The translations under genes and the position numbers were made by a program. A DNA stretch of 42,440 nucleotides from Bacillota bacterium (GTDB lineage: Bacteria; Bacillota; Clostridia; Christensenellales; WQRI01), in NCBI GenBank assembly GCA_009786825.1, contig WQRI01000002.1:19240-61679 (forward strand), in the 5' to 3' direction. The notes beneath the pieces were generated by a model, which worked only from the letters and a program-made list of their open reading frames with translations, searched no databases and had not been told where the DNA came from. Positions 1-42,440 of the stretch are shown here, piece after piece (within the stretch, counting starts at the first letter, position 1; every line of letters starts with the position of its first letter).

Positions 1-398
1 CCGCCGTAACCACTACCGCCTCCGCTTGCGCCAAAGCCGTGACCCGTTACATCTGCATTAGCAACATCATAGTTACCACCAAATGTTTGAGACACCCCCG
101 AAGGGTCTGCCCCTAATCCTTCCATCGCTAAAGAATAGCCTTTTTCTACATTACCTTTTCCAAAACTTTTCACACCACCGCAAGATTGCTTAAAATCTGC
201 CTTGCCCGCATCTATAGAACCGCCGCCGCCCCAAGCCATAAGTCCGCCCGCAACGCCACCTATAGCCATACCTGCGGCCATAATTTTCATTGCTGTTCTG
301 CCAGACATACCGCCGTCTACAACTTGCATTTCGCTTTTTTCCATTTCTTCGCCTGTTTTAGGCAATACTAAACGCATTCCTTTATGCTTTTTCCCCAT
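1..398 (-). CDS. Double-glycine-leader-like secreted/antimicrobial-type precursor (partial, C-terminus outside window)
   Basis: The frame is open from an ATG at 398 to the window edge, giving 132 residues with the C-terminus missing. A purine-rich ribosome site (GGGGGAAG) lies just upstream and a TATAAT at 456-451 could be its -10. Residues 1-30 look like a double-glycine leader: a basic start, the string LVLPKTGEEM, then SEMQVVDGG ending in Gly29-Gly30, with Met at -12, Glu at -8, Met at -7 and Val at -4. After GG comes a Gly/Ala/Met-rich hydrophobic stretch (about 38-60), then a Gly/Ser-rich polar region. Bacteriocin-type precursors cut by peptidase-containing ABC exporters have this layout. 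The leader resembles that of the gene at 40129-40551 (shared LxLPx[ST]GxE and GG). No exporter is visible. Function is inferred from layout only. Confidence 0.6.
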   Translation of the reverse strand, partial: MGKKHKGMRLVLPKTGEEMEKSEMQVVDGGMSGRTAMKIMAAGMAIGGVAGGLMAWGGGGSIDAGKADFKQSCGGVKSFGKGNVEKGYSLAMEGLGADPSGVSQTFGGNYDVANADVTGHGFGASGGGSGYG

Positions 399-582
399 AT
401 TTTCTTCCCCCTTTTTGCCATTGTTTACAGTTTTTCGTATTTTTCTGCATATTATAATACCTCAACGTATTATTAAGTTTTTTAATATTGTAACATATTT
501 GTTAATAAAATGCAAGCATTTTTACAAAGTTTTTTAATTTTTTTTGAAAAAAATTAATTTTCTGTTTTTTTGCCCAAAATAC

Positions 583-611
583 AAAAAAGCCGCTAATAAG
601 CGACTTTTTTT
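583..611 (-). terminator. Intrinsic terminator downstream of the PBP gene
   Basis: A hairpin with stem AGTCGCT/AGCGGCT (one mismatch) and a short TTAT-type loop has T-runs on both sides, so it can act in either direction. It lies after the PBP gene on the minus strand and before the promoter region of the gene at 398. Confidence 0.6.
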
Positions 612-613
612 AT

Positions 614-783
614 TTAACATTGAATACTTAACATTGAACATTGAACACTGAACAATGGTTTCACCGCTAGCGCGGGCAAAATAATTTTAGCAAAATACAC
701 GAAAGCGAAATGCTAACTGTTCAAAAGTCGTGATATTAATGTTGCGTAACCATTATTCAATATTCATTGTTCATTATTCATTC
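614..783. repeat. Heptad-armed palindromic element, copy 1a
   Basis: The left arm (614-660) is made of 7-bp units of the TGAACAT/TTAACAT type. The right arm (748-782) is complementary to it (AACAATGGTT against AACCATTATT). Inside lie the core CACCGCTAGCGCGGGCAA (663-680) and the motif AACTGTTCAAAAGT (714-727). The same two motifs recur in the other copies. The element sits between the PBP stop codon and its terminator. Confidence 0.7.
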
Positions 784-825
784 GCAAATATTTGCAAGTA
801 TAACTTGCGAATATTTGCGCGCGAA
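781..825. repeat. Palindromic hairpin abutting the PBP stop codon
   Basis: An imperfect palindrome built around CGCAAATATTTGCAAGT and ACTTGCGAATATTTGCG begins directly after the TAA of the PBP gene (828-826). It lacks a T-run, so it looks like a 3' stabilising or processing hairpin rather than a terminator. It lies between the stop codon and repeat copy 1a. Confidence 0.6.
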
Positions 826-2724
826 TTAACTCGTATCCGCCCTTATGAGGACGACGCTACCCTTTATAAGCCTTGTGCCTGCGGGCGGCAATTGTTTTGT
901 AACCGACCCACCATCGCCATAAATTTTTACTTGCAAGCGCGCCCGCGCAATTGCGCCTATCGCTTGCTCTAGCGTAAGCCCTGTCACTTCAGGCATCTGA
1001 GTAAACTCATTAGTAATATCTATATCGGGCGGGATTTGTCTATACCTAAAAATTCTATCGAAAATATCCCTAGCATAAGGCGCGGCAACAATACTACCAT
1101 AATACATATAATTACCCGGCTCATCTACAATAATCAAAACCATATAGCGCGGGTTGGTCGCCGGCGCAAACGCAATAAAACTAGATACATACTTGCCCTG
1201 CGCAATAATCCCATCTTGATACTTTTGTGAAGTACCCGTCTTACCCCCCATAGTATAACCCACAACGCTCGCGTTTTTGCCAGAGCCATCTCTCACAACC
1301 GCTTCCATCATAGCCCTTACTTGCTCTGATGTTTGCGGGGAAAGCACGCGCCTAGTCACCGGCTGAAAGCGCTCTACAACCCGCCCGCGCTCGTCCGTAA
1401 TGTGCGACGCAAACTGCGGCTGCACCCAATTACCACCATTAACAAGCGCAGCAGTCGCCGCCATTAACTGAAGCGGCGTAACGGCTATCGCGTGTCCAAA
1501 CCCAATACGCGCAATATCAACAGTCCGCACCATTTTCTGCGGCATAATAATACCCGCACTCTCACTATAAAAATCTACCCCCGTTTTTTGCCCGAACCCA
1601 AACCGCCTTATATAGTCGTAAAAATTATCCACACCAATACGAAGCGCCAAATCCATAAAAACAGCATTACACGAAACATTAAGCCCCTGCACCAAATCGA
1701 CAGTGCCGTGTCCCTTTGTTCGCCAACACCTTATCCGCTCGCCATCAATCACCCTAAACCCCGGGCAACCAAACCTACAAGCAGTCGTAACCACACCCAA
1801 ATCTAGCGCCGCCGCCAAAGTAAAAATCTTAAAAGTAGAACCCGGCTCGTAAACGTCCGTAATAATCGGGTTTCTAGATAATTCCATCAACAGCGCAACA
1901 TCGTCTCGCGGAATCTCATTCAAATTAAACGAGGGTCTGTTTGCAAGCGCCCGTATAGCCCCCGTGTTAACATCCATAACAACAGCCCGCGCCCCCTTCG
2001 CGTTGTGGTCTGCAATTGCCCGCTCTACCGCTTGCTCTGCAAAACTTTGTATGTTGTGGTCTAGATGCAAATGAAGCGAAGCCCCCGGCACCGGCGGTAT
2101 AAAATATGTAGTAGACCCCTCATACTCGCGCCCCCTAATATCCGCGCCCGTAAGCGCCTGCCCATCAAGCCCACGCAAATATCTGTTAAAATACGCTTCC
2201 AACCCCGCTTGCCCATCGCCATCTATATTAGTAAAACCAAAAACCTGCGTAGCAAAATCGCCATACCTATACCGGCGCGTAACATCTTGCGCAAAATAAA
2301 TGCCCAGCAAATTGCTCTGCCTAATCGTAAGCATATGCTCTCTGCTTACCCCGCGCTTAATAGTCACTTCAGATACACGAGACGTAACGCGCTGATTAAC
2401 ATAAGAAAAATCAAGCCCCAGCGCATTAGAAAGCACCGCCGACACAGCCCCCGCGTCCCTAACCGCACTTGGTCTGACATACACGCTATAAATCGTTTGG
2501 CTATCTGCAAGCACGTGACCAGTCGCATCTACAATCTGCCCGCGCGGTGCTTGCAAAGGCAAATCTCTAAACCATTGGTCGTGCGCCTGTCGGCTAAGCC
2601 ACGCCCCCTGTATCAACTGCACATAAAAAAGCCTACTAACCAAAACAAGAAACACAAAAAAGACCACCGCCAAAAAAAGCGCAGTCCTTCTCTTAATCTT
2701 AGAAAAATTATACTCGTAATGCAT
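826..2724 (-). CDS. spoVD: Penicillin-binding protein transpeptidase with PASTA domain (SpoVD/FtsI type)
   Basis: A 632-residue class B penicillin-binding protein that cross-links peptidoglycan on the outer face of the membrane. One N-terminal membrane segment (about 14-36) follows a basic start. Next come the PBP dimerisation domain (about 55-215) and the transpeptidase domain with all three motifs: S296-T-F-K299 (nucleophile Ser), S351-C-N353 and K495-T-G497. A single C-terminal PASTA domain (about 577-632) points to SpoVD (sporulation cortex) or a division PBP of the FtsI/Pbp2B type; sequence alone does not decide. The gene stands apart from mraY/mur genes. No ribosome site lies at normal spacing before the ATG, but a TATAAT ends six bases upstream, so the message may be leaderless. 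The stop codon abuts a palindrome. Confidence 0.9.
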   Translation of the reverse strand: MHYEYNFSKIKRRTALFLAVVFFVFLVLVSRLFYVQLIQGAWLSRQAHDQWFRDLPLQAPRGQIVDATGHVLADSQTIYSVYVRPSAVRDAGAVSAVLSNALGLDFSYVNQRVTSRVSEVTIKRGVSREHMLTIRQSNLLGIYFAQDVTRRYRYGDFATQVFGFTNIDGDGQAGLEAYFNRYLRGLDGQALTGADIRGREYEGSTTYFIPPVPGASLHLHLDHNIQSFAEQAVERAIADHNAKGARAVVMDVNTGAIRALANRPSFNLNEIPRDDVALLMELSRNPIITDVYEPGSTFKIFTLAAALDLGVVTTACRFGCPGFRVIDGERIRCWRTKGHGTVDLVQGLNVSCNAVFMDLALRIGVDNFYDYIRRFGFGQKTGVDFYSESAGIIMPQKMVRTVDIARIGFGHAIAVTPLQLMAATAALVNGGNWVQPQFASHITDERGRVVERFQPVTRRVLSPQTSEQVRAMMEAVVRDGSGKNASVVGYTMGGKTGTSQKYQDGIIAQGKYVSSFIAFAPATNPRYMVLIIVDEPGNYMYYGSIVAAPYARDIFDRIFRYRQIPPDIDITNEFTQMPEVTGLTLEQAIGAIARARLQVKIYGDGGSVTKQLPPAGTRLIKGSVVLIRADTS

Positions 2725-2736
2725 ACTCCCATTATA
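2725..2736 (-). promoter_or_regulatory. -10 box six bases before the PBP start (possible leaderless promoter)
   Basis: TATAAT (2736-2731, minus strand) is followed by six bases and the ATG at 2724, which would place +1 at or next to the start codon. No good -35 lies 17 bp upstream, so support is partial. Two other genes here (ATG at 4267 and 27139) have the same six-base spacing. Confidence 0.4.
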
Positions 2737-2890
2737 TGCACCACCTTGTCCAGTTTATGCAACCCACAAAACCCAATATAATACTATAAACCCCACAAAC
2801 CCAATATAGTTTGCCAACTATATTCTCATTAGCATAACATAAAGCAAATAACATAACTCTAACTAGCAAATAATTTTTACGCTCAAACAC

Positions 2891-2919
2891 TTGACACGTG
2901 ACTAAATTTAGTATATAAT
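2891..2919 (+). promoter_or_regulatory. Consensus sigma-A promoter of the first toxin-antitoxin operon
   Basis: TTGACA (2891-2896) and TATAAT (2914-2919) are separated by exactly 17 bp, a perfect consensus pair. It lies 70 bp before the antitoxin start and points into the toxin-antitoxin operon. Such operons are normally autorepressed by the antitoxin; the operator itself was not identified. Confidence 0.85.
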
Positions 2920-2988
2920 TAAGCCACACGAACATAGTAATAGTAACGCAATCTAGTCGCGTTGCAAAACTTTAATGGAGGAATAATT

Positions 2989-3246
2989 ATGCCAATAATA
3001 CCAATCAGAGATTTAAAAGATACTGTTGCCATAGAAAAACTTTGCGCGATGGGCGAGCCTGTGTTTATAACAAAAAATGGCTATGGTAGACTTGTTGTTA
3101 TGGATATCGATACTTACAACAAAAAATTCAAAGAAACTAACGAAGCAAAACTGGTAAACGAAGCACTTAAAGAAATCGACAGCGGTACACCCCTTCTAGA
3201 TGGCGAAAATGTCAAAGCGGAGATGATAGCAAAATATGCAAAATAA
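2989..3246 (+). CDS. Type II antitoxin, YefM/Phd family
   Basis: An 85-residue protein. The start at 2989 is chosen because GGAGGA lies six bases before it; an in-frame TTG at 2962 has no ribosome site. The N-terminus (IPIRDLKDT, then a short helix and EPVFITKNGYGRLVVMD) is the Phd/YefM DNA-binding and dimerisation fold. The C-terminal part (about 50-85) is charged and probably wraps the toxin. The last codons overlap the toxin gene by 11 bases, which couples their translation. Expected role: neutralise the downstream RelE/ParE-like toxin and, with it, repress the promoter at 2891-2919. Confidence 0.85.
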   Translation: MPIIPIRDLKDTVAIEKLCAMGEPVFITKNGYGRLVVMDIDTYNKKFKETNEAKLVNEALKEIDSGTPLLDGENVKAEMIAKYAK

Positions 3247-3562
3247 ATATGATTATAAATTTACATCTTTAGCAGAGCGTGATTTATACAGCGCCTTAGA
3301 ATACATCGAATTACAACTGAAAAATCCAAAAGCGGCAAAAGATTTAGTTATTCAATTTTACGAAAAATTAGACCTAATCAGAGAGTTTCCAAATTCAGGC
3401 GCACCTGTCCACAACGAATACATATTAGACCAATCCCTACGGCGATTTTTTGTAGGCAACTATACCTGCTTTTACAAGGCTGATGAAAAGACAGCAACTA
3501 TTATAATAGTGCGAGTAGTCTACGGCGCAAGAGATATGGACGAAGTCTTAAAAAACACTTGA
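3236..3562 (+). CDS. RelE/ParE-family toxin
   Basis: A 108-residue protein of the RelE/ParE superfamily. It has the typical two N-terminal helices (AERDLYSALEYIE...), the LIREFPNSGAP turn, and the C-terminal strands RRFFVGNYTCFYKAD and IIIVRVVYGARDMDE. The pattern vYGaRD is the usual end of this family. RelE members cut mRNA on the ribosome and ParE members poison gyrase; this sequence does not decide which, though the R-Y-R-type C-terminus leans to RelE/YoeB-like enzymes. It overlaps its antitoxin by 11 bases and is followed by a strong terminator, so the pair is a self-contained two-gene operon read opposite to its neighbours. Confidence 0.85.
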   Translation: MQNKYDYKFTSLAERDLYSALEYIELQLKNPKAAKDLVIQFYEKLDLIREFPNSGAPVHNEYILDQSLRRFFVGNYTCFYKADEKTATIIIVRVVYGARDMDEVLKNT

Positions 3563-3675
3563 AGCATTGTAACCTGCTTAATTCTAACCGTATCGAATTA
3601 GACACAGTTAAAATCTGCGTAATTTAAAATTTCCAACAGTTAACAAAAAATACTTTAAAGAGATGTACAAATACA

Positions 3676-3718
3676 AAAAAGGCGTGTAACACAACACTAG
3701 TGCAACACGCCTTTTTTT
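3676..3718 (+). terminator. Intrinsic terminator after the toxin-antitoxin pair
   Basis: The stem GGCGTGT (3681-3687) pairs with ACACGCC (3705-3711), flanked by A-rich sequence and followed by seven T. It closes the plus-strand operon. The 115 bp between toxin stop and hairpin show nothing else. Confidence 0.8.
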
Positions 3719-3798
3719 AAACCACGCGACAAAAAGTAGTAGCGCCACGTTAATTATTACACAACTGCTACCGCCAAAATGATTAACGCTTGCCCAAA

Positions 3799-4008
3799 TT
3801 AACTCTTGCCCTTTATTATATACTCTAGTGTTACTTCAAAAAAGTCTGCAAATTGTATAACGTCTCTAAGCCGTGGCTCTTTTTTGGCGCTTTCAAAATC
3901 GATTATGTCCCTTTCTTTAAAACCTAGCCTTGTTGCCAAATCTGCCACACTTAGCCCCTTACTCTCTCTCAATTCTTTTAACTTTACATTAAATACACTC
4001 TCTACCAT
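3799..4008 (-). CDS. Xre-family helix-turn-helix regulator
   Basis: A 69-residue single-domain HTH_3 protein. The ATG at 4008 is used because GGAGGG lies eight bases upstream; a longer in-frame start at 4068 has no ribosome site. The DNA-binding helix pair is LSVADLATRLGFKERDIIDFESAKKEP cut here for length, with the usual RL-D-FE pattern, and the end FFEVTLEYIIKGKS is typical of Xre repressors. It is divergent from the Xre gene at 4267 and shares with it a 260-bp regulatory interval that holds three operator-like palindromes. Its leader contains a long inverted repeat (4027-4130). Likely a small autoregulated repressor; its targets are not visible. Confidence 0.8.
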   Translation of the reverse strand: MVESVFNVKLKELRESKGLSVADLATRLGFKERDIIDFESAKKEPRLRDVIQFADFFEVTLEYIIKGKS

Positions 4009-4026
4009 ATCTGAAGCCCTCCAACT

Positions 4027-4130
4027 CTCTCTAAGAAAAAAGCCCTTTGCACTCAACCAACCTCTCACCTACTCAACCGCTAATGGCGGTACACTTCAAC
4101 CACTACTGGCGGTACTTTTTTTCTTAGAGA
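4027..4130 (-). promoter_or_regulatory. Structured leader of the Xre gene: long inverted repeat enclosing two 19-bp direct repeats
   Basis: CTCTAAGAAAAAAG near 4029 pairs with CTTTTTTTCTTAGAG near 4116-4130. Between them lie two copies of a 19-bp direct repeat (4074-4092 and 4098-4116, CAACC[GA]CTA[AC]TGGCGGTAC) with a 24-bp period. The ribosome site of the Xre gene follows the stem directly. The stem could occlude translation or act as an attenuator, and the direct repeats could be protein sites. All function is inferred. Confidence 0.45.
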
Positions 4131-4180
4131 AATTATTTTTTTAGTATGCTACGTATAGTATAAACTTATACCAGACCAGC

Positions 4181-4260
4181 ATTGAGTAATTTTTACTCAA
4201 TGAATATTATAGAGTATTCTTTACTCAATGTCAAGTAATTTTTACTCAATTTAGTATAAT
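4181..4260 (+). promoter_or_regulatory. Triple palindromic operator and -10 box of the Xre gene at 4267
   Basis: Operator 1 (4181-4201) is a perfect inverted repeat, ATTGAGTAA-TTT-TTACTCAAT. Operator 2 (4209-4229) and operator 3 (4230-4250) keep the right half TTACTCAAT exactly and have degenerate left halves, with the same three-base spacer. TATAAT (4255-4260) lies six bases before the ATG, so the transcript is probably leaderless, as for lambda cI. Operator 3 covers the -35 position, consistent with autorepression. Confidence 0.7.
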
Positions 4261-4266
4261 ATACTT

Positions 4267-4503
4267 ATGAAGTTTCACGAAAGAATAAAAGAGTTAAGAA
4301 AAGAACTTAAAATCCCCCAAGTCAAAATGGCAATAGACTTAGGCACACAGCGCTATTCTGTTGGCGACTGGGAAACTGGCAGAGGCACTCCCAACTTAGA
4401 AATGCTTATAAAACTTGCAGAATATTTTCACGTGTCAGTAGACTACCTTATTGGTCGCGACAAATTTTTCGGTTGCGAAAACTGCAAACACCTACCAAAA
4501 TAG
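4267..4503 (+). CDS. Xre-family helix-turn-helix repressor, probably leaderless mRNA
   Basis: A 78-residue HTH_3 protein. The N-terminal 65 residues form the DNA-binding domain (RIKELRKELKIPQ..., then GDWETGRGTPNLEML and AEYFHVSVDYLIGR). A short tail has two Cys (CENC) followed by KHLPK. No ribosome site precedes the ATG, and a TATAAT ends six bases upstream, which suggests leaderless translation. Three operator-like palindromes overlap the promoter, so autorepression is likely. It is divergent from the Xre gene at 3799-4008. Such pairs often belong to small mobile islands; no integrase is seen here. Confidence 0.8.
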   Translation: MKFHERIKELRKELKIPQVKMAIDLGTQRYSVGDWETGRGTPNLEMLIKLAEYFHVSVDYLIGRDKFFGCENCKHLPK

Positions 4504-4528
4504 AAATACTGCAAAACCTAAGACAAAA

Positions 4529-4566
4529 CAAAAAGTGCTTACAGCAATTTTGCCGTAAGCACTTTT
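4529..4566 (+). terminator. Intrinsic terminator, twin of the hairpin at 5560-5599
   Basis: AAAAAGTGCTTAC pairs with GTAAGCACTTTTT around a 12-base loop. It follows the Xre gene on the plus strand. It differs from the hairpin at 5560-5599 at about two positions over 34 bases. Confidence 0.75.
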
Positions 4567-4661
4567 TACGTATATCCGTTGTCTACCAGCGGACCTCTTG
4601 CAAAAAATTGGGTGAGAGACTCGCACAAAGTAATTTTTTTCTAACCACAACAAGATAATTA

Positions 4662-4853
4662 CTATCTCCAATATAGAATAAACTTGTCGTGTTCTTTATC
4701 CGACAGCTCTGCAACCTTTTTGCCCTTTGCTTTTGCATATTCTCTCATTGCTTTAAAATCATAATGTGGTCTTTGCCCTTTTGGTGTAGGTACAGTCATT
4801 AACCCCTCTATGCTATCAAGTGGGCATTCTTTAATTTTTATCGCTCTTTGCAT
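4662..4853 (-). CDS. Small protein of unknown function paired with the GNAT-like gene
   Basis: A 63-residue basic protein beginning at the ATG at 4853, which has GGGAG eight bases upstream; a longer in-frame start at 4886 lacks this. The sequence runs from MQRAIKIKECPLDSIEG through TVPTPKGQRPHYDFKAMREY to a C-terminal helix with LSDKEHDKFILYWR. It has no membrane segment and no motif I can name. The start lies 23 bases inside the 3' end of the upstream GNAT-like gene, so the two are co-translated. A small protein overlapping an acetyltransferase in an accessory patch could be a toxin-antitoxin partner, but that is inference from context. Confidence 0.6.
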   Translation of the reverse strand: MQRAIKIKECPLDSIEGLMTVPTPKGQRPHYDFKAMREYAKAKGKKVAELSDKEHDKFILYWR

Positions 4854-5454
4854 AATATTTCTCCCATAATTTGTGTGCGCTCTCAAAACTTATTTCCATC
4901 ATATTTCGCTTCGGAACTGTTAGTTCTGCACCCAAATTCTTTTCATAATATTTTACTAGACTTGTCTTTGACCTAAAATATACTAAGCCATCTTCGTTGT
5001 CATTTTCAAAACTTATACGAACTGCTTCTGCAAACAAATGACCACCGACGCCTGCATAACTGCCTTTCTCTTTTTTTACATTCTTTTGATTGCTTTCAAC
5101 AAGTTCAACATAAACACCACCTTTGTCAATTCTATAAGCAACAAGCCCCTGAATTTCTTTTTGCCCTTTTACCCGCAACGCTCTAATTTTAAATTCATCG
5201 CTGTCTACTTTATCCCACTCAAAGCCAAAGTTTTTAAGCCCTTTAAGCGTACTAAAATCTTCCAACTCTTCAAACTCGGTGTCTAATTCTTTGCCCGAAT
5301 CTCTGCAAGTCAAGCACGGAACAAGTTCATCAATTACGATGTCTACTTCTCTATAAGGCGGCAGACCATCAATTTCAATGTCTATTGGCGGAAATTTGTT
5401 TTTTCTCTTGCTTAATCGTTTTTCAATTTCTTTAATTTTATCTTTCTCTTCCAT
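4831..5454 (-). CDS. GNAT-fold acetyltransferase-like protein
   Basis: A 207-residue protein with AAGGTGG before the ATG. The N-terminus (1-60) is charged and has a CLTC pair (47-50). The C-terminal half looks like a degenerate GNAT fold: strands at 88-120, a Gly-rich turn GVGGHLF (135-141) in the place of the acetyl-CoA loop, and YYEKNLGAEL (169-178), a common GNAT ending. GNAT enzymes move an acetyl group from acetyl-CoA to an amine; here the substrate is unknown. The canonical R/Q-x-x-G-x-G/A loop is only partly kept. It overlaps the 63-aa gene and lies between twin hairpins. It may be a GNAT toxin-like module or a metabolic enzyme. Confidence 0.55.
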   Translation of the reverse strand: MEEKDKIKEIEKRLSKRKNKFPPIDIEIDGLPPYREVDIVIDELVPCLTCRDSGKELDTEFEELEDFSTLKGLKNFGFEWDKVDSDEFKIRALRVKGQKEIQGLVAYRIDKGGVYVELVESNQKNVKKEKGSYAGVGGHLFAEAVRISFENDNEDGLVYFRSKTSLVKYYEKNLGAELTVPKRNMMEISFESAHKLWEKYYAKSDKN

Positions 5455-5559
5455 AGTATGCCACCTTTATTTTTTCTATATACTAATCTTAACATATTAA
5501 CAAGAATTTGTCAAGTACTAGAGTAGTTAATTTTGTGGTCGTTTTAAGATTGCTTTAAG

Positions 5560-5599
5560 GATAAAGTGCTTACAGCATATTTGCCGTAAGCACTTTTTT
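5560..5599. terminator. Hairpin terminator, second copy of the 4529-4566 hairpin
   Basis: AAAGTGCTTAC and GTAAGCACTTTTTTT form the stem. The T-run is on the plus strand side, although the nearest upstream genes are on the minus strand. The rest of 5455-5700 has no gene; it holds the upstream region of the GNAT-like gene and a GTCGGTCGGA stretch near 5650 that faintly resembles part of repeat family 3. Confidence 0.6.
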
Positions 5600-5700
5600 T
5601 GTATTCAATTTGTTAAGCCGAGTAACTTCTATTGTGAAGCACCACAAAAGTCGGTCGGACTATTTAGTTTTATTTGTTGGTTCTAAGTTGTGTTGAAGCG

Positions 5701-6564
5701 TTAATCTAAGCCCAGTCTTAACCTGCGCATTTTTGCTACTGTCATTATGCCTAGAAAGAATACGCCCGCTAGTAGCACTATATTTAGTATTACGCCAAAT
5801 TGTATTATATTGCTAGCAACTCGATTTTCTGATATAACTGCAGAATAGTCGCCCGCCGCCACAGTAACTGCCGTACCGCCATCTGGTCGTATAACTATAA
5901 CACCTTGCTCTCTCTCACCAAAAGTGTCCCTTGGGTTTGTATCTATCTCGGAGTGGTACCCTATTATCGCATTATTCCTACCCCAGCCATTGCCATTAAG
6001 CAGCCCAAAAATCGTCCTGTCGCCAACAAACAGAGTGCTACCCTGCACAAAATAGCGCTGACCCCTTGTAAGCGTTAGGCCACCATTGGTGATTATAGGC
6101 TCTAACTCGCTCGCTTGATGTGGGGTTTTGCTACCCTCGTCTAAAAGCCACTCTCTAACTTGCTCGCTAGAATATCCTTCAAATCTGAAAGGTCTGTTGT
6201 TGGTTGTAACAATGCTTAAAAACATCAAAAACACCACCACACCAATTAAAGACAATGCAACAATCAAGTCTAGTTTCGGCAGCCTAAGTCGCTCGCCCGA
6301 AAACTCACTAGCGCGCTTTTCTATTATCCGCGTAGGAATCATAAGTAGCGCATAAACAATAATTATAGCAAACAAAGCCCTAGAATACATAAAAAATGCA
6401 AGTGGCAACAAAGCCAACAAAACCAATCTAACATACATTAAATTGTTAAAATTAATTATGCTTTTGCTACCAATGCCCAAAACCTGCGCACGACTCTCTT
6501 TAGCCTGCTCGGTTTCCCTTTCTATTTTTGCTTTAATTTTTTCTTTTTGAGATAGTTTACTCAT
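5701..6564 (-). CDS. Multi-pass membrane protein of unknown function
   Basis: A 287-residue protein. The charged N-terminus (1-30, Lys/Glu-rich) is probably cytoplasmic. Two or three membrane segments lie at about 43-78, another at about 98-120 and a last one at about 252-275 before a basic end (KMRRLRLGLD). Between 121 and 250 is a roughly 130-residue soluble loop with RGQRYFVQGSTLFVGDRTIF and GVIVIRPDGGTAVTV, probably outside the cell and beta-rich. GGAGG lies 12 bases before the ATG. The gene is co-directional with and 163 bp downstream of the DAC-like gene, so the two may form an operon and act together, for example with the membrane protein as sensor or effector. No family was recognised. 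Confidence 0.6.
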   Translation of the reverse strand: MSKLSQKEKIKAKIERETEQAKESRAQVLGIGSKSIINFNNLMYVRLVLLALLPLAFFMYSRALFAIIIVYALLMIPTRIIEKRASEFSGERLRLPKLDLIVALSLIGVVVFLMFLSIVTTNNRPFRFEGYSSEQVREWLLDEGSKTPHQASELEPIITNGGLTLTRGQRYFVQGSTLFVGDRTIFGLLNGNGWGRNNAIIGYHSEIDTNPRDTFGEREQGVIVIRPDGGTAVTVAAGDYSAVISENRVASNIIQFGVILNIVLLAGVFFLGIMTVAKMRRLRLGLD

Positions 6565-6589
6565 ATGTTAAAAAAACCTCCGTGAAGTG

Positions 6590-6712
6590 TTTAAATGTTT
6601 TTTGCGTTTGTAAATATTTTTTGTTTTCGCGTTTGAATATTTTTGTGTTTTGTAATTTTTTGTATTTAAAATATTTTTTGTGCTTGAATATTTTTGCGTT
6701 TATATTTTTTTT
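6590..6712. repeat. Degenerate AT-rich tandem repeat
   Basis: Loose units of roughly 20-28 bp built from AATATTTTTTGTG and GCGTTTG recur four to five times between the DAC-like gene and the membrane-protein gene. There is no coding potential and no clear hairpin. It resembles slippage-generated sequence. Confidence 0.5.
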
Positions 6713-6727
6713 CTGGTTAGTTCGCTT

Positions 6728-8227
6728 TTAGTTTGCCCTTACCTTACTATCTTTTTCTATAGGCAAAATATCTATTGTTGTTTTTAAAACTTTCTTATCT
6801 TGCTTAACCTTCTTACCCTTAGCATCTACCGGCTGAACAATTGGCTTGTACACGCTTAAATTAACTTGCTTGGAAAAATCGTTTGCTAAAATATCCATAG
6901 TCTCATCTTCGGAAAATATAATAGATGCAACCGGCACTTTTGTTCTGTTATCTAAATAACAACAAGCAGAATTAAACCTAGCGCCCCTAGCGTTAGACCC
7001 CGGCGTTTTAGCAATACCATCTAGTATTATCCCCGTGCCGTAGCATTTAAGTTGGCGGTCTATAAAAACAGCACCATCAACATTCGCCAAATATTTTATC
7101 AAACTTAAATTCTCGGGTATGTTTAAATCTACGGGTGACACCGCATAGCCCCTAGCAAGCCCCGTAAGTCGCGCAACCTCTTGCTTTGCTTCGTCTGAAA
7201 TTATCAACAGCGCACCATTCTTTTGGCGCTTCAAAACATTTACAATATTGATAAACGCCTTTTCAAACTTCTTTAAAATGAAGCCCTTTGGCAAATCTAG
7301 TATATCTTGATTGTTTCCCCTATCAAAGAAAAACTTACCGCGCGAAAAACGCAAACTCTCTTTGCTAGATAAATACAAAGTCCACTTTTGGTTGCCCGTA
7401 AACTGAACCTTTCTATAAACGCTTCCCTTCGTGCCTAGCCCGATAATTTTTTTGTTAAACACAACAAGCGATACGCGACTATCAGACATCTCTAAAAGTT
7501 TTCTGATAAGGCGTAGATTATCGAAATTAAAATCTATCTCTTTTTCAAACCTTAACTTATAATTAGCCTCAGAACGCGTTCTAACATATATTATAGAGCC
7601 AACAGCATCTCGCCGCTCGTAAGATGCACCCGCAAGCGTTTGCACTATATCTAAGTCTACATATTGTTTTACAGCGTCTGCAAAAGTTTGCTCTACCCTA
7701 TCTATTACATCGAAAAGCGTTGTTGTGCGAGAGGAAAAAATTGTTAACATCTCGTGCTGATATCTGCTTAAAAAATCTGCCAAAAGTGATGTTACTTTTT
7801 CTTTAAAACTAAAAGCCACATAATAAGAGATTTGTGTTTTTACTTGCTCTTTTTGCCCCTTAACATCACTATCATCGCCACCGCCAGACTTGCCCGCCTT
7901 AGCCCCCTTTACATTTTTAGGCTCGCCCTTACCATTTTCCACCGCCCCTTCCGGCAAAAAAAACTCTATGTTAGTCGTGTCTGTAGGAAGCCCAAAAAGT
8001 TTTAAAACCGACTTACTATCACAATGCTTAATAATATTTTGCGCAACCTTTTCTATATTAGACTTGTGGCTATCAAAAACCATTAAAGTTTTGCTATCTC
8101 CCCTAAGTATACACTCGGCAACAATCATTCTAAAATCTAGCCTGTCATATTTCAAACTAACTAAAAAATGCTTCAAACTATCAAATAACTTCCTAAACTG
8201 CGGATATGTAGCCTTAGTAATTCTCAT
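6728..8227 (-). CDS. Protein with C-terminal DAC (DisA_N-like) nucleotide-binding domain, RHR motif altered
   Basis: A 499-residue protein; GAGG lies eight bases before the ATG. Residues 1-90 and 130-330 match no family I can name, with a Lys/Gly/Asp-rich linker at 96-130. Residues about 337-450 look like a diadenylate cyclase domain: GALLIIS (338-344), VDGAVFID (383-390, the DGA motif), a Gly-rich strand turn and GARFNSA (415-421) where active enzymes have GTRHRAA, followed by VASIIFSEDE (433-442). DAC enzymes join two ATP into c-di-AMP. DGA is kept but RHR has become RFN, so this may bind nucleotide as a sensor or make another product. The C-terminal 50 residues are basic. It has its own promoter and a long leader, and precedes a membrane-protein gene. 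Confidence 0.65.
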   Translation of the reverse strand: MRITKATYPQFRKLFDSLKHFLVSLKYDRLDFRMIVAECILRGDSKTLMVFDSHKSNIEKVAQNIIKHCDSKSVLKLFGLPTDTTNIEFFLPEGAVENGKGEPKNVKGAKAGKSGGGDDSDVKGQKEQVKTQISYYVAFSFKEKVTSLLADFLSRYQHEMLTIFSSRTTTLFDVIDRVEQTFADAVKQYVDLDIVQTLAGASYERRDAVGSIIYVRTRSEANYKLRFEKEIDFNFDNLRLIRKLLEMSDSRVSLVVFNKKIIGLGTKGSVYRKVQFTGNQKWTLYLSSKESLRFSRGKFFFDRGNNQDILDLPKGFILKKFEKAFINIVNVLKRQKNGALLIISDEAKQEVARLTGLARGYAVSPVDLNIPENLSLIKYLANVDGAVFIDRQLKCYGTGIILDGIAKTPGSNARGARFNSACCYLDNRTKVPVASIIFSEDETMDILANDFSKQVNLSVYKPIVQPVDAKGKKVKQDKKVLKTTIDILPIEKDSKVRAN

Positions 8228-8259
8228 AGAATACGCCTCTTAAGTCCGCACTTTGTTTT

Positions 8260-8420
8260 TTTGTTTTTTTGCTTTGCAAAAAAGCGCCAAAAAAACTGCG
8301 TGCTGCCCTAAAATTGCCTGCATTTCACCTGAATACAAGCAGCATTTTTATTAATATTTTTGTTGCTATTGGAAATGTCACATAGGGCAATTTTTACGGG
8401 CGACTTAATCGGACGTTCCC
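8260..8420 (-). promoter_or_regulatory. Long structured 5' leader of the DAC-like gene
   Basis: About 190 bases separate the predicted start of transcription from the ATG. GCCC..AAAATTGCC near 8403-8380 pairs with GGCAATTTTAGGGC near 8317-8302. A nested stem uses CATTTC/GAAATG and AGCA/TGCT. An alternative pairing, TGCTGC with GCAGCA, is followed after five bases by TTTTTTT, which is suggestive of an attenuator. It does not match a riboswitch consensus that I can name. Confidence 0.4.
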
Positions 8421-8426
8421 ACATAT

Positions 8427-8455
8427 ATTCTACCAAATAGTTAAAAGTTTGTAAA
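8427..8455 (-). promoter_or_regulatory. Sigma-A-type promoter of the DAC-like gene
   Basis: On the minus strand TTTACA (8455-8450) and TAGAAT (8432-8427) are separated by 17 bp, five of six matches to consensus in each box. It lies just after the terminator of the preceding operon. Confidence 0.65.
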
Positions 8456-8486
8456 GTCTTTTAAACAATGTTGTTGTAAAATGCAC

Positions 8487-8535
8487 AAAAAAAGCCGTTA
8501 AAACTATGCTAACACAGCATTTTAACGACTTTTAA
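8487..8535 (-). terminator. Intrinsic terminator of the aldolase operon
   Basis: On the minus strand AAAGTCGTTAAAA pairs with TTTTAACGGCTTTTTTT across a loop of about 18 bases, ending in seven T. It closes the acetyltransferase-aldolase operon. Confidence 0.75.
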
Positions 8536-8607
8536 GCCCTTTGTGCTTTACACGAAAAAACAACCTAGATAAAATTTTATACAACCTTGATAAAATTCGT
8601 GCACGCC

Positions 8608-9693
8608 TTAAAGCATATCAATAAGTTTTGTAACTTGTGTCTCACAACTATTAAACCCGCAAACAAAACGCGCTAGAGAATGTCCTTTTGGTATGTCCGC
8701 CCCGCCACTATCCCATATGTGAAAATCGAAGTGCTTGCTTAACTCTTTAACCTTACTATCCGGCAGTATAACAAAAACTTGATTAGTGGGCGAATTAGAG
8801 TTTAGAATATAGCCCTTATCTAAAAACGCTTTTGATATACGCTGAGCCTGCGTATTCATATGCTTTGCTAATTTAAAAAACAAAATGTTTTCTAAGTCTG
8901 CCTTTAGTTTACTTTTACCACTATCCCCATCACAAAACAACACACTAAAAGATAACCCAACCAAAGCGCTCTTTGCCATAAGCGCGCCGTGTTGCTTCAT
9001 ATAGTTTTTAAAGTTGCGCTTTAGCCCATCGTTTACTATACAAAGCGCCTCGCCTATCCCGCCGTTTTTCGTACCGCCAATATAAAAAGCGTCACAGTAC
9101 TTTGCAATATCTTTTGGCGTAAGTATATTCTCATTCGCACTAGCCAAACTATCCACCATTAAAGAACAGCCAAGGCGTGCGCCATCTATAAACAAATAAA
9201 GCCCCAACTTCTTACAAACATCATACAACGCGCTTAACTCACTCTTAGAATAAACCGTACCCTTTTCTGTTGTTTGAGATATAAACACAACGCGCGGCAC
9301 AACCACGTGTTCGTCCTTATATTTGTTAATTGTCTCACTCACTTGCGCCGCTGTCAACTTGCCGTCCTTATTAGGCACAGTAATAATCTTGTTGCCGTTA
9401 CTCTCAATTGCGCCACACTCGTTAACAACTATATGCCCGCTATCAGGCGCTATCACAGCCTCTATAGCGCGCATAGCACAGTTTAAAAATACGTGATTAA
9501 CCTGCGTCCCGCCCGTAAAAAAATGTATGCCGCTTGTGTCTGCCAAACCAAAAGTCTTAGCAATTAATTCTTTAGCTTTTGCGCTAAACTTGTCAGAGCC
9601 ATAACTGCCCAACTGAACATCAGACACGCTAAGCAAGCGCTCTAGTATAGACACGTGAGCAATCTCTAAATAGTCGTTTTTAAAACTATACAT
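8608..9693 (-). CDS. Threonine aldolase / beta-eliminating lyase family PLP enzyme
   Basis: A 361-residue fold-type I PLP enzyme of the low-specificity L-threonine aldolase family, which cleaves threonine or related beta-hydroxy amino acids to glycine and an aldehyde. Visible features are GSYGSD near the start, FFTGGTQVNHV (58-68, phosphate-loop region), NECGAIES (91-98), FIDGARLG (168-175, the Asp that contacts PLP) and GGTKNGG (206-212) with Lys209 as the probable PLP-binding Lys. The ATG at 9693 overlaps the upstream stop (TGATG), so translation is coupled; a GTG one codon earlier is possible. It is in an operon with the acetyltransferase. Its substrate is unproven; relatives act on several amino acids. 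Confidence 0.8.
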   Translation of the reverse strand: MYSFKNDYLEIAHVSILERLLSVSDVQLGSYGSDKFSAKAKELIAKTFGLADTSGIHFFTGGTQVNHVFLNCAMRAIEAVIAPDSGHIVVNECGAIESNGNKIITVPNKDGKLTAAQVSETINKYKDEHVVVPRVVFISQTTEKGTVYSKSELSALYDVCKKLGLYLFIDGARLGCSLMVDSLASANENILTPKDIAKYCDAFYIGGTKNGGIGEALCIVNDGLKRNFKNYMKQHGALMAKSALVGLSFSVLFCDGDSGKSKLKADLENILFFKLAKHMNTQAQRISKAFLDKGYILNSNSPTNQVFVILPDSKVKELSKHFDFHIWDSGGADIPKGHSLARFVCGFNSCETQVTKLIDML

Positions 9694-10325
9694 CACAAAT
9701 ATTCCTTTAAACCTAGCAAATGGTCTAGGTCTGACTTATTTATTTTTGGAAGTTTTTTATACATAATTTTATGCGGCAAGCCAACTTCTATATACTCTTT
9801 GCCCTTAAATTTATAGCCCAACTTCTCGTAAAAAGTATATACGCTGTCCCTTGCAGACATAAAAATTTCTGCAAAGCCGCTTTTAATTGCATAGCTCTCA
9901 GCACAAAGCATCAAGTGCTTGCCTATGCCAAGCCCCCTAGTATTTTCTCTTACAGCAACTTGCCGCATCTTAAACTTACCAGAAGGCACGCCTGTTTTAT
10001 TATAGTCTTTTTTCTGCTTTTGTGCCACAGTCAAAATACAACAACCAACCATCTGTAAACTACTCGTGCCTTGTAACCCACCTTGCGAAACATCACCCTG
10101 TGAAGCGCCACCTTGCAACTCGCTTTTCACCGCAACCTGCAACTCACTACCACCCCTATCGTAATACGCAACAAACAAAATATCATCTGCCTCGTCTAAC
10201 TTCTCGTCAAACAAATTAAGCCCCAGCGGAAGCCTCAAAACCTTGTTACGCATATCCAGCATAGCCTTATAGTCCGCGTCCCCCACATCAATAATCTTAA
10301 TAATCACATCGCCCTTTCTCCACAT
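9693..10325 (-). CDS. GNAT family N-acetyltransferase with low-complexity insertion
   Basis: A 210-residue acetyltransferase with a good ribosome site (AAGGAG). The core is clear: KFKMRQVAV then RGLGIGKHLM (the acetyl-CoA loop, R-x-x-G-x-G), AESYAIKSGFAEIFMSAR and FYEKLGYKFKGKEYIEVGLPH, a common ending in small-molecule GNATs of the ElaA/YitI type. Residues about 58-92 are an unusual Gln/Gly/Ser-rich insertion (ELQGGASQGDVSQGG and similar) between two core strands. The substrate is unknown. It is the first gene of a two-gene operon with the threonine-aldolase-like enzyme and overlaps it by one base. Confidence 0.8.
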   Translation of the reverse strand: MWRKGDVIIKIIDVGDADYKAMLDMRNKVLRLPLGLNLFDEKLDEADDILFVAYYDRGGSELQVAVKSELQGGASQGDVSQGGLQGTSSLQMVGCCILTVAQKQKKDYNKTGVPSGKFKMRQVAVRENTRGLGIGKHLMLCAESYAIKSGFAEIFMSARDSVYTFYEKLGYKFKGKEYIEVGLPHKIMYKKLPKINKSDLDHLLGLKEYL

Positions 10326-10349
10326 AAATTTTTCTCCTTAGTTGTTTTT

Positions 10350-10492
10350 ATATATTTATCCCCAAGCCAGCCCCCAAATCTACCACACCCTCACTTCCCC
10401 AAGAACCCCAGTTAATTTCCTACCCAACCGCAACCCCACTTCTCTTAACCCCACTTCCCTTATATTATACCATATTTCAAAACCATTGTCCA
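10350..10492 (-). promoter_or_regulatory. Promoter and G-tract-rich leader of the acetyltransferase operon
   Basis: On the minus strand TGGACA (10492-10487) and TATAAT (10469-10464) are 17 bp apart. The transcribed leader that follows holds about eight runs of three or more G (several GGGG) within roughly 110 bases, in an otherwise AT-rich genome. This could fold into RNA G-quadruplexes. The ribosome site lies after the last run. Confidence 0.55.
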
Positions 10493-10548
10493 ACAAAAAC
10501 CACCCCCCAACAAAAAATCAACACCCCAACCAAACAAGCCTTAGCTCA

Positions 10549-10596
10549 ACAAAAAAAGGCTTCCGAGAAAAAATTTTCTCAAAAGCCTATCATTTT
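10549..10596 (-). terminator. Intrinsic terminator of the second toxin-antitoxin operon
   Basis: On the minus strand AGGCTTTTGAGAAAA pairs with TTTTCTCGGAAGCCT and is followed by seven T. It has the same stem sequence type as the terminator at 12158-12204. Confidence 0.75.
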
Positions 10597-10625
10597 AATT
10601 GTCGTCGTAATGCTCTCACAAAAAA

Positions 10626-10931
10626 TTAAACTTCAAACAATTTAGATATGTAGTTTTCCTTACAGTGAAAAACTCTATAAACTTCTATATGCTTTGCATA
10701 ATGCCTACTTATAATTATGTAAGGCACACTAATTGAATATTTTAAATCTGTTTCTATATCTACTTTATTTGTTAAAGGCAAACAAATCCCCGGAAAATGA
10801 CCTATGTTTTCAAAATGCCTATCTATCTGCTCTGCCTGCTTTAAAGCATTTTTCGGGCTATCTCTATAGATGTTAAGGTAGATACGAGTAATATCTTTAT
10901 CTGCACTTGTTGTAGTTATTACATCTTTCAT
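10626..10931 (-). CDS. RelE/ParE-family toxin (second pair)
   Basis: A 101-residue protein of the RelE/ParE superfamily. The N-terminal helices (SADKDITRIYLNIYRDSPKNA), the turn HFPGICLP and the C-terminal strands (KYSISVPYIIISRHYAKHIEVYRVFH) follow the ParE-like plan, with the core pattern yxxxVpyi-i-Y-i-vyRvfH. It acts on gyrase or on translated mRNA depending on subfamily, which is not decided here. The ATG overlaps the antitoxin stop by one base (TAATG). It differs in sequence from the toxin at 3236-3562, so the two pairs are independent acquisitions rather than a recent duplication. Confidence 0.8.
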   Translation of the reverse strand: MKDVITTTSADKDITRIYLNIYRDSPKNALKQAEQIDRHFENIGHFPGICLPLTNKVDIETDLKYSISVPYIIISRHYAKHIEVYRVFHCKENYISKLFEV

Positions 10932-11218
10932 TAACGCACCTTCTGACTATCTATAATTTCATTAGCCATATTAATTATGTTCTCAAGAAACTTGCCCGAC
11001 TTAAAGTCTTCAGCAGTATAAGAAGTAAATCTGCCATTCTTAATATCATCTTCACCCTTCGCAATTTCTGCCATTAGCCAATTTGTAGCAATTGCTTTTT
11101 CTGTATGCTCGTCTAACTCGGTCTTAGACATTACTATAACTTCATCTTTACCTTTCGATTTCAAAACTTCCGCAACTTCTTGCCAGTTAGTATCTTGCGT
11201 TATATTTATTGTTGTCAT
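10931..11218 (-). CDS. Antitoxin of the second toxin-antitoxin pair
   Basis: A 95-residue acidic protein starting at the ATG at 11218; AGGGG lies ten bases upstream, while a longer in-frame start at 11251 has none. The order is TTINITQDTNWQEVAEVL, then DEVIVMSKTELDEHTEKA, then an acidic C-terminal half with SYTAEDFKSGKFLENI. The first half resembles the Phd/YefM plan (short strand, helix, strand) only loosely. Assignment as antitoxin rests on size, acidity, position and the one-base stop/start overlap with the ParE-like gene. Confidence 0.7.
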   Translation of the reverse strand: MTTINITQDTNWQEVAEVLKSKGKDEVIVMSKTELDEHTEKAIATNWLMAEIAKGEDDIKNGRFTSYTAEDFKSGKFLENIINMANEIIDSQKVR

Positions 11219-11339
11219 ATTTTGGCTACCCCTATAACTAAATTTTTCCATTTATTTAAATGATTTTTTCTTACTCTTAGTATATATCATTTCCGCTAAA
11301 AAGTCAACTGTTTTTTGGTTTTAGCACCCTTAAAATTTC

Positions 11340-11984
11340 TTAAAATAAGTTTTGTGCAATATATTCTAAATCTTCGTCATTTAAAGTTTCACCCTTTAAG
11401 CCTTGCACTTGCCATAACCCTTTTTCTACAATTTTTTTTTCTGGGCTATCTTTACCAAGCCAATTCTCACTCGCACTACAATCTTCACATTGTGCTACTG
11501 TAGCAATCAGACGCTTTTCTAAACTCGAGCGGTATACACTGCATTCAACCTTTATCAGTTTAAAATAAAAACGCTTTTTTATATCTTTTGAAATACATTC
11601 TTCAAGTTTTGAAATCTTTTTTTCAACTGCTTCGCGCTCCTTATCAATGTCTTTAGAATATTTTTCTCTATCGGCTTTTCGAGTTGTATTTTTATTCCAA
11701 ATCTTTAAACAATCCTCGTCTTGCCTTTTATTAAGCAATACTCGCCCTATATTTTTTCTGAATATACTGCGGTTTATATTTTTTGCAATGTGTTCTTTAA
11801 CCCTGTTAAATAGCCTATTCTCCCCCGTATGTGAACCGATACGAACAATCCTATCAACCCCGTGACCCTTTTCATCTTTTTCAAACAAAATATAAATGCC
11901 GTCAAAGTCAAAATCAAAAGTCTTTGCTTTTTTAAGTATGTTATGTAATTTCTCACAACTATGTGCTTTCTCACTTTTTGCCAT
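11340..11984 (-). CDS. GIY-YIG nuclease domain protein
   Basis: A 214-residue protein. The N-terminal domain keeps the GIY-YIG plan: DGIYILFEK (28-36), RIVRIGSHTGENRL (45-58, with RIG in place of YIG), R61 in NRVKEH as the catalytic Arg, and E156 in SSLEKRLI as the probable metal-binding Glu. Residues 95-135 form a charged, probably coiled-coil helix. GIY-YIG enzymes make single nicks or double breaks in DNA in repair, restriction or homing; this stand-alone form is uncharacterised to my knowledge. It lies beside a toxin-antitoxin pair and may belong to the same accessory patch. No methylase or restriction partner is present. Confidence 0.6.
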   Translation of the reverse strand: MAKSEKAHSCEKLHNILKKAKTFDFDFDGIYILFEKDEKGHGVDRIVRIGSHTGENRLFNRVKEHIAKNINRSIFRKNIGRVLLNKRQDEDCLKIWNKNTTRKADREKYSKDIDKEREAVEKKISKLEECISKDIKKRFYFKLIKVECSVYRSSLEKRLIATVAQCEDCSASENWLGKDSPEKKIVEKGLWQVQGLKGETLNDEDLEYIAQNLF

Positions 11985-12157
11985 TTTGTAAACTCCTTTT
12001 TGCGTTCACCACCTGAACATTTTCCAAATTGTTTTTTTAACTTAATTTTATTGTATATCATTTACGCTAAAAAGTCAACTGTTTTTACAGTTTGCCGTGC
12101 TAACTTCTGAAAGCAACATTCGCCCAATTGAAGCCCTAAATGCTTAACTCAGCCCCT

Positions 12158-12204
12158 ACCAAAAAAGGCTTCTGAGAAAATGTATTCTCTGAAGCCTTTT
12201 TGTG
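12158..12204 (-). terminator. Intrinsic terminator after the small membrane protein gene
   Basis: On the minus strand AGGCTTCAGAGAA pairs with TTCTCAGAAGCCT and is followed by six T. T-runs occur on both sides, so it may be bidirectional. Confidence 0.75.
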
Positions 12205-12206
12205 TT

Positions 12207-12428
12207 TTAAATTAGCCATTCTATATTTCCGTTTACTATCAAGCTTATTAAGTCTGCTAGCCAGAAAATCCAAGACGTTATGAAAATAAGCGGGAAACTT
12301 AAAATAGTAAATAGAATTGTCTTGCCGTTTAATAGTCTCCATACAAAGCTTAATATTCCGCCTAAGAAAAACTGAAGTATGATAGCGATAAGTACTGGTA
12401 GACCAAAGTAATTGCTACTTCTCATCAT
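12207..12428 (-). CDS. Small two-helix membrane protein, paralogue of the gene at 12767
   Basis: A 73-residue protein with GGAGG upstream of tandem ATG codons at 12428 and 12425. Two membrane segments (about 10-30 and 38-62) are joined by RLLNGKTI. The C-terminus (FWLADLISLIVNGNIEWL) parallels that of the 12767 gene (WIIDFVTIITSNKIKFLA). The shared pattern FFGG-x(6)-YR/WR-x(2)-GK-x-L(6)...D(F/L)-x-(T/S)-I(V/I) recalls TM2-domain-like small proteins. The function is unknown. Reading frames from the same DNA on other frames were discarded in favour of this one because of the paralogy. Confidence 0.65.
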   Translation of the reverse strand: MMRSSNYFGLPVLIAIILQFFLGGILSFVWRLLNGKTILFTILSFPLIFITSWIFWLADLISLIVNGNIEWLI

Positions 12429-12547
12429 AAAATTTTACCTCCATTTATAATGTTTAATGATAAATTTAATGTTAGATACACGCCTTAACTTTTGCAAACA
12501 TCTAACCCATACCATTATTTTATAACATTTTGCGAAATTTGTCAATC

Positions 12548-12586
12548 AAAAAAGCCATAAAAATTATATGTTTTTATGGCTAAATT
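12548..12586. terminator. Hairpin terminator
   Basis: AGCCATAAAAA pairs with TTTTTATGGCT around a short AT loop, with A-rich and T-rich flanks. It lies between the two small membrane protein genes. The rest of 12429-12766 holds repeat 3c and no gene. Confidence 0.6.
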
Positions 12587-12661
12587 TATGCATTGAAAAA
12601 GTATTGATACATTGTTGACCATTTCGGTAACTTTGCCGTCCGCTAGGACATTGCCTACACG

Positions 12662-12766
12662 TTGCGAAGTATATAAAAATTTTGAGCCTTTGACTACGCT
12701 AGCAAACCTAAACTAAAAACGTTGCCATAGTGCGTAGGCAACAGCGAAAAATTTTTATATACTGAG
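12662..12766. repeat. Palindromic element family 3, copy c
   Basis: The arms AAGTATATAAAAATTTT (left) and AAAATTTTTATATACT (right) enclose GAGCCTTTGACTACGC and GGCAACAGCGAA. The right arm starts directly after the TAG stop codon of the gene at 12767. Copies a and b are at 30004-30166 and 41684-41816. Confidence 0.75.
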
Positions 12767-12988
12767 CTAGTCTGCTAAGAATTTTATTTTGTTAGATGTT
12801 ATTATTGTTACAAAATCTATTATCCAGCCTACTGCAAAAAGCCCACCTGTAAATATCCAGATAAGCCCGATTAAAACCTTGCCTTTAAACGCCCTATAAA
12901 GCCCATACCAAAAAAAGCCGAAAAACAACCATAGTATAAGTTTTATTATAACCGACGCATTATTTATAAACGATATGTAATTATTCAT
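12767..12988 (-). CDS. Small two-helix membrane protein, TM2-like
   Basis: A 73-residue protein with two membrane segments (about 13-33 and 38-62) split by YRAFKGKVLIG. The C-terminus IIDFVTIITSNKIKFLAD matches the paralogue at 12207-12428. The pattern is that of small TM2/YccF-like proteins that assemble in the membrane, but no function is established. It overlaps the end of the upstream SSB-like gene by eight bases, so it is translated with it. A family 3 repeat begins right after its stop codon. Confidence 0.65.
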   Translation of the reverse strand: MNNYISFINNASVIIKLILWLFFGFFWYGLYRAFKGKVLIGLIWIFTGGLFAVGWIIDFVTIITSNKIKFLAD

Positions 12989-13658
12989 TCAAAAAAACTC
13001 CGTGTGCGATATCTTCTGTTTTGCTATCTGTAATTTTGCTTATAGAAATTTCGTATGCCACCTTAGTCTCTAATTCTGTTTCCGACAACTTTTTTTGATA
13101 CTCGCGCGACTGTATTCGCCCTTCTATCTCTACCCTAGCGCCAACACTTAGCCGCTCTACAAACCTTGCGTTTCTGCCCCACGCAATGCAGGGTATGTAA
13201 TCAGATTTATTGTAAGCCCTATTAACCGCCAAAAGCAAATCTGCAATCTCTCTATCAAAGGGTGTTACCCTAAATATTGGCGGCTTACAAATATAGCCCA
13301 CCAAATTTATAACGTTTGTAGATTTTTTTATAGCGCCCACGCCCCCATCTAACTCGTCCATTGCTAAGACGTCCCTTACAAAAACAGTAAGCATAAGTTT
13401 AGACTTGCCATCAATCATTTTGTTGTAACTTCTAAACTGACCATTAACTGCAAGCGTGCTTCCTAATTTAATTGTGTGCGCTTCTATCAGCCGTTCTGAA
13501 ATTGTAATAGGCAAAACATCTGATAGCCCCGACAAGCGCTCGACAGCAAGCTTCATTTCAAAAAAACCCTCGCCGTATACATCGTGCGAATAAACAGGAT
13601 TAGTCGTTATCGTGCCGTGCAGATAAACCCTGTTATTAGTCATAGAAGAGTAACTCAT
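12981..13658 (-). CDS. Tandem OB-fold single-stranded DNA-binding-like protein
   Basis: A 225-residue protein with two OB folds. The first (about 8-105) begins NRVYLHGTITTNPV and ends in the strand LMLTVFVRDV. The second (about 112-212) reads NVINLVGYICKPPIFRVT, then FDREIADLLLAVNRAYNKSDYIP cut for length, CIAWGRNARFVERL and GARVEIEGRIQSREY, which is a clear SSB/PriB-type core. It lacks the acidic tail through which Ssb recruits partners. Clostridia carry such double-OB proteins beside normal ssb; their role is not settled. The ATG at 13658 has only a weak G-rich site (GGGGGTG) ten bases upstream. The 3' end overlaps the small membrane protein gene. Confidence 0.75.
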   Translation of the reverse strand: MSYSSMTNNRVYLHGTITTNPVYSHDVYGEGFFEMKLAVERLSGLSDVLPITISERLIEAHTIKLGSTLAVNGQFRSYNKMIDGKSKLMLTVFVRDVLAMDELDGGVGAIKKSTNVINLVGYICKPPIFRVTPFDREIADLLLAVNRAYNKSDYIPCIAWGRNARFVERLSVGARVEIEGRIQSREYQKKLSETELETKVAYEISISKITDSKTEDIAHGVFLNE

Positions 13659-13772
13659 AAGGTTTTTACACCCCCTTTTGTGCTTTATAGATTAGCATTC
13701 TCCCCGTGCTAAAATGCTTAATACTAACCTATGTTTTCTTTTGTAATTTTATTGCAACGAATGTTGGCAGAT

Positions 13773-13850
13773 TTTGTTGAACAATTAACATTGTTCAACA
13801 ATTAACATTGAACATTGAACATTGAACAATTGTTTCACCGCTTCGCGATT
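13773..13850. repeat. Heptad repeat element, partial copy 1b
   Basis: Units of TTGAACA/TTAACAT repeat five or more times, including the palindrome TTGTTGAACAAT...ATTGTTCAACAA, followed by GTTTCACCGCTTCGCG, a diverged version of the family 1 core. The right-hand part of the element is missing and family 2 copy a follows 20 bp later. With that copy it fills the 332-bp gap between efp and the SSB-like gene. Confidence 0.6.
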
Positions 13851-13870
13851 AGTAACATCTAAAGCAAGTT

Positions 13871-13997
13871 GGGTTAAGCGCTAGGTGCAAGCAAGACGAG
13901 GAAGTCTGCGGCTTCGTGAAGGAGCGTACTATACGTACGTGACTGAGACGAAACGTAAAGACTGACAAAGTATTGCGCCGCACATAGCGCTTAACCC
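13871..13997. repeat. Palindromic element family 2, copy a
   Basis: Terminal inverted repeat GGGTTAAGCGCTA (13871-13883) and TAGCGCTTAACCC (13985-13997). The interior shares GGTGCAAGCAAGACGAGG, a GTACG-rich palindrome (13937 region) and AGTATTGCGCCGCA with copies b and c. The efp stop codon TAA (13993-13991) and its last Gly codon lie inside the terminal repeat. Confidence 0.8.
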
Positions 13998-14551
13998 TTA
14001 ACGCGCTCTACATACTCACCTGACCTCGTATCTATCTTTATGCGCTCGCCGTTGTTAACAAAAAGTGGTACTTGCACAACAAGCCCTGTCTCTACAGTTG
14101 CTGGCTTAAGCACGCCTTGCGCCGTGTCGCCACGCGCACCCGGCTCGCACTCTATAATATTAAGTTCTACAAAAATCGGCGGCTCTACAGAAAAAGGCTC
14201 GCCCTTATAAAACTTAACTTGAACCTCTTCGTTCTCTGTTATGTATTTAAGCGCCTCTTCTACCATAGACTCGTTTAATGGGATTAAGTTCCAATCTTGG
14301 TCTGCAAAATAATATAAGCCCCCATCGTTGTAAGAGTAACTCATTTTCTTTTGCTCTATATGCGCTTTTGGAAATTTGTCTGAGGGGCTGAAAGTTTTTT
14401 CTAAAACCGCACCCGTTACCACATTTCTAATTTTTGTTCTAACAAAAGCCGCGCCCTTGCCCGGCTTTACGTGCTGAAATGAAACTACTGTAAAAACAGC
14501 GCCGTCCATCTCAAATGTTTGTCCATTTCTAAAATCTCCCGCAAAAATCAT
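13991..14551 (-). CDS. efp: Translation elongation factor P
   Basis: A 186-residue EF-P, the normal length. It binds ribosomes stalled on proline runs and helps peptide bond formation. The ATG at 14551 has GGAGG five to eight bases upstream; upstream in-frame codons belong to a repeat element. Domain I (1-65) carries [13 protein letters not shown] with Lys32 at the loop tip, the position modified in many bacteria. Domains II and III follow, ending [19 protein letters not shown]. Its neighbour upstream is a Xaa-Pro peptidase gene, the usual Bacillota partner. The stop codon is embedded in the terminal repeat of a family 2 element. Confidence 0.95.
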
Positions 14552-14566
14552 ATTAACCTCCGATTT

Positions 14567-14720
14567 AGTGTAAAGTGTAAAATGTAAAGTGGATGCAAAC
14601 ATTAATACCACAACTTTTGAACAGTCGCAAGTCACATAATATAAGCATTTTGTCAAGACAAATATTGCCCGCGCTAGCGGCTAAATAACTTTACACTCTA
14701 CACTTTACATTTTACACTCT
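14567..14720. repeat. Heptad-armed palindromic element, copy 1c
   Basis: The left arm (14570-14590) is built from TAAAGTG/TAAAATG units, and the right arm (14689-14720) contains the exact reverse complement of AGTGTAAAATGTAAAGTG. The core is inverted compared with copy 1a (TTGCCCGCGCTAGCGG near 14668), and the AACTTTTGAACAGT motif near 14612 is likewise inverted. It begins directly after the TAG of the peptidase gene and runs to 16 bases before the efp start. Confidence 0.8.
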
Positions 14721-15797
14721 CTACAATACTCTCAAAGCCTTTGCAAACTTTGTTAAGTTTTCTGTTCCGCCGTCCCTTATAACTAGCAAGTCTTCTATCC
14801 TAACGCCGCCAAGCCCAGACACATAAATGCCCGGCTCGACAGTTATAACCATACCCGGCATAAGCACTTCTTCCGAGCGTGAAGATACGCGCGGCAACTC
14901 GTGTACATAAATGCCCACCCCGTGTCCTAGCCCGTGTCCGAAATACTCGCCGTAACCATTTGCCGTTATAAACTCTCGCGCATAACTATCCGCCTCTTTA
15001 CACGACACACCCGCCTTAATGTTGTTTATAGCGTAAATCTGCGCCTTTAAAACGATGTCGTATATGCGCTCTAGCCGCGCGTCTGGCTTGTCGTAAAAGG
15101 CAAACGTGCGCGTCATATCAGAACAATAACCATTTGTTTTACAACCAAAATCTATAAGCACCATATCGCCCTTAGCAAGTTTGTTATCAGATGGCTTTGC
15201 GTGCGGCTTAGAAGAATTTGCGCCAAAAGCCACAATCGTATCAAAAGCGGGCGCTTCGCTTCCTAACTTTAGTGCTATGTAGTTAAGTTCTGCCGCTATG
15301 TCAAACTCTGTAACGCCAACCTTTAGTTTTGGCAAAAGTTTTGTTAAAGCCTTTTCTGCAATGTCTTGAGCCTTTGCTATGTTAGAGATTTCGTCTTCTG
15401 TTTTTATTGCTTTTTGGCGCTCTATCTCTACAGATACATTTATAAGCGTGCAAAAATCTAACTCTTTAGCCAACCTGTCGTATGCAGACCACGCTAAAAA
15501 GTCGCCTTCTACACCAACAATGTTAGCGCGCGCGCTTTTTAAAATTTGCTTTATTTTGCTATAAAAAGCATCTTGCCCTACCAACTCTACTTCTATATCG
15601 GTCGCTATTTTTTCTCTGGCATCTTCTGTATATCTGAAGTCTGTTAAGTAGACAGCCTTGCCCTTTCTGGTTGCAATAAATGCACCATTGCTTGCCTTAA
15701 AGCCCGTATAATAAAAATTGTTAAGCGGGCTTAAAACAATAAGCGCGTCTACATTGTCTTTGGCATATTTTTCAAAAAATGTTTTGTGTCTTTGCAT
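14721..15797 (-). CDS. Xaa-Pro peptidase (M24 family)
   Basis: A 358-residue metallopeptidase of the M24B group (PepQ/PepP/YqhT type) that removes or splits residues next to proline. An N-terminal creatinase-like domain (1-125) precedes the pita-bread catalytic domain. The dinuclear metal ligands are visible in order: Asp in LIDFGCKTNG, Asp in CSDMTRTF, His in GHGLGHGVG, Glu in TVEPGIY and Glu in GVRIEDL. GAGG lies just before the ATG. It sits directly upstream of efp, as in many Bacillota, linking proline peptide turnover and proline translation by position. Whether it acts on dipeptides or longer peptides cannot be told. Confidence 0.9.
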   Translation of the reverse strand: MQRHKTFFEKYAKDNVDALIVLSPLNNFYYTGFKASNGAFIATRKGKAVYLTDFRYTEDAREKIATDIEVELVGQDAFYSKIKQILKSARANIVGVEGDFLAWSAYDRLAKELDFCTLINVSVEIERQKAIKTEDEISNIAKAQDIAEKALTKLLPKLKVGVTEFDIAAELNYIALKLGSEAPAFDTIVAFGANSSKPHAKPSDNKLAKGDMVLIDFGCKTNGYCSDMTRTFAFYDKPDARLERIYDIVLKAQIYAINNIKAGVSCKEADSYAREFITANGYGEYFGHGLGHGVGIYVHELPRVSSRSEEVLMPGMVITVEPGIYVSGLGGVRIEDLLVIRDGGTENLTKFAKALRVL

Positions 15798-15867
15798 TTT
15801 ACCTCATTTAAATTGAGAACTTAAAGCCTCAACCACTGTAATAGTGTAGCAGTTTTTCAAAAAAAAG

Positions 15868-16851
15868 TCAATTGTTTATGCTATTAAAATATTCCAACAT
15901 CTGATTTGCGTCTTCCGCTTGATGCCCTTTACTCTCGCAAATAACAACCGCTTTGTCCATTTTATACTCTTTAAGTAAGTGCATAAGCGGCTTGTAGCAC
16001 GGACCATACGGCTTAAAAATTATATCTTTGTTAGTCGGCTCTATCTCATCTGCAAAATTTAAGTGCTTAACCTCGCCTTGCTTAGAATACATTATTTTAC
16101 TAAAATGAATGTGCAGTTTTTTTAATATGCTCTCGCCCAACTGCTCGCCCACATAATCTAACACTTTTTTGTAAGCGTCTTTACTTGCACTAAAATCTAA
16201 CTTACCGCCTTTAAAAATAGTAAGCGCTCCGCCACCGCGCGCATTTATATGACCAAAGTCTATACACGGAATAAACAGCGGACTTATTTTACAAAGCGCA
16301 ACAACCTCTTCTAAATTGCCAAACTGATTTATCTTGCCCATAGTCTCTAAGCATATGAGTAAATTGTTATCCATAGCCTTACTTGGCAAAGCCCCGCTAC
16401 TACCACTAGGCTTGTCTGCCCCACCACTTACTAGCGCACTTTTAGCAAGCGTATTTGCTAGGGCTTCTAAATTTACTTGCGCATTTTTAAACGATATATC
16501 TCTCGCTTGCTTAGATGCACTTCCTATATGCACAACAACCCTATTGCCGCCAAAGTCTCTTAAAGCCTCAATAGACTGCACAATAAACATAAAAGACTTT
16601 TTTGTTTTTTCTGTGTCGTCCGTACACAAATTAACATAGTAGGGTGCGTGAGCGCTTAGCGCAATATTATGCTTAAGCGCCTCTTGCCTTATGGCTTCGC
16701 GCTTGGCCTCGCCAATACTCACACCGCGCCCAAAAGAATATTCAAAGGCGGCTAGCCCACGCTTTGCTAACCACCACATAGCCTGCTCTGTGCCTTTATA
16801 GCCCTCGCTATAAAAACTATCCGAATTACTCGCCACCCCAAATCTTATCAT
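15868..16851 (-). CDS. nfo: Endonuclease IV-like AP endonuclease (xylose-isomerase-type TIM barrel)
   Basis: A 327-residue TIM-barrel protein of the AP endonuclease 2 family. Endonuclease IV nicks DNA 5' of abasic sites using three metal ions. Matching segments are LSAHAPYYVNL, RVVVHIGS, NLLICLETMGKINQFG, PCIDFGHINARG and LHIHFSK, which supply the conserved His/Glu/Asp ligands, and the C-terminal AVVICES with the last Glu. It is longer than typical Nfo (about 280), partly through a Ser/Gly/Ala-rich insertion at about 137-165. Some substitutions near the ligands leave a sugar-isomerase-like role possible. The start overlaps the ribF stop by four bases (ATGA). Confidence 0.75.
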   Translation of the reverse strand: MIRFGVASNSDSFYSEGYKGTEQAMWWLAKRGLAAFEYSFGRGVSIGEAKREAIRQEALKHNIALSAHAPYYVNLCTDDTEKTKKSFMFIVQSIEALRDFGGNRVVVHIGSASKQARDISFKNAQVNLEALANTLAKSALVSGGADKPSGSSGALPSKAMDNNLLICLETMGKINQFGNLEEVVALCKISPLFIPCIDFGHINARGGGALTIFKGGKLDFSASKDAYKKVLDYVGEQLGESILKKLHIHFSKIMYSKQGEVKHLNFADEIEPTNKDIIFKPYGPCYKPLMHLLKEYKMDKAVVICESKGHQAEDANQMLEYFNSINN

Positions 16852-17822
16852 ATGTTTTTATCCAACTCTAAAACCTTTTTTATATCTTTTTCTATTTGCA
16901 CAGCCAAACTAGATTTGCTGTCAAAACTTTGTACATCTCTTAGTCTTTGCAGAAAAGTTATAGTTATGTTTTTGCCGTAAAGTTCTGCGCCCTTATAATC
17001 TAGTAAATAAGTCTCTATCTTTTGCTCTTTGTCGTTAAAGGTTGGTCTGCCACCAACATTACTTATAGACAAATACGTTTGGTCGCTATCGCCAATTCGC
17101 GTGCTGGTTGCATAAACCCCTTGCTTTATCACGTGCTTATCAAAACACGGCACAATATTCGCTGTGGGAAAACCTAACTCTCTACCTATAGAATAGCCCT
17201 TTACTACTTGCCCGCTTATAGAATATTTGCATATTAATTTTGCATTAACGCTTTGTATATCGCCCGCAATCAAATAGTCTCTTATACAACTAGACGACGC
17301 CTTTTTATCGCCATACTTAACCAAATTTACTACGCTAACCAACTCGCCCAACTGCTCTTGCAAAAACTCACAGTTACCCAAACCCTTTAGCCCAAACTTA
17401 AAATCTGTACCGCACACAAGCCCAACAATATTAAAATTTTGCAACAAGTTTTTTAAAAAGCACTCTCTTGTGGTTGTTAACAACTCTTTAGAAAACTCTG
17501 CCGCTATAATAACTTCTAGCCCCATTTTCTTTAGTATTGCAATTCGCTCGTTAAACGTGTTAACCAATTTGTAAGGCTGGTTTTGCACGGGTGCTTTGTT
17601 GTTAGGCGCTTTTTTACTAGCGCCACCCACCACCCCAAGCGTAGATAAAACGGCGGACGGGTTATTAGAAAACGTAAAAAGCGCAGGGCGCGCGTTATGC
17701 TTTTGTGCCTTTTTAATGGTTTGTTGTATAATCTCTAAATGCCCAATATGTAAACTGTCAAAAAAACCTAGGGCTAGAACAATGGGCTTGTTATACTTTT
17801 GCTTGTAATGTAAAATTTGCAT
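16848..17822 (-). CDS. ribF: Bifunctional riboflavin kinase / FAD synthetase
   Basis: About 324 residues from the ATG at 17822; an in-frame GTG at 17852 is also open and neither has a strong ribosome site. It turns riboflavin into FMN and FAD. The adenylyltransferase half begins IVLALGFFDSLHIGHLEII (nucleotide loop, with HIGH) and continues with the TDFKFG region. The kinase half shows GRELGFPTANIVP and GVYATST. About 19 Gly/Lys/Asn-rich residues (after STLGVVGG) are inserted in the first domain. It follows truB, the standard order in Bacillota, and overlaps the nuclease gene by four bases. Confidence 0.9.
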   Translation of the reverse strand: MQILHYKQKYNKPIVLALGFFDSLHIGHLEIIQQTIKKAQKHNARPALFTFSNNPSAVLSTLGVVGGASKKAPNNKAPVQNQPYKLVNTFNERIAILKKMGLEVIIAAEFSKELLTTTRECFLKNLLQNFNIVGLVCGTDFKFGLKGLGNCEFLQEQLGELVSVVNLVKYGDKKASSSCIRDYLIAGDIQSVNAKLICKYSISGQVVKGYSIGRELGFPTANIVPCFDKHVIKQGVYATSTRIGDSDQTYLSISNVGGRPTFNDKEQKIETYLLDYKGAELYGKNITITFLQRLRDVQSFDSKSSLAVQIEKDIKKVLELDKNI

Positions 17823-17867
17823 ATTTTTATAGTGCCGACTACTGCCCGCCACAAAACTAAAGTTTAA

Positions 17868-17901
17868 TTTTGTTATCTTGTTAGTTTTGTTATCTTGTTA
17901 G
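17868..17901. repeat. Exact 17-bp tandem duplication
   Basis: TTTTGTTATCTTGTTAG occurs twice in a row. A related repeat, CTTGTTAGTGTA[G/A]GTTTGT, occurs at 17894-17912 and again at 17930-17948 across the truB stop codon. It looks like a small slippage or duplication event at the truB 3' end. Confidence 0.7.
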
Positions 17902-17933
17902 TGTAGGTTTGTAATTTTACTTTTACTGCCTTG

Positions 17934-18839
17934 TTAGTGTAAGTTTGTGATTATTTTTAAAGCGTTGCCACTTGCCGAATTAATACTTGTGGCTATGCCG
18001 AAAAACTCTCTCTCATTTTCTAACTCTCTTTCTAAAAACAATTTGAAACTACCCTTCGGAAAGTTTTCAGAGTAATATTTTTGTCCGTTTAAAATTTTGG
18101 TTCTGTCTGTTTTTAAAACTGTGTAACTTGGCAAATCTATACACCGCTGTGGCTCTATCAACAATTTATCTTGCAAACTCTCTAAGCCAAAATCTGTAAT
18201 GTGTTGCTCTAAACTCTCTAACGTGTAAGCGTTATCTATTTTAAACATTGACACAATTGTTCGCTCTAGCGCGCTCATATAGCATACTGTGTTTAATAAC
18301 TGCCCTAAGTCTCTTGCCAAACTTCTTATGTATGTGCCACTAGAACACTCTATCTCAAACCTGTGCGTAAACTGGTCTACCCCTGCCAAATAATCAAACT
18401 TAAAAATCTCTACTTGCTTTGGCTTTAATTCTACTTCTTGCCCAGCCCTTGCAAGCGCGTACGCACGTACCCCCCCAACATTTTTAGCAGAGTATTGCGG
18501 CGGCACTTGGTTAATCACACCGCTTAGATTAGGCAAAGCATCTACAATTTGTTGCCCCGTTGGTATAACATCGCTTGTTGCTATAACTTGCCCTTCGCTA
18601 TCTAGCGTGTCTGTAGTTTTGCCAAAAGTAAACTCTGTTACATAAACTTTTCGCTTAGCCAAAAAATAATCGAAAAGCCTTGTAGACTTTCCAACACCAA
18701 TAGGAAGCACCCCACTAGCCATAGGGTCTAGCGTGCCAAAATGCCCAACCGCCCGTGTGCCTAACATCTTTTTTAACTTAAGCACAACGCCAGAACTTGT
18801 AACCCCCAAAGGCTTAAATATATTTAAAACACCGTTCAT
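17934..18839 (-). CDS. truB: tRNA pseudouridine(55) synthase
   Basis: A 301-residue TruB that isomerises U55 in the T-loop of tRNA. The catalytic motif is GHFGTLDPMASGVLPIGVG with Asp38. NQVPPQYSAKNVGGVRAYALAR cut for length and the SGTYIRSLARDLG segment match the family, and the C-terminus holds a short PUA-like region. No ribosome site precedes the ATG: the upstream bases are the AT-rich heptad arm of repeat copy 1d, so initiation may be weak, coupled, or rely on low structure. It lies between nrnA and ribF, as in many Bacillota. Confidence 0.93.
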   Translation of the reverse strand: MNGVLNIFKPLGVTSSGVVLKLKKMLGTRAVGHFGTLDPMASGVLPIGVGKSTRLFDYFLAKRKVYVTEFTFGKTTDTLDSEGQVIATSDVIPTGQQIVDALPNLSGVINQVPPQYSAKNVGGVRAYALARAGQEVELKPKQVEIFKFDYLAGVDQFTHRFEIECSSGTYIRSLARDLGQLLNTVCYMSALERTIVSMFKIDNAYTLESLEQHITDFGLESLQDKLLIEPQRCIDLPSYTVLKTDRTKILNGQKYYSENFPKGSFKLFLERELENEREFFGIATSINSASGNALKIITNLH

Positions 18840-18842
18840 TTT

Positions 18843-18972
18843 GTAAAATGTTAAATGTTAAATTTTAAATGTTAAATTACTAAAATCTTTACATAGGAAA
18901 CTTTGCGCAAAATATGACCTTGCCCGCGCTAGCGGGTGAAACAATTTAACATTAAACATTTAAAATTTAAAA
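18843..18972. repeat. Heptad-armed palindromic element, copy 1d
   Basis: The left arm repeats AATGTTA/AATTTTA units (18846-18878) and the right arm (18949-18972) is its complement. The core is inverted (TTGCCCGCGCTAGCGGGTGA, 18922-18941). The arm begins immediately after the nrnA TAA, which fits the heptad register, and ends four bases before the truB ATG. Confidence 0.8.
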
Positions 18973-20001
18973 TTATAATAGTTGTTTTACTTTGTCTACT
19001 ATCAAATCTATCACTTCGTACACATCGCCCCTTAGTTTTGCGCCCGCCGCCATTCTATGACCACCCCCGCCAAACTGATTAGCCAAATAGTTAACATCCC
19101 ACCCCTTAGAGCGAAACGAAACTTTAAAAGTGCTTAACCCATCTTTATCTATGCTCTCTTGTCTAAACGACACGGCTATCTCTACGCTGTCTATGTTAAG
19201 CAAATTGTGTATAAGCCCTTCCGTACCTTCTTTTGTGTTGCCGCAAGCGACAAAGTCGTCTAGTGTTAGATAACTTACCGCCAACTTGTTATCGTAAAAA
19301 AACTTTACGTTGTTAAGCAAAGCGCGCTGCAACTTAAACTTAGCCAAACTTAAACTTTTAAAAAGCATATTGTTAACATCAAAAATATCCTGCGAGCTTA
19401 GTCCATAACTCATAATTTTAGACGCAATTAAAAATGTATTCCCGTTCACGCTTTTAAAAGAAAAATTGCCATTGTCCGCCACAAGCCCAATATAAAGCGC
19501 CATAGCAATATCACGACAAATAAGGGTGGGCTTACCATTTGCTTTAGTCTCGAAGTAGTCTAAACTCTGTAGCACTTCTAAAACAATTTCTGTGTTTGCA
19601 GAAGTCTCTCTCACCAAATTAATTTTTGCATAACCCGTGTTTGATATATGGTGGTCTATATTAATTGTATTAGGGTGCGACACAAAAACATCTGCATACT
19701 TGCCAAGCCGTGCTTCGTCCGCCGTATCCATAGAAACCAGCAAGTCTATGCCCAAAAAATCTGTATCCAAATCTGCACTCGCACCTAATATAACCTTATC
19801 GTAACCAGCCACACCGCTTAAATGCAAAGGCAAATGGGTTGCATCTACATAAACAGCCACACCCTTACCAACCTTTCGCAAATACAAAAAGAGGGCAAGT
19901 GCGCTGCCCAAAGTATCCGCATCCGGATTTATATGACAAAAAATGCCAACAGTCTTAGCCGATTGTATTTTGCCGAGTATCTCTTTAAACTTCTTTTCCA
20001 T
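18973..20001 (-). CDS. nrnA: DHH-family bifunctional oligoribonuclease / pAp phosphatase
   Basis: A 342-residue DHH/DHHA1 phosphoesterase. NrnA degrades 2-5-mer RNAs and pAp, and some relatives hydrolyse pApA or c-di-AMP. DHH motifs are in order: CHINPDADTLGS (22-33), SMDTAD, NIDHHISN and GLVADNGNF. The DHHA1 glycine motif GGGGHRMAAGA is near the C-terminus. Position between rbfA and truB is standard in Bacillota. Because a DAC-like protein is encoded in the same window, a link to cyclic dinucleotide turnover is conceivable but not shown. No clear ribosome site precedes the ATG. Confidence 0.92.
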   Translation of the reverse strand: MEKKFKEILGKIQSAKTVGIFCHINPDADTLGSALALFLYLRKVGKGVAVYVDATHLPLHLSGVAGYDKVILGASADLDTDFLGIDLLVSMDTADEARLGKYADVFVSHPNTINIDHHISNTGYAKINLVRETSANTEIVLEVLQSLDYFETKANGKPTLICRDIAMALYIGLVADNGNFSFKSVNGNTFLIASKIMSYGLSSQDIFDVNNMLFKSLSLAKFKLQRALLNNVKFFYDNKLAVSYLTLDDFVACGNTKEGTEGLIHNLLNIDSVEIAVSFRQESIDKDGLSTFKVSFRSKGWDVNYLANQFGGGGHRMAAGAKLRGDVYEVIDLIVDKVKQLL

Positions 20002-20082
20002 AGTTTGAAAAAACTAATAGGTGTGCTAGTACCTGTATATAAGCAATTTTAAAATGCTTCAAAACCTTTAACGCTAGCGCCC

Positions 20083-20210
20083 GCATTAAGTGCTAGATGC
20101 AAGCAAGACAAGGCGAGGTGCGGATTTTCGCCGTGCCGCGTACTTGGCGTACGCTAACAAGAAAAACGCAAACCTCAACGAAGTATTGCGCCGCATATAG
20201 CGCTTAATGC
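20083..20210. repeat. Palindromic element family 2, copy b
   Basis: Terminal inverted repeat GCATTAAGTGCTA (20083-20095) and TAGCGCTTAATGC (20198-20210). Inside are GATGCAAGCAAGACAAGG, GCCGCGTACTTGGCGTACGC and CGAAGTATTGCGCCGCATA. The right end directly abuts the TAG stop codon of rbfA. A short ACGCTAGCGCCCG palindrome lies just to the left. The remaining bases of 20002-20082 hold no gene. Confidence 0.8.
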
Positions 20211-20612
20211 CTAGTGCTTGCCACAACCCCTGCACCCACCACCGCTTCTGCAACTTCCGCCAGCACCACCACCTAAAAGGCTATCTAACTGAGCGTTTAT
20301 TGCCGCTACTTCTGCTTCGGTTGTATCTAGTATAAATGTTAAGTCAGGTATGCTTCTAACCTTTATTCTGTTACCCAACTCTCTTTTAATCATAGGTGTT
20401 GCGTTAGTTATTGCCACCAAAGCCCTATCTGTAGTTTCCGCATCTGCCATAACAGATATATATACTTTAGAGTGCGCCAAATCGTTTGTAGTCTCAACTT
20501 TTGTAACCGTAACAATAAGCCCGCTTTGCATTCGTGGGTCTCTTATCTCTCTTATAATCGCAGCAATAGTACGCTGCATTTCCGAATTCAGTTTCTCAAC
20601 TTTTCTAGACAT
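20211..20612 (-). CDS. rbfA: Ribosome-binding factor A with Cys/Gly-rich tail
   Basis: A 133-residue RbfA, a small KH-fold protein that binds the 30S subunit and aids 16S 5'-end maturation, notably in cold. The KH core (2-112) shows EMQRTIAAIIREIRDPRM, VTKVETTNDLAHSKVYISV and LGNRIKVRSIPDLTFILD. AAGGAG lies eight bases before the ATG. The last 20 residues (GGGAGGSCRSGGGCRGCGKH) are an unusual Gly-rich tail with three Cys and a His, able in principle to bind a metal. The final codons run into a family 2 repeat, so the tail could be recently gained coding sequence. Confidence 0.9.
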   Translation of the reverse strand: MSRKVEKLNSEMQRTIAAIIREIRDPRMQSGLIVTVTKVETTNDLAHSKVYISVMADAETTDRALVAITNATPMIKRELGNRIKVRSIPDLTFILDTTEAEVAAINAQLDSLLGGGAGGSCRSGGGCRGCGKH

Positions 20613-20633
20613 TTGTGTTTCTCCTTATTAACG

Positions 20634-20816
20634 TACAAAATGTACAAAATGTAAATATGCAAAATTTACAAATTACAGTGTACAAATTACAAATGTTTCA
20701 CTCATTAATCACTAAGCTTTTTAACAGTTTGCTTGTTGTAACTGTTAAAAAGTTTGGGATAGTATGAATTAAACATTTGTACATTGTAATTTGTTAATTG
20801 TAATTTTAAATGTTTT
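20634..20816. repeat. Heptad-armed palindromic element, copy 1e (diverged)
   Basis: The left arm carries TGTACAA and ACAAATT-type units (20632-20692) and the right arm (20769-20812) carries their complement (TTTGTACATTGTAATTTG). The internal motif TAACTGTTAAAAAGTTTGGG (20738-20757) matches the second motif of the family. The first core has decayed to TTTCACTCATTAATC. It lies between family 2 copy c and the rbfA start. Confidence 0.65.
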
Positions 20817-20872
20817 AGTGTTCCTTAAATCTAAGCGCTAGATGTTAGGCAAGCCCTTAGCAATTCCTTTAA

Positions 20873-20997
20873 ATCTAAGCGCTAGATGCAAGCAAGACAA
20901 GGAAAACGCAGAAATTGCGAAGTGCCGCGTACTTAACGTACGCAAACTGAGCAATTTCAAGTTTGACGAAGTATTGCGACGCATATAGCGCTTAGAT
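20873..20997. repeat. Palindromic element family 2, copy c
   Basis: Terminal inverted repeat ATCTAAGCGCTA (20873-20884) and TAGCGCTTAGAT (20986-20997). Interior parts shared with copies a and b are GATGCAAGCAAGACAAGG, GCCGCGTACTTAACGTACGC and CGAAGTATTGCG. The infB stop codon TAA (20994-20992) and its last Ile codon ATC are inside the terminal repeat. A second partial start (ATCTAAGCGCTAGATG) lies at 20829-20844. Confidence 0.85.
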
Positions 20998-23934
20998 AGG
21001 GATTTCTTCTAATAGGAAGACATCGATAATATCCCCCTGCTTAAACTCGCTGAAATCTGTACCTATACCGCACTCATAGCCCGTGCCCACTTCTTTAACA
21101 TCTTCTTTAAAGCGCTTTAGGCTTGTTACTGTGCCTTGGTGAATTACTTCGCCCTCGCGCAAAATTCTGCACTTTGCACGGCGCTGAATCTTACCCGACA
21201 AAACCATACAACCCGCAATTATGCCAGAGCCAGTAATTTTAAATACTTCCCTAACTTCCGCTTGCCCTAGCGGAACTTCTTTGTATTGCGGACCTAATAA
21301 GCCCTTCATCGCGCGCTCTATCTCTTGCGACGCTCTGTATATTACATCGTAAAGCCTTACATCTACGCCCTCTTTCTCTGCAAGTTTTTTAAGTTGTGCC
21401 AGCAACTTTACATTAAAGCCTATTATTATCGCACTAGCAGAACTAGCAAGCATAATGTCGCTCTCTGTAATGCCACCAACCGCTTGGTGAATAATGTTTA
21501 TTCTAACACCCTCAACCGCCAACTTGCCAAGCTCGTTAACAATAGCGGCAAGTGAGCCTTGATAATCTGCCTTTATAATTATGTTAAGCGCTTTTAGTTT
21601 GCCCGCCTCTATACGCTCGAAAGCATTTTCTAAACTTACGTTTACCTTTAGCTTTGCCTTTTCTATTGCCGCTTTAACCTTACGCTCTGCTACAACCTTT
21701 TTAGATAAGTTTTCTGTAACGTAAATCGTATCACCCGCGCTTGGAACATCATCTAAACCTAATATAGACACCGGAATTGATGGACCAGCCACCCTAACCC
21801 GCTTGCCTTTATCATCAAACATTGCCCTTATTCTACCAGAAGCAATACCCGATACAACAGTGTCGCCAACTTTAAGCGTACCACTACCAACCAAAACAGT
21901 AGCAACCGGACCACGCCCAACATCTCTGTGCGCTTCTACAATCGTGCCGTGCGCATTAGTTTCGGCGCTTGCCTTCAAGTCTAATACATCGGCAATAAGC
22001 AATACATTCTCTAAAAGCCCATCTATGTTTGTGCCTTGCTTTGCTGAGATATCCGTAAATATATTGTCGCCGCCCCACTCTTCTGGTATAACCCCGTGTT
22101 CTGTAAGTTGTTGCCTTATGCGCGATACATCCGCGCCCGCTTTATCTATTTTGTTAACCGCAACAAGTATAGGTACTTCCGCCGCTTTACAATGGTTTAT
22201 AGCCTCTATTGTTTGTGGCATAACCCCATCGTCCGCCGCAACAACCAATATAGCAATGTCCGTTAAGTTAGCACCCCTAGCACGCATAGCAGTAAACGCT
22301 TCGTGACCCGGCGTGTCTATAAACGTAATTGTCCTACCCTTGCTAACAACTGTATAAGCACCAATCGCTTGCGTAATTCCGCCCGCCTCGCCACTTGTAA
22401 CATTTGTCTGTCTTATACTATCAAGTAAAGAAGTTTTTCCGTGGTCTACGTGACCCATAACAGTAACAATAGGTGGGCGCGTAGATAACTTACCAGACTT
22501 TGCATCTAACTTAAACTGCTCTGCAAGTTGGTCTTCGTACGATTTTTCTGCCTTTAACTCTAAGTCTATCCCTAGTTCAGAAGCAACTAACTGAGCCGCC
22601 TCAAAATCGATTGTAGAGTTGATGTTAACCATATAGCCTAGGTTAAACAAAAGTTTTAAAATCTCACTAGAACTCTTTCCGATTTTTTCTGAGAATAACC
22701 TAACTGTTACATTTTCTGATGTTATTACAGCCTTGTCGATTGCAGAAGTTGGCTTTATAAACTTATCTTGCTTTTTGTTGCTTAACTTTCTTGTGCGCCC
22801 CTCGTCGAAGTTTTCTACAATGTAGCCACGGCGAAGAAGCGTGCGCTTGTTCATACCGCCGCGATTCTCGCCAAAGCCACCGCCACCACCGCTTGTTTTC
22901 TTTTTCTGTTGCTGTCCGCCACCCCTGCTCTGAGTTGGTGGCGGTGGTGGTGGCGCGCCCGCCCCGCGCGGAGTGAATGGCCTCTGACCACCTTGTCCGC
23001 CACCTTGACCACCTTGAGAGCCTTGTCCGCCACCTTGATTATTTTGCCAAGGGCGCGGTCCGCCCCCGCCTTGTCTGTTATTATCAAACGAGCGCCTTTC
23101 TTGCCCGCCAGCGCCTTGACCAAAAGAGCGCCTCTCCCCGCCGCCGCCAGCGCCCCCGCCTTGTCTATCAAATGGACGCCCTTGCCCACCTTGTCTATTG
23201 TCACCGCCTTGTCTGTTATCACCTTGCCTATCGCCACCTTGTCTATTATCGCCTTGACGCCCCCCTTGTCTATCACCTTGCCCTTGTCTGTTATCGCCTT
23301 GTCTGTCACCTTGCCTATCAAATGAGCGAGACCTATCGCCCGTGTGCTGACCTTGCCTACTATCCCTATCTCTATTGTCGCCTTGCCTATTATCACCCTG
23401 TCTGTTGTCTTGCCTATCCCTATCTCTACGCTCGCCACCTTGTCCGCCTTGCCCGCCTTGTCTGCTGTCGCGCCTATCGCCAGAGCCGCCCCTATCGCGC
23501 CTATCGCCTTGCTGAGCATCTCTACCTTGCCTATTATCAAATTGAGGCTTGCCTTGTCTCTCACCCCTATCAGCGCCTCTATCTCTTTCCCCGCCCCTAT
23601 CTCTTTGCTCTTTGCTCTGCTCTGCAACAACACCTGCTGTTTTCTCACCCGCAGTTTTTGCGTCCTTTTCAACTGATAAATCAGCCGCTGCTTGTGCCTT
23701 TTTTGCAGCCGCTTGTTGCTCTTCAAACCTTTGCTTACGCTCTTTGTCTATGCGCTCTTTCTCTCTGGTTTTTGCATCTCGCAAATTATTCTCAAACTTG
23801 CGCTTTAAGTCTTTCACATTGTTTTGTAAAGCCTTTAAGTGCGCCGATTCAGAAACCAAAAGTTTTATGCGCCGCAAATTCTCGTAAGCAACCTTTTTTT
23901 CTTCTTGTGTGTCAGTAGTCTGCTTTTTAGTCAT
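20992..23934 (-). CDS. infB: Translation initiation factor IF-2 with long RG/QG-rich disordered region
   Basis: A 980-residue IF-2, the GTPase that brings fMet-tRNA to the 30S subunit and joins subunits. The order is a Lys/Glu-rich coiled N-terminus (1-100), a disordered Arg/Gly/Gln/Asp/Asn-rich region (about 110-360) made of units such as RQGDN, RQGG and GGQGG, the IF2-N domain (about 415-465), and the G domain with VTVMGHVDHGKTSLL (near 490), IDTPGHEAF, NKIDKAG and ISAKQG, followed by domains II-IV. Most Bacillota IF-2 have about 700-850 residues, so the middle region is enlarged. It precedes rbfA as usual. The stop codon lies within a family 2 terminal repeat. Confidence 0.97.
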   Translation of the reverse strand: MTKKQTTDTQEEKKVAYENLRRIKLLVSESAHLKALQNNVKDLKRKFENNLRDAKTREKERIDKERKQRFEEQQAAAKKAQAAADLSVEKDAKTAGEKTAGVVAEQSKEQRDRGGERDRGADRGERQGKPQFDNRQGRDAQQGDRRDRGGSGDRRDSRQGGQGGQGGERRDRDRQDNRQGDNRQGDNRDRDSRQGQHTGDRSRSFDRQGDRQGDNRQGQGDRQGGRQGDNRQGGDRQGDNRQGGDNRQGGQGRPFDRQGGGAGGGGERRSFGQGAGGQERRSFDNNRQGGGGPRPWQNNQGGGQGSQGGQGGGQGGQRPFTPRGAGAPPPPPPTQSRGGGQQQKKKTSGGGGGFGENRGGMNKRTLLRRGYIVENFDEGRTRKLSNKKQDKFIKPTSAIDKAVITSENVTVRLFSEKIGKSSSEILKLLFNLGYMVNINSTIDFEAAQLVASELGIDLELKAEKSYEDQLAEQFKLDAKSGKLSTRPPIVTVMGHVDHGKTSLLDSIRQTNVTSGEAGGITQAIGAYTVVSKGRTITFIDTPGHEAFTAMRARGANLTDIAILVVAADDGVMPQTIEAINHCKAAEVPILVAVNKIDKAGADVSRIRQQLTEHGVIPEEWGGDNIFTDISAKQGTNIDGLLENVLLIADVLDLKASAETNAHGTIVEAHRDVGRGPVATVLVGSGTLKVGDTVVSGIASGRIRAMFDDKGKRVRVAGPSIPVSILGLDDVPSAGDTIYVTENLSKKVVAERKVKAAIEKAKLKVNVSLENAFERIEAGKLKALNIIIKADYQGSLAAIVNELGKLAVEGVRINIIHQAVGGITESDIMLASSASAIIIGFNVKLLAQLKKLAEKEGVDVRLYDVIYRASQEIERAMKGLLGPQYKEVPLGQAEVREVFKITGSGIIAGCMVLSGKIQRRAKCRILREGEVIHQGTVTSLKRFKEDVKEVGTGYECGIGTDFSEFKQGDIIDVFLLEEIPI

Positions 23935-23942
23935 TTACTCCA

Positions 23943-24263
23943 TTAAACTTCGATAACTTTAAAATTTTCGTTATCCGATATATTTTGTAATATTGATTTT
24001 GCTAAATTAAAGTCCGTCAAAGCCATTATTTTTGCGTTAGATTTATATATGATATCCTCTAGTAATATATTACTTATTAAAACAAGTGGCGCACCAAACC
24101 GAGTAGCAAGCGTATGCGCATCTTTTTTTGTATTATCCGAAGCACTTGCGCAAAGCATAATTAAATGTATCTTTTTTCTGTAAGCGCTAATTAAACTTGC
24201 GCCCACAATATACTTTCTAGCCTTTACGCTAAAGCCCATATACGAAATTATTTTGCTATCCAT
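23943..24263 (-). CDS. ylxQ: L7Ae-family RNA-binding protein YlxQ
   Basis: A 106-residue protein of the L7Ae/L30e family. Members bind kink-turn RNA. The segments GFSVKARKYIVGASLISAYR, KIHLIMLCASASDNTKKD and GAPLVLISN follow the family plan. It sits between ylxR and infB, its fixed place in the nusA-infB operon of Bacillota. AGGAAG lies seven bases before the ATG, and its stop is eight bases from the infB start. The exact RNA partner of YlxQ is not known. Confidence 0.85.
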   Translation of the reverse strand: MDSKIISYMGFSVKARKYIVGASLISAYRKKIHLIMLCASASDNTKKDAHTLATRFGAPLVLISNILLEDIIYKSNAKIMALTDFNLAKSILQNISDNENFKVIEV

Positions 24264-24307
24264 ACTTGCTTCCTTAATTGCTTCCTTTTACCTAATTGCT
24301 TCCTTAT

Positions 24308-24664
24308 TTATTTACTACCTAACTGCTTCCCCAACTCTGTATACACATCACTCGGCACATCTGCACTAAAAGACCTATTTAGTCGCTTTTGCTTAACTAA
24401 TATCTCGTAACACTCTGCCTTTTTACAAATGTATGCACCGCGCCCATCTGCCTTTTGCGACTCGTCTACAATAATTTTATGTGCGACTTTTTGCGTGTCC
24501 TTTTGCTTATCCGAAGCCTTTTGCACATCTTTTTCCTTTTGTTTGTCCGAAGCATTTTGCGCATCTTTTTCCTTTTGTTTAACAACGCGCGTTAAATCTT
24601 TTTTATCAAACCTAACCCGACAAACAATGCACATTCTTTGTGGTATATGCTTTTTACGTGCCAT
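24308..24664 (-). CDS. ylxR: YlxR family protein (RNase P-modulating, RnpM-type) with tandem-repeat insertion
   Basis: A 118-residue protein. The family signature is split: HIPQRMCIVCRVRFDKKDLTR at the N-terminus and GRGAYICKKAECYE with the nucleic-acid-binding core towards the C-terminus. YlxR is reported to bind RNase P RNA and was renamed RnpM in B. subtilis. Here residues about 30-60 are an extra Lys/Asp/Gln-rich block with tandem units of about 12 residues (KEKDAQNASDKQ, KEKDVQKASDKQ). Usual members have about 90 residues. The position between nusA and ylxQ is canonical. Confidence 0.88.
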   Translation of the reverse strand: MARKKHIPQRMCIVCRVRFDKKDLTRVVKQKEKDAQNASDKQKEKDVQKASDKQKDTQKVAHKIIVDESQKADGRGAYICKKAECYEILVKQKRLNRSFSADVPSDVYTELGKQLGSK

Positions 24665-24748
24665 AAAAGAACCCCCGCTTACACCCCCGCTCTAGTACGT
24701 TTCCTACCATTTACATCTACACCTACCCCAACACTTATGCTACCCACG

Positions 24749-25990
24749 TTACTTACTATCTTCGTCTAGCCCCGCTAGGTTTGCCAAATCGGATAGGTCA
24801 GATAAATCTGATAAGTCTGCCAAATCTGCCACAGCCGCAAAGTCCGGAAGCGTACCCGTCTCTTCTACACCATCTAGCATAGCGCTAACCGCCGCCTTTT
24901 TCTCTTTTGCTAACTTCTTGTGGTCTCTCGCCTCGTCCTCTTGCCCTTCTGCGTAAACATCTATTTTATAGCCAGTAAGCCTTGCCGCAAGCCTAACATT
25001 CTGCCCTTCTTTACCAATAGCAAGCGACAACTTATCTTTTGGCACTATTACAGTAGCCTCCCTAGCCTCAACATCAAGCATAACCTCGTTAACAGTTGCC
25101 GGGCTTAAAGAGCGCGCGATATAATCTAGCGGGTCGTCACTATACGGAATTATATCTATCTTCTCGCCGTTAAGTTCTGCAACAACGGCATTTATCCTAA
25201 CGCCCCTATTACCAACACAAGCACCCACCGGGTCTACGTTTTTGTCGTTTGCGTTTACTGCCATTTTGGTTCTGTAACCCGCTTCCCTAGCAATAGATTT
25301 TATCTCTACAGCACCATCAGCAATCTCAGGCACTTCTAAGGCAAACAAAGCCTTAACAAACCCCGGGTCAGAACGCGACACTCTTATTTGAGATGCCTTT
25401 GTGCCGGTTTTAACTTCTTTTACAAACACCCTAATTTTCTGCCCAACCTTATACTTCTCGCGCGGTATTTGGTCGCTCTGTGCCATAACGCCATCTAAAT
25501 GAGCAACGCTTAAATCTACATAAACCACATTGTTATCCACTCGCCTTACAATAGTTGTTAACATTGTGTTTAACTTGTTTTCGAAATCTGCCAAAACCAT
25601 ATTGCGCTCTACATCGCGAAGCCTTTGCATAACAACTTGCTTAGCAGTCATAGCAGCAATACGACCAAAGTCTTCCCTTGGCTTAATCTCTTCTTTGTAA
25701 GTATCCCCAACTTTATAACCACGGCGCTTGCCTTTAGAACGCTCTTTAGCATCTGCAAGCGTAATTTCAGTGTCCGGGTTTTCTACAGTCTCTACAATTG
25801 TTTTAACCGCATTAACCTCTATTTTATTGCTCTCTGGCAACAACTTAACAGAAACGTTAGAAGCCTCGCCATAATTACGCTTGTAAGCAATTGCTAAAGC
25901 GCTCTCTAAAATTTCTATAAAAGTCTCTTTCTTAATTCCTTTTAATTCCTCTAATGCAGTTAAAGCATCAAAAAATTCTTTTCTTTTCAT
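24749..25990 (-). CDS. nusA: Transcription termination/antitermination factor NusA
   Basis: A 413-residue NusA, which binds RNA polymerase and modulates pausing, termination and antitermination. An RNAP-binding N-terminal domain (1-130) is followed by S1 (about 135-200; VGQKIRVFVKEVK), KH1 (GACVGNRGVRINAVVAEL) and KH2 (LAIGKEGQNVRLAARL). The C-terminus is extended by an acidic Asp/Leu repeat (ADLSDLSDLSDLANLAGLD) not found in B. subtilis NusA (371 residues). GAGG lies five bases before the ATG. It follows rimP, from which it is separated by repeat copy 1f. Confidence 0.95.
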   Translation of the reverse strand: MKRKEFFDALTALEELKGIKKETFIEILESALAIAYKRNYGEASNVSVKLLPESNKIEVNAVKTIVETVENPDTEITLADAKERSKGKRRGYKVGDTYKEEIKPREDFGRIAAMTAKQVVMQRLRDVERNMVLADFENKLNTMLTTIVRRVDNNVVYVDLSVAHLDGVMAQSDQIPREKYKVGQKIRVFVKEVKTGTKASQIRVSRSDPGFVKALFALEVPEIADGAVEIKSIAREAGYRTKMAVNANDKNVDPVGACVGNRGVRINAVVAELNGEKIDIIPYSDDPLDYIARSLSPATVNEVMLDVEAREATVIVPKDKLSLAIGKEGQNVRLAARLTGYKIDVYAEGQEDEARDHKKLAKEKKAAVSAMLDGVEETGTLPDFAAVADLADLSDLSDLSDLANLAGLDEDSK

Positions 25991-26000
25991 TTATTCCTCT

Positions 26001-26161
26001 TATTAATTTTAAATGTTTAATGTTAAATGTTAAATTGTTTCACCGCTAGCGCGGGCAATAATTATATGCAAATTGTTAAAAGATGTAAACGCGTACTGTT
26101 CAGAAGTTTGGGTATTAACGTGTGCAGACATTTAACATTTAAAATTTACCATTTAACATTA
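26001..26161. repeat. Heptad-armed palindromic element, copy 1f
   Basis: The left arm (26001-26035) repeats AATGTTA-type units and the right arm (26128-26161) is complementary. The core CACCGCTAGCGCGGGCAA (26040-26057) is identical to that of copy 1a, and TACTGTTCAGAAGTTTGGG (26096-26114) is the second motif. The rimP stop codon TAA (26161-26159) is part of the right arm. The other end meets the nusA ribosome site. Confidence 0.85.
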
Positions 26162-26650
26162 CAATGCTATCGCTTGTGATATTTTTGCTATTTCGTTTAA
26201 ATTAAATTTTACTATCTCGCCCGCCAAACTCACCACACCCTTTTGAAGTTGCACCCCACTAAGTTTAACAGTAACAACCTTTGTGTCCGCATTATACTCT
26301 AAAAGGGTGGCAGTTAGTTGCTTGTGCTTAGTTTTTCTGTATGGCTTGTAAAGTTTAATCTCACACAGTTTGTCTATGTTTCTTACAAAATCTGCTTGCG
26401 TTTTAAATGCTCTGTCTACGCCCGGGCTAGATACATTTAAATACCAACTCTCTACAAATGGGTCTAACTCATCTAGTGGTTGCTCTATTGCTAAATGCAC
26501 CTTTTCGCAGTCGTCTATGCAAGTTCCATCTTTATTATAAATGTATACAATTAAGTCTGTCCGCCCGCGCTTCTTAATCTCTATATCCACCAATTCGTAA
26601 CCTAAACTCTCTACAATAGGCTTAACAATTTCCGTTATTTTCTCTAACAT
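26159..26650 (-). CDS. rimP: Ribosome maturation factor RimP
   Basis: A 163-residue RimP, needed for 30S maturation around protein S12. The N-terminal domain contains LGYELVDIEIKKRGRTDLIVYI cut for length and DDCEKVHLAIEQPLDE; then comes YLNVSSPGVDRAFKTQADF, the most conserved segment, and an SH3-like C-terminal domain (about 85-163). AGGGG precedes the ATG. It is the first supercluster gene after the break at the polC position, so it probably has its own promoter in 26651-26750, although I could not fix the boxes. Confidence 0.92.
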   Translation of the reverse strand: MLEKITEIVKPIVESLGYELVDIEIKKRGRTDLIVYIYNKDGTCIDDCEKVHLAIEQPLDELDPFVESWYLNVSSPGVDRAFKTQADFVRNIDKLCEIKLYKPYRKTKHKQLTATLLEYNADTKVVTVKLSGVQLQKGVVSLAGEIVKFNLNEIAKISQAIAL

Positions 26651-26746
26651 TTTATCCCCTTAGTATCCCCTTACTACGCTTATATTTCTATCTTTACAAA
26701 GTTACCTTTAAATGTGCTACACCCGCTTTTCGCAATAATCCTAAAC

Positions 26747-26776
26747 AACAAAAAATGTGGGCAACTTACCCACAGC
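26747..26776 (-). terminator. Intrinsic terminator after the Xre gene at 26903
   Basis: On the minus strand TGTGGG and CCCACA form a stem around TAAGTTG, followed by six T. It separates the inserted Xre gene from rimP. The rest of 26651-26902 shows no gene. Confidence 0.7.
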
Positions 26777-26902
26777 ACTTTTCCTTTTACCAATTTTTTA
26801 CTTCACCACCAACTTCTCTCACCACAATCTCTAACCTAATTATATCACAAACAAAAAAATTTAGCAACTGTTTTTATACACAAAAAAAAATTAATAATAA
26901 TA

Positions 26903-27139
26903 CTATTCTTTTTCTGAAAGCGGAAACCTACAACATACAAAATCTACATAACCTAATAAATAATCTAGTGACACTTCAAAATATGTAGCCAAAACCTTTA
27001 ACATTTCTGTATTTGGCTCGCCCCTTCTAATTTCCCAATTTGCTATGGTAGATTGCGGAACACCCAAATCTTTACCCAAAGTTGCTTGAGAAATATTTAA
27101 CTCTTCCCTAAGTTGTTTTAACCTTTTACTAAACCCCAT
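26903..27139 (-). CDS. Xre-family helix-turn-helix regulator, probably leaderless mRNA
   Basis: A 78-residue HTH_3 protein starting at the ATG at 27139; an upstream in-frame start at 27163 would overlap the -10 box. The DNA-binding part is LNISQATLGKDLGVPQSTIA with NWEIRRGEPNTEML, ending YFEVSLDYLLGYVD, and the tail has a CC pair. A TATAAT ends six bases before the ATG and there is no ribosome site, so the transcript is probably leaderless. It is divergent from the Xre gene at 27232 and similar in plan to the pair at 3799-4503. The pair occupies the place where the rest of polC would be expected. Confidence 0.8.
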   Translation of the reverse strand: MGFSKRLKQLREELNISQATLGKDLGVPQSTIANWEIRRGEPNTEMLKVLATYFEVSLDYLLGYVDFVCCRFPLSEKE

Positions 27140-27231
27140 AAAAAAATTATACCAATAATGCAAAAAATGCTTGACTTAATGCATTTTTTGGTTTATACTA
27201 TTAATGTAATAAATGCATTACGGGGGTTACT
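27140..27231. promoter_or_regulatory. Divergent overlapping promoters and operators of the Xre pair
   Basis: For the plus-strand gene, TTGACT (27171-27176) and TATACT (27194-27199) are 17 bp apart. For the minus-strand gene, TATAAT lies at 27151-27146. An exact 10-bp inverted repeat, CAAAAAATGC (27161-27170) and GCATTTTTTG (27181-27190), covers the plus -35 box, and half-sites TAATGCA or TGCATTA recur at 27156, 27177 and 27214. Binding here would affect both genes. Confidence 0.7.
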
Positions 27232-27435
27232 ATGGAACAAAACTTTGCTAGCAGATTAAAAGAATTAAGACTTAAAAATGGTTTAACAGAAAACCAATTG
27301 GCACGCAAATTAGACTTGAAAAAAGAAAGTATTTTAAATTATGAGAATGGTAAGCAAATACCAAGATTAAAAATATTTCTAAAATTTTGCGATTTCTTTG
27401 AAGTAAGTGCAGATTACCTTGCTGGACTAGAATAA
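27232..27435 (+). CDS. Xre-family helix-turn-helix regulator
   Basis: A 67-residue single-domain HTH_3 protein. GGGGG lies five bases before the ATG. The motif is LTENQLARKLDLKKESILNY with ENGKQIPRLK, ending FFEVSADYLAGLE. It is transcribed from the consensus-like promoter at 27171-27199 within the shared operator region. The 3' end runs 22 bases into the 3' end of the convergent PolC-like exonuclease gene, a tight junction that fits insertion of the pair into this locus followed by trimming. Confidence 0.8.
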   Translation: MEQNFASRLKELRLKNGLTENQLARKLDLKKESILNYENGKQIPRLKIFLKFCDFFEVSADYLAGLE

Positions 27436-28745
27436 AGTTTAACAAAAATTTCTGCTGTGGCTGTTGCATCGTCTAGCGCGCGGTGGGCGTTTATTAGTGA
27501 GACGCCTAGGCTTCTGGCTACGTTTTCTAATCGGTAAGACATTAGCCTTAGTTTTTGGCGCGATAGTTGAAGCGTGTCTAACACCTTGTTTTTAAAAACT
27601 ATGCCCTGCTTTCTTGCGTGATAGTCTACAAACGGAAAATCGAACTTAATAGAGTTATGCCCAACAAGCGTGGCTTCGCCGCCACCTACAATACTACCTA
27701 AAGCCTCGCTAAAGCCCCCGCTAGTATTTGCGGCGTTACAAAACTCGAAAAACTTTGGCAGTATCTTATCAAGTGTTGGCTTGCCTTTTAAGTCTGCATC
27801 TTTTAGCCCTGTAATTTCTGTTATTTTTGCAGGTAGCGGAATTTTTGGGTCTATCAATTCTGAGAACGTATCCACCACAACGCCATCTACTAACTTAACC
27901 GCCGCTAACTCTATAATGGTATCTAGTGTCGGCTCTAAGCCCGTTGTTTCTATATCAAAAACTATGTAAGTACCCTTAAGTGAGGGTCCAGCGCCCAGCG
28001 ACAAGCGAGAAGTATTTGTAGTAGGCTGTGGCTTAGGTTGTTTGAGGGAATGTGTAGGTTGCGATGCAGTCGGTGTTGCACTTGCGTATATACTTGCAAC
28101 GCTAAATTGCGCTTCACCCGAATACGTGTTGTACATCTCTTGCGGGAACAGCGTAGCGGCAACTTCTTTTTCTAAGTTATCCAATTCACCCAAAGCCGCC
28201 CCTGATACTACATTGCCTACTTTATCAAAATCGTTGCCTAGTATGTCGGTTTGAACCAACTCGCCCGTTATGCTTGCTTTCTTTGACTTTCCAAAATTTA
28301 TGTCCACACTAAATTCTTTGCTATAACTTTTATACAAATATTTTTGCAGAGTAGCCGGCAGTTTTGTATTCTCTACATAACTTTCTGTATTTTGGTCTAG
28401 CGTAAGTGTTATGCTAGCAGTTTTTATATCTGCAATTTTTTTAATAAGCGTAGAATAAACCGACGGAAAAGTTGTTTTTAAAAAGTTTGCAACATCGTAT
28501 TCTAACACTTCTTTATCGGGCTTACTTTTTTCAAAAACAACGCTTAGGTTTATTTCACTCGGCAATATTAAACGGCACGCATTCTCAATTTCTTTTCTGT
28601 TGCTTTCTATATACAAGCCCGTTTTAGAAAGCGTAGAAAAAATAAGTTCTGCGCGCTTTTCTTTTTCGCTGAACAATACCTCTTTAAAAAAGAGTTTTTC
28701 TTTGTACTTGTTTTTTGTTTTTTCGTTAAATTTTTCCTGAAACAT
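27414..28745 (-). CDS. PolC-like N-terminal domain fused to a DEDDh 3'-5' exonuclease, no polymerase
   Basis: About 443 residues from the ATG at 28745; a GTG at 28760 is also possible, and neither has a ribosome site. Counted from the GTG, residues 30-155 resemble the PolC N-terminal domain. A Thr/Ser/Pro/Gln-rich linker (about 210-262) leads to an exonuclease of the PolC/DnaQ type: VFDIETTG (D269, E271), GHNSIKFDFPFVDY (D374) and AHRALDDA (H426, D431), all catalytic residues kept. PolC itself has about 1430 residues with OB, PHP and polymerase parts; none is here or downstream, where two Xre genes sit instead. The locus is exactly that of polC in other Bacillota. It could be a proofreading or repair subunit, or the remnant of a split polC. 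Confidence 0.7.
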   Translation of the reverse strand: MFQEKFNEKTKNKYKEKLFFKEVLFSEKEKRAELIFSTLSKTGLYIESNRKEIENACRLILPSEINLSVVFEKSKPDKEVLEYDVANFLKTTFPSVYSTLIKKIADIKTASITLTLDQNTESYVENTKLPATLQKYLYKSYSKEFSVDINFGKSKKASITGELVQTDILGNDFDKVGNVVSGAALGELDNLEKEVAATLFPQEMYNTYSGEAQFSVASIYASATPTASQPTHSLKQPKPQPTTNTSRLSLGAGPSLKGTYIVFDIETTGLEPTLDTIIELAAVKLVDGVVVDTFSELIDPKIPLPAKITEITGLKDADLKGKPTLDKILPKFFEFCNAANTSGGFSEALGSIVGGGEATLVGHNSIKFDFPFVDYHARKQGIVFKNKVLDTLQLSRQKLRLMSYRLENVARSLGVSLINAHRALDDATATAEIFVKLYSSPAR

Positions 28746-28769
28746 TTTTTTGTTTTTCACAATCGTAAA

Positions 28770-28849
28770 CGAATGCTTTACGTTTTTGTTTTGTTTGTTA
28801 GTACTATTTCTGCACTAGCGAATGCCTTACGCATTTGTTTTGTTTGTAG
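28770..28849. repeat. Direct repeat of about 31 bp
   Basis: CGAATGC[TC]TTACG followed by TTTGTTTTGTTTGT occurs at 28770-28800 and 28819-28849, 49 bp apart, between ispG and the PolC-like exonuclease gene. CGTAAAGCATTCG-type halves also form small hairpins. The function is unknown. Confidence 0.6.
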
Positions 28850-28883
28850 TGTTGGTGAATAATCGAAAAAGAATTTTGTTTGT

Positions 28884-29972
28884 TTACTTTATCTCTGTTT
28901 TTAGTAAGTCTAAAAAGGCTTTTAGCAAGTTTTCGTTTGCTACTTTTTTAAGTGGTTTGCCGTTTTTGAAAATTACGCTCTCACTATCCCCACACGCTAT
29001 TCCAAGGCTAGCGTCTTTCGCCTCGCCCGGTCCGTTAACCACACAGCCCATAATAGCCACCTTATGCTTTTTAGAAACCACAAGCCCCGCCACAAGTCGC
29101 TCTACTTCGTTTGCTATGCTTTCTATATCTACACTTACCCTAGCGCAAGTCGGACACGACACAACCTCAACGTAATTCTCACTTACACCCAAAGCGCTCA
29201 GCCCCAAACTTCGCACTATGCTTTTTGCAACCGCCAACTCTCTAGTCGGCTCGCCCGTAATGCTTACCCTAATTGTGTCGCCTATGCCCATTTTTAAAAG
29301 CGTACCAATTGCCACGCTAGACTTTATCACACTAGTGTTGTACGTACCCGCTTCTGTCACACCTATGTGTAGCGGATAATTTACTTTGCTAGCCAAATAA
29401 ATATTAGCGTCAATCGTTGTACTTACGCAACTAGACTTAACCGATGCAACAATATTATAAAAGCCATCTCTCTCTAAGAGAGCAATATGCTTAAGTGCAG
29501 ACTCTGCAAGCGCTACGTAAGTCTTGCCACTTGCTATATCGCTCGCGTATTTTTTTTCTATCTCTTTATCTAAACTGCCAGAGTTTACGCCCACCCGTAT
29601 CGGCACGTTATACTCACGCGCAACTTCTAAAACTTTTTTAACTTCGCTCTCACTTCCAATATTGCCCGGGTTTATCCTTATTTTACTAGCGCCATTTTTA
29701 ATGCTAGCAATTGCAAGTTTATAGTCAAAATGAATATCAGCACAAATGGGCGTCCTTAGCCTTTTTACAATTTGCTTTAAAGCGCTAGCGCTATCCATAC
29801 ACGGCACAGCCACCCTAACTAGAGAAGCCCCCACATCTGCAAGGGCATTTATTTGCGCTATAACTCTATCAGCGTCACTAGTCGGCACGTTAGTCATAGA
29901 CTGCAATACTACCTTGTTACCTGCACCTAACTTAACACCACCAACATTAATCTCTTTTGTTTTTTTAACCAT
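28884..29972 (-). CDS. ispG: (E)-4-hydroxy-3-methylbut-2-enyl-diphosphate synthase (MEP pathway)
   Basis: A 362-residue IspG/GcpE that reduces MEcPP to HMBPP, the penultimate step of isoprenoid precursor synthesis, using a [4Fe-4S] cluster. The TIM-barrel part begins VVLQSMTNVPTSD and includes RVAVP, ADIHFDYKLA and IRINPGNIG. The cluster-binding C-terminal part holds SCPTCAR and IMGCVVNGPGE (three Cys and the Glu). The ATG at 29972 is used; a TTG four codons earlier is open. With dxr, uppS, cdsA and rseP it makes the envelope-lipid block of the cluster. Family 3 repeat a lies directly upstream. Confidence 0.95.
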   Translation of the reverse strand: MVKKTKEINVGGVKLGAGNKVVLQSMTNVPTSDADRVIAQINALADVGASLVRVAVPCMDSASALKQIVKRLRTPICADIHFDYKLAIASIKNGASKIRINPGNIGSESEVKKVLEVAREYNVPIRVGVNSGSLDKEIEKKYASDIASGKTYVALAESALKHIALLERDGFYNIVASVKSSCVSTTIDANIYLASKVNYPLHIGVTEAGTYNTSVIKSSVAIGTLLKMGIGDTIRVSITGEPTRELAVAKSIVRSLGLSALGVSENYVEVVSCPTCARVSVDIESIANEVERLVAGLVVSKKHKVAIMGCVVNGPGEAKDASLGIACGDSESVIFKNGKPLKKVANENLLKAFLDLLKTEIK

Positions 29973-30003
29973 AATTAAACACAAAGTGCCACTTTGTAAA
30001 ATC

Positions 30004-30166
30004 CGATTGCGGTAGCAATCGTTACACCGCCAAGGGCGGTCGGATTGTTTTAGCCTCTACGCGCAGATATTAAAATTTTGAGCCTTTGACTACGCCCGCA
30101 ACTCTCAAGTTAAAAACGCTAGAGAATATTGCGGAGGCAACCGCGAAAAATTTTAATATCCGCGCG
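30004..30166. repeat. Palindromic element family 3, copy a
   Basis: The long inverted repeat ACGCGCAGATATTAAAATTT (about 30059-30078) pairs with the right arm at 30146-30166 with one mismatch. Between them lie GAGCCTTTGACTACGC and GGCAACCGCGAA. The left part is a second hairpin, CACCGCCAAGGGCGGT (30025-30040) flanked by CAATC/GATTG, shared with copy b. The right arm begins directly after the TGA of rseP (30169-30167). Confidence 0.8.
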
Positions 30167-31597
30167 TCACCTTAGTGCGTTAAACAAGTCTATAAATATT
30201 ACAAAGCCTATCAGCATTAAAAAGCCCGCAAAATGAATGTATGCTTCTACGTGTCTATCAATCGGTTTTCGCCGTATCCATTCTATCGTTGTAAAAATGA
30301 TGCGCGAGCCATCGAGGGCAGGAACAGGAAGCGCATTAAACACCGCCAAATTAACGCTTATTAAAATGGCAAGTGAAATTACAACCTCTATAGATGCGTG
30401 CGTAACCGCATCAGATATAACACCCGATATAGCGCCAATCGTACCTACCGGTCCCGCAATACTACTAAGCCCAATAACACCCGTTACAATAGAGCCTAAA
30501 AGGCTTAGCATAAACCACGCAAGTTTCAAACAAAACGCAACCGCATTTGTAAACGCAAACCACACACCCCTGTTAAGTCGCTCGAACCCTATAAAAATAC
30601 CAAGTGAGTTGGGGGAAGTAAACTCTTCGCTTATATAGCCCGCACCTTCCCTATATACTGTTCTTGTTCTGACAGTTGTGCCTATTTGCACATTTTCTGT
30701 AATCTCACCAACGCCCCGCCTATAAACAGTTATGGGGATATTATCATAGCCCCTGTTAAGTCTGCGCTGAATCTGTCTGCCTAAATGGTTTAGATAAGGG
30801 TTTGGTCCGTGAAAGAAATGCACGTTAGAGCCATTAATCGCAACAATAATGTCCCCCTCTAAAAGACCCGCCTGATAAGCCCCAGATGTTTCTGAGTTAA
30901 CACTTGCCGTACCGATTTGATACGTACCCGCCTCGTTATAAACCGGAAGCTCGTACCTTACAACCATCAAGTTTTCGCCAAAACCAGCAAGCAAAATAAA
31001 CGCAAGTATAACCGCAAAAATAAAATTAAAAATTATACCGCCAGACAAAACCGCAATACGCTTTGCGGGGTGTTGCGCTGTAAAATCTTTAAGGTGGGTC
31101 GTTTCTAAACTAGAACTATTGTCCTTCGCCTTATCATCTAAATAACTACTGCCTTTATGAGAATGCTCTGTCTCATTTTTTATATCACCACTTTTACCAC
31201 TATCACTACTACCGAGATGCCCGATTTGAGAACCACTTAAACTCTCACCTTGCCTACTACTCTCATTCTGCCCACCGCCTTGCCTACTGAGTTTATCGCC
31301 ACTCTCACTACTCTCACTCTCATCACTCTCATACTCGGGAAAAGGTTTAGGCTCGTCAAAAGTGCTGTCTCTAAACGCACAATAGCCACCAAGTGGAATT
31401 GCCCTAAGCGTAATCAACTCGCCATTCTTTCGTTTTTTCTGAGCAATTTTAGGACCAAACCCAACAGCAAACTCATCTATCTTAAACTTAAAAAGTTTGC
31501 CCACAAGGTAATGACCCAACTCGTGAACAGTAACCAAAAGCATTAGCAACAAAAGTGCTAAAAAAATGTACCAAACACTAGAAAATAAATTAAACAT
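30167..31597 (-). CDS. rseP: RIP site-2 zinc metalloprotease with Ser-rich insertion
   Basis: A 476-residue intramembrane protease of the RseP/RasP type, which cuts anti-sigma factors and signal peptide remnants within the membrane. The first membrane segment carries the zinc motif HELGH (25-29). The C-terminal segment carries NALPVPALDGSRII, whose Asp is the third ligand. A PDZ domain (about 210-300) lies between. A Ser/Gly/Glu-rich segment of roughly 85 residues (about 84-170, for example SESSESGDKLSRQGGGQ) is inserted after the first half of the core; typical RasP has about 420 residues. AAAGGAG precedes the ATG. The stop codon abuts family 3 repeat a. Confidence 0.93.
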   Translation of the reverse strand: MFNLFSSVWYIFLALLLLMLLVTVHELGHYLVGKLFKFKIDEFAVGFGPKIAQKKRKNGELITLRAIPLGGYCAFRDSTFDEPKPFPEYESDESESSESGDKLSRQGGGQNESSRQGESLSGSQIGHLGSSDSGKSGDIKNETEHSHKGSSYLDDKAKDNSSSLETTHLKDFTAQHPAKRIAVLSGGIIFNFIFAVILAFILLAGFGENLMVVRYELPVYNEAGTYQIGTASVNSETSGAYQAGLLEGDIIVAINGSNVHFFHGPNPYLNHLGRQIQRRLNRGYDNIPITVYRRGVGEITENVQIGTTVRTRTVYREGAGYISEEFTSPNSLGIFIGFERLNRGVWFAFTNAVAFCLKLAWFMLSLLGSIVTGVIGLSSIAGPVGTIGAISGVISDAVTHASIEVVISLAILISVNLAVFNALPVPALDGSRIIFTTIEWIRRKPIDRHVEAYIHFAGFLMLIGFVIFIDLFNALR

Positions 31598-31611
31598 AAT
31601 CTCCTTTTATA

Positions 31612-31796
31612 GTTTAAAGTGTAAAATGTAAAGTGTAGAGTTTTTACATTCTTTAAATGCAAAAACTTTTCAACAGTCTGCATTTAGGTCATAAACAACT
31701 TCTCTTTTATTTTTTTATTTGCAGTATAAGTTTTCTCCCGCGTTAGCGGGTTAAATCACTTTACACTTTACACTCTACACTTTACACTTAAAATAT
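31612..31796. repeat. Heptad-armed palindromic element, copy 1g
   Basis: The left arm (31612-31641) has units TAAAGTG, TAAAATG and TAGAGTT. The right arm (31754-31793) is complementary, with CACTTTACACTTTACACTCT. The core is inverted (CTCCCGCGTTAGCGGG, near 31736) and AAAACTTTTCAACAGT (31662 region) is the second motif inverted. It fills the gap between the dxr stop and the rseP ribosome site. The unit type matches copy 1c. Confidence 0.8.
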
Positions 31797-31806
31797 AGGG
31801 CTTCTT

Positions 31807-33132
31807 TTAAAGGTATTCTGTTATAATGCTATTAATACTAACAATTTTGTCCAAACTGTCTGCCTTTATTTTTGGCTTTTTTGCAAAATGCTCTAAAACA
31901 TTTTCAAGCCCCTTATATATATCTAAAAAACTGATTTGCTTTTTTAAAAAACGTTCTACCAAAATGTCGTTCGCAAAATTTAAATGTGCAGTTAAGCCAT
32001 ACTCTAGCGCCCTTAAACAAAGCGCCACCCCTTTAAGTAAATTGTCGTCGTTTGTCTCAAAAGTCATAGAATTTAGTTGCTCTAAACTTACATTCGGAAT
32101 ATTCGCCCCTATAGCCGACTTGGATAACCGACTTGGGTAGCCCAGCGCATAATTTATTGGTATGCGCATATCAGGGGCAGATATATTAAAAAAAGTTGTT
32201 CCGTCTACAAAGTCTACAATTCCGTGTACTAGGCTTTGTCTGTGTATAACAAAGTCTATTTTTTTATGCTTAACCACGTCCATCTCGCTTACACCAAAGA
32301 TGTAAGACGCTTCTATAATCTCAAGCCCCTTATTGACAAGCGTTGCGCTATCTACCGTAATTTTAGCGCCCATATTCCACTTAGGGTGTTTAAGCACGCT
32401 TTCTACACAAGCATTCTCAAGTTGTGCCAAAGGCTTGCCGTACATAGAGCCACCGCTTGCCGTTAGCGTAATCTTTTTAACCCCGTTGATTTTTACACCT
32501 TGTCCATTATGTGACTGACCGCTATAAAACTGCCCACTATAAAACTGCCCATTAGTTGACTGCCCTTTAAGTAATTGATACACCGCAGAATGCTCACTAT
32601 CTACCGGTATTATTTTTGCAGTTTTACTTTTGCTTAGCGCCTCGTTAATTAAGTCGCCACCACAAACGTAAGCCTCTTTGCTTGCAACAGCAATAATTTT
32701 ACCAAAGCCACTACTCACATTGCCAGCACTTCCCACACCAGCCGTACTATCCCTTACCATACTATCACTAGCCCTAATACCCGCCAGTATGCAAGTAAGT
32801 GAGTTTACAGCGCCAAGCATAGCAACCATTAAAATCTCTGCTTCTTTATGAGCCGCCAAATACTCTACGGCACTATCCCCCACCAAAAGTTTAGTGCCTT
32901 TTGGCAGTCTACTCTCAACAGACAACCCGCCCGTCTCGGCGTTTGCTTTTTGCTTACTGCAAATTATTGCCACATACTTAGGCTTAAATTCTTTTGCTTG
33001 CGCAATAAGTTTTTCTATGCCGCAATATGTAATAAGGGCAAATACACTAAACCTATCCGCATTAGCCCTTACAACATCTAAGGTTTGCGTACCCACACTT
33101 CCCGTGCTTCCAAAAACTGCTATACTTCTCAT
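31807..33132 (-). CDS. dxr: 1-deoxy-D-xylulose 5-phosphate reductoisomerase with low-complexity insertions
   Basis: A 441-residue DXR, the committed step of the MEP pathway (DXP to MEP with NADPH). The ATG at 33132 has GGGGAAG six bases upstream; a GTG at 33147 would overlap the ribosome site. The NADPH motif AVFGSTGSVGTQTLD is at the start, and IPVDSEHSAVYQ (175-186) carries the metal ligands and the catalytic-loop Ser/Glu. Two unusual insertions break the conserved core: Ser/Gly/Val-rich at about 120-144 and a tandem Gln/Ser/Gly/Asn block at about 189-213 (QFYSG repeated). Usual length is about 385-400. Position between cdsA and rseP is canonical. Confidence 0.94.
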   Translation of the reverse strand: MRSIAVFGSTGSVGTQTLDVVRANADRFSVFALITYCGIEKLIAQAKEFKPKYVAIICSKQKANAETGGLSVESRLPKGTKLLVGDSAVEYLAAHKEAEILMVAMLGAVNSLTCILAGIRASDSMVRDSTAGVGSAGNVSSGFGKIIAVASKEAYVCGGDLINEALSKSKTAKIIPVDSEHSAVYQLLKGQSTNGQFYSGQFYSGQSHNGQGVKINGVKKITLTASGGSMYGKPLAQLENACVESVLKHPKWNMGAKITVDSATLVNKGLEIIEASYIFGVSEMDVVKHKKIDFVIHRQSLVHGIVDFVDGTTFFNISAPDMRIPINYALGYPSRLSKSAIGANIPNVSLEQLNSMTFETNDDNLLKGVALCLRALEYGLTAHLNFANDILVERFLKKQISFLDIYKGLENVLEHFAKKPKIKADSLDKIVSINSIITEYL

Positions 33133-33217
33133 ATGAAACTTCCCCACCTCCCCAGTTTAAGCGCAAATCAAATTTATCTAAAAATTTATTTGCGTGGTTT
33201 GTGAAGTTACTGTTGGT

Positions 33218-33300
33218 GTATGCCCTGAAATAATATCGTAAGAATTTCCTTGCGCAGCGTAGCGGAGTAGAAATTCGTCGATTTATTTCAGGGCAACACC
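33218..33300. repeat. Palindromic element family 4
   Basis: GCCCTGAAATAA (33219-33230) pairs with TTATTTCAGGGC (33283-33294), extended outward by GGTGT-type bases. Inside is an imperfect hairpin with AAGAATTTCC and GTAGAAATTCGTC. It begins directly after the cdsA TAA. Only one full copy is visible in the window. Confidence 0.7.
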
Positions 33301-34164
33301 TTATAAAACTATAACATAGTACAAATAAATTAGCATTGCGTTAAACATCAAGCCATCGAATCTGTCTAAAAAGCCGCCGTGACCGGGCAGTAGATTAGAA
33401 AAATCTTTAATCTCTTTTATGCGCTTTAGCTTGCTTGCAATTAAATCGCCCACTTGCGTAATAACTGCCCCTAGTGTGCCTAAAATTATAAAGTGATACA
33501 CTTCAAATACTGCACTATACTCGCCGCTATAATAATCTCTATAGCCCACACTTCCGTGACCTATCGCAAAATAAAACACAACCCACACAAGTAGCGCACA
33601 AATTATACCGCCCAAAACACCACCAATAGCCCCCGCATAAGTTTTGTTAGGCGAGATAGATGGGCAAAGTTTTGTGCTGAAAGGCTTTATGCGCCCAAAA
33701 GTTTTACCCGCAACGTAAGCGCTAGAGTCTGTTGCCATAGACACACCAAAAACAAGCACATACAACAAAAGCCAATACGGCGAGTAATTTAAAAGCACTA
33801 ACGCTAGCAAAAACAAACTCGGATATATTAAAACAAACAAAGTTGTTTTAACCCTATCAATTGTAAACCTTTGCCAAAACGTAATCAACACCAAACAAGT
33901 CAGCGCAAAAACTACAAAAACAAGCACGTAATATATAAAGTAGGCTTCCAGTTTAAACAGTATATACAGCGCTAAAAGCAACACCGCAACTAATGGAAAA
34001 ACTGCGCGCTCGCCCTCTTTAAAAGCGTTATAAACTTCCCACACGCATAAAAAAAGTATAGCAATAAAAAAGGCTTCTAAAAACAGCGGGTCTACAAACC
34101 TTAAAGCAAAGAAGCCAACCAAAACTAAAACTATAACAATTCCTGTAATTAACCTTTGTAACAT
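33301..34164 (-). CDS. cdsA: Phosphatidate cytidylyltransferase
   Basis: A 287-residue polytopic membrane enzyme that makes CDP-diacylglycerol from phosphatidate and CTP, the branch point of phospholipid synthesis. About eight membrane segments are visible. The C-terminal signature IKDFSNLLPGHGGFLDRFDG contains the conserved KD and the DRxD metal site; SPNKTYAGAIGG is the second conserved loop. AGGTGG lies 12 bases before the ATG and the uppS stop is five bases from it. It lies between uppS and dxr, as usual. Confidence 0.94.
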   Translation of the reverse strand: MLQRLITGIVIVLVLVGFFALRFVDPLFLEAFFIAILFLCVWEVYNAFKEGERAVFPLVAVLLLALYILFKLEAYFIYYVLVFVVFALTCLVLITFWQRFTIDRVKTTLFVLIYPSLFLLALVLLNYSPYWLLLYVLVFGVSMATDSSAYVAGKTFGRIKPFSTKLCPSISPNKTYAGAIGGVLGGIICALLVWVVFYFAIGHGSVGYRDYYSGEYSAVFEVYHFIILGTLGAVITQVGDLIASKLKRIKEIKDFSNLLPGHGGFLDRFDGLMFNAMLIYLYYVIVL

Positions 34165-34169
34165 ATGTA

Positions 34170-34910
34170 CTATAATCCACCTAAGCGGCGGTTTCTCTTT
34201 TGATAAGCATATATTGCTTTGTGTAAATGTTTTTTAGAAAATGCAGGCCAATGCGAAGTGGCAAAATAAAATTCTGTATACGCAACTTGCCACAACAAAA
34301 AGTTAGACAAGCGCATCTCGCCCGATGTTCTGACCAATAAGTCAGGGTCTGGTATATCCAGCCACAAGTGCTTTGCAAATTCGCTTTCATCAATTTGCCC
34401 TACAGCGCTAGAGCCTATATTTGCGCTAGACCCTGCACCCGACTTACTGCCTAAAATTGTGTTAACAGCCCTTACAATCTCTTGCCTTGCGCCATAGTTT
34501 ATTGCAACAACAAGCGTAAGAGCGTCACAGTCTTTCGTTGCTTCTTTAATCTCTTTGGCAGCATCTTGCAAATCGGCTGGCAATTTTGTTAAGTCGCCAA
34601 TCGTTAAAACCTTAATGTTTTTTTCTTTATAGTCTCTCGTGTTAGTTTTAAAATGCTCTCTGAAAAGGTCGAAAAGTGTGTCTATCTCATCTTTTGGGCG
34701 CTTCCAATTTTCTGTAGAAAACGCATAAATAGTCACGTACTTAACCCCAAGGTTTTTACATTCCTCTACAATTTTCGCTAAATTATTCACACCCGCTTGA
34801 TGCCCGTATGTACGCGCCATTCTGCGCTTTTTTGCCCACCTGCCATTGCCGTCCATTATAAACGCAATATGCTTTGGCACATTATCTAAATCTATTTTTC
34901 GCCTAAACAT
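34170..34910 (-). CDS. uppS: Isoprenyl transferase (undecaprenyl diphosphate synthase)
   Basis: A 246-residue cis-prenyltransferase that extends farnesyl diphosphate with IPP to the C55 lipid carrier for cell wall precursors. HIAFIMDGNGRWAKKRR carries the catalytic Asp20. AFSTENWKRP and the C-terminal DLLVRTSGEMRLSNFLLWQ cut for length are the other conserved blocks. Residues about 153-172 (GSKSGAGSSANIGSSAVGQ) are a Ser/Gly-rich insertion in a loop that is short in other members. The gene lies between frr and cdsA. Confidence 0.95.
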   Translation of the reverse strand: MFRRKIDLDNVPKHIAFIMDGNGRWAKKRRMARTYGHQAGVNNLAKIVEECKNLGVKYVTIYAFSTENWKRPKDEIDTLFDLFREHFKTNTRDYKEKNIKVLTIGDLTKLPADLQDAAKEIKEATKDCDALTLVVAINYGARQEIVRAVNTILGSKSGAGSSANIGSSAVGQIDESEFAKHLWLDIPDPDLLVRTSGEMRLSNFLLWQVAYTEFYFATSHWPAFSKKHLHKAIYAYQKRNRRLGGL

Positions 34911-34926
34911 AGTTTACATTTTTTAC

Positions 34927-35091
34927 TAGAGTTGTTCCTAAACCTAGACGCGCAGTAACTTGAAGCAATTTTAGATGTACTACAAGGCGGTTTTGACGAC
35001 GCGTACTTTATGTACGCTAGGAAAAAACAACGCAGTAGGACGCTAAAATTGCAAAAAGATACAAGCGGATATGGTTTAAGGAACAACTCTA
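34927..35091. repeat. Palindromic element (family 2-like core, copy d)
   Basis: TAGAGTTGTTCC is the left end (34927-34938) and GGAACAACTCTA the right end (35080-35091). The right end includes the frr stop codon TAG (35091-35089). The arms extend with TAAACC/GGTTTA. A second nested pair is GCAATTTTAG (34968 region) and CTAAAATTGC (35043 region). The centre is ACGCGTACTTTATGTACGCT, the GTAC palindrome seen in family 2. It fills the gap between frr and uppS. Confidence 0.75.
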
Positions 35092-35652
35092 AACAGTTAG
35101 AATTTCTTTTTCTTTGTCTTTAAAAATTTGGTCTACTTGCTCTATAAATTTTTGAGCCACTTTGTCTGCTTCTTTTTCGTTAGTTGCAACATCGTCTTTA
35201 GAAAGCGGCACATCTTTTTCTAGTTTTTTAATAGCATCAATTGCATCTCGCCTTACATTTCTAAGCGCAACTTTAACATCTTCCGCTATCTTTTTAATTT
35301 GCTTTGCTAAATCTTTGCGTCTCTCTTCTGTCAGTTCTGGGAACGCAACCCTTATAACCTTACCATCATTTGTTGGCGTTAAGCCTAGGTCTGAATTGAT
35401 AATTGCTTTTTCAACATCTTTTAAAGAACTCGCGTCCCACACGCTTATTTGTATAAGGCGCGGCTCTGGCACAGAAATATTGCCCATCTGGTTAAGCGGT
35501 GTTGGTGTGCCGTGATATTCTACTAAAAGCCTATCAAACAATTGCGGATTAGCGCGCCCCGCCCTAATCTTAGAAAACTCGAACCTAAGATGGTCTACCG
35601 CTTTTTGACCATCAGCATCTAACTTATCAAAAATTATTTTAACCTGTTCCAT
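35089..35652 (-). CDS. frr: Ribosome recycling factor
   Basis: A 187-residue RRF that, with EF-G, splits the post-termination ribosome. The family plan is intact: RFEFSKIRAGRANPQLFDRL cut for length, PLNQMGNISVPEPRLIQISVWD and EERRKDLAKQIKKIAEDVK, ending with the long helix of the three-helix bundle. CGGAG lies seven bases before the ATG. It follows pyrH, as in most bacteria. The stop codon is part of the terminal repeat of element 2d. Confidence 0.96.
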   Translation of the reverse strand: MEQVKIIFDKLDADGQKAVDHLRFEFSKIRAGRANPQLFDRLLVEYHGTPTPLNQMGNISVPEPRLIQISVWDASSLKDVEKAIINSDLGLTPTNDGKVIRVAFPELTEERRKDLAKQIKKIAEDVKVALRNVRRDAIDAIKKLEKDVPLSKDDVATNEKEADKVAQKFIEQVDQIFKDKEKEILTV

Positions 35653-35670
35653 AATTAAACTCCGTTTTAA

Positions 35671-35828
35671 TAATGTTAAATGGTAAATTTTAAATGGTAA
35701 ATTGTTGCACCGCTAGCGCGACAAAATTAACTGCATAAGTCTCACGAGAAGCAACGGCAAACGTTCAAAAGTTAGTTAAAAAATGAGTTTAGCCATTTAT
35801 AATTTAGCATTTATAATTTAACATTTGT
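35671..35828. repeat. Heptad-armed palindromic element, copy 1h
   Basis: The left arm (35671-35703) has AATGGTA/AATTTTA units and the right arm (35794-35826) is complementary (AGCCATTTATAATTTAGC). The core GCACCGCTAGCGCGACAAAA (35706-35725) and AACGTTCAAAAGTTAGTT (35760-35777) are the two internal motifs. It lies between the pyrH stop and the frr ribosome site. Confidence 0.8.
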
Positions 35829-35829
35829 T

Positions 35830-36534
35830 CTAGCATATAATCGTGCCTACACTCTCGCCCAAAACCGCTTTCTTTATATTATCGTCTACCGTTACAGAAA
35901 ATGCTATTATTGGAATTTTATTTTCCATACATAACTGAATGCTTGTTGGGTCTAGCGCTGTTAACTGGCGCGATATAACATCCATATACGAAATACGCTC
36001 GTACTTTTTTGCTTTTTTGTTAAGTTTTGGGTCGCTGTCGTATATGCCGTCTACGTTTTTAGCACATAAAAGTGCGTCCGCCCCAATTTCCGCCGCACGA
36101 AGTGCAGCGCCCGTATCCGTAGTAAAATAAGGGTTGCCCGTACCACAAGCAAATATAACCACGCGCCCTTTTTCTAGGTGTCTCCTAGCCCTTTTTAGTA
36201 TGTAAGGCTCGGCAACACGCTCTACCGGTATAGCAGTCTGAACCCTTGTTCTAACCCCCGCAGTTTCTAAGGCATCTTCAAGCGCCAAAGCATTTATAAC
36301 AGTTGCTAACATTCCCATATGGTCTGCCGTTGTTCTGTCCATACTAGAATTAGCAGAGCGACCCCGCCAAAAATTGCCACCACCTACAACAATAGCAATC
36401 TCAGTACCTAGTTCACTAGCCGCTTTTATTTGCTTAACAATTTTTTCTATAACGCCTTGGTCTAAACCAAAACCGCCCTTACCTGCTAAGGCTTCTCCGC
36501 TTAACTTAATTACAATACGTTTATACTTTTTCAT
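35830..36534 (-). CDS. pyrH: UMP kinase
   Basis: A 234-residue hexameric UMP kinase of the amino-acid-kinase fold, making UDP from UMP and [13 protein letters not shown] (phosphate-binding), [13 protein letters not shown], the [16 protein letters not shown] helix, [19 protein letters not shown] and the C-terminal GTII are all present. It has no extra domain or insertion. The upstream gap of 123 bp to tsf (36535-36657) holds no repeat element, one of the few supercluster gaps without one. The ribosome site is weak (AAAGAAG directly before the ATG). Confidence 0.96.
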
Positions 36535-36657
36535 CTTCTTTCAAGTGACCGAACTTTGACAAGCCCACCACAAAACTCTCCGAAAAGTTTTACTCTCTCG
36601 TATCTTTTCAAGGTGCTTATGAGTTGCTCTGACATACACACTATAATAACGTGCCTA

Positions 36658-37473
36658 CTACTTTTTTGTAGTAGTCTTTTTAGCCGCAGGCTTTTTAGCA
36701 GCCGCCTTTGGCTTAGTTTCTTTTTTAGTAGCAGCTTTTGGCGCAGGCTTAGCAGTAGCCTTACTAGCAGCCTTTGGCTTTGCTTTAGCAGGCTCTGCCG
36801 CTTTTTCTTTAGCGCCACCAGTCATTTTTGCTACTTGCTCGTTAACTTCAGCAACAAAATTATCAGCCTTTTTCTCTATGCCCTCGCCCATTTCATACTT
36901 AGTAAAGCGCCTGATTGTGATTTTTTCACCCAACTTACCTACTGTCTCGTTAAGTAGCCCCGCTATTGTAAGGCTTGGGTTTTTAATATACTCTTGCTCT
37001 AACAAGCAAATATCTTTTAAATACTTCTTAAGCCTGCCCTCTACCATTCTATCAGCAAACTCTGGCTTTGCGCCCTCATCTATTGCCTGAGCAATTAAAA
37101 TCTTGCGCTCGTTATCAATCACGTGTTGCTCTACTTCTTCGCTAGATACATAAAGTGGCTTGTACGCAGCAATCTGCAAAGCAATGTTATGAGCAAACTC
37201 TTTAAAGTCGTCCGACCTTGCTACAAAGTCTGTCTCGCAATTAATTTCTACAAGTACGCCAATTGCGCCGTCTGCGTGAATGTATGCGTGAACAATACCC
37301 TCACCCGCAATTCTGCCAGCCTTTTTGCCCGCAGTAGCCATACCTTTCATACGTAAATATTCTATTGCCTTTTCCATATTTCCGCCCGACTCTGTAAGTG
37401 CCTCTTTACAGTCCATAATTCCAGTACCCGTCTTTTGACGTAATTCCATTACATCTTTATTAGTAAATGCCAT
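36658..37473 (-). CDS. tsf: Elongation factor Ts with histone-H1-like tail
   Basis: A 271-residue EF-Ts, the nucleotide exchange factor of EF-Tu. The UBA-like N-terminal domain (MELRQKTGTGIMDCKEAL) and the signature EINCETDFVARSDDF (76-90) are intact, and the core is of the short type, ending near residue 215. Residues about 221-271 are an added tail of Lys, Ala, Pro and Thr (KAKPKAASKATAKPAPKAAT and similar) like that of eukaryotic and bacterial H1-type proteins. A similar tail is found at the N-terminus of the DUF1292 protein at 40637. AGGAG precedes the ATG. The tail may bind RNA or DNA, or the membrane. Confidence 0.95.
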   Translation of the reverse strand: MAFTNKDVMELRQKTGTGIMDCKEALTESGGNMEKAIEYLRMKGMATAGKKAGRIAGEGIVHAYIHADGAIGVLVEINCETDFVARSDDFKEFAHNIALQIAAYKPLYVSSEEVEQHVIDNERKILIAQAIDEGAKPEFADRMVEGRLKKYLKDICLLEQEYIKNPSLTIAGLLNETVGKLGEKITIRRFTKYEMGEGIEKKADNFVAEVNEQVAKMTGGAKEKAAEPAKAKPKAASKATAKPAPKAATKKETKPKAAAKKPAAKKTTTKK

Positions 37474-37510
37474 AATATTATACTCCTATCGGATTAGATT
37501 TTTTAAATTT

Positions 37511-37678
37511 AATTATAGTGTTAAATTTTAAATGTTAAATGTTAAATTTTAAATTGTTACCGCTAGCGCTAAAAAGATTTGATTTTGCAAATTGTGTACA
37601 AAAAACAAATTGCTAACTGCTAAAAAGTTTTGGATTTATGAATGCAACCATTTAACATTTAAAATTGAACATTTAACA
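37511..37678. repeat. Heptad-armed palindromic element, copy 1i
   Basis: The left arm (37511-37553) holds six AATGTTA/AATTTTA units and the right arm (37649-37680) is complementary. The core is TTACCGCTAGCGCTAAAA (37556-37573) and the second motif AACTGCTAAAAAGTTTTGG (37615-37633). The rpsB TAA (37681-37679) is in heptad register with the right arm. The other end is close to the tsf ribosome site. Confidence 0.85.
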
Positions 37679-38374
37679 TTACTGAGCGTCTACACCTTCC
37701 CTACCTTCTATCACCGCATCTGCCATAACACTTGCTATCAACTTAATTGCCCTTATCGCATCGTCATTACCCGCTATTACATAGTCTACATCATCTGGGT
37801 TACAGTTTGTATCTACAAGCCCAACAATTGGTATACCCAAAACCCTTGCTTCCTTAACCGCGATATGCTCTTTGTTAGGGTCTACAATAAACAGCGCTTG
37901 AGGCAAGCCTCTCATCTCTCTTATACCGCCAAGGTTAGTCTCTAACTTGTCGCGCTCTAGCCTTAACTTTATAACCTCTTTTTTCGGAAGCAAATCAAAC
38001 TCGCCCATCTTTTCCATTTGGTCTATCCTATTAAGCCTGTCTACTCTGCTTCTGATTGTTTTAAAATTTGTAAGCGTTCCGCCTAACCAGCGCGAGTTAA
38101 TAAAAAACATTCCGCACCTTTCCGCCTCTTCTTTAACGGCCTCTTGTGCTTGCTTTTTTGTTCCAACAAACAAAACGTTACCGCCACTTGCCGCAATCTC
38201 TTTTAAAAAGCGATACGCGTCCTCAATAAGCCCAACAGTTTTTGCAAGGTCTATAATATAGATATCATTCCTTGCTGTGAAAATGTACTTTTTCATTTTT
38301 GGGTTCCACCTTTTTGTTGGGTGCCCAAAATGAACCCCAGCCTCTAAAAGCTGTCTCATCGATACTACCGACAT
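37679..38374 (-). CDS. rpsB: 30S ribosomal protein S2
   Basis: A 231-residue S2. The ATG at 38374 has GAGGAG seven bases upstream; a longer frame to 38473 would run through the leader. [45 protein letters not shown] and [16 protein letters not shown] are diagnostic. It heads the supercluster with tsf next, as in almost all bacteria. It has its own promoter (38590-38618) and a structured leader of about 200 bases, consistent with regulation at the RNA level, which is common for ribosomal protein operons. Confidence 0.96.
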
Positions 38375-38415
38375 AATATTTCTCCTCGTTTGCTTCCTAC
38401 TAAAACTCACCAGAC

Positions 38416-38513
38416 ATCTATAGGGCTTTGCCAGCGGCTTCGCCAGCGAACAGCGTTCAGCGAACACTGACAATATTCAGTGTTCAATGTTCAATTCTCT
38501 CAATAACCCTATA
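38416..38513 (-). promoter_or_regulatory. Structured rpsB leader RNA (candidate r-protein leader)
   Basis: On the minus strand CTATAGGG (about 38513) pairs with CCCTATAG (38416-38423), closing a domain of about 98 bases. Inside are the heptads TGAACAT, TGAACAC, TGAATAT (as in repeat family 1) and the nested stem CAGTGTTCGCTGAACGCTG. It lies in the rpsB 5' untranslated region before the ribosome site. It could be an S2 autoregulatory site or a repeat element co-opted into the leader. Confidence 0.5.
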
Positions 38514-38589
38514 GCAAAGATTTGGCACGAGTGAGTTAAACTTTAGTAGTGCAATATATTTAGAAAGCCCGTAAACTTCCTATTCCTAA

Positions 38590-38618
38590 ATTATATCACA
38601 TAACAAAAAAAAAGGCAA
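38590..38618 (-). promoter_or_regulatory. Promoter of the rpsB supercluster, overlapping a terminator
   Basis: On the minus strand TTGCCT (38618-38613) and TATAAT (38595-38590) are 17 bp apart. The T-run of the terminator at 38609-38641 forms the spacer, so the terminator stem supplies the -35 box. Confidence 0.6.
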
Positions 38619-38641
38619 ACTATTTTGCTTGCCTTTTTAAA
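38609..38641 (-). terminator. Bidirectional intrinsic terminator after the lipoprotein gene
   Basis: AAAAAGGCAA pairs with TTGCCTTTTT around a loop of about nine bases; on the minus strand a run of nine T follows. It closes the lipoprotein operon. Confidence 0.8.
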
Positions 38642-38689
38642 CGAATTTACAAAAGTTTTAGATGCTAAAAAATATTTTCTAATAAGCTT

Positions 38690-40093
38690 TTAAATATTTA
38701 AAGGTCTTATAACTATCACATCCCATTCGTGAATCTGTTGTTGGTATAACCTTTGTGTTAATTCGCCTTGCTCGTTAAAATAAATCATATATCTTAATGT
38801 ACCCAAAATTGTTTCGGTTGTTACAATTATATGGTTGTTGAAAAATTCTGCTTCGTTTACATTGCCAACCACACGCTTAGTTGTGTGAGATAAAGAACCC
38901 CAAGTTCCAAAATAAATGCCCGTTATTTTATATAAATCTCTATCTCTAACATAAAAAATTCGGCTACTCGACAATCTGAAAGCAGGTGTTGAAGTAATGA
39001 AACGCCCACCAAAAATGGCAAGTTGGTGATAATAAGTTGTAAATTGATAAACCTCAGCAAGCAGATAGCCATTACTCCAAGTACTCCAAACGGAAAGACT
39101 AACAAAATAATTTTCACTTAAAATTGCTGTACGTGAATGTAAACCGCCAAGGGCTGTTCTCGCGCTCATCGTAACCTTTCTAGTAATATTTGGCGCTGTC
39201 CATAAATGCGTATCTATGCAATATACCTGAACAGAGTTATTTGTAACCCTATAAATCAGACCATCGTCCCCTAATTTGAACCACGTATTAGAAACTTGCC
39301 CATCTAAATATATAAAGTTGCCAACACGCTCTGTTATAGAATTTGTAATTACAAAAATATAGCCACTCTCACACTCAAACACACCTAAAACATTAACATT
39401 AGGGTTTGGCATTATAGGTGTAAAATGTATTTCATTTTCTTCCAATTGTAAAAAATAATATCTTTCTGTACCAAACTGTGTTTGGCTTGCTCTTACAATA
39501 TTACCCTCTATATGCCTTATGTAGCGCATAGCAGACAGCGAATAAATATTTCCATTATGCCTATCTATTAAAAAACTTTGCATTCTGTTTGTAGAAAACA
39601 AATTGGTTTGGTCGTAGTCTATACCTACACGAAGCGACACATCAAGTGAAATAGAAAAGAAAATAAAAAGTTCTGTTATGTAAAGTTTTGTTATCTGCCC
39701 TTGAATTTGAAGTTGCATTATTCTGTTTGTGCCACATATGCAATAATATTCAACTTCACAAGCACATTCAATTGTAATAATTCTAGTAAACACTATATCA
39801 AACGTATTATTATCTCTGTCTATTCCAACTAACACACTATTAGTCGGTTGTAGGCTTCTTGCCCGCGCAGCATTATTTTGATTAACAATTGCTAAAGACT
39901 CAGCGCCTGCTAAATCCGCTCTAAAACCACTAAACATATTAGATGATAGTCCTACCGTAATATTGCCCGTGTCCCCCGGTGTACTACCCGGTCTATTTTC
40001 GCCATTGTTATAGTCGTTGTCACACGCGGTTAACGTGATTAACGGAACTAAAATCAGTAAAACGATTAATGTCCTTGCTATAACTTTTCTCAT
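38690..40093 (-). CDS. Secreted lipoprotein of unknown function
   Basis: A 467-residue protein with a lipoprotein signal peptide: MRKVIARTLI, a hydrophobic core and the lipobox LTAC with Cys24 as lipid site. The mature start is Asn/Gly/Thr-rich (DNDYNNGENRPGSTPGDTG). The rest is rich in beta-strand-like segments with repeated aromatic and Asn residues (for example DGLIYRVTNNSVQVYCID and DRDLYKITGIYFG), compatible with a beta-propeller, and has a Cys cluster (CACEVEYYCIC, about 113-123). AAGGAG precedes the ATG. It lies 35 bp after the double-glycine-leader-like gene on the same strand, so the two are probably co-transcribed. It has no name in my knowledge. Confidence 0.7.
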   Translation of the reverse strand: MRKVIARTLIVLLILVPLITLTACDNDYNNGENRPGSTPGDTGNITVGLSSNMFSGFRADLAGAESLAIVNQNNAARARSLQPTNSVLVGIDRDNNTFDIVFTRIITIECACEVEYYCICGTNRIMQLQIQGQITKLYITELFIFFSISLDVSLRVGIDYDQTNLFSTNRMQSFLIDRHNGNIYSLSAMRYIRHIEGNIVRASQTQFGTERYYFLQLEENEIHFTPIMPNPNVNVLGVFECESGYIFVITNSITERVGNFIYLDGQVSNTWFKLGDDGLIYRVTNNSVQVYCIDTHLWTAPNITRKVTMSARTALGGLHSRTAILSENYFVSLSVWSTWSNGYLLAEVYQFTTYYHQLAIFGGRFITSTPAFRLSSSRIFYVRDRDLYKITGIYFGTWGSLSHTTKRVVGNVNEAEFFNNHIIVTTETILGTLRYMIYFNEQGELTQRLYQQQIHEWDVIVIRPLNI

Positions 40094-40128
40094 ATTTTTT
40101 GCTCTCCTTGTAAAATCTTGCCAAATTA

Positions 40129-40551
40129 CTATTGCCTTAAATTCTTTGGCATATCTCTTAAAAGCTCGAAGCCCCTTCTTGCTGTATCTATTTCTTCTTG
40201 CGAGCGCCTTCCCTTTTCCAAAAATTTGGTCAATTTCGCAAATACATCTTCGTCTGGGTCTCCGCCAGCCGCCCCGCCACCCGAGCCTTGAGTGGTTGGC
40301 GGCGCTACTGCCTCAGAACTATCAGAAAATACAATTGTCCCCGCCGCCCCACCTAAAAGTAAAGCCCCACCATAAAATAACGCTTTGCCAATAGGTATAG
40401 CCTTTGGAATAAAAGGTATAAGTGGCAATAAAAAAGCAAGTCCGCCACTAATTTCTTGTGTTTGTAAATGGTTTAATTCGCGCCCAGAATTTGGTAAAAT
40501 TAATTCTGCCGCCTTTGTTTTACAATCTAAATTCAAATTAAATTCTGACAT
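40129..40551 (-). CDS. Double-glycine-leader-like precursor with hydrophobic core
   Basis: A 140-residue protein with GGGGAGGA before the ATG. Residues 1-37 resemble a double-glycine leader ending QEISGG (Leu at -12, Ile at -4), preceded by ELILPNSGREL, which matches the LVLPKTGEEM of the gene at 1-398 in spacing and character. After GG lies a hydrophobic, Pro/Ile/Leu-rich segment (38-80; LLPLIPFIPKAIPIG then ALLLGGAAGTIVF), a Gly/Pro/Ser linker (85-103) and a charged helical C-terminus (104-140). It looks like a secreted or membrane-active peptide precursor. It lies directly upstream of the lipoprotein gene. No exporter or immunity gene is recognisable. Confidence 0.6.
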   Translation of the reverse strand: MSEFNLNLDCKTKAAELILPNSGRELNHLQTQEISGGLAFLLPLIPFIPKAIPIGKALFYGGALLLGGAAGTIVFSDSSEAVAPPTTQGSGGGAAGGDPDEDVFAKLTKFLEKGRRSQEEIDTARRGFELLRDMPKNLRQ

Positions 40552-40636
40552 ATTTTGGTCCTCCCCTTATATGTTATAAAAATTTATACGCTCTTGCGAA
40601 GCAATAGTGTAACTTCCGTAAACTAAATACTCTCGC

Positions 40637-41122
40637 CTACTCTAATGGTCCGTACAACTCGTCAAACTCTTTTTCGTATTGTGCAAAAACTTCGTCTGCT
40701 AGTTTGTCGTCTGTTAAAAGCACAAAGTTTAGCATCTCTGGGTCGTCCTCTACTGGTGTTAACTCGAAAACTAAAACCTCGTCTTCTTCTATATCATCAT
40801 CTGGCTCTACTGGGTGTAGTAGTTGATAAAACTTGCCCTTATACTCTAACTCCCACACAATTTCGAAATCTACATCGTTGCCTTCCTCGTCTGTTAGCGT
40901 AACTACTGGATAGTCCTCATCTTCATCATCTTCAAAAGCATCAGCCCCCGCAGCCGCCTTTAAAACCGCCTCCGCCTCTTTAGATTTTGCCTTTGTACTC
41001 GCCTTGTCTGCCTTAGGTGCTTTTTCTACCTTAGGTGCTTTTTCTGCTTTTGCAGCCTTTGGCTTTACTTCTTTTTCTGCCTTTGGCTTAGCATCTTTTT
41101 TTGTTGTCTCTTTTTTTGACAT
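40637..41122 (-). CDS. DUF1292 family protein with histone-H1-like N-terminus
   Basis: A 161-residue protein. Residues 1-55 are Lys/Ala/Glu/Pro-rich with KAEKAPKVEKAPKADKAS-type repeats, close in style to the EF-Ts tail. Residues 60-161 are a DUF1292 (YrzB-like) domain: VVTLTDEEGNDVDFEIVWEL, KGKFYQLLHPVEPDDD, EVLVFELTPVEDDPEMLNFV and a C-terminal acidic helix. Most DUF1292 proteins have about 90-100 residues and lack such an N-terminus. The function is unknown; the family is usually next to yqgF, as here. AAGGAG precedes the ATG. Very basic and very acidic halves in one chain are notable. Confidence 0.85.
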   Translation of the reverse strand: MSKKETTKKDAKPKAEKEVKPKAAKAEKAPKVEKAPKADKASTKAKSKEAEAVLKAAAGADAFEDDEDEDYPVVTLTDEEGNDVDFEIVWELEYKGKFYQLLHPVEPDDDIEEDEVLVFELTPVEDDPEMLNFVLLTDDKLADEVFAQYEKEFDELYGPLE

Positions 41123-41134
41123 AAGTATATCTCC

Positions 41135-41180
41135 TTAAATTTAATGTTAAGTTTTAAATGTTAAATTTTAAATTTTTTTC
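41135..41180. repeat. Heptad repeat array, half copy 1j
   Basis: About six AATGTTA/AATTTTA units stand between the yqgF stop and the DUF1292 ribosome site. No internal core is present and the complementary arm is only hinted at (TTATAATTTAG at 41200). It is the remnant or minimal form of family 1. Confidence 0.6.
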
Positions 41181-41192
41181 GCCTAATATTCA

Positions 41193-41657
41193 TTAAACTT
41201 TATAATTTAGATATGTTTGCAGAAGTAGTGTTGCTACAACTGCATCTACATATTTATTTTTATTTTTTGTGCCTTTAACATTTGCCTTGTCTAAAACCTT
41301 ATTTGCTTGCACGCTACTTAAACGCTCATCTATAAAGTCTATCTCAAGGCTGTTTTGTTGCCCGCCCGATTGTTCACCCAATTGTTCACTTTTAAGTTGC
41401 TCGTAAGTTTTTAACAACCGCGTGGCAAACTCTCTAGTTTGCAAACTCATCTCGCTCTCACTACCATTCATATTAAGCGGCAAACCAAAAACCACCTTAA
41501 AAGCCCCATTTTGCAAAACTAGATTAACCACATAATCTATATCGGCTTTGATGTTTTTTCTCTCATACGTAGGCAATGGGTTTGCAGTAATATGTAATTC
41601 GTCACTCATAGCCAAACCAAACCTACTCTTACCATAATCTATTGCTAAAATTCTCAT
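41193..41657 (-). CDS. yqgF: YqgF/RuvX putative Holliday junction resolvase
   Basis: A 154-residue RNase H-fold protein. In E. coli YqgF is needed for 16S pre-rRNA 5' processing, and the family is also annotated as a Holliday junction resolvase. LAIDYGKSRFGLAMSD carries the first catalytic Asp (D6), VVFGLPLNMNGSESEMS the glycine block, DFIDERLSS the Glu/Arg block and VDAVVATLLLQTYL the final Asp. Between the second and third blocks about 12 extra Gln/Gly/Ser residues are seen (GEQSGGQQNS). It precedes the DUF1292 gene, the order found in Bacillota. No strong ribosome site is visible. Confidence 0.9.
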   Translation of the reverse strand: MRILAIDYGKSRFGLAMSDELHITANPLPTYERKNIKADIDYVVNLVLQNGAFKVVFGLPLNMNGSESEMSLQTREFATRLLKTYEQLKSEQLGEQSGGQQNSLEIDFIDERLSSVQANKVLDKANVKGTKNKNKYVDAVVATLLLQTYLNYKV

Positions 41658-41683
41658 ATTTTTTCGGGTGTCTCTTTAATCTA

Positions 41684-41816
41684 TTTGCGAAGCAATTGTT
41701 ACACCGCCAAAGGCGGTCGGATTGCTTTAGCCTTAGCGCGCAGATGTTAAAATTTTGAGCCTTTGGCTTTGCCGTAGGCAAAACAACCGCGAAAAATTTT
41801 ACACATCTGCGCGCCG
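41684..41816. repeat. Palindromic element family 3, copy b
   Basis: GCGCGCAGATGTTAAAATTT (41736 region) pairs with the right arm at 41797-41816. GAGCCTTTGGCTTTGCC and GGCAAAACAACCGCGAA are inside. The left hairpin CACCGCCAAAGGCGGT (41703-41718), between CAATT and GATTG, matches copy a. The right arm abuts the TAA of the reductase gene (41819-41817). Confidence 0.8.
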
Positions 41817-42440
41817 TTATTGTATTAGTAACGCATTTATATCACAACTGTTGCCACAATATCCGCAAAGTACGCAAGTCTCTTTATTTATCTCTAGCCG
41901 CCCGTTCTTTAGAGAAAGCGCTTTTGTTGGACAAATAGGCATACATTTTCCGCACGCTATACAGTTGGTTCTTACTTTTAGCGTTTTCTCATTAGTATTA
42001 CGAATAGCCCTTTTTGTTTCCTCAGATAACTCGCTCTCTCGCCCTAAAAAGAAAGCCACGTTAAACTCTACTTCCGCTACGCTCTGCATTCCTATAACTG
42101 TAGAATGCACGCCCTTAAAATTTATAGAATAATCTAACGCCTTTTTTGGCTCTGCAACAAGCCTACCACCACCAAAAACTTTCATAGCATAAATGCCTTT
42201 GCCCGCATTTGATGCAAGCGCCACAGCCTCTTCCATCTCTTCTTTAGTGCCGTCTGTTATGCCAAGCCCCTTATAATTTACAACGGGGTGAATAACATCT
42301 AAGTCCGGAAAAAGCAAACTGTCTTTAACAGACTGCAAAGTGTGAGATGAAAAACCTACCGACCTTATTATGCCCTTCTTTTTGCATTCTAAATAATATT
42401 CTATCGCTTCCCAATGCCCCCGTATCGTATGCTGATTATC
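41817..42440 (-). CDS. Aldo/keto reductase with C-terminal 2[4Fe-4S] ferredoxin domain (partial, N-terminus outside window)
   Basis: The frame is open to the right window edge, so the first part of the protein is missing; 207 residues are visible. The first residues (EAIEYYLECKKKGIIRSVGFSSHT) are the typical strand and helix of the aldo/keto reductase barrel, followed by NYKGLGITDG, GIYAMKVFGGGRL and GMQSVAEVEFN. The C-terminus has two 4Fe-4S motifs, CIACGKCMPICP and CVLCGYCGNSC, as in clostridial oxidoreductases that couple an NAD(P)H-type barrel to ferredoxin clusters. The substrate is unknown. The internal TTG at 42338 is not the true start, because the frame and the similarity continue upstream. 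Confidence 0.88.
   Translation of the reverse strand, partial: DNQHTIRGHWEAIEYYLECKKKGIIRSVGFSSHTLQSVKDSLLFPDLDVIHPVVNYKGLGITDGTKEEMEEAVALASNAGKGIYAMKVFGGGRLVAEPKKALDYSINFKGVHSTVIGMQSVAEVEFNVAFFLGRESELSEETKRAIRNTNEKTLKVRTNCIACGKCMPICPTKALSLKNGRLEINKETCVLCGYCGNSCDINALLIQ

What the first reader, a model, noticed from the sequence alone, without database searches (positions are those of the whole stretch)
1..398. Double-glycine-leader-like precursor at the window edge related to a second one 40 kb away
The N-terminus of this gene and that of 40129-40551 share a leader pattern: LxLPx[ST]GxE, 12-13 residues, then GG, with Leu/Met at -12 and Val/Ile at -4. After GG the two differ completely (Gly/Met-rich against Pro/Ile-rich), as expected when one exporter serves many cargos. 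The extended LxLPx[ST]G block upstream of the usual double-glycine motif may mark an undescribed leader class.
Basis: partly seen in the sequence, partly recalled or inferred. Interest (0 to 1): 0.68.

Follow-up and report, generated by a model that had tools for sequence, protein, structure and literature searches.

The report
Many cargos, one peptide exporter
The two proteins belong to a family of about 63 small secreted proteins in one bacterial genome that share the same cut-off "address tag" and appear to be trimmed and exported by a single transporter with an unusual extra, inactive peptidase domain.

Summary
The gene at the window edge (full length 379 aa outside the window) and 40129-40551 share an ungapped 21-residue leader, LxLPx[ST]GxE[LMIV]xxx[EQ]MQx[VI]xGG. 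A profile of it finds about 63 distinct precursors in this 1.70-Mb genome, with largely unrelated cargos (leaders 41% identical on average, first 21 cargo residues 9%). The genome has one C39 exporter. Its active C39 domain is preceded by a degenerate C39 domain (Cys to Ser, His to Phe), and two long HlyD-type adaptors are encoded beside it. Precursors and both adaptors share a distinctive ribosome-binding sequence, AAAGGGG(G)A, which ties the scattered genes to the exporter locus. In about 395 other genomes of the order the leader occurs at most 1-2 times, on Bacteriocin_IIc-like peptides that mostly accompany a C39 exporter. So the leader is a variant of the classical double-glycine leader, not a separate class; the expansion, the cargo variety and the tandem pseudo-C39/C39 exporter are the unusual parts. 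Most likely this is a leader-directed, Sec-independent export pathway for a large extracellular repertoire rather than a bacteriocin locus. Cleavage and export are inferred, not shown.

The parts
3..398 (-). 5' part of precursor gene 1 (full gene 379 aa, continues left of the window to G000:C2:18498)
   Evidence: ORF and translation; full gene in L013:9499-10638
309..398 (-). leader of precursor 1, 30 aa, MGKKHKGMRLVLPKTGEEMEKSEMQVVDGG; predicted cut after the GG codons 309-314
406..413 (-). G-run ribosome-binding sequence AAGGGGGA shared by the family
40129..40551 (-). precursor gene 2 (140 aa); cargo related to those on contigs C16 and C83
40441..40551 (-). leader of precursor 2, 37 aa, ending LILPNSGRELNHLQTQEISGG; predicted cut after the GG codons 40441-40446
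40562..40568 (-). G-run ribosome-binding sequence AAGGGGA (followed by GG) of precursor 2
38690..40093 (-). lipoprotein-like gene (signal ..LITLTAC) 35 bp downstream of precursor 2, possibly co-transcribed; membership in the system unproven
   Evidence: no Pfam family

Best explanation
The two genes are members of a family of about 63 double-glycine-leader precursors in one genome, all served by a single peptidase-containing ABC exporter (PCAT) on contig C9. Mechanism: the exporter's active C39 domain (dom2) recognises the conserved leader helix (-12/-8/-7/-4), cuts after GG and passes the cargo through the membrane with the help of two long HlyD-type adaptors. The LxLP..G block at -21 to -15 is probably an N-terminal extension of the same docking surface. 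The extra N-terminal C39 copy (dom1) is catalytically dead and, like the C39-like domain of HlyB, probably recruits or tethers cargo rather than cutting it. The cargos (about 30-520 aa; hydrophobic/glycine-zipper, helix-plus-beta, collagen-like, coiled-coil) are probably a general extracellular repertoire (surface, matrix, competition). Shown: leader conservation, exporter presence, loss of the catalytic residues in dom1, shared ribosome-binding sequence. Inferred: cleavage, export, the role of dom1, the function of the cargos.
For: About 63 precursors: of 59 parsed, GG in 59/59, G(-15) in 58, 12 residues to GG in 58, -12 L/I/V/M 48, -8 E/Q/D 51, -6 Q 51, -4 V/I/L 56. Leaders of unrelated cargos are 41% identical against 8.6% in the first 21 cargo residues. 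One C39 exporter of 978 aa, above the NCBIfam cut-off for TIGR01193, with PDB matches PCAT1 and ComA. Dom2 has Cys/His/Asp/Gln and the A55/I59-equivalent pocket as Ala/Val; dom1 has Ser/Phe at the Cys/His sites and Pro/Ser at the pocket. Adaptor genes adjacent. GGGGA ribosome-binding sequence in 41/60 precursors against 5/164 other ORFs, p 1e-24, and the same G-run before both adaptors. In other genomes of the order the leader co-occurs with C39 (7 of 9, p 7e-6). No LanC and no sortase.
Against: No cleavage or export data. The genome is a 103-contig assembly, 86% complete, so a second exporter could be missing. The precursor clusters are not next to the exporter (nearest about 22 kb away on C9). 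The shared ribosome-binding sequence also precedes Sec-type surface proteins, so it marks extracellular proteins rather than this pathway alone. The PCAT1 leader-docking residues are not kept in dom1, so its binding role is uncertain. Modification enzymes other than LanC were not searched.
Confidence: 0.78

Rival explanations
1. The genes are ordinary class II bacteriocins: each is a killing peptide, and the family is a bacteriocin arsenal driven by arms-race diversification.
For: The closest relatives in the order are Bacteriocin_IIc-like precursors beside immunity-like membrane proteins. Many cargos here have glycine-zipper or hydrophobic stretches.
Against: Only 2 of 58 precursors match Bacteriocin_IIc (best E 1.3e-4) and 4 match a class IIb model. 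No adjacent immunity-like genes were recognised around the clusters examined; several precursors lie between housekeeping genes such as EF-Tu and miaA. Cargos include soluble helix-plus-beta, collagen-like and 349-524-aa coiled-coil or Gly-rich proteins.
Confidence: 0.25
2. The genes are RiPP precursors in the manner of prochlorosins/Nif11 peptides: one promiscuous modifying enzyme acts on many hypervariable cores before export.
For: Leader conserved, core variable, large paralogous family with one exporter, as in Nif11 expansions (PMC2887384).
Against: No LanC-like protein in the genome. Cargos are mostly about 80-115 aa and 35 of 59 contain no Cys. YcaO and radical-SAM enzymes were not searched.
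Confidence: 0.08
3. LPxTG-like sorting proteins: the LP[x][ST]G block is a sortase motif.
For: LPKTGEE and LPNSG resemble LPxTG.
Against: The block is N-terminal, the x[ST] residues vary, no C-terminal anchor was seen, and no sortase was found in the genome.
Confidence: 0.01

Closest known systems
PCAT exporters with double-glycine leaders (PCAT1/CtA, ComA, LahT; NCBIfam TIGR01193)
   Same: Active C39 domain, ABC exporter core, leader consensus -12/-8/-7/-4/GG; match to PCAT1 E 6e-174 over residues 193-909
   Different: Second degenerate C39 domain in front, two HlyD adaptors of 686/691 aa, about 63 dispersed precursors instead of one or a few
Nif11/NHLP precursor expansions and prochlorosins
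   Same: Conserved leader, hypervariable cargo, large paralogous family, few exporters; 29 precursors in P. marinus (PMC2887384)
   Different: Leader is a short classical GG leader unrelated to Nif11/nitrile hydratase, no LanC, cargos are small proteins, about twice as many members
EbfG1-4 / PteB of Synechococcus elongatus
   Same: Small GG-motif proteins exported by a C39 transporter for a biofilm role rather than killing (PMC4997328)
   Different: Four precursors only; cargo relationship to the present ones not tested; no extra pseudo-C39 domain reported in the passages read
C39-like domain (CLD) of HlyB-type type I secretion
   Same: C39 fold without catalytic Cys, needed to recruit and tether the substrate (PMC6363468)
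   Different: Here it sits in tandem with an active C39 domain in the same polypeptide
Bacteriocin_IIc-like precursors of related genomes (L072, L082, L102-L111)
   Same: Same leader type with LxLP extension; HlyD adaptor and an accessory 160-aa protein also present at the exporter or precursor locus
   Different: 1-2 precursors per genome, immunity-like neighbour, single C39, HlyD of 359 aa where complete (L082)

Membership tests
Double-glycine leader peptides (PCAT substrates) | GG at -2/-1 with hydrophobic -12, -7, -4 and acidic/Gln -8 | tested here: met
   GG 59/59; -12 LIVM 48/59; -8 EQD 51/59; -7 LIVM 47/59; -4 VIL 56/59. P0002 itself has Thr at -7
Double-glycine leader peptides (PCAT substrates) | C39-containing exporter in the same genome | tested here: met
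Double-glycine leader peptides (PCAT substrates) | cleavage after GG during export | not testable with these tools
   needs protein chemistry
PCAT exporter (TIGR01193) | score over curated cut-off, catalytic Cys/His/Asp, TMD and NBD | tested here: met
   592 bits against 523.85; dom2 DCGAA, AHF, ADP; ABC_membrane and ABC_tran
PCAT exporter (TIGR01193) | usual architecture with a single N-terminal C39 domain (typical, not strictly defining) | tested here: not met
   two C39 domains in one frame; the only such case among 396 genomes of the order searched
C39-like domain (CLD) | C39 homology lacking catalytic Cys | tested here: met
   dom1 matches PF03412 at 2e-15, Cys to Ser and His to Phe
C39-like domain (CLD) | binds/tethers substrate | not testable with these tools
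   PCAT1 A55/I59 equivalents are Pro/Ser in dom1, so leader docking as in PCAT1 is doubtful
Class II bacteriocins (PF10439) | match to family model | tested here: not met
   only 2 of 58 at E<0.01, best 1.3e-4
Class II bacteriocins | adjacent immunity gene | tested here: inconclusive
   no immunity-like gene recognised around the clusters examined, but immunity proteins are small and varied and function is not testable here
Lanthipeptide/prochlorosin-type RiPPs | LanC-like cyclase | tested here: not met
   genome 86% complete
Other RiPPs (YcaO, radical SAM) | modifying enzyme | not tested
LPxTG sortase substrates | sortase and C-terminal sorting signal | tested here: not met
   no sortase; motif is N-terminal

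The most novel reading that the evidence does not exclude
A bacterium has turned a bacteriocin leader/PCAT device into a general protein-secretion pathway parallel to Sec: roughly 4% of its genes carry one interchangeable cut-off address, one exporter with an added non-cutting C39 receptor handles all of them, and a common ribosome-binding sequence sets their expression together with the adaptors.
Probability: 0.45. Interest if true: 0.82.

Novelty: new variant of a known kind. Interest (0 to 1): 0.64.

Why it matters
Double-glycine exporters are usually thought of as dedicated to one or a few bacteriocins or pheromones; the largest expansions described in the paper read here belong to the Nif11/prochlorosin leaders. 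A single short-leader family of about 63 diverse cargos with one exporter would show that such a signal can serve as a general export address. It gives a natural set of dozens of leaders for deriving PCAT recognition rules, and a tandem dead/active C39 pair that makes the open question of what C39-like domains do directly testable in one protein.

Tried and rejected
Sortase (LPxTG) reading: no sortase, wrong end. Lanthipeptide reading: no LanC. Defence-system reading: PADLOC matches are to one member each, mostly SMC-like coiled-coil models. Viral contigs: no relative of P0001; leader alignment too variable for that scan. AlphaFold model of the helix-plus-beta cargo family (pLDDT 75) had no significant PDB match. 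The accessory 160-aa protein of the exporter locus gave a poor model (pLDDT 47) and no Pfam/NCBIfam match. Tandem C39 in plasmids: the listed top 20 of 1,359 records each span under about 560 bp, i.e. one domain. A literature search for tandem C39 domains found none described, in an open-access library only. An initial idea that dom1 is a second leader receptor of the PCAT1 type was weakened by loss of both pocket residues.

Full report
OBSERVATION. Aligned without gaps they share L-x-L-P-x-[ST]-G-x-E, Met/Leu at -12, Val/Ile at -4 and GG, with exactly 12 residues between G(-15) and GG. The first gene is only the 5' part of a 379-aa gene whose remainder lies left of the window. Used alone as a query it finds 22 other places in the same genome, the best at E 6e-10 and mostly over the leader; the second finds 15.

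SIZE OF THE FAMILY. From these I made a 49-row leader alignment. Its profile finds 61 places at E <= 0.0013 in the 1.70-Mb, 103-contig, 86% complete genome; 60 distinct precursors were read out. Three weaker candidates proved to be short ORFs with a recognisable leader (C1:90413, C26:1946, C38:9592), the first two preceded by the family's ribosome-binding sequence. The total is therefore about 63. They lie in same-strand clusters (C1 11 genes, C9 8, C2 4, C14 3, C51 3) and singly among housekeeping genes.

LEADER STATISTICS. In 59 parsed precursors GG is invariant, G(-15) occurs in 58, and the spacing to GG is 12 in 58. Positions -12, -8, -7, -6 and -4 are LIVM 48, EQD 51, LIVM 47, Q 51 and VIL 56. 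Cargos fall into 8 small similarity groups and 32 singletons; leaders of unrelated cargos are on average 41% identical, the first 21 cargo residues 8.6%. Cargo types: hydrophobic or glycine-zipper segments, a helix-plus-five-strand module (AlphaFold pLDDT 75, no significant PDB match), a collagen-like protein, Gly-rich and coiled-coil proteins up to 524 aa. Only 2 of 58 match Bacteriocin_IIc.

EXPORTER. The genome has one C39 exporter, 978 aa, L011:8793-11729. It matches TIGR01193 above cut-off and PCAT1 (PDB 4RY2/6V9Z) and ComA. It carries two C39 domains. Dom2 has all catalytic residues and is 62-69% identical to exporters of relatives. Dom1 is 44% identical to dom2 but has Ser at the Cys site and Phe at the His site, lacks the Gln, and has Pro/Ser where PCAT1 has the leader-docking A55/I59; dom2 has Ala/Val there (PCAT1 residues from PMC6959990). 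Among 396 genomes of the order only this one shows two C39 matches in one frame. Upstream lie two HlyD-type adaptors of 691 and 686 aa and a 160-aa accessory protein that is also found at exporter or precursor loci of relatives; the complete relative adaptor in L082 is 359 aa.

A SHARED RIBOSOME-BINDING SEQUENCE. Most precursor genes have AAAGGGG(G)A, usually 5-11 nt before ATG: GGGGA in 41/60 against 5/164 other ORFs, Fisher p 1e-24 (start choice did not use GGGG for precursors and favoured it for controls). Both adaptor genes have the G-run. Genome-wide the pattern ARGGGGA-N3-9-ATG occurs 68 times against 24 for the reversed control. Its non-precursor sites include a second group of long proteins with a shared Sec-like N-terminus (KSKWFARLVMLAMGLVLSVGGVLG) and one with an Ig-like domain. 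So the element marks extracellular proteins in general and links precursors and adaptors. It can still pair with the anti-Shine-Dalgarno through one G-U pair (established knowledge), so it is a variant Shine-Dalgarno sequence.

RELATIVES. Nine other genomes of about 395 in the order carry the leader, once or twice each, on hydrophobic Bacteriocin_IIc-like precursors; 7 of the 9 also have a C39 match (47 of 395 overall; p 7e-6). Their leaders (KRSNLVLPTSGYELDREEMSYVEGG; also LVLPEGFVEMDREEM...) show that LxLP belongs to a lineage variant of the classical leader and that [ST]G is not essential.

MECHANISM AND LIMITS. The best reading is export and cleavage by one PCAT whose dom2 cuts after GG, with dom1 acting like the C39-like domain of HlyB (PMC6363468). 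Shown by sequence: leader family, exporter, dead dom1, common ribosome-binding sequence, no LanC, no sortase. Inferred: cleavage, transport, dom1 function, cargo function. The genome is incomplete and unnamed, and no other genome of its family was available. Precedents for non-bacteriocin GG cargos (EbfG/PteB, PMC4997328) and for large leader families (Nif11, PMC2887384) make the reading plausible; neither has this combination.

VERDICT. Real, well supported and larger than reported; a new variant of the known double-glycine/PCAT kind. The claim of an undescribed leader class is not upheld; the scale, cargo variety and tandem exporter are what is unusual.

Noticed in passing
genome G000, e.g. 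L136:182, L146, L151:145, L153:191, L156, L099:560, L019:3440: A second group of long extracellular proteins with a shared Sec-like N-terminus (KxKWFxRLxxLAMGLVLSVGGVLGIVHF) preceded by the same AAAGGGGGA ribosome-binding sequence.
   Followed up: partly
window 2962-3246 and 3236-3562 (+): Overlapping Phd/YefM-like antitoxin and ParE-type toxin genes.
   Followed up: no
L011:16427-16957 (-) with homologues L083:6995-7468, L082:2984-3487, L109:932-1429, L105:2143, L110:729-1205: A conserved 160-aa accessory protein of PCAT or precursor loci (56-61% identical to the relatives) without any Pfam or NCBIfam match.
   Followed up: partly
L011:11988-14048 and 14177-16252 (-): Two adjacent HlyD-type adaptors roughly twice as long as the complete one in a relative (359 aa, L082), apparently by a large central insertion.
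   Followed up: no
contigs C53:10539-11192 and C63:236-889: The same pair of precursor genes occurs on two contigs, identical in protein: a repeat or an assembly duplication.
   Followed up: no
window 610-660 and 755-790, also L011:8517-8750: Interspersed repeats of the type TTAACATTGAACATTGAACA / TAATTTGTAATTTG between genes.
   Followed up: no
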